Below, piece after piece: positions 1 to 64,000 of a DNA stretch of 64,000 bases. The notes under the pieces are model-generated. The model was not told the DNA's origin, did no database searches, and was given only the letters and a program-made list of their open reading frames with translations. Position 1 is the first letter of the stretch; each line of letters starts with the position of its first letter. The stretch comes from Agarophyton chilense. Lineage: Eukaryota; Rhodophyta; Florideophyceae; Gracilariales; Gracilariaceae. The stretch spans positions 62,001 to 126,000 of the forward strand of contig JARGXX010000121.1 of the NCBI GenBank assembly GCA_030374765.1, read 5' to 3'. A program made the position numbers and the translations under genes.

Positions 1-1464
1 TTCCACGACATGAGCACCGACAAACGCCTTCCATGGTGACTCTCGCTTCTCCACGAAGATGAGAACCCATGGGCTTTGTATTGGCGTGTCTCGCCGCTTT
101 TTATGGTTCCCACGACGTCCGTGGTGGCGTACCACTCGTTTAAACTCATGGAAGCTGACAATGACCGAAGGTCGTGGCTGTCGTGGCTGTCTTGGCAGGT
201 ACTCTTCGTGGAGTTCAGCGTGATGTCCTTTCTGGCCTTTCTGCATACCGCGAAGTACGGAATTGGTGGTAATGTCCATTCGGAGGATTGGAGGGTGTGG
301 TACGATAGGAACATACCCGGTCTTCGAAGTCGCCTAATTCCGCTCCCGGACATCATGATCCGCGTCTTAAGGAACCTGGGCATACAAAACATCGTCCGTG
401 CGACTCAGTTCGACGTCGAGGAGACCGGGGAACTTTTGGATCATGTCCTACAGGTGAAGTGGGGCAAGACCCCCAGGTTCCGTTGGTATGACTGGGATAC
501 CGACTCATTCACGCCGATTCCGCTGCATCCGCAGGGTCGGAACGAGGCTCGTGCCTATCCCGCCAAGCCTTTGAGGAATCAACCATCGGACATTCCGAGG
601 CGCCATGTACCCAACTATTATCCGAAGACCGTCGGTTTGGATCCTCTGTGCTTCGAGCCTGATGGGAAATCCACGCCGTTAGTTCCTGCTGGTATGTCCG
701 ACAGAGAATCCTTCGGTGAAGATCCCTTCGTCCTACTCATGGAGAGCATTCCTCTTACGGTCGAGTCCGCTGTGATGTTGCCGACCGCTTCCCCTCCTCC
801 AGCTCCTTAGGATGAGCTCTCGTGTGAGCCGCCCGTCGCCCAAGTGAATATTCCTCCTGGCAAGGTTACTGTCTAAACCGAAAGTCCTGTAGGCGAGGCA
901 CTTGCTCAAAATTCCATCGGGGGCGTCGACTTTGCTCCGTCCTTTCCATTGGTCCACTTTCCTGCTTCGGTGACGGCTGACGCCGCGGATCTCCGTCATT
1001 TCTGCCATACTGTTTGTATCACGGCCTCGATGGATATTGCAACAGTCTTGAGGGAAGCATGCTCCTGGGCGCGTCTCTCGGCTCGCTACGCCACGCTTGC
1101 CCAAAAGGGTCAGGACCTGAAGACCGCCATGGTGAATATCCTGCAGCAGAATACGCAGGCGATACCTCAGAGGGTTACTGCCGACTTGGATGTCTGGTAT
1201 TGTCTCAATTTGAGTGACCGGGATGTTTCCGATGGTGAGAATAGTTCCTCAGGTGAATCTACGTCGAAGGAGCGTGCTCGGCTCGCTGGGGCCGATTCAG
1301 GTGGTCTAGATGACTCCTCGGGTGACCCTAGTCCCGGTTTCGCTCCTTCAGGTTCAAATGAGGACGACGGAGTTACTCCTGCGCTGCTCCAGTGGGTCCT
1401 GTTGGTGTTCGAAGCGCTTTTGCGAACCTTAAGATCATACCAAGGGCTGTTAGGCATCTGTTAG
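1..1464 (+). pseudogene. Opposite-strand ORF (aORF) of a truncated Ty3 chromovirus relic
   Basis: This is the non-pol gene of an A/B-family chromovirus whose pol lies on the minus strand. One frame runs from about position 76 to 1464 and is broken by stops near 808 and 874. Residues in the first half (a W-R-V/I-S-P block, a hydrophobic stretch, then IPLPDIMIRVLRNLGIQN) match the aORF of element A at 11993-12856 on the other strand. The tail (VLLVFEAL...GLLGIC) matches the end of element B's aORF at 14580-14658. A Ser/Asp-rich linker precedes the tail. The protein family is not recognised. The hydrophobic segment near residues 45-60 could span or touch a membrane, but that is a guess. The N-terminus and the 3' LTR lie off the left edge. 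Confidence 0.7.
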
Positions 1465-1790
1465 TTACTCGCGTAAGTTAAATAAGGTAGTGCTAGTGCT
1501 TTCCCAAGGTCTTTCTTGCATCTCAAATGTGCGTGACTCGGGACGGCGTCCCATCTTGAGAGCGTCCCCGGTCTTCTTCAGGGGTCTCCGAAGGATTGAA
1601 TTTGTTCCCTGATGCGGGAGCTACGACGAACCCTTGTGCTCCGGCGAACCGTCGTGTCGAGAGGCAGTTTCGGAGGCGTTTTGGGACTACTCGGACAAAT
1701 GGTTGGATTGGCCTTTGGCAGGAAAGGTTCCGCAGCACAACATCCGTCAGCTTTCCATACCGTACTAGATCCTAGATCACCACCCATTTT
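1465..1790 (-). pseudogene. 3' end of chromovirus pol, truncated
   Basis: The minus strand here matches the region after the chromodomain in element B at 14660-14900, including the blocks PPETTVRRST and FRIREQSQSFGD in slightly altered form. Homology stops abruptly near 1790, so the relic has lost the rest of pol, gag and its 5' LTR. It lies tail-to-tail with the plus-strand aORF at 1-1464, the same order as in the complete elements further right. Confidence 0.65.
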
Positions 1791-3259
1791 TTAACACCGT
1801 CCCAGACTTCCCATTTTGTGGGAGCTTTCGAGCCAGACCCGGCAGCTCCTGTATACACGGATCGTCTCTCCGCTACGCCAAAGGCGCTCCACTCTGTATA
1901 GTGACCTGAGAGGGGGTGCTCATTCCAGTGACTAACACCCCACTGTTCACCTGTACTGCATTAAATGAATCACAGAGTTTTATTATGCATGAAGTTGTCC
2001 TTCCAACTGCAGTCGGCTCACTGGACCTCAGACAACAAAACTCTCATTTTTGGATAAAAGCGAAGGTGTGGGAGCCAAAAGAAAGTGATGTTTTGGAAGT
2101 TTAAAAAGGTTGGGTGAGGTCGTTCGAGAGAGAACTCGGAGGTATCAGTGACCCTTTTATAGAGATCTGAAACCTCCGAAATGGACCTGGAACGCATTAC
2201 TACCAGATAGTTACTACTATGTGCTTCTAGATTGTTTTAATCGTTGCTAGGAGCCTTTAACCCAGCACAATAAGCAAAAAAAGTTTTACGAATATGATTA
2301 TTTTTGCAAAAGCCCCTGTATGGCTTTTGGAGCGAGCGATGGAATAGAAATGGGAAACCCTTCTGGAACTTCGTACACGTTTGTTCCAGCCGTTCTGGAG
2401 CTCTACACATTTTGTGAGCCAAAGCCGATCTTAACAGCGTGCATGAACACGTGTATGAACACGCTACGCTCTCAAATTGGCTGGGGCAGATTTTCTTAAA
2501 CTGGACCTGTAAGGGTTCCCGATGCATCTTACACTAAGAAATTCTGACCCTTGAAAGACCGAGAAATAATATATGTCAACACTTGGCGTTATGAATGATA
2601 CTTATTAAAGAATTTGGACGGGCTGTTTCCACAAAATGGCGTTGAAATCTTTTCTACCTTGTGGAGAATGAAAAAGCACTGCGTGTATTCCCAGTCTACC
2701 ACACCTTCTTTACATTACCCTTCTCAAATTGTCTCAAGTCACGTTTTTACGATGGCCATGGAAGGGGTTTCCTTGCCTGCGACTTTCAATCGTCCTATGC
2801 CTTTTACTACAGCACCTAACTAACCCGAGTTCTAAGAAAACGAGATATGATCTCGTGCCGTTTTGGGAGTGCCGAAATATTCAGAAGGACATACGAACTC
2901 TTGTCACCATGAGCGTTCCGAGAAGATTATACGTTCACCAACTTTTGGCCAGAGTAACTTCTAAACTCCACAGAATTATTTCCCTCGCCGTAGTACTCGA
3001 AAACATCAATCTACGTCCAGCCGAGAAATGAAAAATACCCATCTTCAACCATTGACAGAGCAAAAGCGCTCTCTTTCGTCTATGGTACCCGTTTTGATGG
3101 AAGTGCCTAACGACATCTTCCTTCTTTTTTGAAGTCTCACAAGCTGACCAAACTTTATACCTTAAAAATGTCATGTACGGTCTATGTCAATGAAGATCAA
3201 GAAAGGTCTCGGTATAAAAATAAGCCACAGATCGAAGACAGAATTTGTGGCTAGATTCT
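1791..3259. other. No gene seen
   Basis: This stretch is mostly AT-rich, with a short GC-richer part to about 1930. Only short open frames in inconsistent phases are present. A plus-strand run around 3050-3130 stays open for a few dozen codons and may belong to the degenerate frame that starts near 3260. I see no LTR, tRNA or recognisable protein. Confidence 0.4.
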
Positions 3260-3899
3260 TCTTTTTCTACAGACAAAGAGGATCAAAACTAAGGTTTTTC
3301 GAAGACTTGTGGAAAACAATGGAGATTCAACCGAATTAAAACACTAGAAACAGTATGCCTCTCGATTGGGAACTGCATTGGAAACACTACCAAATGTAGA
3401 GTTACTTCTGCATTTGGTACAGGAAAAGAAACAGAAACAAGTGCATGGTTTAATTTATAGGAACAAAAACGAAAAAACCTTCGATACGAAACTACTTTGC
3501 ACGGAGAACAGCCCAAGTAAAGAAGAGATCGCTACGATGTTTTCACTAAACGACATTGCGGGCCTCATTGTGTTGCTACGAGACGATGAGAGAGCGAAAG
3601 TTGCGCTTAGTTCTACTGTTAGTGTTTAACATACACTGGCACAATTGGATTTGAATGTTACCAGTGATTCTTTTTGAAAATTAGTAGGGGAAAGGTTTTT
3701 AAGGATGATTTTTTGGACACTTAAGAATGTTTTTCCGGACAGGTTAACTAGAGCGAATCGAAGGAGCATCCACAAGCATTTTGATTTGCGTCTGTTTTCC
3801 GAAACCAATTCAATCATGTTAGGACATTCTTCAATATTGTTCGTGACGAATGGGCGGTCTCAGAACCAAAAGACGAGAGCAGAATCACTCAGTTTTTAA
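3260..3899 (+). pseudogene. Degenerate host reading frame, unrecognised
   Basis: A single plus-strand frame (start coordinate divisible by 3) remains largely open from about 3280 to 3899. It is interrupted by a TAG near 3340, a stop after 3629 and another near 3680. The peptide is hydrophilic, with stretches such as LPNVELLLHLVQEKKQKQV and SPSKEEIATMFSLNDIAGL, followed by LTRANRRSIHKHFDLRLF. Frame persistence across several stops suggests a decayed protein gene rather than chance ORFs. I do not recognise the family. Confidence 0.3.
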
Positions 3900-4714
3900 A
3901 ATGCACCACTAACGGGGAGCTTACGGCAGATTCCAAACGCGTTTACATCTTTTTAATCCTTTCGAAGTCCGTCATTCTTTTGGAATCTGTATCGAAGGAA
4001 AGAACAGCAATAATATGAGAGCATCTTAAGCTGCAAAAGGCAAAAAGCATGACAACCAACAATTTTGACAACAAAAAAAATGAGTGATATGAATCTTATA
4101 AATACATTCATGGAACTTAGCGAGCAGGCAGTGATGCGCTAAGAGCGTGCGTAAAAATAAACAATGCATTATTCTTCAAAGATGTTAGGGATACAATGGA
4201 TATGGCAAAGAGGCATTATGACTCCATTCGCTTCATGATTTAGAGTAATACCTCAGGAAGAATGTGATTGTATGGCCCTGCTGAAACGTAACCAAGTTGT
4301 GATTGTGCCGTTGTCTACTGGGACCAAGTGGTGGTTGGAAACGATCACAATAAGTATTTGAGAATCTCTCAATGCGTTACTTTCAATTCACTTTTTCTTT
4401 GTCGTTCGTTAAGAATTATTTATATCACAGGTCTTCAATATCGAACAAAATAACTGAGTTTAACTTTTCAATACAATCAACACGGATGGTTCTAATGTGC
4501 ATTTCATGTTTTTTTTTTGTTAGTTAGATCGTTCTATTTTGCTTGGCTTGTTTTAGAAACTAACCTTTCTATTGATCGTTTGCCATAGTTCTAAGGCCTT
4601 GCAGACATCAATATCAATTTCTCATTCTTTACCAGATTTATTACATAGCGAGCTCTCAAATCCGGAGCTCACTGAGCGAACTGAAATCAACAACTGCATG
4701 ACCATTTGATTAAA

Positions 4715-5049
4715 GCCGCCAGCATACTGCAGTACGATGTTTTTGCTTGTTTGGATGGAAAAGGCAAAGTGGAGATTCAGTATCGCATTACTTTTACCTC
4801 TACAACATTGCTTTGATACGAACTACTATGGCTGATCTTGGTTTTGACGTCCACAGCGGAACCGATGATCCCTACAGTTGGTTTTGCTTCCCGAGAATTA
4901 AGAGGTGGAGTTCTTTCAATCATATATTGGAGGACGCACAGGTTGCTACTATTTCGGGTGCTGGCATTGGGCCTGGAGGTGAGGATTATTTTTCTCTCAG
5001 CGCATCCAACCCACACGAGGCTTGTGAAGAAGCATTAAAACGACTTTGA
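4715..5049 (+). pseudogene. dapL (fragment): LL-diaminopimelate aminotransferase, C-terminal fragment
   Basis: The intact enzyme is a PLP-dependent aminotransferase making LL-diaminopimelate in the short lysine pathway of plants, algae and some bacteria. Only about the last 110 of some 400 residues remain. The strongest match is the C-terminus: IRTTMADLGFDVHSGTDDPY, an aromatic-rich W-F-x-F-P strand, then ILEDAQVATISGAGIGPGG and a final S-A-S-N-P-H-E-A-C-E-E-A helix, like the family's PGSGFGPGGEG...VSAFGHREN end. Upstream (4715-4785, A-A-S-I-L-Q...) continues the alignment one frame over, so there is a frameshift near 4785-4790. No PLP-lysine region is present. It is probably a truncated duplicate, assuming a functional copy elsewhere. 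Confidence 0.7.
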
Positions 5050-5372
5050 GGGATGTATGCAAGCTTGACAGCATAAAATGACTCATCTGCTTGTATGAGC
5101 ATGCTTTTACAACGAAACTATGCTTGTACTTGTGCCCCCAACGAACACAAAAATTCATATTTTATACTTTACGTCGTGACTCCTATCTATCATCTCACTT
5201 TGTATCCATTTGAAGAACGTCTTCATCTTTAAAGCTGGGACAGAGATCTATACGTTTTGAATCGTGTTCAGTTAAAAAAACTACAAAAGAAGCTGAGCAC
5301 CACAAGCATGTCATAATCCAGGTTGATTTTGCAACAATACACTTTTACCACAAGTCATCGGAGAAATAAAAT

Positions 5373-5868
5373 CTAGATTTCAATGAAACGAAAAGGGAAC
5401 CACAGCTAGAAAAAAAGAAAGAAACTAACACGCCACGAATAAACAAAGCGTACTCAACGAACTATGGGGTCATTACTATCCAAGACCTTTTCTACAAGGA
5501 CAAACTGGAAATCGAACCAAATAAAATTGCTCGAAACGCAAGTTATGGTGCGATAGTGACTCATCATGCCATAGATACAGAAAATCCATTTATTGCCAGG
5601 CTTTGCGCGGGAATAGGAACAGGTCAGCTAAAAAAGGGGCTCTTTTCCGGTCCGAAAGACTTGCAAAGTACAATATGTTGAATCGAATGGAAGAGAACTA
5701 GGGATAGTGTGGTACATTAGCTTGAAAATACTTGAGGCACTCGTGGAAGGTGGAAAAATTTCGGCGTTATTGTGAGTGAAATGCATATAGCCCATCTACA
5801 GTTGGACGTTTTCGAAGAGGATATCACTAGACTTAACCAATTTTGTCTCATGGAGATATATAATACAT
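5373..5868 (+). pseudogene. Degenerate host reading frame, unrecognised
   Basis: After a stop near 5370 a plus-strand frame stays open to about 5681 (includes NYGVITIQDLFYKDKLEIE and ENPFIARLCAGIGTGQLKKG). It continues in a shifted frame to about 5777 (GRELGIVWYISLKILEALV), then again to about 5868 (SEMHIAHLQLDVFEEDITRL). Three consecutive protein-like runs joined by frameshifts suggest a decayed gene. There is no obvious ATG and I do not recognise the family. It was inferred by reading the frames directly because no piece has a good start codon. Confidence 0.3.
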
Positions 5869-6024
5869 AGAACCTTAAGACGCGTACTTCTACATATCTT
5901 AAGAATAAAAGCTGATTTTGATCCAGCGGTAGTTTTCTCTAAGGCAGACACTTAACGTTTATATCATCATTTGCATCCATCTTGTCCTATCTTTTGGCTT
6001 GTTGATTTCATCATATAAATCTCT

Positions 6025-6452
6025 CTATTTGTCGGTTAGGTCGAATAATATTTCGCAAAAGACGGAGATGACATCTGTGTCAGCGCAAAAAGTGTTAAGA
6101 TCGGGATATGTGGAGACGTAGGGCAACAAATTATGGGTCACAGCTTTCTCGGTGTGTTTAAATTTCCCTAGGACAAAATTGAATGTATTTAATTTTGAAG
6201 CCGCACTTGTTGCATCGTGATCTTCTTTGTCAGATAAGGCAGTATATTTCTTCGCGTTGATTCCCGCAAACCCTGATAATTGAATCTGAACATCTGTTTT
6301 AAAGTCTTGGTCGGATATGTAATTCACACCTGTCGTGCTTGACGTATCTTCATCGGATGCCACAGCCAATTCAGCATTCTGAACCTCTCCATTCAATTGT
6401 TGATGGTCTTTATTCTCTTCTTCCTGTTCTTGAACTTGAATAAAAAGCTCTC
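6025..6452 (-). pseudogene. 3' half of a host gene split by element A
   Basis: This minus-strand frame of about 140 codons is cut at its 5' end by element A's LTR, which begins at 6453. The first codons reported for this frame in isolation come from LTR sequence. The peptide is acidic at first (runs of E and Q), then mixed, ending FCEILFDLTDK before a stop at 6025. When the retroelement stack and one copy of the 5-bp duplication are removed, the frame joins in phase to the minus-strand frame at 33076-33622 (VIFREE then LFIQVQEQ). I do not recognise the protein. Confidence 0.55.
6448..6452. repeat. Target-site duplication of element A, left copy
   Basis: CTCTC lies immediately left of the element A 5' LTR, and CTCTT (33071-33075) lies immediately right of its 3' LTR. 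Four of five bases match, which fits an old integration with one later substitution. Confidence 0.7.
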
Positions 6453-6898
6453 TGTGAAGGAGCAACGATAACGGTTGATTTCTGTAAGCTTCCGGGACCT
6501 GAGGTATCTTACAGACGCCATGTGGAATGGCCGACCTCAGCTGGGCTCATTTACAAAATTATTTGATTCTTATTAGCGTAATAGATTAGCATTACAGTGC
6601 CAGGGACAGCCCAGTGTCTCGCTATTGCTACTTACTTGGCTCGAATGACGCTTCTCCCTTAGAGTAAGGTAGGCACCGTTAGGATACTAAATTACCCCCT
6701 TTGCTACATTATTTTCACCAATTAGTCTTCCAGCCATCGTTTTTGTAGCTCCGACCTGTAGGGCTACGCAATGAACGCCAGCACATTGCACCAAGTACTC
6801 TGGGAGTGCCGCCGTGAAGGATACAAACCTTAGGACCCGCTCTACCACGCTACCCTAGGTTGAGACCAGTACGCTGACTTACCATTCATTGCGTTACA
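6453..6898 (+). repeat. Element A 5' LTR
   Basis: The LTR starts TGTGAAGGAGCAACGATAAC and ends GCGTTACA, directly followed by TTT and the primer site TGGTCTCCCGAC. It matches 32625-33070 and 63376-63821 on the same strand, and 13007-13453 and 31358-31804 on the opposite strand. It contains, on its minus strand, a tRNA-like segment with A-box-like and B-box-like motifs. Confidence 0.9.
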
Positions 6899-6901
6899 TT
6901 T

Positions 6902-6918
6902 TGGTCTCCCGACTTAGA
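6902..6918 (+). promoter_or_regulatory. Element A primer-binding site
   Basis: TGGTCTCCCGACTTAGA begins three bases after the LTR end. TGG pairs with the CCA end of the priming tRNA. The same site follows the 5' LTRs of B, D and E, and with one change that of C. I cannot name the tRNA from sequence alone. Confidence 0.75.
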
Positions 6919-7023
6919 ATCCCTAAGGAATAATTGAACGGACCACTGTAAAGAAAAAATATCACGATTCTAACATTTGGTTTATCTCCACAACGGATCA
7001 GAACTAGAGAAACAACCGCCATT

Positions 7024-8540
7024 ATGGATGCAGGAAACACATTAAACCGACCAGACTATAGGACTCCTACGACGGGACCAGTTGCCACTGCAACGCCGAC
7101 GATGTCGCCTGAAGAACAGGTTCATACTGTTAGCGACGGCAGTAGCACGAGAAGCCAGCCGCAAGGAGTACTGACTCCCATGGACGACCCTGAAAGGATT
7201 CGCCGGGAAGCCACGGAAGCAGCGCATTTACGAGAACGGCTCACCAGAACCACCTCTATGCCAAAACCACCACAAGGAGAACCTCGTAAAACCGACGGAA
7301 TTAGAGAAGAAATTCCCGCCGGGCTTGCCGACCTTCTCTGGCCCTGTCTCCGTGAGCTCTGCTCAGCCCACGTGTATTCCATTGTGGACATGCGACTCGC
7401 TACGACAATCGCTGACCATACAAACTACCTCGTAACGCGAATCCTTCCCAAGGTCATGGAGTCTGAGTTATTCTTAGACTCCCTTCTTCAGGCCGTTCAA
7501 GGAGCAGTCACCAGCCAGTCAGGCAATGCGGTCCCTAGGACCACTCCATATGTCAACCATCCGTCTTCCAAATGGAAACCCCCTGCCGATCCCCAAGGAG
7601 TTGGGGTATTACCCGCCCTTCGCCGGGAACACCATCAGAAGAATCGAATGGAAGGACAGTCGAGGAGCAGAAGAGAAGCTCGGCGTTTAGATGAGAGACA
7701 GATTACCCTTCCCAAAGGACAATATCAGGTACAGCGACCTCAGGGCTCCATCGGATCTGATAGAGAGATTGATCCTTAAGGTATCTATTCCGCTGGAAAG
7801 AAAAATAGGAACCGTGGGAGGAAGAAGAACAGAAGAAGCAAAAAAAGAGACCATTCGGACACGAATGATTCCGAAGCGGCTTCTACCGAAACGACCGACT
7901 CGGAAGCGGATGAAGCTGTAGTTCGAAACCTCAAACCACTGACAAGAACCAACGAATTTTTCCTTAAGGTTCTAGACTACCAAAATTATCGGCTGGCCGA
8001 AAGGTCTCCGGGACATTCTGGTTCGGTTGCTCGAAGAGTCGAGTCGCCAAAAGGGCCAAATGGATGCAACTAGCCATTACGGAAAAGTTCTCGAGTTCCT
8101 ATACCATTACAGACATTATGTTTCTTAGTTTGTTCCGTACGGTCCGTGATCAAATCGTTGTCCACGACGGCGCCGCTCTGTACTTTTTCCAATTCTTCCT
8201 CACAAAACAGGAGCGTGACCGAGTGGTTTCGAAGATATCTGGCACAACTGACCTCTTGGATGCTCAAAAACGTGAGCTCCTTAGGTCATACCCACAGGTT
8301 GTTCATGACCTCTTGGAAGCTTACGCCACGGCTGACTTTAGAATGCATGCCCACCAGGAAGTCATATCCCTTCGGCAGAGCTCTAACATGACGGAATTTT
8401 TTTTCGCAGACGACCTATGGAAGAAGGCTGATCGATGTGGTCACCCGGTCACGTCATCCTCCCAGGAAAGCTAAAAGTAGCCACACGGACCGAAAATTCG
8501 ATTCGCCAGGCGAAACTTCCCAGAACCCACACATAAATAC
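7024..8540 (+). pseudogene. gag: Element A gag, frameshifted
   Basis: Gag would form the particle that packages element RNA. Translation starts MDAGNTLNRPDYRTPT, matching the gag starts of B (31232, minus) and E (63947). The first frame runs to 7779. Coding then continues in other frames: a basic block followed by a Ser/Asp/Glu-rich stretch (about 7800-7920), then the conserved capsid-like part FLKVLDYQNYRLAER and, at 8064-8474, FQFFLTKQERDRVV...LRSYPQVVHDLLEAYA. The CCHC knuckle is absent because the element jumps from here into pol near 8540. At least two frameshifts make it non-functional. Confidence 0.75.
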
Positions 8541-9625
8541 GATCCTTCGTAGGCTTGTGAAATGGTTACTGACGCTTCGTCCAAGGATTTGCTAAAATCT
8601 CGGCCCCTTTCAACTCAATGCTGAAGAAGAGACCACCTTCGGGGTTTGAGGCCCTTACCAACGACCAGTACGAGGCATTTCAAACCCTAAAGTACAAATT
8701 GCTGAACCCACCTATAGTGGCTTTACGAAAACCCAATAGGTTCTTTGTTCTGGACGCAGACGCCTCTGATGTCCAAGTGAAATTTGCATTGCTACAGGAA
8801 CAGAAGTCACCGAAGGAATATATAACAAATGGCTACTAGAGCAGTACGCTCACCATCGCAAAGCGAAACTACAGTACTACCGAAAAGGAAAGTGTAGCCA
8901 TCATATGGTCCGTACTGACACTCCGTCCATACCTCGAAGGAACTAGGTATACCATTAGGATAGACCAAGATTCACTTCGCTAGTTACTCAATATGACTGA
9001 TGCATCAAGTCGACTCGCTCGGTGGCGCCTCAGGCTGTCGAAATATCACTACGATACAACATATAGGCCAGGCATCAAGCACAAGGCAGCAGAGGCCCTC
9101 TCGCGAATCATTACCGACGCAATAGATGACACGCAATTGGACGACCTCATTTCTACCCCCTTCACAGATGATGGACTTTACGGTTACACGGAAAAAGAAT
9201 TACCTAATGGGAAAGGTCAAAGTCGATGATCTTGAGGTAAAGAAGAATGAAGTCAACCTATTAGATTGGGAGACAGTACCGCCAAATTCGACACCACCTC
9301 AGGTTAACGCGATAGCCCCAGAGGAAAAAGAGCTCCTCACTATAAGTATTGAGAAACTCCTACAGGCGCAGGTCGAAGAAGAGTACTGCAGGGAAACAGC
9401 CCAATTGGTAGGAACCCCTGGATTTCTAATCGACTATGACCGATTTGGACTACTGGGTCGCCGCACACCGCTGGATGGCACACTCCAACGGGTAATACGA
9501 AGTCTACCAGGCGCGAGATTCCTATTCCTCGCCCATTTACCTCGCTTGGATGGTCACACTGGAGACCAACAAATGTACCAGACCCTAAGGAAGTTCTTTC
9601 ACTGGCTAGGAATGGCGCGGAACCT
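8541..9625 (+). pseudogene. pol: Element A pol: reverse-transcriptase connection, RNase H and integrase zinc region, broken
   Basis: Compared with element B, A lacks the zinc knuckle, protease and most of the reverse transcriptase: the sequence enters pol at the segment after the RT palm (QYEAFQTLKYKLLNPPI). RNase H motifs follow in several frames: FVLDADASDVQV, a degraded KESVAIIWSVLTLRPYLEG and LARWRLRLSKYHYDTTYRPG. The HPRLxGH-like start of the integrase zinc finger (HLPRLDGHTGD) lies near 9540. Multiple stops and frame changes are present, so the element could move only with help from others, if at all. Confidence 0.75.
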
Positions 9626-11100
9626 ATAGAAAACCGCACGGAACTGTACTTCGTGCGCACAAATCCGAAGGTCTCGCGCCAACCATCAGACCAAATGGAA
9701 ACTCTTCACCGCCGCAGGCTCGATGGAGTTTGTAGCAATAGATATACTTGTACCTTTATCAAAGTAGTCCCATGGGAAACGGCTTGTCTTGGAAATAACC
9801 GATAGGTTTACCAAACTCTCCCGAGCCCTACCTCTAGGAAAGAAAATGGCCAGGGATGTCGCCATGGACTTCTTGTCCCTCTGGGTATGTTTATATGGCA
9901 TGCCACTCTACCTCCTTACGGATAACGGCAGCCAGTTTGTATCCAAATTCTTCTCACACGTTTGTGCTACCTTAGGTATCAAACATATGACCACCACGGC
10001 ATACCACCCGCAAACCAATGGCCAAGCCGAAAACTTCAACCGTACACTCTGGACCGATTGGCATAATACGTATCGGAGCACCAATTGGACTGAGACGACT
10101 ACGTTGAGACACTGGTTTATGCCTACAACAGGCAAGTGAACGCTTCTACGGGGACAGCACCTTTCGATTTAACGCTGAAGAGAACGCCACCGTCGAAAGC
10201 TGTTGCCCATCAGGAGTCATTTACACCCCAGGACAGAACCGAAAGAATTAGTCCTACCCACGAGAAGCGCTACCCGCGCCGACGCATCGACCGTATTATC
10301 CAACCGTCTAGAGCTGTACTGACTAAAGCCCATCAGCGCTACAAGGTCAATTTAGACAAAACCGTCTAAAACACACCTACCTTTGAAAAGGGAGGATCGG
10401 TGTACCTGGACCGGCTACCGAACGGCAGTGATAAACTCTAGGACACTATGCAGAAGCTTCTACCCCGCTCTACGGGACCATGCAAAGTCCTTAAGACCGA
10501 TCGACACACCATTACGTTACAAATTGACGGCCTACAGGACACCGTATCTATTTATAGGGTGGAACGAACCCCCAGCTCTCCCGAATCACCATAGTCCCAT
10601 TCACCTGGTCCAATGAAATCACTACGACCTCAGATCGACGCTCAAGTCCCCACACCCCCTAAGGCAGTTTCCGTAGACCCCACTAGCCGATGGTCACTAT
10701 CAACGACGATGACCCATCTCTTCCAACTGACTCCAATAGATCCGCCTCTCTGGACCGCACTCTCCTTTCGGGGAATGAAACCCAACCGGAATATATGATT
10801 GAGCGCATCGTTTCTGCCGGTCGGAGAGAAGCTGGAAGTATGTGCTATCGCGTCCGTTGGTTCGGCTAAACACCTGAGGAAGACACTTGGCAAGGGGCTC
10901 AAACCATCCTGGTTAGTTTTATCGCCCGCCATTGGCACAAAATCGGCGGCACGGAGCGCAGCCTTCAGGAGGAGACAACGATTGGCCCGAATAATACCAT
11001 AACGCATCACAAAACGCCTCCCAAAATGCCTCCCAAAACGCCTCCCGACAAAACGGTCTGCCGTAGCACACGCATCAGAGAACAACTTCAGTCCTCAGGC
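9626..11100 (+). pseudogene. pol: Element A integrase core and chromodomain, broken
   Basis: Integrase would insert the cDNA. The CAQI zinc-finger cysteines follow a stop near 9630. The catalytic D-D-E is visible: EFVAIDIL, YLLTDNGSQFVSKFF and HPQTNGQAENFNR. After 10140 the frame shifts repeatedly. A C-terminal chromodomain can be read at about 10788-10952 (EYMIERIVSAG...MCYRVRWFG, stop, TPEEDTWQ), which places the element with chromoviruses; chromodomains of this kind bind modified histone tails. A poly-PPK tail follows. Confidence 0.75.
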
Positions 11101-11221
11101 GACACATGAAGAAGACCTGAGACGCTCTCAAGGTTCGAACACCGTCTCGGGGCAAGCATGTTCGAGAAATATTGGAGCAACTTTACGTAAGCACAAGCCT
11201 TACTTTATTTGACTAAATAGC

Positions 11222-13006
11222 AGATGCTTAGCAGCCCTCGCCATGGCCTCAAGGTTCGCGAAAGCGCTGTTAACACCAACAGAATTCATCGGGGGCTGCA
11301 CAGAAGTAACTTCGTCGTCCTTATTGGAACCTTTAGGAGCGAAACAGGGACTAAGATCATCTGAGGAGCCTACTCTAGCAATAGGACCGGCTCCAGCGCG
11401 CCGAGCACGCTTCTTCCGCAGAGATTCACCTTAAGAACTATTTCAACCCTCGGAAGCCTCTTAGTCGCTCAAATTGAGATCATACCGGGCATCCAAGTCG
11501 GCAGTAACCATCTGGGACATCATTTCTGCATTCTACTGTAAGAGATTGACCATAGCGGTTTTCAGATTTTGACCTTTGTGGACAACCGCGGCGTAGCGCG
11601 CCGAGCGACGCGCCCAGGAGCAAGCTTTTCTCAGGAATCTCGCAATGTCCATCGAGGCATTAATACTAACGGTACAGCAGACATGACGGACATCCGAGGC
11701 TGCAGCCGTGACCGAAGCGGGAAAATGCGGAAACGGAGAGGAAGGAGCGATTTGGACGCCCACAGTGAACGTCTGAGCCATCGCATCAACTACAGGGCTT
11801 TCGGTTTCGACAGTAACCTCGCCACGAGGGATGTCCGCTTGAGCGAGTTGCTGCTCATATTAGAGTTCATCCTAAGGAGAGGCGTCCGGAGGAGGTAGAG
11901 GAAGGGATTGCGGTCGGCAACACAACAGCAGACTCGACCGAAGAATTAACCCCCTGAACGGTTAGGACGAAGGGATATTCACCGAAGGATTTTTAATCGG
12001 ACATACCAGCAGGAACCAACGACTTCGCTTCCAAATCAGGCTCAAAGCACAGGGGATCGAAACCAACGGCCTTCGGGTAATAGTCGGGCACATGACGCCT
12101 CGGAATGTCCGATGGTTCATTCCTCAAAGGCTTGGCGGGATAGGCACGAGTCTTATACCGACCCTGCGGATATATCGGAATCGGCGCGAACGAGTCGGTA
12201 TCTTGGTCATAGCAAGGAAATCCGGAAGTTTTGACCCACTCGACTTGTAGGACATGATCCAAAAGGGCCTCGGGCTCCTCGACGGCGAATGGGGTCCCAA
12301 GGACCATATTCTGGATACCCAGGTTCCTTAGGAAACGGATCATGGTGTCCGGAAGCGGGATTAGACGACCTCAAGGACCGGGTATGTTCTCGTCGCGGCA
12401 TACCGTTCAATCATCCGAACGTACATTACCATTTGCTCTGTAATTCGCGGTATCCAGGAAGGCCATAAGAGACATTACGCAGAACTCCACCAAGAGTACC
12501 TGCCAGGCCAACCAAGATCTTCGGTTATTGTCATTGCCCATGAGTTGGGAAGGATAATACGCCAGTACGGACGGCGTGGGAAGCAAAAGGAGCGGCGAGA
12601 TACGCCAGTACGGGGCCCGTTGGTTCTCATCCACGCCGGGCAGCGAGAGATATAATGGAGGACGTGTTTCTGCGCTAATGTCGTGAAACTGAAACTGGTG
12701 CCAACAGAAGAAATCCTCTAGAGATTGACGCAAACGACAATCGGGCCTATGCACCTCGTTCCAGTAGACCCTATTGTACATATAAAACAGGGGGTTATAC
12801 TGCAGTCGGAAGCATACGAGCGCCAAGAGGTTGTGACCCGCCGGACGAAATCTCACATGAGGCGAGATGAAGTCCGCGTATAGGTCCGAAAGGAGTTTGT
12901 CGACCCTGAAGTGGTACTCGGCTTCCTACTCACAGCGGACGTACGGCATGACCGCTTGGTTGAGGGTGAGATAGCCCGTCGTCGAACGCAGATCCACGGG
13001 AACATG
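11222..13006 (-). pseudogene. Element A aORF, C-terminal part (opposite strand to pol)
   Basis: The minus strand carries a protein homologous to the plus-strand ORF at 1-1464. From right to left: a segment read from 13006 (VDLRSTTGYLTLNQAVMPYV), then 12856-12407 (APYWRISPLLLLPTPSVLAY and a hydrophobic WLAWQVLLVEFCVMSLMAFL), then 12343-11993 (MIRFLRNLGIQNMVLGTPF...), 11781-11533 (MDIARFLRKACSWARRSARY), ending near 11222 with a GLLSIC tail. Several stops and frame changes interrupt it. Its N-terminal part is at 31805-32580, separated by element B. It lies tail-to-tail with pol. The function is unknown. Confidence 0.7.
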
Positions 13007-13453
13007 TGTAACGCAATGACGGGTTAAGTCAGCGTACGGGTCTCGACCGGTGCTAGCGTTGTAAAGTGGGTCCTAAGGTTCGAATCCTTGACGGTGACAC
13101 TCCCAGAGTACTTGGTGCAATGGGCTGGCGTTTACTGCGTAGTCCTACACGTTGAAGGTACGGAAACGACGGCTTGAAGACCAAAGGGTGAAACAAATAT
13201 ATTAAAGGGGGTTATTTAGTATCCTAACGGTGCCTACCGTACTCTAAGGGAGAAGCGTCACTCGAGCAAAGTAAATGGTACTGGCTATGCGCTGATATCT
13301 CATTGGCACTGTACTGCTAATCTATTTCACTAATTAAAACAAATGAATAATCTACATGAGTCCACCTGAGGTCGACCCGTACACATGTCACCTGCAAGAT
13401 CCTTCGGGGACCGGAGGCTTACAGGACTCAACGGTTATTATCGTTTCTTCACA
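13007..13453 (-). repeat. Element B 3' LTR
   Basis: On the plus strand it starts TGTAACGCAATGAC and ends TTTCTTCACA. It is preceded (reading minus) by a purine-rich tract, AAGGAGGGAGATA, that fits a polypurine tract. It pairs with 31358-31804. Confidence 0.9.
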
Positions 13454-13466
13454 TATCTCCCTCCTT
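13454..13466 (-). promoter_or_regulatory. Element B polypurine tract
   Basis: Read on the minus strand the tract is AAGGAGGGAGATA, directly before the TGTGAAG start of the 3' LTR. Element A has GATGGAGATA in the same place (32615-32624, plus). Confidence 0.6.
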
Positions 13467-13964
13467 AGGATTCGACCGTCACGGCGAAGTCCAAATTGCC
13501 TCACACGTTTCTGGGGATCTGGCTCTAGTTGGACCCATGGGTGAACCTCCGATGTTGCCTTTGGGGTCGGAACGTCGTGATCCTCAGCGTCCTACTGGCC
13601 TGTACACGAGCGATGCAGTTCCCGACATGTCGGCGTTTTATGACCAATCCGGGGGTTAGTTGTTCTCGTTACCAGTGGGCGCGACGGGGCGTCCCATCGC
13701 CACCATCCTTGGGGGTACCAGTGCGTAAGAGCTGACCCTTGGCGCCAGGTTGGTAATTAGTTCACCTTAGGTACTGTACGTGCACCGGGGGGGTTCCTCG
13801 CCGCTTTTCCTATCCTTCGGTACTCTTTTGAGAACCCTACGCGCGTTGTCTGCCGTGAACCACGGTGCGCGCTTCGTCCATTCAAAGTCATGTCAGTCAT
13901 CCTGCCCGATTCGGTTTCATCTTTCCTTCTTCCCTTTTCAGTATTCCTCCATTGGTCGCGCGCG

Positions 13965-14658
13965 ATGCCGCGATCGCCTTATAAAACCGTCAGATATGCC
14001 ATTCTCCCTCCGGACTATGCCACTTCTGTCGGTGTCCCTATCCATTTCCCGGCGGACCAACCTGTGGGCAGCGGCATCATGGCTTCTAACAACAAATCAG
14101 GGAGCTTTTCGGGATATTAAGAGGCTTATGGGCGCCCCGGGGGCCGCTTTGAACAAAGCATCGGACGACATCCGCGGGCAGTGCGTCATGCCCTTCTGCC
14201 GTTCTGTTGGAATTAATGCCTCGACGGACATTGCGACAGTCCTAAGGAAAGCTTACTCCTGGGTGCATCGCTCGGTGCGCTACGCCGCGGTTGCCCAACA
14301 GGGTGAGGATCTAAAGACCGCCATGGTCAATCTTCTGCAGCAGATTGCGCAGGCGATGTCCCAGATGGTTACTGGTGACTTGGATGCCCGAAATGGTCTC
14401 ACTTTGAGTGACCGGGAGCTTTCCGATGGTGACAATAGTTCCTCAGGTGAATCTCCGCCGATGGATCGTGCTCGGCTGGCTGGGATCGCTTCAGGTGGTC
14501 TAGTTGGCTCTTCGGGTGACCCTAGTCCCGGTTTCGCTCCTTCAGGTTCCAATGAGGACGACGGAGTTACTCCTGCGCTGCCCCAGTGGGTCCTGTTGGT
14601 GTTTGAAGCGCTTCCGCGAACCTTAAGATCATACCAAGGGCTGTTAGGCATCTGTTAG
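13965..14658 (+). pseudogene. Element B aORF, internally deleted
   Basis: The start region (MPRSPYKTVRYAILPPDY...) matches A's N-terminal aORF piece at 31805-32199. The frame closes at 14120 and coding resumes one frame over, joining GRHPRAVRHALLPF directly to the coil-like region INASTDIATVLRKAYSW...AVAQQGEDLKTAMVNLLQQ, a Ser/Asp-rich linker and a hydrophobic VLLVFEALPRTL tail. The central conserved block seen at 1-810 and 11993-12998 is missing, so about 1 kb was deleted. The stop at 14656-14658 abuts the minus-strand pol end. Confidence 0.7.
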
Positions 14659-16583
14659 TTACTAGCGTAAGTTAAATAAGGTAGTGCTAGTGCTTTCCCA
14701 AGGTCTTTCTTGCATCTCAAATATGCGTGCCTCGGGACGGCGTCCCATCTTGAGAGCGTCCCGGGTCTTCTTAAGGTGTCTCCGAAGGACTGACTTTGTT
14801 CCCTGATGCGGAAGCTACGACCAACCGTCGTGCTTCGGCGAACCGTCGTTTCGGGAGGCGGTTTGGGAGGCGTTTTTCGGATTACTCGGACCAATGGGTG
14901 CCCCCTCCTGAAGGCCGGGCTCCGAGTGGATGATTCTGCGCCAATAGCGTGCGAAAAAAATAGCCGGAATACTTTGAGGCTCTTGCAAAATATCTTCCTC
15001 AGGTGTGAAGCCGAACCAACGGACGTGATAGGGCATAGTTCCATCTTCTCCCATACCGGCGGAGATGATGCTGTCAATCAAATATTCCGGTTTGGGTTCA
15101 TCCTCCGGAAGGAGAGTGTCGTCCAGAAGGGCGAATCCATCGGAGTCGGTTGGGAGCGATTGGTCATAGTAGTTTGCATTGACCATCGTGTCTGTGGGGC
15201 TAGTCGAGTCCTTGGGAACTGCTTTAGGGGGTGTGGAGACTTTAGTGTCGACCTGAAGTCGTGGTGCTTTCGTTGGGCCAGGGGGCTGGGACGTTGGTGG
15301 TCCGGAGGAACTGGGAGCTCGTGTCATGCGGTCAATAGACACGGTATCCTGTAGGCCGTCAATGAGTAAATTTATGGTGTGATCATGAGCCTTAAGGACT
15401 TTGTATGGTCCCGTAGAGCGGGGTAAGAGCTTCCGCATAGTGTCCTCGAGTTCCTCACTGTCCTTCGCTGGCCAGTCCAAGGAAGCCAGATCTCCTTTCC
15501 CAAATGTCTGTGTGTTCCAAACGGCTTTGTTGAAGTTGTACTTATAGCGCTGTTGAGCATTTGTTAGTACAGTTCTGGCTGATTGGAGAATTCAGTCAAT
15601 GCGTCGGCGCGAGTAGCGCTTCGCTTGGGTAGGAGTCATCCCTTCAGTTATGTCCTGGGGTATGATAGACTCCTGAAGGTCAACAGCTATCCGCAGCGTC
15701 GCTCTCGTTAGCGTTAAGGCGAAAGGCGTTGTCCCTTTTTAAGCGTTTACCTGCGTGTTGTAGGCATAAACCGGTGGCTCAACGTATTTGTCCCAGGCCA
15801 ATTGGTGCTCCGAAACGTATTGCGCCTATCGGTCCAGAAGGGTACGGTTGAAGCGTTCGGCTTGGCCATTGGTTTGCGGGTGGTACGCCGTGGTGGTCAC
15901 GTGTTTGATACCAAAGGTAGCACAGACATGCGAGAAGAATTTGGATACAAACTGGCTGCCGTTACCCGTAAGGAGGTAGAGTGGCATGCTATATGGATCA
16001 ACCCAGTAGGAAAAGAAGGCCGTGGCGTCATCCGTGGCTGTTGTCTTTCCTAGGGGTAGGGCTCGAGTAAGTTTGGTAAACCAATCGGTTAAAACCAAAA
16101 CAAACCGTTTCCCATGGGACGACTTAGGCAAAGGCTTATGTATATCCATTGCAACGAATTCCATTGGACCTTGGGAAGGGAAGAGCTTCAATCTGGCCTG
16201 ATGGTTGGCTCGAGAACCTCGGATCTGTGCGCAAGATGCACAGTTCCGTGCGATTTGCCATAGGTCCAGCGCCATTAGTGACCAGTAGAAGAACTTCCTT
16301 AGGGTCTGCTACATTCTTCGGCCTCCAGGATGGCCAGCCAAGCGGGGGAAGTGGGCGAGGTATAGAAATCACGCCCTTAGCAAAGTTGGTACTACCCGTT
16401 GGAGTGCACCATTTAGCGTTGAGCGGTGAGATAGTAGTCCAAACCGGTCATAGTCGAATAGGCATACTGGAGTTCCCACCAATTGGGCTGTTTAATTGCA
16501 GTACCTGTCTTCGACCTGCGCCTAAAGGAGTTCCCCAATTGCTATTGGGAGGAGTTCTTTTTTCTCCGGATCTATCGCGTTAA
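14659..16583 (-). pseudogene. pol: Element B integrase and chromodomain, broken
   Basis: Reading minus from about 16580: an HPRLxGH-like zinc-finger start, then CASCAQIRGSRANHQ, the catalytic core FVAMDIHKPLPK, YLLTGNGSQFVSKFF and HPQTNGQAERFNR (16275-15826). The second catalytic aspartate is G here (TGNG for TDNG), which should inactivate it. The linker is in shifted frames to about 15480, then an SH3-like stretch KVLKAHDHTINLLIDG and a chromodomain at 15087-14932 (EYLIDSIISAG...YHVRWFGFTPEED...FFARYWRRI). The tail contains PPKPPPETTVRRST. Confidence 0.8.
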
Positions 16584-17540
16584 CCTGAGGTGGTGCCAAA
16601 TTGGGCGGTACTGTTTCCCAGTCCTATAGGTATAATTCGTTCTTCTTTACCTCAGGATCCTCCGATTGCACCTTACCCATAAGGCCATCTGTTTCCGTGT
16701 AGTCCTGAGGTCCATCATCTTTATAGGGCGTGGGAATTAGGTCGTCCAATGGGGTGTCATCAGTTCCGTCGGCGATGATTCGCGAAAGGGCATCCGCTTC
16801 CTGGTGCTTGATGCATGGCTTATAGGTTATCTCGTAGTCATATTCTGACAGCCGGAGGCGCCACCGAGCGAGGCGACTCGATGCATCGGTCCTACTGACT
16901 AGCCAGCCGAGTGAGTCATTGTCTGTCCTAGTGGTAAACCTGGTTCCCTCGAGGTACGGACGGAGTGTCAATATGGACCATACGATGGCTAGACATTCCT
17001 TTTCGGTCATACTGTATTTTCGCTCCGCGCTGGTGAGCGTTCTGCTCCAGTAGCCAATAGGTCGATAGTCCTTCGCTGACTCCTGTTCCTGCAGCAGTGC
17101 TTAACCCACTTGGACATCAGAGGCATCTGTGTCCAGGGCGAAAGGCCTATTGGTCTTTGGTAAGGCCAATATGGGCGGGTTCAGCATTTTGTCCTTTAGG
17201 GTCTGAAATGCTTCGTACTGGTCATCTGTAAGGGCTTCGAACTCCGAAGGTGTTCCCTTCTCTTCAGCATCGCGTTGAGAGGGGCCGAGATCTTGGAAAA
17301 CCCTTGGACGAACCATCGGTAACCGTTTCATAAGCCCACGAAGGAACGTAGTTCCGTGTGGGTCCTAGGAGGCTTAGCCTGGCGAATCGCATTCGTTGTC
17401 CGTGTGCCCACCTTTAGTATTCCTGGGAGGACGACGTGAACGAGATATTAAACTAAGGCCTGGAAGAAAGGGCATTTGCAGAGTTTTTGTGTTACTCCAG
17501 CGTCCTGTAGGATTCTTAGCACCTTCTTCACGAGGCGTTA
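16584..17540 (-). pseudogene. pol: Element B RNase H
   Basis: RNase H removes RNA from the hybrid during reverse transcription. The minus strand shows a connection segment QYEAFQTLKDKMLNPPILAL, the first catalytic D (RPFALDTDASDVQVG), then MTEKECLAIVWSILTLRPYL with the active-site E and RTDNDSLGWLV, followed by LARWRLRLSEYDYEITYKP and the H-x-x-A-D-A-L-S-R end. Stops near 17100 and 17335 divide it. Confidence 0.8.
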
Positions 17541-18313
17541 GTGTTTCTTTACGGTCCGTGAGAGGATGATAACGTCATCCAAATAGACCAGGGCGAACTT
17601 CCATTTGACTCTGGACAGTATAATGTCCATTACCCGTTGGAACGTGGCTGGTGCATTCTTCAAACCAAAGGGCATGCAAGTTAATCTGAACATACCTTCA
17701 TGGGTGGTAAAGGTTGTCAGCGCTCTCGCGTCTTCGGCCAAAGGGATGTGCTAGTATCCCGAGTTAGCGTCCAGTGTGGTAAATACTACAGCTTCGCCTA
17801 ATGAATCCAAACAGTCGTCCATGCGGGGTATCGGGTATGAGTCCCTCTCGGTTACTGCGTTCAGCTTCCTGTAGTCGACACAGAACCTGACGGGGCCCTC
17901 TTTCTGCGCCACAAGAACAAGGGGACTTGCCCATTCGGGGGGGTTTGGAGGCGCCGGCTCTATGACTTGCGCTTTGCGCATCTTGTCCATCTGGTCGACG
18001 ACAATTTCCCAACACTTAAGGCCGGTACGGTATGGGTGCTGGAACTCTGGTCTAGCATCATCCTGAAGGTCAAGGCAGTGTCTAGTGGCTCCGATTGTGC
18101 CCAATCTACCTGACCACCTGGCCTGGTATTCCCTGAGGAGATCAAGTACCTGGGGCCTATTTGATTCGAATTCTTCGGCGATGGCGACCGTCCCCCCAAA
18201 GAGTCGACGTCCTCGTCGGGAATTGGCGTCGCAAGATTATCCATTTGGGCCTCCATAATGGCCAAGGGCGTGGGTAGAGTGATACCAATCACTGTACCTT
18301 TAGGTATCCGCAC
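17541..18313 (-). pseudogene. pol: Element B reverse transcriptase
   Basis: RT motifs are in order on the minus strand: ASPLVLVAQKEGPVRFCVDY, R-K-L-N-A, D-S-Y-P-I-P-R-M-D, FTTLDANSGYW with the first catalytic D, FTTHEGMFRLTCMPFGLKNA, then VYLDDVIILS with the paired aspartates. A stop near 17751 separates the first half (18104-17751) from the second (17741-17538). The catalytic residues are intact, but the reading frame is not. Confidence 0.85.
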
Positions 18314-18343
18314 GGGTTTATCTCGGAATTTGGTGATTTCGAC

Positions 18344-18904
18344 CTAGAAGGCCCTGTTGGGGTGGATGTCCATTACTCCATTGGTCATCAAGGTAAGGTG
18401 CTTCAGAACCGTTTTCGGGTGGTTCTGAATCGTTACGATACCTGAGGACTGAAAATGGACCGATACAGCGATTTGGGTCATCGGCTGTGTCGTTATAGCA
18501 TTTGACAGGCGAACCTTATTGGAATTCTTGTTTTCAAAGACTACCGCCCGTTTGCGGTTTGATTCTGGCCCTGGGGTTGAACCAGTTATGGAGATGGAAG
18601 GTGCGCGGTAAAACGCGACTTTCCTAAGGCCTGCATAAATGGCCTTAATGTATCGGTCGATAAAGGAGGTCCCTAGGATTGCTTCTGCGCCTGAGTTACG
18701 ACAAACAAGGAACCACGTGCGTACTTTGAACTGTCCTGCTTGGAGATAAAGTGGTACTATCCCTTCAATGTCCATTGGTTTACGAGATGCATCGGTAATC
18801 CTTGGGGTTTCCCTTGCCTGAACGAAATCTTGCCAACCCAGTGGGAGCAGCTTAGGATGGACCAGATTGGGACCAGCGCCTGTGTCGAATACAGCTGTGG
18901 TCAC
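18344..18904 (-). pseudogene. pol: Element B aspartic protease
   Basis: The retropepsin that would cut Gag-Pol shows the active-site motif VFDTGAGPNLV near residue 6, a hydrophobic strand FKVRTWFLVC and the second conserved AILGTSFIDR. It is open for 186 codons but not joined in frame to gag or RT. Confidence 0.8.
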
Positions 18905-19015
18905 TCGAGAGTTGTTGGAACGAAGTCCTACGATAACTTGAACTTTATAGTTCTCTTTCCTGAGGATACAGACGGGGTCGTTACTTTGTTTCCATTGTGT
19001 TTCATCCTGAGTGGT

Positions 19016-20083
19016 TCATTGTGGATGGTCTGTATTGGGAAGTGAGGAGCTCTTTGGCTCATGACCGTCCAATTCGTTGAGGCAGGGGCTTAAAGAGGGA
19101 GGATTTTCCTCGAGTCGTCCCTCTAGGAGTTTTCCGATGGGGTTTTTGTTTCTTCCTGAGGATAGGGTTCTTCCACGGGGTCGCCCGTAGGATCTACGAT
19201 GGCGTGGACCTGTGGGGCCTTGATCAGAGTGTCCTGAGGCTTGGCATAGCGTGACCTTCCACGGGTTTCTGTGATTCATTGCTGTGCCTTGTTATACATT
19301 CCTCCGGATCTCTGCACCCGCTAATGTTCTTCCCATAGGGCTAGGAGGGTTTTTCGTGAGTTCTCAGGCAGATACCTCGTACAGTCACACGGTTGGGTCA
19401 GTGATAGGCAGAGGAAGCAGGCCCTTGGGGAGCGAAGAAAAACGTCCTTGCGGCGCGGAAAGGGAGAACACATAGGTGTGGGTGGTTCAGTGGTTGCTGT
19501 AGTTCCTTGGGAGGTGTATGATGGGTGCCCGGACGGAGGAGCACTGAAATTGACCGCGATGACGTCTCCCGAATCGGCGTAATGGAGTGAAGCATCCATG
19601 TCCGACTCCGTGGAGTTAACCAAATGGGCTTGGTTGGGTTTACGCAATGGAGTTGCGTGTCCTCTGGTTATATCAGAGTTGCGCCTGGAGTTTCTGTATG
19701 TTTTGCCATAACCCTCGGCGTAAGTAACGAGCCTTCGGAAAGAGTATGGCGGGTTTGACGTGGGATAATTGCGCACATGTGTCCGAATGGCAGGGAGCAA
19801 TCCCGTGATGAAGTGGCGTTTAAGCCGTACTTCGAAGAACACTTTTTCACGTCGGTAAGCCTTTTTCCATAGGTCGTCTACGAAAGCCGATTCGGTCATG
19901 TTGGAGCTCTGCCTAAAGGATAATACTTCCTGGTTGGCATCAATTATAACGTCATCCGCGGCATAAGTTTCCAAGAGGTAATGAACAACCTGAGGGTATG
20001 ACCTGAAGAGCTCACGGTCTTGAACATCCACGAGGTCAGTTTTGCCAGATACCTTCGGAACCACTCGGTCACGCGCCTGTCCT
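19016..20083 (-). pseudogene. gag: Element B gag, C-terminal part (after element C)
   Basis: Gag resumes left of element C as ARDRVVPKVSGKTDL...LFRSYPQVVHYLLETYA, matching element A at 8210-8340, then LRFRQ-like capsid sequence and a linker. A degenerate zinc knuckle (ACFLCLSLTQPCDC, no H) lies near 19395-19440. A further open piece at 19279-19016 is basic and Pro-rich. The reading up to the first stop is long (to 19321), but the first codons at 20090-20121 belong to element C's LTR. Confidence 0.75.
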
Positions 20084-20088
20084 GTAAG
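20084..20088. repeat. Target-site duplication of element C, left copy
   Basis: GTAAG here and GTAGG at 29977-29981 flank element C. The uninterrupted gag of element A has GTGAG at the same place (8190-8215, opposite strand), which confirms the insertion point. Confidence 0.85.
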
Positions 20089-20803
20089 TGTCGTATCCGC
20101 TCTAACGGAAATAGCAGACACCTGCGACAGCGTTCTGACTTCTGATGGGTCGCTTGCGGCGAAGGAAAAGGGGTGGTAGAGTTACAACACCAGCGGGCTG
20201 GAAGTAGGGTGTAAGGCCACTACTCGCCAGCGAGGGTGAACAGTGCAACTGTAAAACGTTGATGGAATGTAGGTACGAGACGGCTCGTGATGTTTTGGGG
20301 ACTGACTATCTATTATAGCTCGTCCGGATCTCAGGTTGAGGAATCCTAAACGAGGAACAGAATAGTCATGATGCCCATGTTGTCTCCTTTACTTGGAGTC
20401 GGCGCTCACCTCTGGTACACTATATACTGTGTACCAGGGTGAGTGCCCCAATAAATATATAAATAATACCCAGTGATCAGCCACTTAGCCAAACAACTGT
20501 ATGGGTATGGTCCCTAATGGACGTCTAGATACAAAGGGTAGTAAAGCCCTCCACGTGGATCGCCACTACATGTGCCGTTGCCAGTATGGCATTCCCCTAG
20601 GAAGGGTCGCAACTATGCGCGTGCCGTGGTAAGCCACTCGACCCATGACGCAACGTGTTCCACTAAGACATTCTGCCTCTAGAAATCCTATGCGGGATGC
20701 AGTTTCATATCACAATGCTGATGAAATCACTCACTTTTGAGTTCCAACCGCGGTTTCGCAAAAAAACAACCTATCGGATTCCCCGACATAGTAGAATACT
20801 ACA
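20089..20803 (-). repeat. Element C 3' LTR
   Basis: On the plus strand it starts TGTCGTATCCGC and ends GAATACTACA. The adjoining AACCCCCCTCG is, on the minus strand, a CGAGGGGGGTT polypurine tract. It contains a 9-bp inverted repeat around TATATA (20412-20437). Confidence 0.9.
20412..20437. promoter_or_regulatory. TATA-centred inverted repeat in element C LTR
   Basis: CTGGTACAC and GTGTACCAG are perfect inverted arms around TATATACT. The other LTR has CTGGTACAC-TATATAAT-GTGTACCA at 29584-29609. The TATA core could be the LTR promoter on either strand, and the transcript could form a hairpin. The function is inferred. Confidence 0.4.
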
Positions 20804-20814
20804 AACCCCCCTCG
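20804..20814 (-). promoter_or_regulatory. Element C polypurine tract
   Basis: On the minus strand it reads as a CGAGGGGGGTT run directly before the LTR start TGTAGTATTC, the expected primer for plus-strand synthesis. Confidence 0.65.
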
Positions 20815-20971
20815 TTAAGCGCGAACCATGGGGAACGCAAGAAGCGTTTATTCGCAGTTGGACCGGTGTTCCAGGTACTCATCGTCATCACGAATTCCGT
20901 GCCGCCCGACCAAGTCTTACATTTCTCAACAGCATTCTGTTCCTCACCGCTCTTCAGCTCGATCTATCGCG

Positions 20972-22666
20972 ATGGATCCGAACGCCGGGTCTAACCCGTT
21001 TCAGCCCTCCTCTGAGGATGTGCCTTCTGGGGCTGCGTCCAACACTGCTGGTTCTGCGTCGCAGCCTACTGCTCAACTCGGTCCATACCGTTCGTTCCCC
21101 ACACCGTACACCGGATTCCGGTCGGTACCGTTACCTCAGCCCACCGTGGCATCGATGCCGAACGCGGCTTACGTCGCCTCTGCGGGTGTGATTCGAGCTT
21201 TTTTTCGTCGTGCTCAGCGGAGTTACCCGCACCTTGACGGATTTCTGTGGACGAGATCCCCTCTACAACGTTGAGCTTTTCGCACAAGCGCCCTGGTTTG
21301 ATCCAGTTTCTATCCGCGATGACGCGTTGATACAACAGTATGCACACGGTGGGTACTTCCCTGACGGTATTCCGGAAAACGCGATTTATAGCGACGACTG
21401 GGCGAGGCATATTGCTTTGCCTGACAACGCAATTGCGCGATATTCAACAGAAACCTTGTCCGAAGCACTTACGCGGTTCACCAAGCTGAATTACCAGCGT
21501 CTTCACCGATTCATCAGTACGGTTCTCCTCACGCAGGACTGGAAACTAGATACCCCGAAAGCCCGTACCGACGGTAAAGGTTACTTGTACACCAAGACAC
21601 TAGTTGAAGTCGATGTTAGCGGTTGGCGCGGTGTACGCGGTGTGCGCAGTGTGCGTGATGCAGCTCTCTGCTTTCAGCAGCCTTTTCTCCGTGAGAACAT
21701 CCGCTTCCTTCGAAAGCGTGACAGTACCTATTGGGATTATCCCCGTTAAGAACGTCGTACTCGATCACGTTTGGGCTATTTGGTGCCGTATCAAATGGTC
21801 GAGATTGACCGCATCCAGCGGAACGCCCGCTTCGGGCGCTACATCGGTATTCCGGAGCATTGGGCGGTGATCGATAGTTCTCGTGGTTGCCCTGTGGAGC
21901 TCCCACCGGAGATCTCCTACATCGGGTCCGCGTTGGTTAATGACCCGTTCTCGGGATATTGGACGGTGGTTTATACCGAGTTTATCGCCAAGATGGCCGT
22001 CTTCCTCCTGTGGGATGCTTATGATACCTTTAGAGTTTGGTACATGTCGCCCACAGCGCGAAAGTAAGCGAGAGAACTCGATCTTTCCCTGGTCCTGGGA
22101 TCCCGTGCGAACCATGCCGACTTCCTCTATCTTGTGGATTTGATCGACAGTGTCGATTGGTCTGCATTGCCAGCTGATCAATCCGCTCGCGGAACCAATG
22201 GAAGACACCACGACCATTCTCCTGGACAAACAGCAAGTGCTGGAGATTTCATTTGGTACGACCCCTGGACGCGCCAGTTGATCCCCTCCGAGCAGGCTCG
22301 CTTTCTCCGGGAGAACCCGCGTGACATGCCACCGAACCAGCTTACTGGATACGTGTACGATGCTACTCCATCCGAGAACGGAGAGGAACCGTATGAGGAA
22401 GTGCCAGGAGCTGAGGCTGAACTCGATTATGAGGACGAGCCAGAGCTGGCAGGCGTAGCGACTTCCGTCGATCAATCCGCAGCGGCGGGAGTTGCTCAAC
22501 AGTACTCTCATGGTTTTTTTCCCAACAACGGATTGCAGTGCCGGTCGAAGATCCAGGCTTGGATCCGCTGAAGCAGTTCCTCTTAGATGCGGGCTTTCCC
22601 GTGGACCAAATTGAGGGTCATCGCGCACAGCTTCTTGCGAACCTGCGTGCTCGCACGTCTCTTTGA
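20972..22666 (+). pseudogene. Element C aORF (opposite strand to pol)
   Basis: Starting at ATG 20972 (MDPNAGSNPFQPSSEDVPSG) the plus strand encodes a Pro/Ser-rich N-terminus, then after frame changes a folded-looking region at 21210-21749 (WKLDTPKARTDGKGYLYTKT), 21771-22067 (VPYQMVEIDRIQRNARFGRY and a hydrophobic FIAKMAVFLLWDAYDTFRVW), and 22134-22571 (GDFIWYDPWTRQLIPSEQAR, then an acidic E/D stretch), ending LLANLRARTSL at 22666. At least three frameshifts are needed. The layout (disordered head, hydrophobic middle, acidic linker) resembles the A/B and D aORFs, and there is weak block similarity to D (GYENIV / W-Y-D). The product is unrecognised. Confidence 0.6.
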
Positions 22667-22769
22667 TAATCCTAGAAAAGACTCCTAGTCAACACCCTTG
22701 CGGTGATATCTTGATACCAATAAACTCCGGTGACTTCGTATCTTCACGTTCCCTTCTTATCTTCTAGTC

Positions 22770-22980
22770 TTCATCTCTTCTCGCTTCTTGCTTCTCGAGT
22801 TTCATATATCCCTTCTTGCTTCTCGAGTTCTTCAATCATCTCTTCTCGCTTCTCGAGTTCTTCAATCCTTCTTCTCTCGCTTCTCGAGTTCTTTCTAGGT
22901 GATAATCAGTAAATGTCCTGTGCTTGCGTGTTTTCACTTTTCTTCCACACGACTTATTGTATTCTTCTCGCCTTTCGAGT
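22770..22980. repeat. Tandem repeat between element C aORF and pol
   Basis: About four imperfect units of roughly 30 bp share the core GCTTCTCGAGTTCTTCAATC, with a weaker unit near 22965. The plus strand is pyrimidine-rich and the element's sense strand purine-rich. It occupies the gap between the two convergent genes of element C. Confidence 0.75.
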
Positions 22981-23004
22981 TTTTACTACCTTGGTAGCCC
23001 ATAC

Positions 23005-24218
23005 TTAGAAATGGTATGTGCCCATGAGCCCGACTATCGAGGAGTCGATCTCCCTGGGGAGTGGTAATCGCATGCGTCGATGATATCTCACGAGCTGCGA
23101 ACGGGGGATATGAGCTATAGGTTCCCACGTATACGCTTCCGGAGGAAAACCGTACCAACGGGCTCGATACAGTAATTCTCTGGTATCTTCATGCTCGCCA
23201 TGTTCACATATGCGATCCATAACATATTCTTGGGCGTTTCCCAATGCTTTCGCTGTTGGCGCGAGACTCCTGTTAACAGGTTTGAAATGCCTTAGGCTGA
23301 CTCAAGCTTCTCTGTGTTAGCAGTCTCCGCGTCGCTAAGATTTCGCTCGTAGACTAACTGCCGTTCTGCCCGAAGGGGCAGTGTACTCATTCCTTGAGAA
23401 CCTTTCTCAGATAAAGAGCTATCCTGTTTTCCAGGTTCCATTGAAGCGTACTTCTTGCTACTTCTCAATTCCATTCGGGGATGAACTTCCTTCGGTTTAT
23501 CCGATTCTGACCGCTGTTGGGTGGCTGATGGTGCTTGCACCACGACAGGAGGCGAGACTTCTTCTTCTTCCTGCCCACGTGGGATCGGAGCCGATATCGG
23601 CGGAACAGCGAGTGGCGCTTCACCTGACGGTTCAGCCTGAAGCGGCAACGGCGCGTTTTCGCGTGCACTCGTTTTCAAGTCCTTGGGGTCAAAGTCCAAA
23701 ACATCTTTCCTGCGTTCAGGTTCCATTTCTGTACTTACGGGTGTGCCCGTGCCACGGGGCATATCCCGATACTTCGAGAAGCGGTCGGTGATTACCCATA
23801 GGTAGCGATAACCTCGCCTTGAGCGAATCAATGCCCCTAGGATGTCGATACTGACGTATTGTAAAGGGGCTTTCGCCTGGAATAACGTCATCGGTTTCCG
23901 CCCCTTGTCAAGCTTCACGCGATTCTTCGCACATGTTGTACAAAACTTCACTGTAGCATGGCAGTCCATTGCCAAAGTAGGCCAGTAAAAATATCTTCTT
24001 AGAGTCATGAAGAACTTCGTTCCTCCTGGATGACCAGACAGCCTGCTGCAGTGTGCCAGATGGAGTACTCGACTCTTGAAGACGTGTGTACTCACGATTT
24101 GATCATGCTTTTCGACATGTCTTAACGGTATCCTCGTGAATCGATTGAGAAGGGGAGCTCCGCCCCCCGTGAAGACGAGAGCGTATCGACGCACAAAATG
24201 TATTGGCGTGTTGCTCAT
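23005..24218 (-). pseudogene. pol: Element C integrase (shortened) and chromodomain
   Basis: The zinc-binding part is good: HLAHCSRLSGHPGGTKFF, TLRRYFYWPTL, then FCTTCAKNRVKLDKGRKPMT. The first catalytic aspartate is present (YVSIDILGALI) and VITDRFSKY follows, but the sequence then passes directly into a Pro/Glu-rich linker (RDMPRGTGTPV...). The segment with the second D and the E is therefore missing, an internal deletion of roughly 100 or more codons. A chromodomain lies at 23244-23005 in another frame (YVMDRICEHGEHEDTRELL, YRARWYGFPPEAYTWEP). Confidence 0.8.
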
Positions 24219-24768
24219 TGAGGAGCTCAGTGCACGATATTCGCTCGAGTTGAACTGAAGGGTCAGTGTCTGCTAATGCAAGGAATGGGTCTGCATCCGA
24301 ATAATCATAAAGGGTCTCTTGTTCCTCTTCTTTAAAAGATGGTGAATGGTTCTCCATGTAGAAGCAAGTTATCTCTTCATCGATTTCGCCTTGGGTTTCG
24401 CCCAGTGGTTTGAGTCGCGATAGCGCGTCAGCTTGGACATTGGCCAATCCCTTCTTATAATTCACTTCGAAATCGAATTCAGAAAGGCGTAAGCGCCATC
24501 GTGTGAGACGACCAGACGGGTCTGTAATGGACAGTAACCATCGTAGAGACGAATGATCCGTGTTGACAGTAAAACGTTCTCCTTGGAGATACGGTCGGAA
24601 TGTGGTTAGAGCCGAAACGACTGCAAGGCATTCCTTTTCTGAAACTGAATATTTCTTCTCAGCTGCGTTCAGCGATCTTGACCAGTAACCATTGGGTTTG
24701 CGTTCACCATCAGGGTGTGTTTGAAAAAGAACACACCCTACTTGGTACTCGCTAGAGTCGGTATCCAC
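24103..24768 (-). pseudogene. pol: Element C RNase H
   Basis: Motifs run MDTDSSEYQVGCVLFQ, GYWSRSLNAAEKKYSVSEKE, CLAVVSALTTFRPYLQG, TDHSSLRWLLSITDPSGRLT and ADALSRLKPL. The catalytic aspartates and glutamate are present. It is separated from RT by a stop near 24771. Confidence 0.85.
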
Positions 24769-25739
24769 TGATTATGGCAGGTTGGGGATGAGCAGCGCCA
24801 AGACTGGGGCTGTAATAATCTTTGGCTTCAGCGTGTCGAACGCTTCCACTTCAGCTTTTCTGAATTGTTCCAGCTGTACTGGTTGTCCTTTACGCAGCTT
24901 TGCGTTGAGCGGTGCCGCTATTTGCGAGTATCGCGGCACGAATCGTCGGTAGACGTGCACAAGCCGAGGAAAGAATGCAATTGCTTCTGTGTCGACGGAA
25001 GTTGTACTTCGCGGAGAGCCGCTGTTTGTGGTTCTTGAAAGGCAAGCTGTCCCGGCTTGATCACATGTCCTAAGTACCGGAAGGTGCCAGCGAACCATTC
25101 GCATTTATTGAACTTCAAGGTGATACCTGCGCGATGTAGTGCTTTGAGACTCTCCTCGACATGCCGTAAATGGCTTTCCACATCCTGGGAAAAGATGATC
25201 ACATCGTGCAAATAGACTAAACAAGTCTTCCACTGGTATCTTGAGAGAAAGATGTACAGAGTACGCTGGAAAGTAGCCGGTGCATTCGTTAAGCCAAAGA
25301 GCATCCTTTTAAAACGGTAGAGACCGGCGTGACACGCAAATGCGGTTTTGTCTTGGTTTTCTTCCGCTACAGGCACCTGCCAATAGCCAGAGTTGTCGTT
25401 CAGCGTGGTGAACACGTTCGCTTCTCCTAATCCGTCAATTTATTCGTCCATTCGAGGCAACGGGTATGTATCTCGAACTGTACCTGCGTTCAGTTTTCGA
25501 TAATCGATACAGAATCGTAAAGAACCATCAGGTTTTGGAACCAGCACCACTGGTGAGGCCCAAGCAGATTGAGCTGCTTCGATTAATCCTTGTTTCAGCA
25601 TTTTGCTGACATTCTCCTCCTCGATTTGGCGAGTTCGCGGTCCCCCTCTGTAGGATGGTTGGGAGATGGGTCGTGACCCTGGGACCAAATCTATTTGGTG
25701 TTCCGTAGCGGAGATCTCTCCTAGTTTTCCACTCCACAT
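24769..25739 (-). pseudogene. pol: Element C reverse transcriptase with altered active site
   Basis: Begins at 25739 with WSGKLGEISATEHQIDLVPG, then ASPVVLVPKPDGSLRFCIDY, FTTLNDNSGYWQVPV and RMLFGLTNAPATFQRT. The catalytic loop reads VYLHDVIIFS, so the first aspartate of the usual Y-x-D-D is H. In the preceding motif LDANSGYW is LNDNSGYW, shifting or losing another catalytic aspartate. With a stop near 25437 and a frame change near 25000, this copy cannot be an active polymerase. Confidence 0.85.
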
Positions 25740-25745
25740 GAATGT

Positions 25746-26945
25746 TTACTTCTTCAGCATAGACCTGATCTTCGCTCTGTAGTGTTCCGACACATGTGCT
25801 AAGTCTAGCTCATCGACCAGGCTCTCTGGATCCTTTGCCGTTTGCAATTGATCTCCAGACGGAGTTTGCAGTTCTTTGTCTGTGTCACCGACATGGGTTA
25901 ATCCCAATACTTCTGCAGTAAAAATATGAGTAGAGACCACCACTGTGGGATGAGGCAAAGGTGTTGCAACCACCGGATGCTTCGGTATCTGATAATCGTT
26001 ATCGGTGAAGTTACTCACTAGTATCCAAAAGGGGCTACCAGGATCAACCTGAACGATGCCATTAGCGACTAGCAATCCACGGGATTCGTACATCCGAGTA
26101 TTCGGTTGAATTACCACGAGTCCGTGTCGTTCTGTTCTTACTTGAACCCAAGTTTGGGTTTGCGCCTTCAGCATGGCACTGTTCGCTACTCGAATTCTCG
26201 GCGAGACAAGTCCTCGGGATTTCTCGTGTTCAATAGATGGTGGAAGTTGAGGTGCTTCAGAGCAACGACGCATTGGCTTGCGAACAATTGGGACCATTGA
26301 TCCATCATCTAGTTCCGCTAGTTTTCTTCGCGGGCGAATGGCTTCGACAAACTTGTTGCAATCATCACATCTCTGTACCACTGGTGCAGCTAACGTCTTA
26401 CAGACGATGAAGTCGACTAGGACTACAAAGCGTCCCAAACGCACCACGAGTCGAACTGTTCCCAGTGTCTTCACAGCATTTTTGTTGGTATTCCGGATGT
26501 CCGGTGAAGGACCGTATCGAATACGTTCTAAGTCAGCGGGAGCGAGCTCCGATTCCCGTATAAATTTCGGACCAGCACCTGTGTCCAGGATAGTCAGTCG
26601 ACGAGATAACAGATTCCTGTCAGAGCCGACGTCAGCATAGACCTTATAGTTTCTTTTAGACACTGCCGTGAGGTAACTTTCCCATTTTGACGGGCAAGTA
26701 TAACGTCTCCAAGGACGATGTAACTCACAGTCGAACTGTACCCGCTTTCCGTCCGGCGGATTGATCCCGTACGGCGGATATTTGGGAGGCCTCAAGAGAA
26801 TCTTGGGCTTCCAAGCGCGGGAGCAGGGAGGCGATATCTCCCTGGTCAGCACTACGGGATCGACTAGTGCCGACCCGCTAGGGGCTCCCTCACTTAGTTT
26901 TCCGGTTGCACCGGCTGGTTCTCCTCGAAGGCGTCTCTTCCTCAC
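25746..26945 (-). CDS. pol: Element C aspartic protease region
   Basis: An uninterrupted 399-codon frame. The retropepsin motif TILDTGAGPKFIRES lies near residue 155, followed by the strands LGTVRLVVRLGRFVVLVDFI. A basic, Pro-rich N-terminal region joins it to gag. It would process the element's polyprotein. Length and openness make this the best-preserved part of C, along with gag. Confidence 0.8.
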   Translation of the reverse strand: MRKRRLRGEPAGATGKLSEGAPSGSALVDPVVLTREISPPCSRAWKPKILLRPPKYPPYGINPPDGKRVQFDCELHRPWRRYTCPSKWESYLTAVSKRNYKVYADVGSDRNLLSRRLTILDTGAGPKFIRESELAPADLERIRYGPSPDIRNTNKNAVKTLGTVRLVVRLGRFVVLVDFIVCKTLAAPVVQRCDDCNKFVEAIRPRRKLAELDDGSMVPIVRKPMRRCSEAPQLPPSIEHEKSRGLVSPRIRVANSAMLKAQTQTWVQVRTERHGLVVIQPNTRMYESRGLLVANGIVQVDPGSPFWILVSNFTDNDYQIPKHPVVATPLPHPTVVVSTHIFTAEVLGLTHVGDTDKELQTPSGDQLQTAKDPESLVDELDLAHVSEHYRAKIRSMLKK

Positions 26946-27982
26946 GCGGTTCCGGGTTGTAACTCTTCAGCATTTTGAGCAACCGGCTTGTCCGTCCGGC
27001 GCATGGGTGTCTGAGAAAACCAACTTTTGGCTTTCCAATACATGACCGCCGTTACGCGGCTCCTTTCCTCTTCTGAGAGTGCTTCATAATTCGTCATGAT
27101 ACGACTCAAATCCTTTACAGGGAGAGTGCATTCTGCACTCAAATGGTGTTTTCCATAACATGAATAACATATCAAACCGTCACGACGGTTGGTCAACATA
27201 GGTTGTGAACGGTATGCCGTTCGAGTATCCACCCATCCGGGTTTCCCGTTCTTAAAACCTCCTTGTGGAGGCACCGTGTAGGGACGGTACATAGGGCGAC
27301 GGCTCTCCATAGCCATTAGGGCTTCCTAGTCCTGAGACTCCGAGTGTGGGAGATCCCCTGTAGGTACAGAAGAGTCCGTATATTCCATTAAATGGACCGC
27401 CTCCTCATGCGAGTCACTTTCTTTGGGTGCCAACGACGAATCTCGCGAGTCAACTAGAGATTCCGGATGTAGCAGTTTGCTGCGCTGATTAACTCTGGCG
27501 GAGATCTTCTCCTTACCCATTGAGGTTCCGAAACCCACTGAACGACGGGGGCTACCACGCGCTCTGGCCGCGTCTCCTTCAGCTTTCGCAAACTGAAGTA
27601 ACTCCAAAAAGGAGACTCTTCCATGCTTCTCTCGATATCGAGCTAACAACGACTTGATGCTCGGGTCCAGCCCGTCGATGTACAAGGTAATGTTGTCCTC
27701 CGTCGAGTAGACGTTTCCACAGCGGACTGTAGCTTTGTTAAGCCTTGAGCTGTACTCAGCTTCGCCCTTCTCAGGCTTTTGGGTCACATCCCTAAGGTCC
27801 AAGATCGCCTGACGTATCGCGTTTGAAGTCGCGTAACTCCTCAGCAAATACTGCACGGCCTCTGGCAATGAGGTATCGCCGCCTTCATCGGCTGTCAATG
27901 ATCCGCATACGGAACGATATTGCTCTAAAGCAAAACCCTTCAGGAAGTGTGGTAAAGACACAAATGCCTGTGGTTCACTCAT
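26942..27982 (-). pseudogene. gag: Element C gag, capsid and zinc knuckle
   Basis: From 27982: SLPHFLKGFALEQYRSVCGS, a capsid-like helical region (EAVQYLLRSYATSNAIRQAI, RDVTQKPEKGEAEYSSRLNK) to a stop at 27326, continuing at 27316-26942 with a CCHC nucleic-acid-binding knuckle CYSCYGKHHLSAEC (C-x2-C-x4-H-x4-C). The capsid helices align with QEAYLEVLAYHQRSGKTESEF in element D and with A/B gag. Confidence 0.85.
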
Positions 27983-28064
27983 CTCTAGAGTGTCTGTTTC
28001 GGCAACGAATCGAGTTAGAAACTACATAACGAGAATGGGGGGTTTCCCATCAAATGTTAAATCA

Positions 28065-29045
28065 TTAAGGCCGATCTTCAATCGTTTGATGTGATCCTTC
28101 ACCTTCGCAGTTTCGCGCCCTGAGTGATTCTTGCTCTTCACCTCCAGACCGTAGTACCTTTAATTTAGGACCTTCCGTTAAATGGGGTTCGTGCACGAGA
28201 GCACCTTCAATCCTCTGTTTAGGTGAGCCTTTTTTTCTCAATAACCACGAAGACGTGTTCTTCTTCCGAAATCGGCACCTTCGATGACCATCATTACTGT
28301 CGTCGTCATCTGACGTATCTGAATCATCAGAATCATCAGTACTGGAACTGAAACCCTCCGTACTTGACGATTCATCACTCGAATCACGTGCGTACTTCCG
28401 CTTCTTACGTCGTGACTTCGACTTCTTCGAACGAGCATCCTTCAAAGGAGCTTCTCCCTCTTCCAGCGCGACTGGTTGAGCAGTCTGCGTATGAACTGCC
28501 ACCTTCAGACGTTCTAAACGAGGTTGAACTCGAGTGAGGACTTCCTCTACATCCACAGTTAAGCCGGCTAGCGCATCGGGCGTATTCCCGTACCTCTCCA
28601 GTAGATGTTTACAATCCTCACGTAGTGTTTTCACTGATGCAGAGACCTGCTTCCCATCGTCTTGACGAACGAGTGCTTGATGCGCACTGCGTAATTGTTC
28701 GACATCATCGATAAGAGCAGCGATCTGCAATTCCAACGCAACCATGCGCACACGCGAAGCGCTTGACTCAGACTTGAGACGAAGCACTTCCCTGCGCAAA
28801 TCATCCTCTTTTTGAGGTCCGACGACCTCAGGGTCAACTACGGCTTCTGTGGTGGGCGCGACTGCCGCTGCCACAGGGGCCGGTACATCCGATAGATCTC
28901 GTTCATCATTCACCGAGCGTGAGCGGGACATCGCTTGACGATACAGCCGCTCTCCGGCTTCAACAGATGAGGCGAGCCTCGGTTTAGGGGGGGGTACCGC
29001 AGGACCAGGGCGACCAGTACTCGACTGGCTTCGGGTCTTCGGCAT
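28065..29045 (-). CDS. gag: Element C gag, N-terminal part
   Basis: ATG at 29045 starts MPKTRSQSSTGRPG, 326 codons open. It has a Pro/Ala-rich head, a helical middle (LRREVLRLKSESSASRVRMV, likely coiled coil at about residues 80-120), a basic block (KKSKSRRKKRKY, NLS-like) and a run of Ser/Asp (about residues 225-250). The same basic-then-Ser/Asp order occurs in D (52140-52290) and A (7800-7920). Confidence 0.8.
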   Translation of the reverse strand: MPKTRSQSSTGRPGPAVPPPKPRLASSVEAGERLYRQAMSRSRSVNDERDLSDVPAPVAAAVAPTTEAVVDPEVVGPQKEDDLRREVLRLKSESSASRVRMVALELQIAALIDDVEQLRSAHQALVRQDDGKQVSASVKTLREDCKHLLERYGNTPDALAGLTVDVEEVLTRVQPRLERLKVAVHTQTAQPVALEEGEAPLKDARSKKSKSRRKKRKYARDSSDESSSTEGFSSSTDDSDDSDTSDDDDSNDGHRRCRFRKKNTSSWLLRKKGSPKQRIEGALVHEPHLTEGPKLKVLRSGGEEQESLRARNCEGEGSHQTIEDRP

Positions 29046-29240
29046 CCTAGACTAAACCTGAGTCCAGGTGCGAACCAAATGGTGTCTTCGAATTCTCGAC
29101 CGCGTGTTCAACCACGATGAATTCCGCAATTGCCGGAGGTGGTTCGATAAACAATAAATGTAATGATTCCACTTCTTCCAAGTATCGATATCGATTCCAC
29201 GTTCCAAAAACGAGTTGTTCAGTGCAGCTGACCACAGTGG

Positions 29241-29258
29241 TTCTAAGTTGGGAGACCA
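29241..29258 (-). promoter_or_regulatory. Element C primer-binding site
   Basis: The minus strand reads TGGTCTCCCAACTTAGAA just after the 5' LTR. It differs from the site in A, B and D by one base (A for G). Confidence 0.75.
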
Positions 29259-29260
29259 CT

Positions 29261-29976
29261 TATAGCATCCGCTCTAACGGAGAGAGCAGACACCTGCGAC
29301 AGCGTTCGGACTGCTGATGGGTCGCTTGCGGCGAAGGAAAAGGGGTGGTAGAGCTACGACACCAGCGAGCTGGAAGTGGGGTGTAAGGCCACTACTCGCC
29401 AGCAAGGGTGAATAGTGCAACTGTAAAACGTTGATGGAATGTAGGTACAAGACGGCTCGTGAGGTGGTTGGGGACTGACTATCTATTATAGCTCGTCCGG
29501 ATCTCCGGTTAAGAAATTCTAAGCGAGGAACAGAATAGTCATGATGCCCATGTTGTCTCCTTTACTTGGAGTCGGCGCTCACCTCTGGTACACTATATAA
29601 TGTGTACCACGGTGAGTGCCCAAATAAATATATAAATAATACCCAGTGGTCAGCCACTTAGCCAAACAACTGTATGGGTATGGTCCCTAATGGACGTCTA
29701 GCTACAAAGGGTAGTAAAGCCCTCCACGTGGATCGTCACTACATGCGCCGTTGCCAATATGGCATTCCCCTAGGAAGGGTCGTGACTATGCGCGTGCCGT
29801 GGTAAGCCACTCGACCCATGACGCAACGTGTTCCACTAAGACATTCTGCCTCTAGGCATCCTATGCGGGATGCCGTTTCATATCACAATGCCAATGATAT
29901 CACTCACTCATGAGTTCCAACTGCGGCTTCGCGAAAAACCAACCTATCGGATTCCCCGACATAGTAGAATACTACT
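29261..29976 (-). repeat. Element C 5' LTR
   Basis: Matches 20089-20803 over its full length with few differences (4 mismatches in one 60-bp stretch compared by eye, fewer elsewhere). The outer end is followed by the duplication GTAGG at 29977-29981. Confidence 0.9.
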
Positions 29977-29981
29977 GTAGG

Positions 29982-31232
29982 GAAGAACTGGAAAAGGTAC
30001 AGAGCGGCGCCCTCGTGGACACTGTTCTGATAGCAGGCCGTACGGAACAAACTGAGAAACCTAAGGACAGCAATGGGATCGGAACCCGAGAACTTGTCCG
30101 TAATGGTTAGTTGCATCCGTTTTGCCCATTTGGCGATTCTGCGAGCCACCGAACCAGAAAATTTCGCGCACCTGTCAGCCAGCTGGTAATTCCGGTATTC
30201 TAGAACCTTAAGGAAAAGTTCGTTTGTGGTTTTCAGTGGTCTGAGGCCTCCAACGGCAGCCTCATCCACTTCCGAGTCGGTCGTTTCGGTTGAGGCCGAT
30301 TCGGAATCACTCGTGTCCGGATGGTCTCATTTCTTGCTTCTTCTGTTCTTCTTTCTCCTACGGTTGCTTCTTTTCTTCTTTCCAGTGGAGTATGTACCTA
30401 AAAGATCGATCTCTCTATCAGATCCGATGGCGCCCTGAGGTCGCTGTACCTCGTATAATCCGTCGGACGGGGCCAGCGGTCTCTCTTCTAGACGCCGAGC
30501 TTCTCATCTGCTCCTCCGTTGTCCCTCCCTTGGATTCTCTTGATGGGCCACATGTCTGTCATCTAGACGCGGAGCTTCTCTTCCGCTCCTAGATTGTCCC
30601 ACCATGGGGTTTTCCTGATGGTATTTCCGGCGAAGGGCGGATAACGCCGCCGCTCCTCAGGGTTCGGTAGGTGGATGCCATATGGAGACCGGACGGTAAA
30701 TTTGTGGTGGGGTGGTCCAAGGGACCAAATTGCCTGCCTGGCGAGTGAGGGCTCCTTGAACGGCCTGTAGGCGGGAGTCTATGAATAAGTCAGACTCCAA
30801 TACCCTAGGGACGATTCGCGCGATGAGGTAATCCGTATGGTCAGCGATCGCCGTAGCGAGTCGCACGTCCATAATGGAATCCACGTGGGTTGAGCAGAGC
30901 TCACGGAGACGGGGCCGGAGAAGGTCGGAAAGACCTGCGGGTAGGTTTTCTCAAATTCCTTCGGTCGGAGGGTTTTCGTCTTGAGGTGTCCCTGGCCTAG
31001 AGGTGGCCCTGGTGAGGCGTTTTCGTAAACGCTCTGCCACTGTGAGTTCTCGGAAAATCCTTTCAGGGTTATCCAGTGGGGTCAGTACTTCTTGCGGCTG
31101 GCTCCTCGTGCTCCTGCGGTCGCTAGCGGTATCAACCTGAGGGTCAGGCGACATCGCCGGCGTTGTAGTCGCACTTCCTCCTGCCGTAGAAGTCCTATAG
31201 TCGGGTCTGCTGGGTGTGTTTCCTGCATCCAA
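29982..31232 (-). pseudogene. gag: Element B gag, N-terminal part (before element C)
   Basis: ATG at 31232 begins MDAGNTPSRPDYRTSTAG. The frame reaches a stop near 30951, continues in the same region with STHVDSIMDVRLATAIADHT (30884-30657), and after a frame change shows NELFLKVLEYRNYQLADRCA...MQLTITDKFSGSDPIAVLRF and GAALYLFQFF (30269-29977), where element C interrupts it. The remainder is at 19016-20083. A Ser/Asp/Glu-rich stretch lies near 30230-30310. Confidence 0.8.
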
Positions 31233-31337
31233 AATGGCGGTTGCTTTTGTACTTCTGGTCCGTTGGGGAATTAAACCAAAGATTAGAATCCGGATAATTC
31301 TTCGTTACAGTGGTCCGTTCAATTATTACTTGAGATT

Positions 31338-31354
31338 TTTAAGTCGGGAGACCA
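31338..31354 (-). promoter_or_regulatory. Element B primer-binding site
   Basis: The minus strand reads TGGTCTCCCGACTTAAA three bases after the 5' LTR, the same site as element A. Confidence 0.75.
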
Positions 31355-31357
31355 AAA

Positions 31358-31804
31358 TGTAACGCAATGACTGGTTAAGTCAGCGTACGAGTCTCGACCG
31401 GTGGTAGAGTGGTAGAGCGGGTCTTAAGGTTCGAATTCTTGACGGCGGCACTCCCAGAGTACTTAGTGCAATGGGCTGGCGTTTATAGCGTGGTCCTAAA
31501 GGTTGGAGCTACAGAAACGATGGCTTGAAGACCAAAGGGTGAAACTAATATACCAAAGGGGGTTATGTAATATCCTAACGGTGCCTACCGTACTCTAAGA
31601 GAGAAGCGTCACTTGGGCCAAGTAAATAGTACTGGCGAGGCGCTGAGATCTCCCTGGCACTGTAGTGTTAATCTATTACACTAATTAAATCAAATTAATA
31701 ATCTACATGAGTCCACCTGAGGTCTACCCGTACACGTGTCACCTGCAAGATCCTTCAGGGTACGGCGGGCTACCTGTCTCAACCGGCATTATCGCTTCTT
31801 CACA
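31358..31804 (-). repeat. Element B 5' LTR
   Basis: A 447-bp copy of 13007-13453 in the same orientation. On the plus strand it shows GTGGTAGAGTGGTAGAGCGG and GGTTCGAATTC, the tRNA-like A- and B-box motifs. Confidence 0.9.
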
Positions 31805-32624
31805 CAATACAACCAACGGTTATGCCATGAGACGCTGCGGGTGTTCTTACGGCCCCTTCGGAAATCAGGGATCTTAGCCAACCTCAGGGCGTCGAGATAC
31901 ATATGACAGAACCTCGGGCATTCTTCGGCAGAGGACCACAGAATGGCATGACGCACTGCCCGTGGAGTCCGACCGATGGTGTGGTCATAGGGGTCCCTAG
32001 GACGCTCATAACCCACATGGTATCCCGAGGAGCTCCCCGCTCGGTTGTTCAAAGCCATGATGCTGCTGCCCACAGGCCGGACCGCCAGGAAATGGACAGG
32101 AAAACCGACGGAAGCGACAAAGTCCGGAGGGAGAATGGCGTATCCGGCGTGCTTATAAGGCAAGATCGGCATTGCGCGCGACCAATGAAAAAGTATCACG
32201 ATGGTAAGATGAGATGATGGAATTAACCCGAGCTGACTGGTAAACGTAAACCATGGTGGACGAAGCGCATAGAGTCGCGAAAGGAAAAGCGGAGACTAAG
32301 GAAGACCCCAATGACCATCAGTAAAGAATAAGCCAAGGGACCGTCTCGCCAACGCCCCACGAGGAATACGCCGGCGATGCACCTATGGCCAGTGCTCACG
32401 GTGCGCTTAAGTTGCAGTCCTTAGGCAAATTAATTGCCACCTCGGCTCCAATGGTCAGCTCACACTTCCTCGTACCTCCGCAGCTCGTACCTCCGCAGGT
32501 GATGACGACGCGACGTCCCGTCGCGCCCAGTGGTAATGGGAGCAACTAAGCGTTTAAATCCCCTGGGTCAATCATGAGGCAATTTGGACTTCTCGGTGAC
32601 GGTCGAATACGAACGATGGAGATA
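31805..32624 (-). pseudogene. Element A aORF, N-terminal part and untranslated leader
   Basis: The minus frame 32199-31805 (HWSRAMPILPYKHAGYAILP... ending SVSWHNRWLY at the element B junction) matches element B's aORF start at 13930-14120. In both, a short leader with the block ATTCGACCGTCAC and AAGTCCAAATTGCCTCA (32560-32610 minus; 13475-13505 plus) separates the gene from the LTR. It is the first half of the gene whose second half is at 11222-13006. ATGs are possible at 32199 (in-frame alternative start) or about 32170. Confidence 0.65.
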
Positions 32625-33070
32625 TGTTAAGGAGCAACGATAACGGTTGGGCCATGTAAGCCGCCGGGGCATGAGGTATTTTACAGACGCCATGCGGACT
32701 CGCTGACCTCAGCTGGGCTCATTTAGATTATTATTTAAATTTAATTAGTTTAATATATTAGCATTACAGTGCCAGGGAGATCCCAGCGCCTCACCGTTGC
32801 TATTTATATGGCGTGACGCTTTACTCTTAGAGCAAGGTAGGCATGGTTAGGATAATAAATTACCTCCTTTGGTACATTAGTTTCACCAATTGGTCTTTCT
32901 TCAAGCCATCGTTTCCGTAGCTTCGACCTGTAGGACTACGCAGTAAAAGACTGATAATTGCACCAAGTACTATGGGAGGGCCGCCGTCAAGGATACGAAC
33001 CTTACGACCCGCTCTACCACGCTACCTCAGGTTGAGACCAATACGCTAATCTAATAGTCATTGCTTTACA
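32625..33070 (+). repeat. Element A 3' LTR
   Basis: Starts TGTTAAGGAGCAACGATAAC and ends TTGCTTTACA, pairs with 6453-6898, and is preceded by the purine-rich GATGGAGATA. The host frame resumes at 33071. Confidence 0.9.
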
Positions 33071-33622
33071 CTCTTCTCGGAAAATGACAAAGACTATTTG
33101 TAAAAGTCGCCTCACGCGAGTGAAAACAGATGATCCATCGATTTTATATCCTTCTTTGCAAGATAAGGACTCGTTTGTCATCTGTCTCAAGTAGTGCAAG
33201 ACGGCTGCTTCCCTCTTTTATCGGAATTTGGTGAGCAATAGCGCAGGCGAAGTACCAACACGAGAAATTCTAAGCGGAGTTACGCCTATTAGGCTGAGAG
33301 CGTTGAAACATTCCTTGTATCGTACCAGATTGGAGTCCCGTATTCCAGCTCTAATACGGAAATAAAACGTTGAGCGCGAAAGCCTGATAATGCGAATCAT
33401 CATTCGAGAACTATGGAAATACGTACCATGAAAATCTGTGGGTAAATGAATGAAACCTGGTTCAAAGTACTCCCGCGCCAGTAAATTGATGGCATCAGAT
33501 TGCCAAAGCAGCTCTTCTGACGCGTATCCGCTTCTTGAAACCAACGTGCTTTGGTATGCTCTATCCCCACGCGGTTTAGCTGTGGGATCTACCTCGAATT
33601 CTAGAACGGCAAAAGTTGGGAT
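33071..33622 (-). pseudogene. 5' half of the host gene split by element A
   Basis: The minus strand is open from 33622 (after a stop at 33623-33625) to a TAA at 33218, then open again in the same frame to the LTR junction (VFTRVRRLLQIVFVIFREE). It contains REYFEPGFIHLPTDFHGTYF and NLVRYKECFNALSLIGVTPL. No initiator is evident. The stop at 33218 may be a mutation or lie in an unrecognised intron. It joins in phase with 6452-6025. The family is not recognised. Confidence 0.5.
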
Positions 33623-33689
33623 TTAAAGAATGATACGTATTAAGTTTCCCATGGTTTGCTGCGAATGTCTTTCGTGGAGAGTATTGAAG

Positions 33690-34545
33690 AGCAACGTCCT
33701 CCAGGGAGGTTTTTGGGGACTTAAGTTTTTTCCGGAGCCTCCGGCGTGCAACCTCGTTATGAGTAGGAGTAATCCATTTTCACAGCGATGTCCGGAACGC
33801 CGGTGATGCACCGGCGGGAACGGGTGCCATACGCGGGGCCGCAGCGCCCGCGCGACACGTGGCCGCCAGATTGGCCCCTTTGTTAGACGGACATTTAGCT
33901 ATTTAGGATAGACATTATTTATTCTATTCTACGGTGACTACAGTACTTAGGCCGCCAGCCTCGCGGCCGCCGCTCCAGTAAAGTCTCCCCAACAAGGGTG
34001 ATCTTGGTCTTCCAGATCTTGGATCTGGGTCGAACCGCCTGCGCGGATATACAACTCCTTACGGAGGGATTTCCCGTGGTGCACGGCTTCCCAACCCCCT
34101 TGGACGTTGAAGCAGCCTTCGTGTGTTGGGTATCTATTCCCACTTTCGTGGTTCCGCTCGTGTATACGGTTTGCTACACCCGGCAGTGCCGGCTATTCCC
34201 GAGTCCCCTCTTGCGACTCGTGGTCAACTTCGCCCTCTTGCCTCCGTTCCCGTTTTCATCCCCTTCATTGGGCAATTCTCGCTCTTGCGGCTCGCACTGA
34301 CAACTGTCGTGCTCGCCACTCTCGTGGGGTTTGCCTCCTCAGAGGATACGCAAGCACCGCTTCGGCGGATACTCTCGGCTTCTTTCAGCCTCCCTGCGCC
34401 CGTCGCGACGGTTCGGCTCCAGCTTACACCCGGCATTGCGCGCCGATCCCTGGGAGGGCTCTACCGCGCCGGTTACCTCGTGAGAGGAAGATCCGGACGT
34501 CTTCGTAGGTTTCCCCCCTTGGGGGCATTGTTCTACAGTTTCATA
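33690..34545. repeat. GC-rich block, unclassified
   Basis: A sharply GC-richer stretch within AT-rich host DNA, with inverted repeats such as CGCCGGT-GATGC-ACCGGCG (33801-33825 region) and a 150-codon open frame (34123-34575) of biased composition and no recognisable domain. It may be an old LTR or other repeat, or a decayed foreign insert. I cannot identify boundaries. Confidence 0.3.
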
Positions 34546-35080
34546 GCTTGTCAAACAATTGTTGAAATAATGTGACCCATAAATCTTTGTTTCATTTTAT
34601 TGTTTCGAATAACTGATGGAAAGATAATTGTTAGGAGTGCATGATAACTGATACGCCTAATACATAATGATTGTTTGAATTTTGTGTCACTAAAACCATA
34701 TGTTATTCTTAAAAAAATGCTTTTTGTCGATTTAGGTGCTCATGGCAATTGATCATTTCTTTTGGTGCGGCATTCGTCAGCGTCATGCCGTATGCTACGA
34801 GAATAATCTTTGTAGCTTCATCATATTCGATGTTGTCAAAGTCATCTTCAATGAGAGCATCGTCCAAAATCCTGGGTAGAAACAAGTCAGTGGTGGCACT
34901 GTCGGTTGAGATCGGGTGATGGATGTGGAAAAGGGCTTGGACCAGTGGAAGCATGATGGTCCTCTGTTGCCACTTGGGTCTTCGAAACGTGTTTATTCAC
35001 AGTAGCGATTGATTAAAAATTGTAAAGGAACACTTCATACACGAACATGAGCACGCTTATTAAGAACCCTCACAATAATA
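34546..35080. other. No clear gene
   Basis: AT-rich. A minus-strand frame at 34954-34709 (FLPRILDDALIEDDFDNIEY...) is acidic and protein-like, but only 81 codons long with no context. It might be a gene fragment. Confidence 0.3.
35077..35080. repeat. Target-site duplication of the copia element, left copy
   Basis: AATA directly precedes the left LTR, and AATA (42071-42074) directly follows the right LTR. It is short but positioned correctly. Confidence 0.5.
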
Positions 35081-35286
35081 TGGGAAGCAGTCGCACGCAG
35101 AGCGGGAGGGCTGTTGGTTTGGTGTCTAGTATGCACTCGAGATGCGTGGTGGAACCGAGGAAGGTGGAACGGGCACAAGGTGTCCACTCTTGCTCCTCCG
35201 TCCCCAGTATCTCGGGGTGGAACAAGAGTGAGGTTTAGTATACAGCGCCGGCGGCATTGTATCAGGTGGCAAACGTGTATTGCACA
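35081..35286 (-). repeat. Copia 3' LTR
   Basis: On the plus strand it starts TGGGAAGCAGTCGCACGCAG and ends GTGTATTGCACA, matching 41871-42070 with scattered differences. The adjoining bases read AAGGCGCGGGG on the minus strand, a plausible polypurine tract (35287-35297). Confidence 0.85.
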
Positions 35287-35587
35287 CCCCGCGCCTTGGC
35301 GCGATACAACAAAATTAGATTTCTTGGAGTGCGGTCAAATGCCCGGCAACTCGCTTTCTGACCCTAAACGTGATATTTCTTTCGCGCGTCTTCCCCACGG
35401 GCTGTGCGGGCCTTCTACGATTTGCGAAAACCCCTCTCTTTCTTCTCAACTTGCCACGCACGTGCCACTACGCCACATTTCGCGACGTCACTGCTTCCAT
35501 CACTCTGGGGAAAACCATTGACGCGGAAGTCGACTTGTCACCTCTCTTCGGACAGCGTGGACGACTTCTGTTCAGGTGATCTTCTCG
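35287..35587. other. Leader between copia 3' LTR and the opposite-strand ORF
   Basis: About 300 bp upstream of the H3-tail ORF. It is pyrimidine-rich on the plus strand (CTCTCTTTCTTCTCAAC near 35430). No clear TATA box or other element is seen. If the ORF is expressed, its promoter is here or in the LTR's antisense strand. Confidence 0.3.
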
Positions 35588-36938
35588 ATGGCTCGTACCA
35601 AGCAGACGGCTCGCAAAACTGTCGGCGGAAAAACCCCAAAGCGCCAACTTGCGGGCAAAGCGGCGAGAATTACGAGCGAAATATATCTTGACCAGAATTT
35701 AAGCAAGAATATCGTGAAACTTCTTTGTTCCAAACCGCAGCGTGGCGTGCAGAAAATCTACGCAATCAAATTCGAAGGTAGCAGCAACCTGGTGCGATTT
35801 AGCGAAAACGAAGCCATTATCTCGCTTGGGCGGAAGATAACGCATTTCCTTCGGCAATTTAGAGACACTTAGTTTGGGGAGTAGATGCTATTTCGATTCG
35901 GCCTTACAGAGGCCTTGAATGACGACGAAGATCCCAATATTGCTATTGGGTACAACGCTTGGATGATAGAGAAGGTGTGGTTGTCACGAGGAGGTCGGGG
36001 TGAGATCAAGGACCAATTCTATGCTTTGGAGCATGGCAAGAGCGTCGTGTGCCGCATAGATATGCAAACTTTCCGAATCGAGTACAGTCAGACAGTCGAA
36101 GGTGATGCAACGAGAAGTAGGGTGACATATGGTGGCGAAGGAGCAGAAGGAACCTTTCACTGGGGTGGGAAGGATCGGTACGAGGCGATCAAGAGCATCC
36201 TTGCTACTTGCAGCGCACGTCCAGGTCAAAGGCTCACCGTGTTTCAAACCCGAAGCGCGCTCGACGTCTTCTCGAATCCGAAGTTTCCATCTCCATCATT
36301 CTTCTGTGCAGCTCCGCTACGAGACATTTCTATGCCTTCAAACTTCCTTAAGTAATGCATTAGCGCTCACCATTGGGACCGAGAAGGCTGCAGAATGTTG
36401 GGCGTATCTCATCGATCAGGTCAGGAAGAACTCAGACGATAATGAGGTATATCTGAACGCCATTTCAGGTCTTGGGTTTGATGATGTTATTGAGATTGAG
36501 CATTGGAACCGGAAGGCGCAAAGGGAGGTTCGAGGGAAGTTTCGGGACCTCAAGGATATGCAGGGGTTTGTGAAGGAAAGGATCCGTGTTGTTAGCCTCG
36601 AGTATCTTCGTGATGGGACTGGACACTGAGAAGAAAACTTTGATTTGGATGACTTTCTAGATAGCGGAAAAGTCTTCCTTGCCTGTCTTCAGGCTATTGA
36701 CGGATACCTGCATGCAATTTGCATAGATGGGGAACGCAACGTGATAATTGATCCAGTGGAGAAGTATCACTTGGATCTCACGCAGTTTGCCCTGGAGTCC
36801 TGTATAGGATCCGACCGTTCTTTCAGTCACATTGCGGACTGTCGCGTAGTGCGCTTGCTTCCAGAGAAGAAGGGTGGGAAACGCACTCGCCGCGGGAATG
36901 AACGTCGTCACCAAGAAGGTTCTTCAAACAGTGTCTGA
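35588..36938 (+). pseudogene. Copia opposite-strand ORF beginning with a histone H3 tail mimic
   Basis: ATG 35588 begins MARTKQTARKTVGGKTPKRQ. Residues 1-26 align without gaps to the histone H3 tail: K4, R8, K9, K14, K23 and R26 are kept, S10 is T, R17/K18 are swapped to K/R, and K27 is I. No histone fold follows; the next 65 residues (including VKLLCSKPQRGVQKIYAIKF) are unrecognised. After two stops (35870-35884) the same frame continues to 36355 (GYNAWMIEKVWLSRGGRGEI), then shifts frame to 36629 and, past one stop, to 36938. The last part contains FLACLQAIDGYLHAICIDG and NVIIDPVEKY, and ends with a basic NLS-like KKGGKRTRRGNERR. It lies tail-to-tail with pol, 20 bp apart. Histone-tail mimicry is inferred from sequence only. 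Confidence 0.75.
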
Positions 36939-36958
36939 AATCTTTGCCATATTAGATC

Positions 36959-38404
36959 CTAAGCTTTAGGGTCCCATGCCCCATGACGGTGGTCGAGGGT
37001 AGATATGATACCTTGGCTGAGTATTCCTTGAACCATAGCTTGGTTTAATTGAGTAAATGAATGATGATTGCCTTTTGTTAACGCGTCGGCTAAGTTGAGG
37101 CTTCCCGCTATCCAACGCATGGAGGATATTTCTCCAGCTTCGAAGGAGTCACGGAGGCACGACACGGTGGGGCGCAATCGGTAGTCTCGGTATTCGTAAA
37201 GGGTAGTGATCGTTGAGTACAAACCAAATGAGTCGACGTAAAGGACGAGCGAACCGAGATCCGATACAAGAACTTCCATGCATTCCCTAAGTAGTATGGA
37301 TCTGTCTGCGGAATCTGCTGCCGCAAGAATTTCAGCACCAATTGAAATAAAGGATATGCGTCCTTGCTTCGCGCTATGCCAGTCGACGATGTGGTAGGGA
37401 ACGTTCTCACCTTGGGAGAAGGCGATGCCACTGATGTAGCCAGTTTGACCGTAGGATGATTTTCCAGTGCTGGCGTCAGAGAACGTCACTATGTGGCAAG
37501 CTTTCATGTGATACGATACCATCGCAGATCTCGGAGCCATGTACTTCACGACCGGACGTAGCTTAAAGACGAGGTTGAGGTTCTGGTTTGCCTGCAGAAG
37601 ATGCCTAACGCGCATCTCTGGGACCAGCTGCTGCATAAAGCTGGCAGCGTACGCGGCTTGACGCAGCACACCATGGCCAAGGGAGTTGAGATTTCCAGCA
37701 AGAGACTGGATTTCTCGGACTTCTTGTTGGGGGCATAGATCCTCGGACTGCTTCCTCATATCCCTCGAGATCGGAATGGGGGCGAGCTTTTCCATAAACT
37801 CTGCCATGGATATCTCGATCAAGAAGTCTTCATAATGCCGAATCCAAAGGCGGCTGAAGATAATCTCGTTCTCAAAGAGTGCTCTGCCAACCTTGAAGCG
37901 AACTGAGAGAGCCTTGGAGGATTTCTTCATCTCACTCTTTGATCCGGCAAGAAGAAGATCGTCCTCGAATTTGGCCAGGAGTAGAGATATACATGCATGG
38001 TCGTCCGACAATATGAACATCTGTAGCATACCAGGGACAGTAGGGAATCCGTAGTCGCACAACCATTCCTCGATGCATAGCTGCCAGAGACGACCGGACT
38101 GTACTAGGCTATAAGCTGGCTTGAGTAGCTTCCATAATTCGTCTACGAACTGTGTCCATCCCTTTGGAGGCCGCATGTATATATCTCGTTTGAGGTCGCC
38201 TGATTGCAGATACGCTCTAGAGATTTCAATGCTTCCAAGGGTGAGGTGTAGCAAAGTTGCGAGGGAAAGCAGAAGTCTGATGCAGGTGAATTGAGCCGTA
38301 GAGGAGTCAGATCGAATGTTGTCCTTTTGGGAATCCCAATTTCCATGAGGTACCAGACGGCACTTGAGCTTGAGCTTACCATTCTCTCCATCGAACTTCG
38401 TCAC
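36959..38404 (-). CDS. pol: Copia reverse transcriptase and RNase H
   Basis: An open frame of 481 codons. RT: KLKCRLVPHGNWDSQKDNIR, LHLTLGSIEISRAYLQSGDL (first catalytic residue region), RDIYMRPPKGW, and the catalytic loop LLLAKFEDDLLLAG, where copia normally has YVDD, so the paired aspartates remain in a changed context. RNase H: VTFSDASTGKS (first D), ISIGAEILAAADSADRSILL (E), VLYVDSFGLYS (D) and NLADALTKG at the end. Coding continues upstream past a short break at 38405-38467 in the same frame. Confidence 0.85.
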   Translation of the reverse strand: MTKFDGENGKLKLKCRLVPHGNWDSQKDNIRSDSSTAQFTCIRLLLSLATLLHLTLGSIEISRAYLQSGDLKRDIYMRPPKGWTQFVDELWKLLKPAYSLVQSGRLWQLCIEEWLCDYGFPTVPGMLQMFILSDDHACISLLLAKFEDDLLLAGSKSEMKKSSKALSVRFKVGRALFENEIIFSRLWIRHYEDFLIEISMAEFMEKLAPIPISRDMRKQSEDLCPQQEVREIQSLAGNLNSLGHGVLRQAAYAASFMQQLVPEMRVRHLLQANQNLNLVFKLRPVVKYMAPRSAMVSYHMKACHIVTFSDASTGKSSYGQTGYISGIAFSQGENVPYHIVDWHSAKQGRISFISIGAEILAAADSADRSILLRECMEVLVSDLGSLVLYVDSFGLYSTITTLYEYRDYRLRPTVSCLRDSFEAGEISSMRWIAGSLNLADALTKGNHHSFTQLNQAMVQGILSQGIISTLDHRHGAWDPKA

Positions 38405-39343
38405 GAAGAAGTGATGGGAGGATATGATATTTGTATTTCGCGGGAGTCGTTTGATGGAGATCGGCTTTTATGCCTCGGCTTCAGAGTAGTTTCTCTTCTC
38501 TGCTTCAATGGCCTTGTCGATTATCCATCGCGGGGCGAATTCTAGCTTAGCTTCTGTGGCTGGTTGGTCTCCAACGATCTTCTTGATCTGCTCGAGAATT
38601 CTTTGCTCCGAAGACAATAGATTTTCTCCCATTGCAGGGAACCTAAGCGAGGTGTCGCAAACATCTCTGCAGAGTTGAAGGTTCCCGATATCCATTGAGG
38701 GTGCGTTCACAGCCGCTGTGTCTTCCTTCGACGCGAAGAAGGATGAAGAGAACGGATGCAGAGACCCCAAGTTTGGTTCGTCCGATATGTTTGGGTCGAA
38801 ACTCAAAGGGTCCTTTATGTTCTGCACAGGGAAGTCTGTGATTTATTCATCTTGGAGGGGCGGAAGAGAAGAACGATCGGCCTTATTCCTTTCTTCAGGG
38901 ACTGGGATCGGTTCTTCTTGGGCGTTAGTGTCCGGGAAGGACGAATATCCAAGCTCCTGTTTGTCCAGTTCCTGTAGAAGGGATGAACGTGGGACTAACC
39001 TTATGTCCTTGTAGGCGATCTGATGCTTCGGTCCCTGGAGATTTTTGATCGGAGAGACCGATACTTTTTTGTCAGTAGCCGTGAACACGAATGCCTTGTA
39101 CCAGGCACAATGTTTTCTAACTCTCTTAAATAAATACACCAGAGTGGTTGGTGCCAGAAGGTGTTGTGATAAAGGATACGATGGCTTGGTACGAAGTAAG
39201 GTGTGTACGGCACGCCTGGAAACTTGTTCGTGGTAGGAAGAAAGGAGTTTCTCTGGTAGAATCTGCTTGGGTAACCCAGAAACAGAAGGAGTGTAGCCGT
39301 GAACAAGCTGGAAGCTGCTGACTGACTTGTTACCATACAGCAC
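38405..39343 (-). pseudogene. pol: Copia integrase C-terminal/RT linker
   Basis: Two open pieces in one frame (39343-38843, 38827-38468) separated by a stop. The first has the integrase C-terminal pattern SVSSFQLVHGYTPSVSGLPK and a GKR-like domain with TTLVYLFKRVRKHCAWYKAF. The second is the acidic linker before RT and ends IIDKAIEAEKRNYSEAEA. Confidence 0.7.
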
Positions 39344-39348
39344 ACTCT

Positions 39349-40344
39349 TCAGGAATGTGGCTTTGGAGAGGATCTAAAGTCCGTGAGATACACTTGACGA
39401 GTTTCCCTCAGATGAGGTTCGTCGGGAAGGAGCGTTTGGACAAATGTACGGATTGTCTTGTTGCTCGATTCAAGGCTTCCAGTTTTGTTGTGGCGTCGAG
39501 CAGGCGGTGGTTCGAATGAAATCTGATTCTCGGCACACAATCGCTGAATGGAGTCGTTATTGAACTCTGGGTCTTCCGATAATTTTGATGGAGGCCCAAA
39601 GACATCAAACCAATGAATGACAATCATGCGAGCGGTATCAGTCATATCCCTTGAAGTCATCAAGACAGTAACGGAGAGACCAGTTGATATATCCTTCATA
39701 TGCAGAATGGGGAGGTTTCCAAACTCGCGTATGAATAGGAAATCCACCTGAAGGTGCTCGTTGAACTCACCCAGTATCCTCTTGAGTGATATCGTTCGAG
39801 AGTGTAATGGCAGGCCAGACCTTTTACGTGAAGTGCAAGAATTGTAGGCCTGTTCGAACTGACCAGAAAGTGTTCGATTTAGTAACCCGCCTCGACTGCA
39901 AAGCTTTTTCATGTCCTTGGTGGAGAGGTGGGACTGATAGTGAAGCCTTGTGGCGAAGCGGCGGGCATGGGTCTGATCCATGCCGTCATTTCCAGAGAAT
40001 TCGGCGATCGGATTAGGATTCCTAGAGAGAAAGGAAGAATGAGAAGAGAAGAAGGATTTGAACGACTTCGTTATAGCAGGAACGACGAATAACTGTGTTC
40101 GGCGGTCCTTTTCCTCTCCTAGGACGAACGTTGACAGAATTGCGTCGTCTCGAGAGATTCCGACCGAAACGGGCACTACGAGCGTGTTGTCCGAACCCAT
40201 GAGGTCCAAACGTGACACTATGTCGTTCCCCATTAGCAGAGGACCGTCTCCTTCCGTAATGTAGAACTTTATGTCTACTACCACATCGTTGAGTCCTTTG
40301 ATCTTTACCAAATACGAGTTTCGGATTTGAACATTCTGGATCAA
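39349..40344 (-). CDS. pol: Copia protease end and integrase core
   Basis: 331 codons. The front is the C-terminal half of the aspartic protease (GDGPLLMGNDIVSRLDLMG). The pre-integrase zinc region contains RLHYQSHLSTKDMKKLC. The catalytic core shows HLQVDFLFIREFGNLPILHM (first D), KLSEDPEFNND (second D) and KTGSLESSNKTIRTF (E). The integrase lies before RT, the defining copia order. Confidence 0.8.
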   Translation of the reverse strand: MIQNVQIRNSYLVKIKGLNDVVVDIKFYITEGDGPLLMGNDIVSRLDLMGSDNTLVVPVSVGISRDDAILSTFVLGEEKDRRTQLFVVPAITKSFKSFFSSHSSFLSRNPNPIAEFSGNDGMDQTHARRFATRLHYQSHLSTKDMKKLCSRGGLLNRTLSGQFEQAYNSCTSRKRSGLPLHSRTISLKRILGEFNEHLQVDFLFIREFGNLPILHMKDISTGLSVTVLMTSRDMTDTARMIVIHWFDVFGPPSKLSEDPEFNNDSIQRLCAENQISFEPPPARRHNKTGSLESSNKTIRTFVQTLLPDEPHLRETRQVYLTDFRSSPKPHS

Positions 40345-41013
40345 AACCGTGATAAAAAGGGGTCACAGTCGAGGTCTTTAACGTGAAATTGGATGGCCAT
40401 TTCGATTGATAGTGCAGCGACAGATTCGATGCCCCCTACACTACGGGGACAACCAATGTCAATGATGGGGCTAAGATCTCTCGTACCACTAACCACATCA
40501 GAAGGCGCCCCAACCCTAGGCATGATTGCGCTTCGATGCGGCGGCGCCTGGCGTAAAATCTGCGTTAGATCCACGGCTCCGTTCTCTGGAGGCATCGTTC
40601 CTGGGATGTCTTCCTCCACGACGAGGAATTGTCTTCCTTCCGTCTAAATCGTTGCGTAGGCGTTCGAGCTTCTTCTTCTTTGTCAGAAATGAGGGACTTG
40701 GGCACAAGTCATTGCCGGCCATGTGCTCGATATCACCACAACCGAAACAGAAAGACGACTTCCACCTTTTCCAGCCTTAACATCGGTGCGTTTCCTCTTC
40801 CCCTTCCCGGTTTGAAAGACACGGTTGATGCATTTCCCTCCTTCCTATTTCCCAAGCGAGCTAGTACGCTCTGGTTGGATTGAAAAATCGCAAATAAAGC
40901 AGTTTGAACGTTTTGACCCACGATGTTTTCAAGGTCTTCCTTTGTATAGTGAGCAGCAGAGCTCGAAGGGGTAAAAGAAAGATTCCGTATGACTGCAACG
41001 GCGTCATCCAGGT
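40345..41013 (-). pseudogene. gag-pol: Copia zinc knuckle and protease start
   Basis: Read on the minus strand near 40765-40715: SFCFGCGDIEHMAGNDLC, a CCHC knuckle (C-x2-C-x4-H-x5-C). In 40619-40341 the protease motif is SPIIDIGCPRSVGG, with D-I-G instead of the usual D-[ST]-G. Frame changes separate these pieces from gag and integrase. Confidence 0.75.
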
Positions 41014-41760
41014 TTAGACGGCATCTGTGGGAGGGTTGAAGGAGCTTGTTGATAGAAGGAGTTGGGATGGTCTTTGGGTGAGTGTCTGTAAGATGTCCCT
41101 CGAACTCAACGACCGCTTCATAGATCCTTTTTTGGTTACCAAGAGCTTTTCCTTCGTCATATTGTGATTATCGCGCCTCGAAATCTTAAGTTGAGGCCTC
41201 GATAGCATTTTGCGGAGTTTTTTTACGGACTCTTGAAACTTCACAAGATTGATGTAGTTATGGGTATCTCCAGTATAATTTTCACTCCTGATGAGAGCTT
41301 CGGCGAGAGGGATGAGTTGTAGTTTGGCATTGGTCAACGTCTCCTCACTCAAATATGCATTGTGGAGTAGAATTATTGCCAGAACTTCTCCAACCTGAGA
41401 CGAGAGTGAGAGTCCACCGTGCATGAGATTATCGGCAGTCAAGCCGCGGAAACGTGATACTAGGCTAGGCTGAGGCTCATCCTTGCGTTGAAGGCAGTTT
41501 GTAATACTATTGAAGGAAGAAATCAAACGAGAAACAACAGATATTGCAGTGTCGACTGCGACAAGTTCAAGAATTTTGCATACCGCTTTTACGGGGGGTT
41601 TTTGCTTGTCATCAACGATTCCTTTTTCTTGGGCTTTGTCAACCACGGATTTCTGAGCACTAAGTAAAGATTTGTCGTACAGCTGTAGACCTAGAGTCGC
41701 AAAGATTGTTTGGTAACGACGATGGGTGCCCTTCTTGATAGCCGTAGAAATAGTATTCAC
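41014..41760 (-). CDS. gag: Copia gag
   Basis: A 248-codon open frame following the primer site. It is helical, basic and Ser/Thr-rich, with no strong motif but the size and position expected for copia gag. Includes CKILELVAVDTAISVVSRLI and VGEVLAIILLHNAYLSEETL. It would form the particle with the CCHC knuckle encoded downstream. Confidence 0.7.
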   Translation of the reverse strand: MNTISTAIKKGTHRRYQTIFATLGLQLYDKSLLSAQKSVVDKAQEKGIVDDKQKPPVKAVCKILELVAVDTAISVVSRLISSFNSITNCLQRKDEPQPSLVSRFRGLTADNLMHGGLSLSSQVGEVLAIILLHNAYLSEETLTNAKLQLIPLAEALIRSENYTGDTHNYINLVKFQESVKKLRKMLSRPQLKISRRDNHNMTKEKLLVTKKGSMKRSLSSRDILQTLTQRPSQLLLSTSSFNPPTDAV

Positions 41761-41854
41761 CCATTGACAAACGTTGCAGCGCCATTCTTATAGATCCTTG
41801 GTCGGATCAAACTTTGGCGGGTCTGTCGGATTGAAAAACATAACAGCTCCTGCC

Positions 41855-41869
41855 GCTGGGCCCATAACT
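41855..41869 (-). promoter_or_regulatory. Copia primer site: anticodon region of initiator tRNA-Met
   Basis: The plus strand GCTGGGCCCATAACT matches, except for the last base, the stem-loop around the CAU anticodon of eukaryotic initiator tRNA-Met; the element's sense strand is complementary. Priming from this internal cut is known for Drosophila copia and yeast Ty5. It lies one base from the LTR. Confidence 0.75.
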
Positions 41870-41870
41870 A

Positions 41871-42070
41871 TGGGAAGCATTCGCACGCAGAGCGGGAGGG
41901 CTGTTGATTTGGTGTCTAGTATGCACTCGCGCGGTGGAACAGAGAAGGTGGAACGGGCACAAGGTGTCCCCTCTTGCTCCTCCGTCCCCAGTGTCTCGGG
42001 GTGGAGCAAGAGTGAGGTTTAGTATGCAGCGCCGGCGGTATTGTGCCAGGTGGCAATCGTGTATTGCACA
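41871..42070 (-). repeat. Copia 5' LTR
   Basis: Starts TGGGAAGCATTCGCACGCAG and ends GTGTATTGCACA on the plus strand. It is 200 bp, about six bases shorter than the 3' copy because of small indels. Confidence 0.85.
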
Positions 42071-42074
42071 AATA

Positions 42075-44260
42075 GCACCAGTGGGCGTCAGCCCTCTCCT
42101 GAAATGGCAAGAGAGGGGGAGCTGAAAAGCATCTAAAATACAACATGTGATGTACGCAACTTGTGCGTTTTGCACCCTATATAGTGATACCCAACATGCA
42201 ACTCTGAAGTAACGGTGCTGCAATTGAAAGGCGTCCAAACTGGACTCTCTCGCTGAATGCTCGTACTCAGAACTTAAGCTGCACCAACACAGAGAGCTTT
42301 CCAATGAAGCTTTTTTGGCATTTGACAGCCTTATGGTTGGAAAGATGGGCGGATCGATGTACGGAAGAACCACGGGGACACCACCGGGCGACGATTTATA
42401 TGTTGAACGGTAACACTAAGGCATTCACCTAGAACAAAATCGCCCGTTCTTATATTTATGCACACCTCTGCAAGCCTCGAATCGAGTATGAACTTTGCAG
42501 TTGTCGTTTGGTCTGGTTCAGAAGTGAGTTCCGTTCTAGAGGCGAGGGCGGATGATGCTAAGACGTACGCTTGGTAAATTGGGGTATCGATTGGTTGTAT
42601 GGGTGTTGCAAGTGCTGCTACATGTCATGGGTGTGAGCCACGTTGGCTTGTGGTTTCATTGCACGAAATGTCGGATGGTGATAGTCGTTGCAGTCTTCAT
42701 TGGTGTGGTTGCAGCACACGCCCAGTGATGAATGAAAGCGGCACAAAGATGTTAAGGAGGTTGGCGATTGCGGTAAGAAACGCGATGGATCAGTCGTCGC
42801 CTGTAAGAGGGAAGTCGTTGCGGGTTGTGTTGGCGTGAGACATAGCCGTCGTCCCTGGTGAAGCTGAACGAGATGAAGTGGGTTGATAAAGAGAGTGTAG
42901 ATCTTTGAAGAGGTGGGTAAACTCTTTGATCAAAGGGAGGTGAGTGGTCGTCATGATGTGTCCAAGGATCTGTGTACGACGAGTATTTGCAATGTTCAGC
43001 CATGAGAAATGTAATGGTTTTTATTTCGTCAGTGAGGTGTTCTAGAAGCGCGCGGAAATCCTATATATGCGCACTTTGTTAAGTGCCTAAATGAAGTCGT
43101 CTATGCCAGAATACGAGATGGTGTTGCTGTTCTTTTCTCGTGGTTTGAGGTATTGATGGTCTTAGTTTTAAGAAATGTTGAATTGGGTCGTACATTTTTG
43201 AAGGATATGACGGAAAACCGATGGAATTTCATGAGCAGTACGCCGAGAGTTTATGACGAAATACTGCTTAACACTGCGGCTAAGATGCGAAGTTTCTTGA
43301 CTATGTGCTGATCGATAGCTGAAAGGATTTGATGGCTCTGCGGAGTTTCCATGGAGGCGGATAGTGACTTTAGTGGTTGTCGCACATGCTTCTATCGCTA
43401 CGTGTCATTGGGCATGGTTTATAGGATTGAGTTAAGGGGAAGACGAGGAGCTTGGTTGTGGTATATTTGAAGTTTGGTAGGTTAACCTTGAGAAGTGTCT
43501 TGAGTTAGTGATTTTTGGCGGTGGTAATGGTGGGTGGCGTTGGCGAAAATCGTGTTAATGATGTTGCTTTTGTCCCGTCGGACACGACGGGCGATTCGGG
43601 GATCGATGTTTTAATTCATCGTGGGTTTGGTGTGGATAATGCGGGGGATCGGTAGGATTTGCTTTCGCACACCAATGAGTTGACGGGGGCTTTTCTTCAT
43701 TTGTAGCTCTTTCCGCCTGGCTATTGGCACCCGTTCATTAGTGTAAGCTGTTTGATATTGAATAGAGATTTCATTGCTTTACAGTGTGTGATTGATGCAT
43801 TGTTGAACTTACAAAGCGTACAGTGTTGGCTGTCTGATAACCGACCGAAAAAGAGTAATAACCCTTTAACCGTTGTAGTTGGCGCGAAAACAAGAAAAAG
43901 CTTCAAAATATAAAATGTCACAACGCATAATGAGAACACCAAAGTCCCTTGAATGTTATTGGTCGAGTTTCAATCAACTTCACATCGAGACCCTGATAAT
44001 CATCTCTGCTAGAGTCTCGCTAGCAGTGCAGAGAAAACTTGGAACATGTACGAAGGTAGTATCCTAGATATCAACACGCAATGACCGCTAATAATCAGTC
44101 ACACACGACTCTCGCCAGAATACGCAGATGCATACCGTGGGTACCAGGGATATCTAGAATTCAACCTTTCCCACAAATAAATAAATAAATTTCATCAAGA
44201 CCTGACATGAAATAGCTACGCGCCCATTTATAATCTGTACGACTAGAGTTCTGGAAGAAT
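42075..44260. other. Long gap without a gene
   Basis: No convincing reading frame. From about 42,840 to 43,720 the plus strand is G/T-rich with short frames. The last 200 bp before 44261 are AT-rich and probably hold the promoter of the hemerythrin-domain gene (several ATAAATAAAT-like runs near 44175-44200), which is inference. No LTR, tRNA or repeat pair is recognised. Confidence 0.4.
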
Positions 44261-47110
44261 ATGGTGCATCCTCCAAGTGAAGCTAAGGATCGAAAAAGAT
44301 ACACCCGCATCACCTTTAGGTATTCAATTAATGGCGACATTCTTCTGCTAGTTGCTATGAGTTCTGATGAAAAAAGACAACGTCATGGGTCAGCCCTACC
44401 TCCAAGCGTGTCGCTTTTGGAAGAGAGTACTGTGCCACAAGGCGTTGCGATGGAATCCACAACATACTCTTCGGAAACTATTAAGAGAAATGCACGGTCT
44501 GATATAATTCAAACGTCACAAGAAAACGAAAGGGACATCAGGCTCGCAGCTGAAAATCGGGAGCATTCCAAGCAGGGCAACTACAATAGCAACGATGAAA
44601 GACATTTCGGCAGTGCAGATAGATTCGTTCCAACAATGCCGTCGACACTTGCGAACCGCAACATAAATGTGCTTGATTTGGATGATTTCAGTGGTTCACA
44701 ATTTGTAAGCAATGATGCCGAACACGACCAAATGGAGGAAGAGGAAGGAAATGAGAAAAATAACACCAGTGTCCAATTCACAAATCAATTTTTACACATA
44801 GACGTCCCAGCTACGGGGTTGAAGGATGTGTCTCGTGTGAAGAAAGACCTGTATCACGACAGGGTTCAGGCTAAGAACGGTTTAATGAGTGGCTTGCACC
44901 GAGCAGTGAGTTCAATTAAAGTCTCAGATAGCCGAGCACGTGTCTTGAAAGGAAACTCCTTGACAAGTGCGCCATCTATGGAACGAACAAGATCTCCTCG
45001 GGATCCATCTGGAGTTACCAACATCCGCCAACTCTCTCGAATGCTGTCTTTCAAGAAGACGAAGTCATCTTCCTCAAGCACATACCAAGCAGGAGTTACT
45101 TCGGTTGTCGATTCTAACTGCATTTCACCGAATTCGAATATCCCACAAGAACGCAGTTCTTCTCAAGAAGCGGTCCCGACTTCTCGACATTCAAGAAGCC
45201 AGATTGACGCAAAATGCAACACTCTACGTGCCGAAGAGGTGGGGCCTGGAAACGAACAGAAGGCAGGAACCCAACTGCTTAATAGCACCACCCAAACATC
45301 TGATAGATCTTTAATTCAGCGGCAGAGAGAAGGTACCACACAGAAGCCATCTGATAGGCGACAAACCATTCGCCGGATTGGACGCAATATATCCATAAGC
45401 CGTAAAGGGCAGAGAACTACTTACTGTGGTGGTGCAGAGGTAAATCGCACAAACGCTCACAATATATCTTCCGGCACCACTGACGGGCCTCAGCAGTGTG
45501 ATGTCTGTTCCTCAGAAGTTCCGAGGGGCGGAAGACCTTCCAGCAACACCCACAGGCCTCGGCCGTGTGGTCTTTGTTCCCCAGAGGTTCCGAGAACGGG
45601 CGGAAGATCTAGTCTCAATCAAGTGGGTCGTTTGTTGTCGCTTAATCGTCGAAAAGCACATGAGAGCATGAAGAATCGGAGGTATCAGCATGACGCAGGC
45701 TGTAAAAAGAGTCAAGTTAAGGAAGAGGTGTCGTTCAAAAAAGGCAAACATTCGTCTTTGGCTGCTATAGGACGTGCGATTTCACTATCCCGAGGCAAGT
45801 CGGCAATCAAGAAGCTAGATCAGGGCCCTATCCACGACGTTCAGTCTGGCATTGCCAGCTCTGGAATTGATTCCAAGTCAAACCCACACGCTCAAGAAAT
45901 CAGCGAAGAAAAACAGAATCAATTGCTGGCGGGAACGAAAGCCATCTCGGTACTGCCAGATTCTCGGAGATTGAAGGCAAATGTGGCGATCTTCGATGGC
46001 ATAGAAAACTGCATCGAATCCGTTTCTAAAGATGATGGAATGCCCAATCCAAAGCTTAAGACCATAAGCCGCATGTTTTCTTTGTCGAGACATTCTATCA
46101 CGACGGCACGCCCCTCATCGACATCCAGCATTGACAAAAATGACGAACGCTTCGAAAAAATTCAGGCTGCAGGTGCAGTGTCGCGATCTCCAAAGATGAA
46201 AAAGGAAACCGACTATGAACCCAAACTAAACGCGATTTTTGGTAAGGTCATTCTCTCGGAGATGACTACGGGACAGGAAGAGTGTACTCGGTACGCTAGA
46301 GACTCAGCGCACCTTCGTGTACCAGTCATCACTCTGGGAAAATACGCAGGACCGGTATCCCGTTCACATTGGCACACTGATGTTTTCACATTGCCCCATA
46401 ATGCAGTGAGAAGAGAATGTATTGACTTGTATGATATACTTGTTTCCATATCTCAAACGAGCAAAAGTACTGCCGCCGAAGACATCGACGACTTTGAACA
46501 ATGGTGGTCAGTAGCATATGAATTCTTCAAGTTTTACTTCGAGCTAGAACGCCGTATTTTGTTTCCTTGGGTAGACTCTGCCGGCTCTCACGAACGGGAG
46601 GTACAATCAGCTCTCAGAAAAATGAGAGGGATGAACGACAAGTTGCAAGAACATTTAGCCGTTGTGGACCGAGTGTGGAACGAAAAGACTTTTAAATCTC
46701 GGGAAGAAATGTTTGCGATGTTATACAAAGCAGTGGACAGTTTTGTTCCTCGCCTTTTAAACTACTTTGAAGATCAGGAAGTGCTTTTACCTGCTATTGT
46801 TCAAAATTATTACAAAGCCGAGGAACGTGCGCGCATAGGTAAGGAAATCGCAGCTCTATTAATTGGAGAGGGATCACGCAAGAATAGAGATGCACCCAAT
46901 CACCGGTTAGTGCTCTTGATTCGTTGGATGGACAACCCGAAGTTGGTACGCACATGGACAAGTCGATACCTGAACAGTTGGGCAAGAAATATGTATCCGA
47001 AATGGTACGAGATGTTTGAAGTCCAGCATTACCGCATTGTTAAAACATTCCAAACTCGTCGGAAGCTCTTAGAAGCAGCATTAGACCGCGAAGCACCTGG
47101 TGTCGCGTAA
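44261..47110 (+). CDS. Large protein with C-terminal hemerythrin-like domain and repeated R-x-x-S motifs
   Basis: 949 codons, no intron visible. An alternative start is Met33 (44357). Residues 1-690 are low-complexity, Ser/Lys/Arg-rich and probably disordered. They contain five copies of a motif close to I-G/S-R-x-L/I-S-L-S-R: about residues 256-265, 371-381, 454-463, 502-511 and 601-610, with a weaker one near 212-220. Two adjacent copies of a C-x2-C-S-x-E-V-P-R unit lie at 413-423 and 436-445. Residues 703-850 read as an HHE/hemerythrin helical bundle: LPHNAVRRECIDLYDIL, FYFELERRILFPW, LQEHLAVVDRV and LLNYFEDQEVLLP supply His and Glu at metal-ligand spacing. Such domains bind a di-iron centre for O2 or redox sensing; the exact role here is unknown. 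Convergent with NAD kinase, 203 bp apart. Confidence 0.8.
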   Translation: MVHPPSEAKDRKRYTRITFRYSINGDILLLVAMSSDEKRQRHGSALPPSVSLLEESTVPQGVAMESTTYSSETIKRNARSDIIQTSQENERDIRLAAENREHSKQGNYNSNDERHFGSADRFVPTMPSTLANRNINVLDLDDFSGSQFVSNDAEHDQMEEEEGNEKNNTSVQFTNQFLHIDVPATGLKDVSRVKKDLYHDRVQAKNGLMSGLHRAVSSIKVSDSRARVLKGNSLTSAPSMERTRSPRDPSGVTNIRQLSRMLSFKKTKSSSSSTYQAGVTSVVDSNCISPNSNIPQERSSSQEAVPTSRHSRSQIDAKCNTLRAEEVGPGNEQKAGTQLLNSTTQTSDRSLIQRQREGTTQKPSDRRQTIRRIGRNISISRKGQRTTYCGGAEVNRTNAHNISSGTTDGPQQCDVCSSEVPRGGRPSSNTHRPRPCGLCSPEVPRTGGRSSLNQVGRLLSLNRRKAHESMKNRRYQHDAGCKKSQVKEEVSFKKGKHSSLAAIGRAISLSRGKSAIKKLDQGPIHDVQSGIASSGIDSKSNPHAQEISEEKQNQLLAGTKAISVLPDSRRLKANVAIFDGIENCIESVSKDDGMPNPKLKTISRMFSLSRHSITTARPSSTSSIDKNDERFEKIQAAGAVSRSPKMKKETDYEPKLNAIFGKVILSEMTTGQEECTRYARDSAHLRVPVITLGKYAGPVSRSHWHTDVFTLPHNAVRRECIDLYDILVSISQTSKSTAAEDIDDFEQWWSVAYEFFKFYFELERRILFPWVDSAGSHEREVQSALRKMRGMNDKLQEHLAVVDRVWNEKTFKSREEMFAMLYKAVDSFVPRLLNYFEDQEVLLPAIVQNYYKAEERARIGKEIAALLIGEGSRKNRDAPNHRLVLLIRWMDNPKLVRTWTSRYLNSWARNMYPKWYEMFEVQHYRIVKTFQTRRKLLEAALDREAPGVA

Positions 47111-47313
47111 CGTGAGTTGGTTTTCACAAAACACCTTGTCCTGACGCGGACGAAAATTCTAGCGTATTTCTGAACCAATCGCACCCCAAACACCGTAACT
47201 AGAGATAATTCGGAGGAGCAATATAGTACATTAGAAAAGAATATTCCTAGTTGGACTGTTGTATAGGTGCAATGATGAAATCTCTAATCCCATGCACTAC
47301 TCTTCTACTCAAT

Positions 47314-48483
47314 CTAATCAGTAATTTCTTGTTCGCTTTCGCGGGCCTTCTCGCCCTGAATCACTCGGTCATTCCACCTTAGACACTGGCTTACGCTTGC
47401 AAACCAGTCGCTCGTGGCATCCTTTTTGTTGAAAGTAGGTACCGCCCACGGGGAAACACTGATAATCACTTTGTCACCTTTCATCAATTCCATTCTATGT
47501 CTTCCATCAAAACTGACCCACGCAGTAGCCCTTGAGTCTTTAGGGACTTGTATCTGCAATGTCACATGATCTGGGAACAGAACTGGACGAAAAGATAGAG
47601 AATGGGGACAAATTGGAGTGAAAAGAATCGCCGGCACACTGGGGTGTACCATGCTACCTCCTGATGATAAAGAGTATGCTGTAGAACCTGTTGGTGTCGC
47701 AATGATCAGCCCATCGCCCTGAACGCGTGTCACGGGACATTCGTCTGCTAAGACCTCCAAATTTGAAAGATATGGCGCTGGGCCTCGATCGATAACTAAC
47801 TCGTTTAGAACGTGGAATTCTTGTATTCCGCACGCTGGTCCGTCAGCCAATTCATTGTGATGGAAGTTGTGAACGCATGCGTAACGAGATTCGCAACGCA
47901 GGACGATACATTTCAGACGCATTCGAGGAGTCACTTTCTTATTGTCACCTCCAAGGATTGCAGATACATCTTGTTTGAAACTGGAAAAATCGAATGGTGT
48001 GAGAAAGCCTAGCGACCCCATATTAAAAGGAACAAATGGGGGGACTCGTGTAGGGAAAAACTTGTGAAGAACGTGAAATATGAGACCGTCTCCTCCAAGG
48101 CAGATCACAAGATCGACATCTGAAGCTTCGTATTCCGAAGAAACGTGTTCATATTCACCACTCAACGCTGGTCCAACGGTGGCCGTCGATATTGGACAAA
48201 ACTGTGAAAGGGCTTTGTCCACTGCGACTAGAACGTCTGATTGGGACGATAGATACTTCAGCAGTTGCGGCAATGCAGCTAGCGCCCTGCTGGAATTTGG
48301 TGTGGCGGCGACCAGGATTAGACGCGGTTTGCTGGTCAAAGAAACGGAAAAGGGACGGCGATGAAGTTTTTGATGATGCTCTCGTGAAAAATCTGCTCCA
48401 TCGGCATATCGATTTTGGTGTTTCCGTGTCGGTGAACATACTCGCTGATCTTCTGGAAAGATTTTCCAAGTATTTTCTGCCAT
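47314..48483 (-). CDS. NADK: NAD kinase
   Basis: Phosphorylates NAD to NADP using ATP. 389 codons from ATG 48483 (MAENTWKIF); an open frame extends upstream to 48639 but has only a TTG there. After a basic, variable N-terminus of about 55 residues, the kinase fold shows VDLVICLGGDGLIFHV (GGDG at about residues 130-133, ATP/phosphate binding), PFNMGSLGFLTPF, LNELVIDRG (about 227-234) and the signature GDGLIIATPTGSTAYSLSSG (from about 256). C-terminal strands include SFDGRHRMELMKGD. All key motifs are intact and no intron is evident. Cytosolic or plastid location cannot be decided; the basic N-terminus could be a weak transit peptide. Confidence 0.95.
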   Translation of the reverse strand: MAENTWKIFPEDQRVCSPTRKHQNRYADGADFSREHHQKLHRRPFSVSLTSKPRLILVAATPNSSRALAALPQLLKYLSSQSDVLVAVDKALSQFCPISTATVGPALSGEYEHVSSEYEASDVDLVICLGGDGLIFHVLHKFFPTRVPPFVPFNMGSLGFLTPFDFSSFKQDVSAILGGDNKKVTPRMRLKCIVLRCESRYACVHNFHHNELADGPACGIQEFHVLNELVIDRGPAPYLSNLEVLADECPVTRVQGDGLIIATPTGSTAYSLSSGGSMVHPSVPAILFTPICPHSLSFRPVLFPDHVTLQIQVPKDSRATAWVSFDGRHRMELMKGDKVIISVSPWAVPTFNKKDATSDWFASVSQCLRWNDRVIQGEKARESEQEITD

Positions 48484-49938
48484 GACGGTCTTCCAGTTAT
48501 TATTGCTCAGCACTGCTCGTATGATGTGTTGTGGGCAACGCAACTCTGCAACAATCTGACGAATGAAAAAATTTGTCGAGCAGAAAGTCAAATCAGCGAT
48601 CGACCAAAGATATCGGACGCGAAACCCAACTACAGCCAACCCTTAACCCCTTTTCACTGAACATCACGCAAACATCATATCCTAACATATTTATATCTGC
48701 CCTAAACCTGTCCTTCCAGCCTTGATGGGACTCCTGAAAACTGAATTTGTGGAGGCCCAACTTCTGGCACTACTGTCCAAAGATACAATACACAAATTGT
48801 GCGTTCGCGCGGAAATACACATTAGATTTCTGTAACTGTTTACCATGTAATGCCTTACAAAAATTTTAATTCCTTGTTTCATAAGTGACTGCGTATGATG
48901 CGATTTCGTGCAATAGCGCTTCAGTGTCGAGGGTTCTCGGAGAGCCTCCATCATGCCCTTGAGAAACGTATGAGCAGTTCGTCTTCAAACTCGCGCAGAC
49001 AAACATAGGAACTTTTAGCTCGCGTAGACACTTTAAAACAACAGAAACCATTGAGTACATGAAGCGATGCAATCTAGGCCACAATACCAAAGCGGACAAA
49101 AATTGTGTGCGCCACAACACACTGAAACACTATTGCATCTATTTACCATAACGGTCAGTTTAGTATAAAAGAACGCGCCACATTCAAAACGAAAAACATC
49201 TGCCCTCCCGTGGTGCATATGGCAGTCGTAAATGTTTTGCTGAGTGCACATTAATGCAGTAAATCGGCGCCTTGCACTCAAGCGAAAGAATCAGCACATA
49301 ATAAACCGTTCCGGAGACGGACGGAAAACGGAGTCTCCGGCGGTAGGTTTTTCCGCCAGTTCCTCTGCCTCGCGACTGCACTGCACAATACGCGAGTTGA
49401 CTCAACTTTTTCTGTATTTCTCGGGACAAGCGGTTGGGAACCGCTTGTCCAAACCGTAAACCCAACACTTGTATCCAATTTTTGGACCAAAATGAACCCC
49501 AATCGTTTTCACAAATACCGAAAGCCGGTCTAAAAGTTTTAGTCTACCCAAAATCCAACAAGTTTTGGGCCAGCGCCCTAAAAGCCTCCTCACGTCCTAA
49601 TTCTCATCGCCTGCCCTCTGTTTCACCGAAAAGGGTACGCACCCTCTTTTGACGATGTGCATCAAATCTCTACCAAACCTCGTTGTGTGCGTTGCCCGTG
49701 TCTTCCAATTTTTTGCGCCAACTATCTATGTGGCGATAAAAACAACTGCTGGACGTCCAAATGGTGACAAACATAGGCTTGTGTACAGCAAACCTTGCGA
49801 GCTGTTGTCAAATGTCTGAAATCTTGCAGCGAAGATTGGACTGCACACAAATTGGTCCATATATTAGCAACTATAGGCATCGTCGAAGGCATTTGAAAGC
49901 CACTAACCATTTTACGCCTAATCTCTAACTGTTGTGCG
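48484..49938. other. Gap upstream of NAD kinase with inverted repeats
   Basis: No gene. The first 300 bp probably contain the NAD kinase promoter. Around 49300-49450 there is a cluster of short perfect inverted repeats (listed separately). Elsewhere only short, inconsistent frames occur. Confidence 0.4.
49311..49450. repeat. Cluster of inverted repeats
   Basis: Three hairpins in 140 bp: CCGGAGAC (49311-49318) with GTCTCCGG (49333-49340); GTTGA-C-TCAAC near 49397-49407; and GGACAAGCGGTT (49424-49435) with AACCGCTTGTCC (49439-49450) around GGG. It could be part of a small inverted-repeat transposon, a structured RNA or a protein-binding site. No target duplication was identified. Confidence 0.5.
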
Positions 49939-50679
49939 ATGCGCACACTATTGAACAAACATCAGGAGAACACTGAGAAAAGAAAAGAATTCAATAGCTC
50001 TAACCATTGGAAAGGGAAGAATATGACATGGAATGATGAGAATACTCAGGCGTTCGTCCGTGCTGCAGCGGCTGTGTGTACTGATTCGGGAACTGAATCA
50101 AGCATGTCAAGGGATGACCTTGATCCAAGAATTAGAGCTCTTTTTATCAAGGACAAAACCCGATCTCGAGAATCATGCCATTTGAATGGTACTGGATGTG
50201 AAATGGATTACAGAAGGTCGGATGGGCGTTGGGCGGATGGTTCTGGAAAGATCTGGGACAGGGTTTAGAAAGAATGTACTAGATTCAAAGCATGGTTTGA
50301 CAGAATTGTAGCCATGAAACTAACGGGAAATTTTGCTAAAGACCATTTAGTACGATGTGCGGAGTTGGTTTAGAATGGCGGTAGCTACTCTATGTCGCAT
50401 CTTTAAGATTGCGTGCGAAACCCAAACTACCGCATAAGGAAACATTTCCAGTTTAGGAAGGCGTTCCAGTTTTTAAACGAGCACACAATCATAATACAAG
50501 CAAGTGGTATTAAAGAGTTGCGGGAAAAAAGAGAAGTGCAATTATTGCGGCCAGTGGAAACAAAGAAAGCGAAAAAACTGAAGGAAGAGAAGGCAAGAAC
50601 TGCAAAAAATTATTCCGAAGATTTTGAGGATTCTGTTCGTCGTAATAAAAATAATCCTGTCCCATTTGGTGTCATATAG
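49939..50679 (+). pseudogene. Decayed host gene, possibly a SANT/Myb-like transposase-associated protein
   Basis: One plus-strand frame spans 741 bp with three in-frame stops (after IWDRV near 50268, after CAELV near 50370, and near 50405). It reads MTWNDENTQAFVRAAAAVCT..., then RFKAWFDRIVAMKLTGNF, YRIRKHFQFRKAFQFLNEH and a Lys/Glu-rich tail. The order (charged head, W-F-x-x motif, F-R-F-x-x-A-F-x-x-L block, basic coil) resembles plant NAM-associated/SANT-like proteins of Harbinger elements, but the match is weak. Confidence 0.35.
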
Positions 50680-50805
50680 TGGCAGAAGGGCTGACCTTTG
50701 AGGTTTTCAATATACTACACCGACCTTGTAGGTGATGGATGCGAGGGATCATCGGCCATACAGCTCCGGGCGAGCTACCACCTAGGTGTTGTCAGCCACG
50801 TGTAG

Positions 50806-51302
50806 TGTTGACATGTACCTTCTGGTTGAGTAATTGTTAGTAATTGTAATGGTAATTATCTTTATTCTAGTACAGTAGTAGAGTGGCCACCTGGAACTGT
50901 AGCCAGTGCTGGCCAGGTCTCTGACACTAGGTCAGAGACTGTGCCTTGCTGGTACCTCCCGGGTGATCTGGAGAGTGCAGTCCACAGCATATAGGGAACT
51001 GCACCTCCTCGACCCTAGTCTGATAAAGACAGGCACCACTTGGGTCACAACTATACCTTTTGGTTCATTGTTTCTCAACTATCACATAGGTTTTACCGTG
51101 CGTGGACGCCTACCATCGTTCACCTACATGGTGTAGGCTAGTTGCCCCGCCGTTTGCCCCTGCGGGTTTTCGCGGTGCCCTGTTACCATCAAGGTTTTTC
51201 ACGTCTACCTTCTAAGGTTGAGCGTCACCACGCTCTTCACGGCTGAGCGTCACTATGCTCCCGAGACAAGACAGTAGATACCCCAGAGGTGATTGTACGA
51301 CA
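50806..51302 (+). repeat. Element D 5' LTR
   Basis: Starts TGTTGACATGTACC and ends GATTGTACGACA, followed by TTT and the primer site. A GAGCGTCAC-CACGCTC / GAGCGTCAC-TATGCTC short repeat lies near its end. It is a different LTR family from A/B and C. Confidence 0.75.
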
Positions 51303-51305
51303 TTT

Positions 51306-51323
51306 TGGTCTCCCGACTTAGAA
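51306..51323 (+). promoter_or_regulatory. Element D primer-binding site
   Basis: TGGTCTCCCGACTTAGAA, identical over 17 bases to element A's site. Confidence 0.75.
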
Positions 51324-51449
51324 AGTATTTTTAGGTTTTGTCGTAGCTTTACAGTTCACACGAGATTCCGAGAAGGATTGGACGTTTGTACACCTATTTG
51401 GTTTCAGAAAATCCCGCAAAGCAATACAGGATACCACTATTCGTCACAA

Positions 51450-53396
51450 ATGGAACGACCTAAAAGGAATACGCGTGGTGCGAGCGCCCGGCCGAGCCAT
51501 AAAGGTCATAAAGAAGCCCTATCGGCTCAACCGATTCTGGAAAACCCCGAGGAGCTGCTCCGGCACCCTCCGGACAAAACCGTAAATGTACATGGTCCGC
51601 CGCCTATGGCAACGGAACCTCAGAGGGAATTACCAATTGAGGTTGCAGCGAAGGAGCTATGGCCTCAGCTCGAAGAGCGAGCGAAAGCGCTCGTCACCCT
51701 CGCGGTCGAAGATGCATTAACCTTAAAGGAGAAGTCGGATACCCGGATGGTTCCGCCCTCAATGGACGTCGATGCATTTACCCGTATTGTGATTGACCGA
51801 GCAGCTCAAGAGCTATCGGACAGGATACCTGAAATGGTGAAACAGTATCTCTTTACAGATGCTAGGGAGCATGTTTACCGCGCTGTGCAAGACCTTTCGG
51901 TTTCCGAGGGATTCGCAGAATCCCGACCTACACAGGTGAACATCGCAAAGCGCATACCACAAGTTTTTCAAATGGGTCATTCCACCCATTCCAAACACTT
52001 ACCTACTGATAGTGAGTATCTACAAGGTCCAAGGCAGAGTCAAGAGGTCCCGGGGAAGGTAGATCCTCAAGACATCTATCTGCCATCAATTACTGGTTTC
52101 GTTCAAAAGGATGCCCATGGAGGTGGTCCCAAGGACGATTCGTCTGACTCGTTGGATAAGCGACGAAGGAACCGAAAAGGGAAGAAGCGGAGGCCGAAAA
52201 TGGGAAAGAATCGAGAGTATGATTCTGACCCCGACTCGTCAGACTCCAGTTCCGATACGAGTTCATCGTCGGATGATGAACATAAAGGTAAGAAGGAGAA
52301 GAAACCGAACAGGTCGACCAAGAAGTCGTCGAAAAAAAACTGAAAGGGTAAAAAGTGATACAATGAGTCGCCCGACTCTGAGTCGGACACCGAAATGGAC
52401 CTGGAGGTGCACCAACCGTTGAACGATATGTTCACAAAAGCGGTTGATTACAGGACTTATCGGTTGAGCAACAAGTCGTCTGATTACACCCAAGAGGTTG
52501 CTCAGAAGATTACTAAGCACCGCAAGAAGCTCAGCTTCCAAATAGGTGACACAACCTTCACATGTACGGATCCTATTGCGGTAATTGAGTTTCTACAGAA
52601 GTTCAAGCTTGCATGTGACCAAAATGGGTTTTCCGAGGGCGCTGCTATGTGGCTACTTCAGTTATATCTGAAAGGACAAGCATACTACTTGCTGCAGGGT
52701 AGGCTCCGTGGCAATACCTTAGCGATGGATGAGGATGGCACAGAGATGTTGGAGTCATACCCAGAAGTGGTCAATTTCCTATTGGAAACATACGCCACCG
52801 TTGAGGTTATCCAAGAGGCTTATTTGGAAGTCCTCGCCTACCATCAAAGGTCTGGGAAAACCGAATCGGAGTTTTCGCTCGCGCTGTGGAATCTGGCAAC
52901 CCGCTGTTGTAATGTATTCACTACCTTTCGGTTAAAGTCGTTATTCGCCGACAATGTTGACAAAGCGATACGTTACCAGGTACGCAACTACCTGGCCACT
53001 AACCGAAAGGTAGACTACAATGGGCTGGCTCGATACTCTCAGGGCCTTAGAGATACCCTTCGGCTGGGAAAGAGACCAGCCGTGCCTCCAACCTCGAAGG
53101 ATAAACCGAAAAGGTCGGTCTTGGAAATTGAAGATACCACAACCTCAGAGGGTAGCTCGCACCTCGAAGTACCTACAGGGACCGCTACCCACTTGGTAGC
53201 GACCCAGGGGCGGCTCTCGAAACCTTCGACGGTAGCAAATTGGTCGTCAACTCGTACACCAAACTCTTTACAATCGCCGCCAAGTTCGGTGAGCTCGCAT
53301 ATGATGCCAGGAGCGAGCTCCCATAACTCGCCACCCACATCCTACGCCACTGCTCCTACCAACCAGGTTTCGATGCCCCCCTCAATGGTAACGTGA
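51450..53396 (+). pseudogene. gag: Element D gag
   Basis: ATG 51450 (MERPKRNTRGASARPSH) is chosen because it follows the leader and resembles the C gag start; the frame is open upstream to 51255. A helical region (residues about 65-170) is followed by a basic block RRRNRKGKKRRPKMGK and a Ser/Asp run. Two stops lie at 52341-52370. In the same frame the capsid part continues from 52395: FLQKFKLACDQNGFSEGAAM, EMLESYPEVVNFLLETYATV and LAYHQRSGKTESEF. The Ser/Pro-rich end stops at 53396, and a CCHC knuckle follows in another frame. Confidence 0.8.
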
Positions 53397-53660
53397 GACC
53401 CCCAAACTGGAGGCCTCGTTTGCTGGTTTTGCCTCGCGGCAGACCATTTGGCAAACAATTGCGCTAACTTACCTCCAGGGATGAGAGACCAGTTGATTCC
53501 GGCTCGCATGCAGAATCACCAACGTCTCTATGGGTCTTCAACGCAAGCACCAAATAGGGTTCAGCCCCGTACCCCGGTACAGGTCAATACCATCGAGGAA
53601 ACACCAAAGCTGGACTCAACTCCTACCGTACAGGAAGAAAACACCGAGTGGTTGGCGTAA
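53397..53660 (+). pseudogene. gag: Element D zinc knuckle
   Basis: Just after the gag stop, the sequence reads GGLVCWFCLAADHLANNCAN, a canonical C-x2-C-x4-H-x4-C knuckle for RNA packaging, leading into an open piece ending near 53660. Confidence 0.75.
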
Positions 53661-54172
53661 TGGCCAAACCCAATCTACAAGTGGAAGGCCAATCGATACC
53701 CAGAACCTTGAAGGTGGAAGAGAACACGTCACAACCAGTTCCAGTTTGTCATATGAAGTACATTAACTATAAAGTACGTGCTTCAATGTGTTTCTCCGAT
53801 CGCCTTGCCGTTCCGGTCACCCGAGTGTTAGATACGGGGGCCGGCCCAAACGTTCTGAACTCCCGCGTCATACCTGAGGCGGTACTTCGGAACTTGAGCC
53901 GACCTCCCGACAACAACCCGCTGGTGGATGCAAATGAGCGCCCATTAAACCTTAGAGGTATGCTAACTACTGTAGTGCAGCTCAGACACCTCAAGGTAAG
54001 ACTTCAATTCTTTGTGGTCGCCCGATTACCAACAGACTGCCTACTAGGTACGAACTTCATTGACAGACATGTCAAAGCAATCCTTCCTGGTTCCCGTACC
54101 GTCGCCCTACGTCACGGGAGACGAATAGCAAATTTAGGTAATACGGAAACCAAACGGGGATGGTTCGTCTAA
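53648..54172 (+). CDS. pol: Element D aspartic protease
   Basis: 174 codons open. The active site VTRVLDTGAGPNVLNS lies near residue 60. The strands LRHLKVRLQFFVVARL and the second motif CLLGTNFIDRHVKAI follow, as in B. A stop and a frame change separate it from RT. Confidence 0.85.
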   Translation: MVGVMAKPNLQVEGQSIPRTLKVEENTSQPVPVCHMKYINYKVRASMCFSDRLAVPVTRVLDTGAGPNVLNSRVIPEAVLRNLSRPPDNNPLVDANERPLNLRGMLTTVVQLRHLKVRLQFFVVARLPTDCLLGTNFIDRHVKAILPGSRTVALRHGRRIANLGNTETKRGWFV

Positions 54173-54211
54173 CCGAAAAAGGCGATATCCACCGAAACGG
54201 TCTCCAACAAA

Positions 54212-55240
54212 GTGCGCATTACCAAACAGGTTGTTATCCCGCTAATGCACCAAATATTGGTACCGGTGTCGTGTGCGACCCCCGAGCCAGTCATATTACA
54301 AAACCATCCGAGGTTAGCACATCAAAACCTCACCTTGATGGCCAACGGAATTGTCGACAACATCCCAAATCAACCCTTGAAGGTGTGTCTCAGCAACTTC
54401 AGCAGTCATGACGTTAAGTTGCCGAAAAATACAAATGTTGGCATCGCACTACTGGCACCACAAGGAGTCTTCACCGTAGCTCACACTGACCTTGGCGAGG
54501 TTACCTTCGATAAGGAAGAGGGGGTGCGCAAATGCGTCCACAACCACAAAGGTATCGATAATTACCAACTTGGAATTAAAGCTAACCGATAAGGCATCGG
54601 TAGACAAAGAAAAGAAACCTGACCCTGAAAGGCAATGGCAAGATACAGTACAGATCGGTGAAGAAAACGGCCAACTGCGGGGCCGTATTATCGACCTTCT
54701 GGAGGAGTTCGAAACGATGTGGTCAGGCCATCTGGGCCAAATTAAGGCCACACAGCATCGCATCAAGCTCCTCTCTGACTCGAATCCGATTTACCAGCAA
54801 CCATACCGTGTAGGTGCGAAGGCGAGAGAAGTAGAACTCAAAGAATAGAAGTGAATGCTCCAAGGAGGGGTAAGTGAACCAGCCCACTCAGATTGGGCTA
54901 GTCCCGTGGTTCTGGTTCAGAAGAAAGGGGATAACCGTATGAAGTTCTGTGTGGACTACAGGAGGCTCAATAGCGTGACCATCAGGGATTTGTACCCGAT
55001 AGCTAGAATATATGAGTACATCAACTCCTTGGGAGATGCGCAGATATTTATCACGTTGGATGCCAATTGTGGTTATTGGCAGGTACCTATAGGTGAGGAA
55101 GATCGAGACAAAACGACCTTCACGTGCCATGCAGGTTTCTTTCGCTTCACGCGGATGCCATGAGGTTTGCACAATGCTCCAGCCACCTTTCAAAGGGCGC
55201 TGGACATCATCATTTCGATGGTTAAATAGACAACCGCCTT
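54212..55240 (+). pseudogene. pol: Element D reverse transcriptase, first part
   Basis: Linker with ILQNHPRLAHQNLTLMANGI, then FETMWSGHLGQIKATQHRIK and two stops near 54848-54854. RT motifs from 54855: HSDWASPVVLVQKKGDNRMK, FCVDYRRLNSVTIRDLYPIA, ITLDANCGYWQVPIGEEDRD (catalytic D). A TGA at the MPFGL motif near 55161 and a TAG near 55227 break it, the latter where W is expected. Confidence 0.85.
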
Positions 55241-56470
55241 GGTATACATCGATGATATAATCATCTATTTCAGATCGGTAGAAGGGCCTTTTGCTCACGT
55301 ACGCACCGTACTAAACCTCCTAGCTGAGGCGGGGGTGACGCTGAAGCTACGCAAATGCGTCTTCTTTACCAGAACGGTTGAATACCTGGGCCCCATCATA
55401 GGCCCTGGTACCCTAGAGGTTGCGCTGAGCAACATTAGAGCCGTACAGGAGGTCAAGTTCCCACGATTCCAGACAGACATACGATCCTTTCTTGGTTTAT
55501 GTAACGTCTATCGTCGCTTCGTGAAGGGATTCGCGAAAATAGCGGCTCCCCTCAACAAGAAGCTCCAGAAAGGTGAACCTGAACGGTTTGAGAATCTATC
55601 GAACGACGAAATGGATACCTTTGAGGAATTGAAACGAGCGCTATTTTCGCCGCCAATCTTAGTGTTACCGAAAACAGGTTTACCGTACACGCTTGATACA
55701 GATGCATCCCAGGCCAAAATTGGTTGTTGTCTCATACAGGAGCAGCACAACGGAGACAAATTACCTATAGGGTACTGGAGCCGCGCTATGAATGAGGCAG
55801 AGCAGAACTACACGGTAACCGAGAAGAAATGTCTAGCAGTAGTGTGGAGCATGTTGATGCTCTGTCCATACCTGTATGGTGAGCGCCTTACGTTGCGCAC
55901 GGACCACGACGCCTTGAGGTGAATCCTCGGACTCGTAGGTGCGTCTGGTAGACTTGCCCAGTGGAGGTTGAGGCTGTCAGAGTTTGAATACGACGTACAG
56001 TACCGTCCAGGTATCAAGCACAGCATAGCTGATGCTATGTCACGCTTCAACACCTCAGGGTCAGAGACAGAACCTGTGGACGATTATATCACTTGCTTTT
56101 TTGTGTCATCCAACCAAAATGGTACAGGCGAACACCTAGAAGGATGTTGGGGCTTCCCTGAAGAAGGTCCCTTGCGGAACGCCGATATGGTCACGCAGAT
56201 GCTGACCCTAGAGGAAACGAACGTCATGCCCGTAACCCGAGAGGAATTTCTACGAGAACAGGCCCAGGATGCGTACTGCGGAACCCTGGCTGACCAAACT
56301 GGTTTCAAAGGATCACCATTCGATGTGGACCACAATGGGTACATCGTTAGGAGGTCAAGCTTGGATGGTAGCCTTCAAAAGGTGGTTCCGAAGGCGCTGC
56401 GCCCGAGAGTCTTGTATCTCGCGCACTACCCGCGACTCTCCGGACACCCCGGCGACACCAGGATGTATTA
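55239..56470 (+). pseudogene. pol: Element D reverse transcriptase end, RNase H, integrase zinc finger
   Basis: Catalytic loop VYIDDIIIYF (both aspartates present), RKCVFFTRTVEYLGPIIGPG, SFLGLCNVYRRFVKGFAKIA, then RNase H: YTLDTDASQAKIGCCLIQEQ, YTVTEKKCLAVVWSMLMLCP, RTDHDALR with a TGA in place of W at 55920, LAQWRLRLSEFEYDVQYRPG, IADAMSRF. Integrase starts LRPRVLYLAHYPRLSGHPGD, with TAA where Q is expected near 56468. Confidence 0.85.
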
Positions 56471-56486
56471 AACATTGAGTTAATAG

Positions 56487-57950
56487 TTGTATTGGCCTCA
56501 TATGGCCCATGATGTCTATACTTTTGTAGGTCAATGCGAATCTTGTGTTCGTACCCGCTGTGGTATTCGAAAGCATCGAAAGTATCTCAAGCTGTTTCCA
56601 GAAGGGGTTCCACTGAAGTTTGTTGCGATAGACTTTCTAGGACCACTTTCCAAGACCAATAATGGGTGTCAGCACATTCTAGTGATCACCGATAGGTTCT
56701 CAAGGCTCACGAGAGCGATACTTTTAAAGGATACGAAGTCAACCACCCTGGCGATTGCGTTCCTCAACAATTGGGTCTACCCGTATATTGCACCACTGTA
56801 CCTACTTACCGATAATGGTTCAAACCTGGCATCGAAGTTCTTCGAAGCAGTCTGTAACCTCTTGGGTATCAAGCACTATTTCACTACTGCCTACCACCCG
56901 CAGACGAACGGACAGGTCGAGCGCTTTAACCACACATTGGGATCAAGGCTACGACACTATATGGAAGAGCATCAAACTGGGTGGGATGATCTGGTGCAAC
57001 CGCTCACCTACTCCTATAACCTTCAGATAGACCAGTCCACGCAGACCACTCCCTTTGATTTGGTTCCTTCGCAACACCCTCCAGGTATTGTAGTGCAGGG
57101 AGATCATACCACCAGAACTGGAGCTGGCACACTGACCCCTCCCCAAATCAGGCGAAATACCCTTGTGAGGTTGAGGAGGGCTCTCAAACATGCAGAGAGC
57201 CGTCTCACTGCAGCCCAGAAGCGGTTCAAGGCCGACTACGACCGTAGGGTAACCAAAGTGGTCTCTGTATCGTCGGGACAATATGTCTACATAGACAAGC
57301 CACCTTCAGGTAAAAGACCACGACCGGGTGATGAAGCGGACGATGAAGCTATTGATAGAGATATCAATTCGAAGCTTCTACCCAAATCAGTGGGATCTAA
57401 TAAGGTATGGAACGCATCAAACTACACCGTTACGGTTGACCAGGACGGAATACCGAAGGCGATATCAAATGACCGTATTACGGTAGCACCTGAAACGGTT
57501 CAACATCGCATGGAGGCAGGCACCTCAGCCCGAGAGCCCAGAGCGGTAGCTCTGCTTACTCGACTCTCCGAGGTCCCCACCCCAATTGAGGTGAATAATG
57601 AATTACAACGGGATGATCCGGATTACATCCCTCTAACAGGGACGGAAATAGAACCTCACACGGTAACAGCAGAAGCTTCCGACCCGGCTCCCACGCACGA
57701 AGCTCCCAACTCGGAACATATGATCCCTCGAGGTAGCGGTCCTCCGGAAGATCAGGACCAAACCTCAGAGGAATTTCCCGTTGACCGTCTGGTGGGCCAC
57801 ACGCGAACCTACAATGGTCTAAAGTACACCGTAAGGTGGTACGTCTGGGGCCCAGAAGGAGACCCCCTCAAACCCCCAGCAGCAATACCAGCACACTTCC
57901 GTATCAGGTATTGGCGCCGTCGCAAGGAGCCGATGGCTGCAGACGGATAA
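56487..57950 (+). CDS. pol: Element D integrase core and chromodomain
   Basis: An uninterrupted 487-codon frame. Zinc-finger cysteines in GQCESCVRTRCGIRKHR. Catalytic triad: FVAIDFLGPLSK (D), YLLTDNGSNLASKFF (D), HPQTNGQVERFNHTLGS (E). The GPY-like region contains RRVTKVVSVSSGQYVYIDKP. The chromodomain (about 57780-57930) reads VDRLVGHTRTYNGLKYTVRW, Y-V-W-G-P-E-G-D-P, then HFRIRYWRR. Chromodomains steer integration to chromatin marks. This is the most intact integrase in the window. Confidence 0.9.
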   Translation: MYWPHMAHDVYTFVGQCESCVRTRCGIRKHRKYLKLFPEGVPLKFVAIDFLGPLSKTNNGCQHILVITDRFSRLTRAILLKDTKSTTLAIAFLNNWVYPYIAPLYLLTDNGSNLASKFFEAVCNLLGIKHYFTTAYHPQTNGQVERFNHTLGSRLRHYMEEHQTGWDDLVQPLTYSYNLQIDQSTQTTPFDLVPSQHPPGIVVQGDHTTRTGAGTLTPPQIRRNTLVRLRRALKHAESRLTAAQKRFKADYDRRVTKVVSVSSGQYVYIDKPPSGKRPRPGDEADDEAIDRDINSKLLPKSVGSNKVWNASNYTVTVDQDGIPKAISNDRITVAPETVQHRMEAGTSAREPRAVALLTRLSEVPTPIEVNNELQRDDPDYIPLTGTEIEPHTVTAEASDPAPTHEAPNSEHMIPRGSGPPEDQDQTSEEFPVDRLVGHTRTYNGLKYTVRWYVWGPEGDPLKPPAAIPAHFRIRYWRRRKEPMAADG

Positions 57951-58110
57951 CCTTAGACCTTCGTGGTACTCAGGCCTAAGGAAGAGGGAGAAAAGACGTC
58001 GTTTTCCGCTGAAGGTGGACGCATATGCGTGTTAGATTACCTACAAGGGAGGCCACGAAAGAACAACCAAATGTGACAGTAGAAGAGACAACAAGAAACA
58101 ACATTTTACT

Positions 58111-60366
58111 TTAAGAAGGACCCGTCGGTTTAGAAGCAAAGGAATCAGGAGGACCCGTGTTATTGACTACCCACGGAGGAAAACCTGCAGAAATGCTAGG
58201 AGCCATCGACCTAGGAAATAGCGAAGGAGCGGTAGCCCCGCCACTGGGGATAGGAGTCAAAACCAAAAAAAAATTAACGAAAGGAACCGCCGGAGCGGGT
58301 TGCGGAACCGCAGGGTTCAAGTTAGCACCTAGAAGTGGATCCGTCAAAGTATCAGATGGCGCAGCAGCAGATATGCTTGCCAGATTGGCAACCTGAAGGA
58401 GGGCCAGTTGGGAAATTTCCAACTGGAACTGATTCTGGAACTCCCCAAGTTGGTTCAGCGCCTTCATGTATTCCGCATGGCGCGGCATCAAATCTTCAAA
58501 GAGCTTTAATGCGGCAACCACGGAGATAGGCCCAGCCCTCTGAAAGTTGGTGGCGCAAGACTGGCGAATTCGATCCAGCAAACCGACTACGGCCGGAGAA
58601 TCTATCATAGGTGGAGGCGGCGGACGATAAATACCCGCTAACAGAGGTCGAACTGGACCAGCAACCCGCGAGGAACTCGGTTGAGTAGGAGTCACACCCG
58701 TAGGGATAGGCGAATTACGACCTTGAGGTAACGGCTCGGACGGTAAGAGACCAGCATAACGACAAACTGGTGTCTCCAGAGTACCATGATAAGGTTCGGG
58801 GCTCGCGGGAGCTCCATAAACAGGAGGCTCTCCGAGATAGTATTGGGCGTGGCGATGCACAATCTCCCAAGTTGCGGGATCGAAAGCCTCCCAACCTTGA
58901 TGGCAATCCCAATGGTAATTCTCGCTCTGCTCGAGATACGAATCCAAATCCTTCACGGTATAATCGGTTCCCTCCACAATGTTCTCGTAACCAAATCGGG
59001 AAATATCCTGGGCAACCCTCGGAGGTATGAAGAAGGTGCGACCTACAGGTTGAACACCATCTCGGTATATGTCACTGTCGGAATTGCGACAATCCGAATC
59101 GATACCGTAACGGGCGGCCTCCAGAGCCAGAATGGCAACCAACACGGTCCACTACGAGAGGGTAATCGACCAAATGAGGTAATACCGCTCTAGGTTCCGG
59201 GAAATCTGACTCCCGAAGTACGCCAACACCGGGGGAGTTGGCACGCTCAGCGATAACGGAACCTCATAGGACTCCCACCACTCTGGTCGAAGCACGTACC
59301 AATCGCTTCTGCCCTTCGTAGGTTGTGAGAAGTACTCCACGTTACGAAACATATGCATAACGCGAGTGTAAGAGTTGCAAGTGCGAACGCCACTCTCCGT
59401 CGTTGCATCCTCGCCCCACTTCCAACAGTCAGCCCAATTGATAGTGGTGAAAGGCCCATTCAGGGAAAACAAGTCAGATGAAACCGGAAGGTAAGTCTCC
59501 GGAATAGACGGGTAATGGCACACTTGCACCACCAATCGACGGTAATAATCCAGCTCCGGTTCGATGCGCACATACGGCAAGTCTCTCAGATATATCGGCG
59601 GGATGAAATACCTCAAAGGTGTATGACGCTGCCGACTCTGGTAACATTCCAGTCGATCCTGACGAGGTTGAGACTCTTGGTCCCGTTTCTTCAACAGCAA
59701 TGGAACGGAGCGAAGACGCTCGCAGTCCCAACGGGACAAACCCAAGTAGGTATCCAATGGTGGTCTGGTAAGAGCTGCCGGCAGTGACGAATTCCCCACC
59801 GCCACAGGCCAATCGTGCTTCAACAGGTCACTGTTCGTCATCTGGTCGAAGGTAATACCAAAAGGTCCATACTGACTTGTCGTCCGGTTCGCCGCACCGA
59901 ACGCGAGATTGTGAGCCCAATTCGTTTGAGTCGTCAAAGGAAGTCCACCACTGCGTTGGTACGGGTCAACCGGAGTCCCAGTGGAGAACTGAGTCGTAGG
60001 GACAGGCATTCTGCGAAACCCAATGTTGGTAGGCGTTCGCGAAGGCGAGCGAGTCACCCTCTTGGTAATACAACCGTGTCCATGCCCACGAGATGGGCCG
60101 CTACCTGACATGGTTGGGAAAGCCGTAGCTCGACCCGACGAACGAGGTAATGAATCGACCTCCGCCGCCGCGGTGAACACCAGCAGATATTCATCATTCT
60201 GAATTAGAGCCTCCTCGGTACGTTCTGAGGAGACGGCCAACGGACCCAACCTTTCCGGTAGTACAGACACTGACCTTTCGGGTAAAACAGTGGCCGGCGT
60301 GCGGTCGCGAGCGGGTCCAGACCTTTGAGGTATCGTGGAACGGCACCAATCCGACCTTAAAGGCAT
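58111..60366 (-). pseudogene. Element D aORF (opposite strand to pol)
   Basis: One minus frame of about 750 codons with a single TAG at 59152. ATG 60366 is likely; an upstream ATG at 60495 lies in different-looking sequence, and an internal one is at 60111 (MSGSGPSRGHGHGCITKRV). A Ser/Arg/Pro-rich head is followed by a conserved block with WWESYEVPLSLSVPTPPVLA, a hydrophobic WTVLVAILALEAARYGID, FFIPPRVAQDISRFGYENIV, a predicted coil (EYMKALNQLGEFQNQFQLEI) and a Pro/Ala-rich end. It matches the A/B aORFs in order and in several blocks. It ends 160 bp from pol's stop, tail-to-tail. The function is unknown; it is the best-preserved member. Confidence 0.75.
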
Positions 60367-60410
60367 AAATGCAGGCGTATAAATCCCCTCGGGATCTCTT
60401 AATAAACCTG

Positions 60411-60948
60411 TTCTGGATAGTAAAATTCTAATCAACTCCACAAGAACATTATACAGTTGTAAAAAAAGAAGCGGAGAAGAAAAAAAGTTCTTCAATGGAA
60501 CAGGAAGTAGAAAAAGACGACATGCAATCTTTTAAACATAATTTGGGTCTCGAAAGTGAAAAAAAGTTGTTAAAGATGAAACATCACTCAGAACGTTCAT
60601 AAAAAATTGCCATCTAAAAGCATTGAATCTGTTGACAAACTGATCAGCGCTGCAGATAATCTTTTAAACGCATCTAAAGCTGCAGAGCCAGCTATTTTAG
60701 TAGCTAACATGTTCATTACACATCACCTCTAAATCCAGGTCCTGTAAAACAAGTCCTTTTCTTCTTGATGCAGTAATCTCCTTCCAAATTTGAGGTTTAA
60801 TACTCTGAAAAATACATCATTTCTATTGTTGATCACAAAGTGTCTTCTTTTTGTCGTATAATGACAGGAGATGTTCCTTTTGATATTTACGACTTAGGAG
60901 AGCGATTTTTCACGGGCAATGAAGCCTTGAGCGCTATATTCTACTAAA
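60411..60948 (+). pseudogene. Short decayed reading frame next to element D
   Basis: AT-rich sequence with a plus-strand Lys/Glu-rich run (MEQEVEKDDMQSFKHNLGLE) to a stop near 60600, then one frame over KSIESVDKLISAADNLLNAS and PAILVANMFITHHL to about 60732. It looks like a frameshifted small coiled-coil gene; not recognised. The sequence after 60732 shows nothing. Confidence 0.3.
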
Positions 60949-61427
60949 TGTTGACAACCAAGTAATAGTTTCTATATATTTACCTTCTCGTTGAAAATTT
61001 GTTCATAAAATATTAATACAACTTATTAGAGTATTGTGGTTGCCACTTGGAAATGTAGAAAATGCAAACAAGGTCTTCGTCAGTAGATCAGAAACCGTAC
61101 TTTTCTGATACCGCCCGTGGAACCTATACAGTGCGGTTCACTATATATTGAGACCTGCACATCCCCCAACATAGTTTGATAAAGCCAGACACCACTTAAA
61201 CTACAACTAGAGTTTTGGTTCAACTATTCCCAAATTACTATATGAGTTTCACCACGCTTTGACGCCTATAGCTCTTTACCTACACGGTAGAGGCTATTTG
61301 TTTCGTTGTTAATCTCTGCAGGTTTGGACGGTTCTTGGGTATCATCGAGATTTGATACGTCTACTTTTGACGGTGAGCTCTAGTGTGATCCCCTGAAAAA
61401 TCGACAGCAGACCTTGATTCTACGACA
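60949..61427 (+). repeat. Diverged LTR related to element D's
   Basis: Starts TGTTGACAACC and ends TTCTACGACA, with blocks such as TGATAAAG-CAG-CACCACTT, TTTTGGTTCA and CCTACA-GGT-GAGGCTA shared with 50806-51302. Overall similarity is perhaps 70-75% by eye. The bases after it retain CATTTTTGATTTC and TTTGTCGTA, a possible eroded primer site, so it may be the 5' LTR of an older element rather than D's 3' LTR. Confidence 0.6.
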
Positions 61428-63104
61428 TTTTTGATTTCAAACAACTTTACTCTTTGTCGTATTTCAAATGGTTCTCTTCTTCAAATTACAAGAACAAAGC
61501 CTTTATAAATTGTCGAAATGAACCAAATAACAACCAGCAATACACCAAAATCGTTCTAGACTCAATAATAATAGAAGAAATGATTCGTATGTCGAAGACG
61601 TATGCTTCGAATGTGCACGCTTTCAAAATCGTTGTGATTTGAACGAATGTTACTCTCAAAGCTACGAGAATATCGTTCATGAACTCCATACTTTCGAAAA
61701 TGAAGCTATTAAGTGCAACCCTTGTAGAATTGTTTCATATGAATTAGGTATTTTTTGTGGATGGTCAAGTTAGAAACGTGTCCTCTTTGGAGAAGTATCA
61801 TTGCCAATTTGTGCGGCCTGTGAATGTGGTGTACATATGCGCGTGAGCAACGACCGCATCTGAATGAGATGACTGAAATATATTTATCACGGATAGTTGA
61901 TAGGTGCTTTCCGGCACTGCTAGATAGTTTAGATATTTTACCTGGAATTTTTAAACGTATGCAAGAAAAAATACTACAGTTTTCAATATTATAGTGAGAT
62001 AGTTCTTAAAATTAGGATTGTACCAATCGGTTGAGCTTCGTTTGTGAGTGTACTACTCGTACGCACAGTAGCTCTGGTTGGGTATAGGTAGAATGGGCAG
62101 TTGCAGCCACCAGGAACGGCAAAAATGTGCGGAGGGGATGATTGGCTTGAAAATCTGTAGTTGAACTGTTCATAATAACCACTAATCTACGCAGACGACA
62201 AAGGCGAAAAAGTAGGTGTGCTTACAATTTACTGCCAGGGGTAGTAGACGAACTCTGGTGCTTAGGAACCCCGAGGCTCAGTCCCTACTGTAAAGCCTAC
62301 CCTATTATAACTGAAAAAATAAAACAATTAGTAAAGCTGCACCAGTCGCAATCTTATTAAAGCTACACTAGTGTTCATTCACCTATACTCGTGCTGCTAT
62401 TACGTCATCCGTCCTGTAACGGGGCGTTCGTTCCTATTCCGTTGTTTAAGTGTCCAGCTTCGGCATCTCCGTTGGGGTTGATGGCAGCACGATGTGAGCG
62501 AGTAGCCGACAGCAGCTTTGGCCACACTGCCATCCGTTCGGTACGAAAATCCCTCTCAACTGAATGGTCCCGGCACTATAATACCACTGTATATTGTCTC
62601 GGTGACTGTAGGCAGACACCAAGTAAATTAGTCAGCAAAGAATTCTTGCCTCAAAAATTGTTCGCTTTAGCAAGTAATAACACTTATCAGTCGCTATTTT
62701 GATCAGCCTACGACCTTTCTTTTATACTTGCTTCAAGAAAAGTTTTGTGAACAATGTCTTCGGTTCGCTTTACACACCGTTTGTGGGTTTTCATACCAGT
62801 ATAGGGTACCGTTTTCCATTTTTCCTTTTCTATTTTTACTTTATTCTAACCTCACTCTTATGGTTTTTTCCACCTCTTTCTTGTTGGTTATTATTTTGTT
62901 GCCCTATTGGCGCCTAACCACCCACACCTAGTCTTTGCCGTCACTACTACTGTGAATTGCTGAAACCACAGGAGGATACAATTTACACTTTTTATTGATT
63001 ATACCGCTTTGTAGTATTCTGCACTGTCGGAATACCGATGCAAGATATTTTTGGCTAAGTATGATGATACTCATAAATGAGTGCATTGGCTAGGATGAAG
63101 ATAT
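61428..63104. other. Long gap without a gene
   Basis: AT-rich. An imperfect 15-bp direct repeat TAAAGCTGCACCAGT / TAAAGCTACACTAGT occurs near 62331-62376. The 103-codon plus frame at 62391-62702 shows no domain and is not supported. Nothing else is recognised. Confidence 0.4.
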
Positions 63105-63375
63105 GAAGTGGCACCCCGCAGATAGTCCGTGAGGTGGTATTATACACGTGGGATCTCGGTCTGCCACGGCGCATTCGATTTCACCCTTTGCAGGGAAATA
63201 CCGGATTGTCAACGGCGCATGTAGTGAGTAGCCACATGGCATTCAGGCCTACCCTTCGTAGGCGGACGCCCATTTAGGGCTAGGTATCTCGTACTGTAGA
63301 GGGGTTAATCAGCTAACCAAACTTATATATAGATATTTTTATGTGCGGGGCTCAGCCTTGTGCACCGTACTCAAG
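63105..63375 (+). repeat. Diverged fragment of a C-family LTR
   Basis: The plus strand aligns with the sense strand of element C's LTR: TGCCACGGCGCA, CAACGGCGCATGTAGTG, GCCACATGG, TATATATAGATATTTTTATG and CTCAGCCTTGTGCAC correspond to blocks on the minus strand at 20400-20640. It is cut off at 63376 by element E's LTR, implying E inserted into or beside it. Confidence 0.55.
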
Positions 63376-63821
63376 TGTGAACGAGCGACAATAACGGTTA
63401 AGCTGTGTAAGCCGCCGGGCCCTGAAGGATCTTACAGACGCCACGTGAACTGGTCGTCCTCAGTTGGACTCAGGCCGATTGTTAATCTGTTTTAATTAGT
63501 GTAATAGATTAGCATTACAGAGCCAGGGAGATCCCAGCGCCTCGCCAGTACTATTTACTAGGCTCGAAGGAGGCTTCTTCCTTAGAGTAAGGAAGGCACC
63601 GTTCGGATACTAAATAACCCCCTTTGGTACCTAAGTTCCACCAATTGGTCTCCAAGCTATCGTTTCCGTAGCTCCAACCTGTAAGACTACGCAGTAAACA
63701 CCAGCCCATTGCACCAATTACTCTGAGAGTGCCGCCGTCAAGTATTCGAACCTTAGGATTCGCTCTACCACACTACCGCCGGTCGAGACCCGAACGCTGA
63801 CCCACCCGTTATTGCATTACA
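63376..63821 (+). repeat. Element E 5' LTR
   Basis: Starts TGTGAACGAGCGACAATAAC and ends TTGCATTACA. It is 446 bp and of the A/B family, followed by the primer site TGGTCTCCTAAC at 63825. The minus strand carries the tRNA-like motifs. Confidence 0.85.
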
Positions 63822-63946
63822 TTTTGGTCTCCTAACTTATAATCCTCTAGGAATAATTGAACAAACCACTGGGACGGAGAATTATCCGGATTCTATCCTT
63901 TGGTTTCATTCCCCAAATGACCGGAAGTACAGAAGCCACCGCCATT

Positions 63947-64000
63947 ATGGACGTAGGAAACACAACAAGCCCACCAGACCATTGGACTCCTACGGCAGGA
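63947..64000 (+). CDS. gag: Element E gag, first 18 codons
   Basis: ATG 63947 begins MDVGNTTSPPDHWTPTAG, matching MDAGNTLNRPDYRTPTTG of A and the B start. Partial at the window end. Confidence 0.75.
   Translation, partial: MDVGNTTSPPDHWTPTAG

Follow-up and report, generated by a model that had tools for sequence, protein, structure and literature searches.

LTR retrotransposons with antisense accessory genes have been on record since the 1990s, and in the pertinent passages of a review of the field the function of these genes is still unassigned (PMC7264820). The class called aORF-3R is exemplified, in elements of plants and fungi, by gene23 of Grande and by the corresponding genes of RIRE2, Retand, PvRetro13 and Boty. 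As described in those passages, the products of these genes display no clear similarity to other proteins, with the exception of an SMC domain in PvRetro13 and of a transposase-28 domain in Retand (PMC7264820). Capture of histone H3 by transposable elements and viral mimics of the H3 tail are known as well. The combination described below did not turn up in the literature searched: among the open-licence PMC articles listed there, no retrotransposon-borne H3-tail mimic was found by title or displayed abstract.

A Ty1/copia element of the red alga Agarophyton chilense brings these themes together. It carries an accessory gene of the aORF-3R type, antisense, located between pol and the 3' LTR, present in most copies and conserved as coding sequence. 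The putative protein, borne by the element and not a histone, displays a long identity with the tail of H3, and may on this ground be counted among H3-tail mimics.

The element and its antisense frame

The window, that is the whole stretch of DNA analysed, spans 64,000 nucleotides (G000:C121:62001-126000) of a searched genome of 80 Mb in 135 contigs. It harbours a Ty1/copia LTR retrotransposon, recognised by an RVT_2 reverse transcriptase, two LTRs and an integrase match upstream of the reverse transcriptase, an order which is that of copia (the Pfam rve match is weak). The element reads on the minus strand and the frames of the window copy are broken. Its LTRs (35079-35286 and 41869-42070) align with 91.1% identity over 213 columns, with 12 mismatches and 3 gap openings. 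Adjoining the right LTR on its inner side is a stretch similar to the anticodon arm of initiator tRNA-Met, which we take to be a copia-type priming site. The features are as follows.

35079-35286, minus strand: 3' LTR of the copia element (left/right LTR alignment; left homology edge at 35072-35086 in 20/20 loci)
35588-35872, plus strand: first part of the antisense ORF, H3-like tail and start of the downstream domain, ending at the in-frame stop 35870-35872
35591-35671, plus strand: H3-like tail, residues 1-27 in H3 numbering (20/26 identical over residues 1-26; counts from 17 copies)
35669-35671, plus strand: Ile codon at the position of H3 K27 (I in 16/17 copies, V in 1/17)
35885-36355, plus strand: the ORF carried on in an unchanged frame, in a broken copy (homology among copies; the ORFs of L016 and L017 are homologous to the gypsy ORF)
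36129-36629, plus strand: C-terminal part in the +1 frame; the candidate for the catalytic Cys is at 36333-36335 (aligned Cys column)
36645-36938, plus strand: last stretch of the C-terminal part; the candidate residues are His at 36711-36713 and Asp at 36750-36752 (aligned columns)
36959-38404, minus strand: copia pol, reverse transcriptase part (RVT_2, Pfam E 8.9e-18)
39349-40344, minus strand: copia pol, weak integrase core match (rve, Pfam E 0.0056, under the curated cut-off)
41869-42070, minus strand: 5' LTR of the copia element (LTR pair alignment)

An initial annotation of this DNA, made from its letters, had noticed a frame opening at 35588 with the H3 tail, isoleucine standing at position 27, and then leaving H3 entirely; it had placed this frame between pol and the 3' LTR, tail-to-tail with pol. 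The comparison bears this out, with pol at 36959-38404 on the minus strand and the 3' LTR at 35079-35286. The ORF begins MARTKQTARKTVGGKTPKRQLAGKAARITSE and aligns without a gap with host H3, 20 of 26 residues being identical, with K4, R8, K9, K14, K23 and R26 retained and I at 27. No histone fold was found downstream of the tail, either as a Pfam PF00125 match or among the 13 histone places of the genome, from which the ORF is absent; Pfam matches to the ORF were weak (Rad9, E 0.054; PAF histone-like domain, E 0.12). What did not stand is the description of 35588-36938 as a single open frame, since the window copy is interrupted by stops and by a frame change: after the stop at 35870-35872 the same frame resumes over 35885-36355; the final portion (36129-36629 and 36645-36938) lies in the +1 frame, with a further stop at 36627-36629. 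Longer open versions exist at two other loci, with 381 codons in L016 and 276 in L017, the count starting in each at a GTG that precedes the ATG.

The position of the start was checked in 16 of 17 copies, all but L023. An in-frame stop is present at most 240 bases upstream of the ATG in 15 of the 16, and no in-frame ATG precedes the H3-like start in 14 of them; in L019 the ATG is lost. The upstream stops and the want of an earlier in-frame ATG make the H3-like residues the very N-terminus of the protein, as they are in H3.

The window contains other genes. At 47317-48639 (minus strand) lies a NAD kinase gene (Pfam NAD_kinase_C, E 1.1e-35), and at 44261-47107 (plus strand) a 949-codon open frame with no Pfam match at E 0.001. 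Similar Ser/Asp-rich open frames are seen at 28065-29045 of the window and, beside another copy of the element, at L017:6191-7075; this frame is perhaps the gag of another LTR family.

Distribution, selection and relatives of the gene

The first 273 bases of the ORF match 37 DNA stretches in the whole genome, and the ORF protein gives 71 matches, some of which are pieces of one copy and three of which are host H3 genes. Considering pol, in a count that draws on 47 of 92 pol match rows (identity at least 57%) and on part of the ORF match rows, with near-identical copies on C14, C81, C82 and C106 counted apart, an antisense ORF was found downstream of pol in 31 of 36 merged places and not found in the other five. 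The N-terminal part was found in 27 of these 31, and the spacing between pol and ORF is 25-36 bp in 24 of them. Twenty of the family's places were fetched, a set outside which more divergent copies lie. Homology begins at the LTR edge (35072-35086) in all twenty, and it covers the ORF start, in separate pieces from LTR edge to ORF at L013 and L019; it reaches pol in 17, at L016 by 41 bases only, and ends before pol at L017, L022 and L023. With 37 DNA stretches, 71 protein matches and 31 of 36 pol places, a chance match is rejected. Related copia families exist in the same genome, with 44% pol identity for three of them (G000 C100:285634, C3:940903 and C73:530635); in these three and in others, pol frames of 1137-1192 codons are open.

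Coding selection was assessed on 17 of 21 aligned copies, L025-L028 being left out as near-identical to L024. Variants common to at least two copies are distributed 88/78/168 over codon positions 1/2/3 (p 3e-10), and private variants 223/222/228 (p 0.95); many copies have stops. This pattern shows, at the level of the aligned copies, that the ORF was selected and kept as a protein during the active life of the copia family, and that its decay was neutral later. Differences fixed between two subfamilies are distributed 25/16/58 over the ORF. In the coding frame pN/pS is 0.45, as against 0.99-1.15 in four other frames. One reverse-strand frame reaches 0.54 overall and, within the tail, 0.47, which is the coding-frame value there; at L017, the reverse strand has an open frame of 223 codons that overlaps the tail. 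The frame is settled by the homology that the ORF shows with H3 and with the gypsy ORF described below. Within the tail, shared variants (4/6/10, p 0.25) and fixed differences (1/1/5) are too few to stand alone. Mean conservation is about equal in the tail (0.842) and in the remainder of the ORF (0.823-0.834), and that of codon 28, which carries I27, is 0.941, with 38 of 377 codons higher.

The initial annotation had asked whether intact copies keep the H3-like start with dN/dS below 1, and had named two outcomes that would speak against it: family members lacking the ORF or the H3 tail, or a one-off fragment of a host H3 gene. The ORF is there in 31 of 36 pol places (27 with its N-terminal part), selection is visible both in a pN/pS of 0.45 and in the concentration of shared variants at third positions, and neither of the adverse outcomes was encountered. 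In particular, a one-off insertion of host H3 is rejected by the LTR-to-ORF homology across loci together with the codon pattern of shared variants.

The gene extends to another type of element. At L047:2216-3487 (minus strand) and L048:1397-2668 (plus strand), Ty3/gypsy elements, assigned as such by an RNase H upstream of the integrase in L048, carry, downstream of pol, an antisense ORF that is open over 424 codons. This ORF can be aligned with that of copia throughout its length (at 23-27% for the longer of the copia pieces) and, used as a query, yields 101 genome matches, which range from nearly identical copies to those in copia elements. The alignments show the copia accessory gene to have a full-length relative in a Ty3/gypsy family of the same genome. 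Its start, MAVTRQRVRAQRTRRVPRSHVRGLAMRVS, agrees with H3 in register at 10 of 29 positions (p 7e-5 by shuffling); when it is compared with the string of the copia tail, other offsets, from -8 to 8, give at most 4 matches. The two families have in common G22 and a hydrophobic residue at 27 (V in gypsy). The gypsy relative lost K4, K9, K14 and K23 and kept the basic character. A profile built from copia and gypsy ORFs matches H3 chains of the PDB at E 1e-4, and the best 60 of 130 matches to the whole profile are H3-type chains, hit through the tail. Between L047 and L048, both intact, 3 codon differences are synonymous and 13 non-synonymous, without bias as to codon position; in this pair alone, no constraint is visible.

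In the protein database the gypsy ORF retrieved one protein, EukProt P0002 (GEZJ01002355.1, transcript-derived by its name, the source strand not being given), 98% identical over 94% of the query. P0002 begins at Met 26 of the gypsy ORF, i.e. after the tail. For the copia ORF, none of 4596 candidates in that database reached E 0.001, nor did any of 99 candidates reach E 0.1 when codons 27-125 alone were used; there was no match to the ORF in phage and plasmid collections, and no relative in viral contigs. Among other genes of the alga, chlorophyll a/b-binding genes gave 9 matches in the genome, some of them pieces of one gene; the solved structure closest to one of their products is chain 72 of 7y5e, presumably a Porphyridium purpureum assembly.

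Downstream of the tail, a Cys, then a His, then an Asp align in copia, in gypsy and in other repeat families (L053-L055). In seven aligned rows, some decayed or shortened, only the Cys and one Gly are invariant, His and Asp not being present in all; His is lost in some decayed copia copies. Papain-like and C39-like cysteine peptidases have their catalytic residues in the order Cys, His, Asp, and the C-terminal part, with this same order, might be such a peptidase, a guess drawn from the order of the residues. Pfam and PDB searches with this part returned nothing convincing, and the structure of P0002 predicted from one sequence has a pLDDT of 35 and is not reliable. Relatives of the domain are antisense beside other copia pol genes too, for example on C11, C100 and C131. 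In all, the Cys/His/Asp domain was seen in several other repeat families of the genome (L053, L054, L055, L050 and L052), sometimes opposite copia pol, and it is perhaps an accessory gene pool common to retroelements.

What the H3-like tail may do

At least 14 of the 17 copies retain A1, R2, T3, K4, Q5, T6, A7, R8, K9 and S10, and likewise G12, G13, K14, P16, Q19, L20, K23, A25 and R26, the latter being present in 14 of 17 copia copies. Residue 27 is I in 16 copies, with both ATT and ATC in use, and V in one. Elsewhere the tail departs from H3: T11 is replaced by V in 15 copies and by D in two, K18 by R in 13 and T22 by G in 14, A15 gives way mostly to T or P, and residue 17 is K or R in 15. 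Identity to H3 is 15-21 of 26 residues in 16 of the 17 copies, and 20 of 25 in L019. A divergent copy, L057 (388-582, minus strand), reads MGRTKQTARKSTGRTALRRQIARKAARASSD, with S10-T11 as in H3 and A at 27; when it served as the query of a genome search, nothing else matched it from end to end. K27 is kept in all three H3 genes of the host. Recent capture from a present host H3 gene is unsupported, third bases agreeing in 5-11 of 20-21 shared codons. Since the H3 paralogs of the host are themselves unlike one another, with 63-66 of 78 bases identical, the age of the capture is unreadable from third bases.

The reading that we favour, while holding it to be evenly balanced between true and false, is that of an antisense accessory gene whose H3-tail mimic would engage host chromatin enzymes and weaken silencing of the element, possibly as a PRC2 inhibitor of the K27I type. 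The free H3-like N-terminus would dock on host readers and writers of the H3 tail, and the accessory protein, acting in trans, would weaken the silencing of the element. R26 followed by isoleucine might enter the channel by which E(z) receives the lysine, in the manner of oncohistone H3K27M/I and EZHIP. The C-terminal Cys/His/Asp domain, if it is a cysteine-peptidase-like effector, would be carried to chromatin proteins by the tail.

Its most specific form, in which the retrotransposon encodes a natural, oncohistone-like inhibitor of PRC2 of the K27I type, blocking H3K27 methylation and disarming its silencer in a lineage whose repeats bear this mark, must be considered unlikely as things stand. 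It derives from the change of K to I at 27 after an intact R26, a substitution reported to repress H3K27 methylation. R26 followed by Ile is what is observed in copia copies, with V instead of Ile in gypsy and A in L057. In humans, K27I of H3.3 accompanies loss of H3K27me3, and the same article cites systematic tests in which K27I was the sole substitution besides K27M with a repressive effect (PMC4654747); another source has the effect of K27I present to a lesser extent (PMC6337846). As for Cyanidioschyzon merolae, another red alga, half of its repetitive elements (50%) are described as covered by H3K27me3 (PMC5405695). In Agarophyton, markers of PRC2, identified at the domain level only, consist of an E(z)-type CXC domain in two places (G000 C88:1355626 and C115:956417) and a VEFS box in two places (C80:666604 and C92:185568); parts of PRC2 may be duplicated in this genome. 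The initial annotation had seen in the loss of K27 a way to avoid Polycomb-type marking. This idea may have to be reversed, as the tail may act as an inhibitor of PRC2 and not just evade its mark. I27 could also simply mark the edge of the captured piece of H3.

The tail could, however, be nothing other than a ready-made basic peptide, taken from H3 for nuclear import or nucleic-acid binding without specific mimicry, that would bring the accessory protein, perhaps the pre-integration complex, into the nucleus. We see this as possible, if doubtful. It would account for basic residues that persist despite changes of the H3 letters (K or R at 17 in 15 of 17 copies, R at 18 in 13) and for a gypsy relative that retains a basic character without the modifiable lysines, and the aORF-3R product of Grande is stated to be nuclear (PMC7264820). 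Yet the tail begins exactly at the N-terminus, as H3 does, and the non-basic residues A1, T3, Q5, T6, A7, G12, G13, P16, L20 and A25 persist in 14-16 of the 17 copies. This retention exceeds the needs of an import signal, an argument that is not decisive as the whole ORF is about equally conserved.

Recognition of H3 tails already serves retroelements: the chromodomain integrases of chromoviruses use it, in the reverse direction with respect to a mimic. On this precedent, the element-borne and selected gene could tether the integration machinery to chromatin with H3-tail readers, governing target choice rather than countering silencing. The gene is, however, separate from the integrase and antisense to it, and we deem this improbable. 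Still less credible is a tail acting as a pseudo-substrate of its own peptidase-like domain, or an activity that would clip H3 tails. The aligned Cys, His and Asp of several repeat families are here joined to an H3 tail, but no peptidase family was matched, the predicted structure is unreliable (pLDDT 35), and the stretches fetched at L053-L055 displayed no H3-like start, although the true starts there are not fixed. Finally, a functionless, fortuitous fragment of host H3 or an antisense shadow frame, which the broken window copy and the stops of many copies might suggest, is highly improbable, being contradicted by the codon-position pattern of shared variants in an ORF that is family-wide, was selected while the family was active, and is homologous in copia and gypsy.

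The family offers a legible handle on the function of aORF-3R genes, as it combines a selected protein, an H3-tail start and a change tied to loss of H3K27me3 in human H3. The question of elements fighting silencing via histone mimicry becomes directly testable with peptides. Should the inhibition of PRC2 be true, the K27I principle would have a natural use outside tumours.

Comparison with known systems

Several systems resemble this one in part; in what follows, each is taken as described in the relevant passages of the sources cited. Influenza NS1 is, like the algal protein, a non-histone protein encoded by a parasite and endowed with a segment resembling the H3 tail; its mimic is located at the C-terminus (PMC12937675), whereas that of Agarophyton belongs to a retrotransposon and takes up 26 residues at the extreme N-terminus. 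In oncohistones H3K27M/K27I and in EZHIP, an Arg is followed by a hydrophobic residue at the position of K27, as it is here (PMC4654747, PMC6337846, PMC12713659). EZHIP is a host gene of placental mammals, with a mimic comprising VRMR (PMC12713659), whereas inhibition of PRC2 in Agarophyton is a proposal that reads function from residues.

Fungal hAT DNA transposons provide a case where a transposable element multiplied a coding sequence derived from H3, with the globular domain in Pyrenophora (PMC6710886, PMC3538342). By contrast, the LTR element of Agarophyton carries the tail only, fused to another protein and antisense; being an LTR element without a histone fold, it is not an hAT-H3L transposon. 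In bdelloid rotifers, ORF3 genes illustrate how one accessory gene may be common to unrelated types of retroelements, as is the case here for copia and gypsy; they encode other enzymes, a DEDDy exonuclease and a GDSL esterase (PMC5408684).

In arrangement the likeness is to the aORF-3R genes, which are also placed between pol and the 3' LTR, antisense, present in most copies and conserved (PMC7264820). The Agarophyton gene differs from them in joining an H3-tail N-terminus to a C-terminal Cys/His/Asp domain, and in being common to copia and gypsy elements within one genome.
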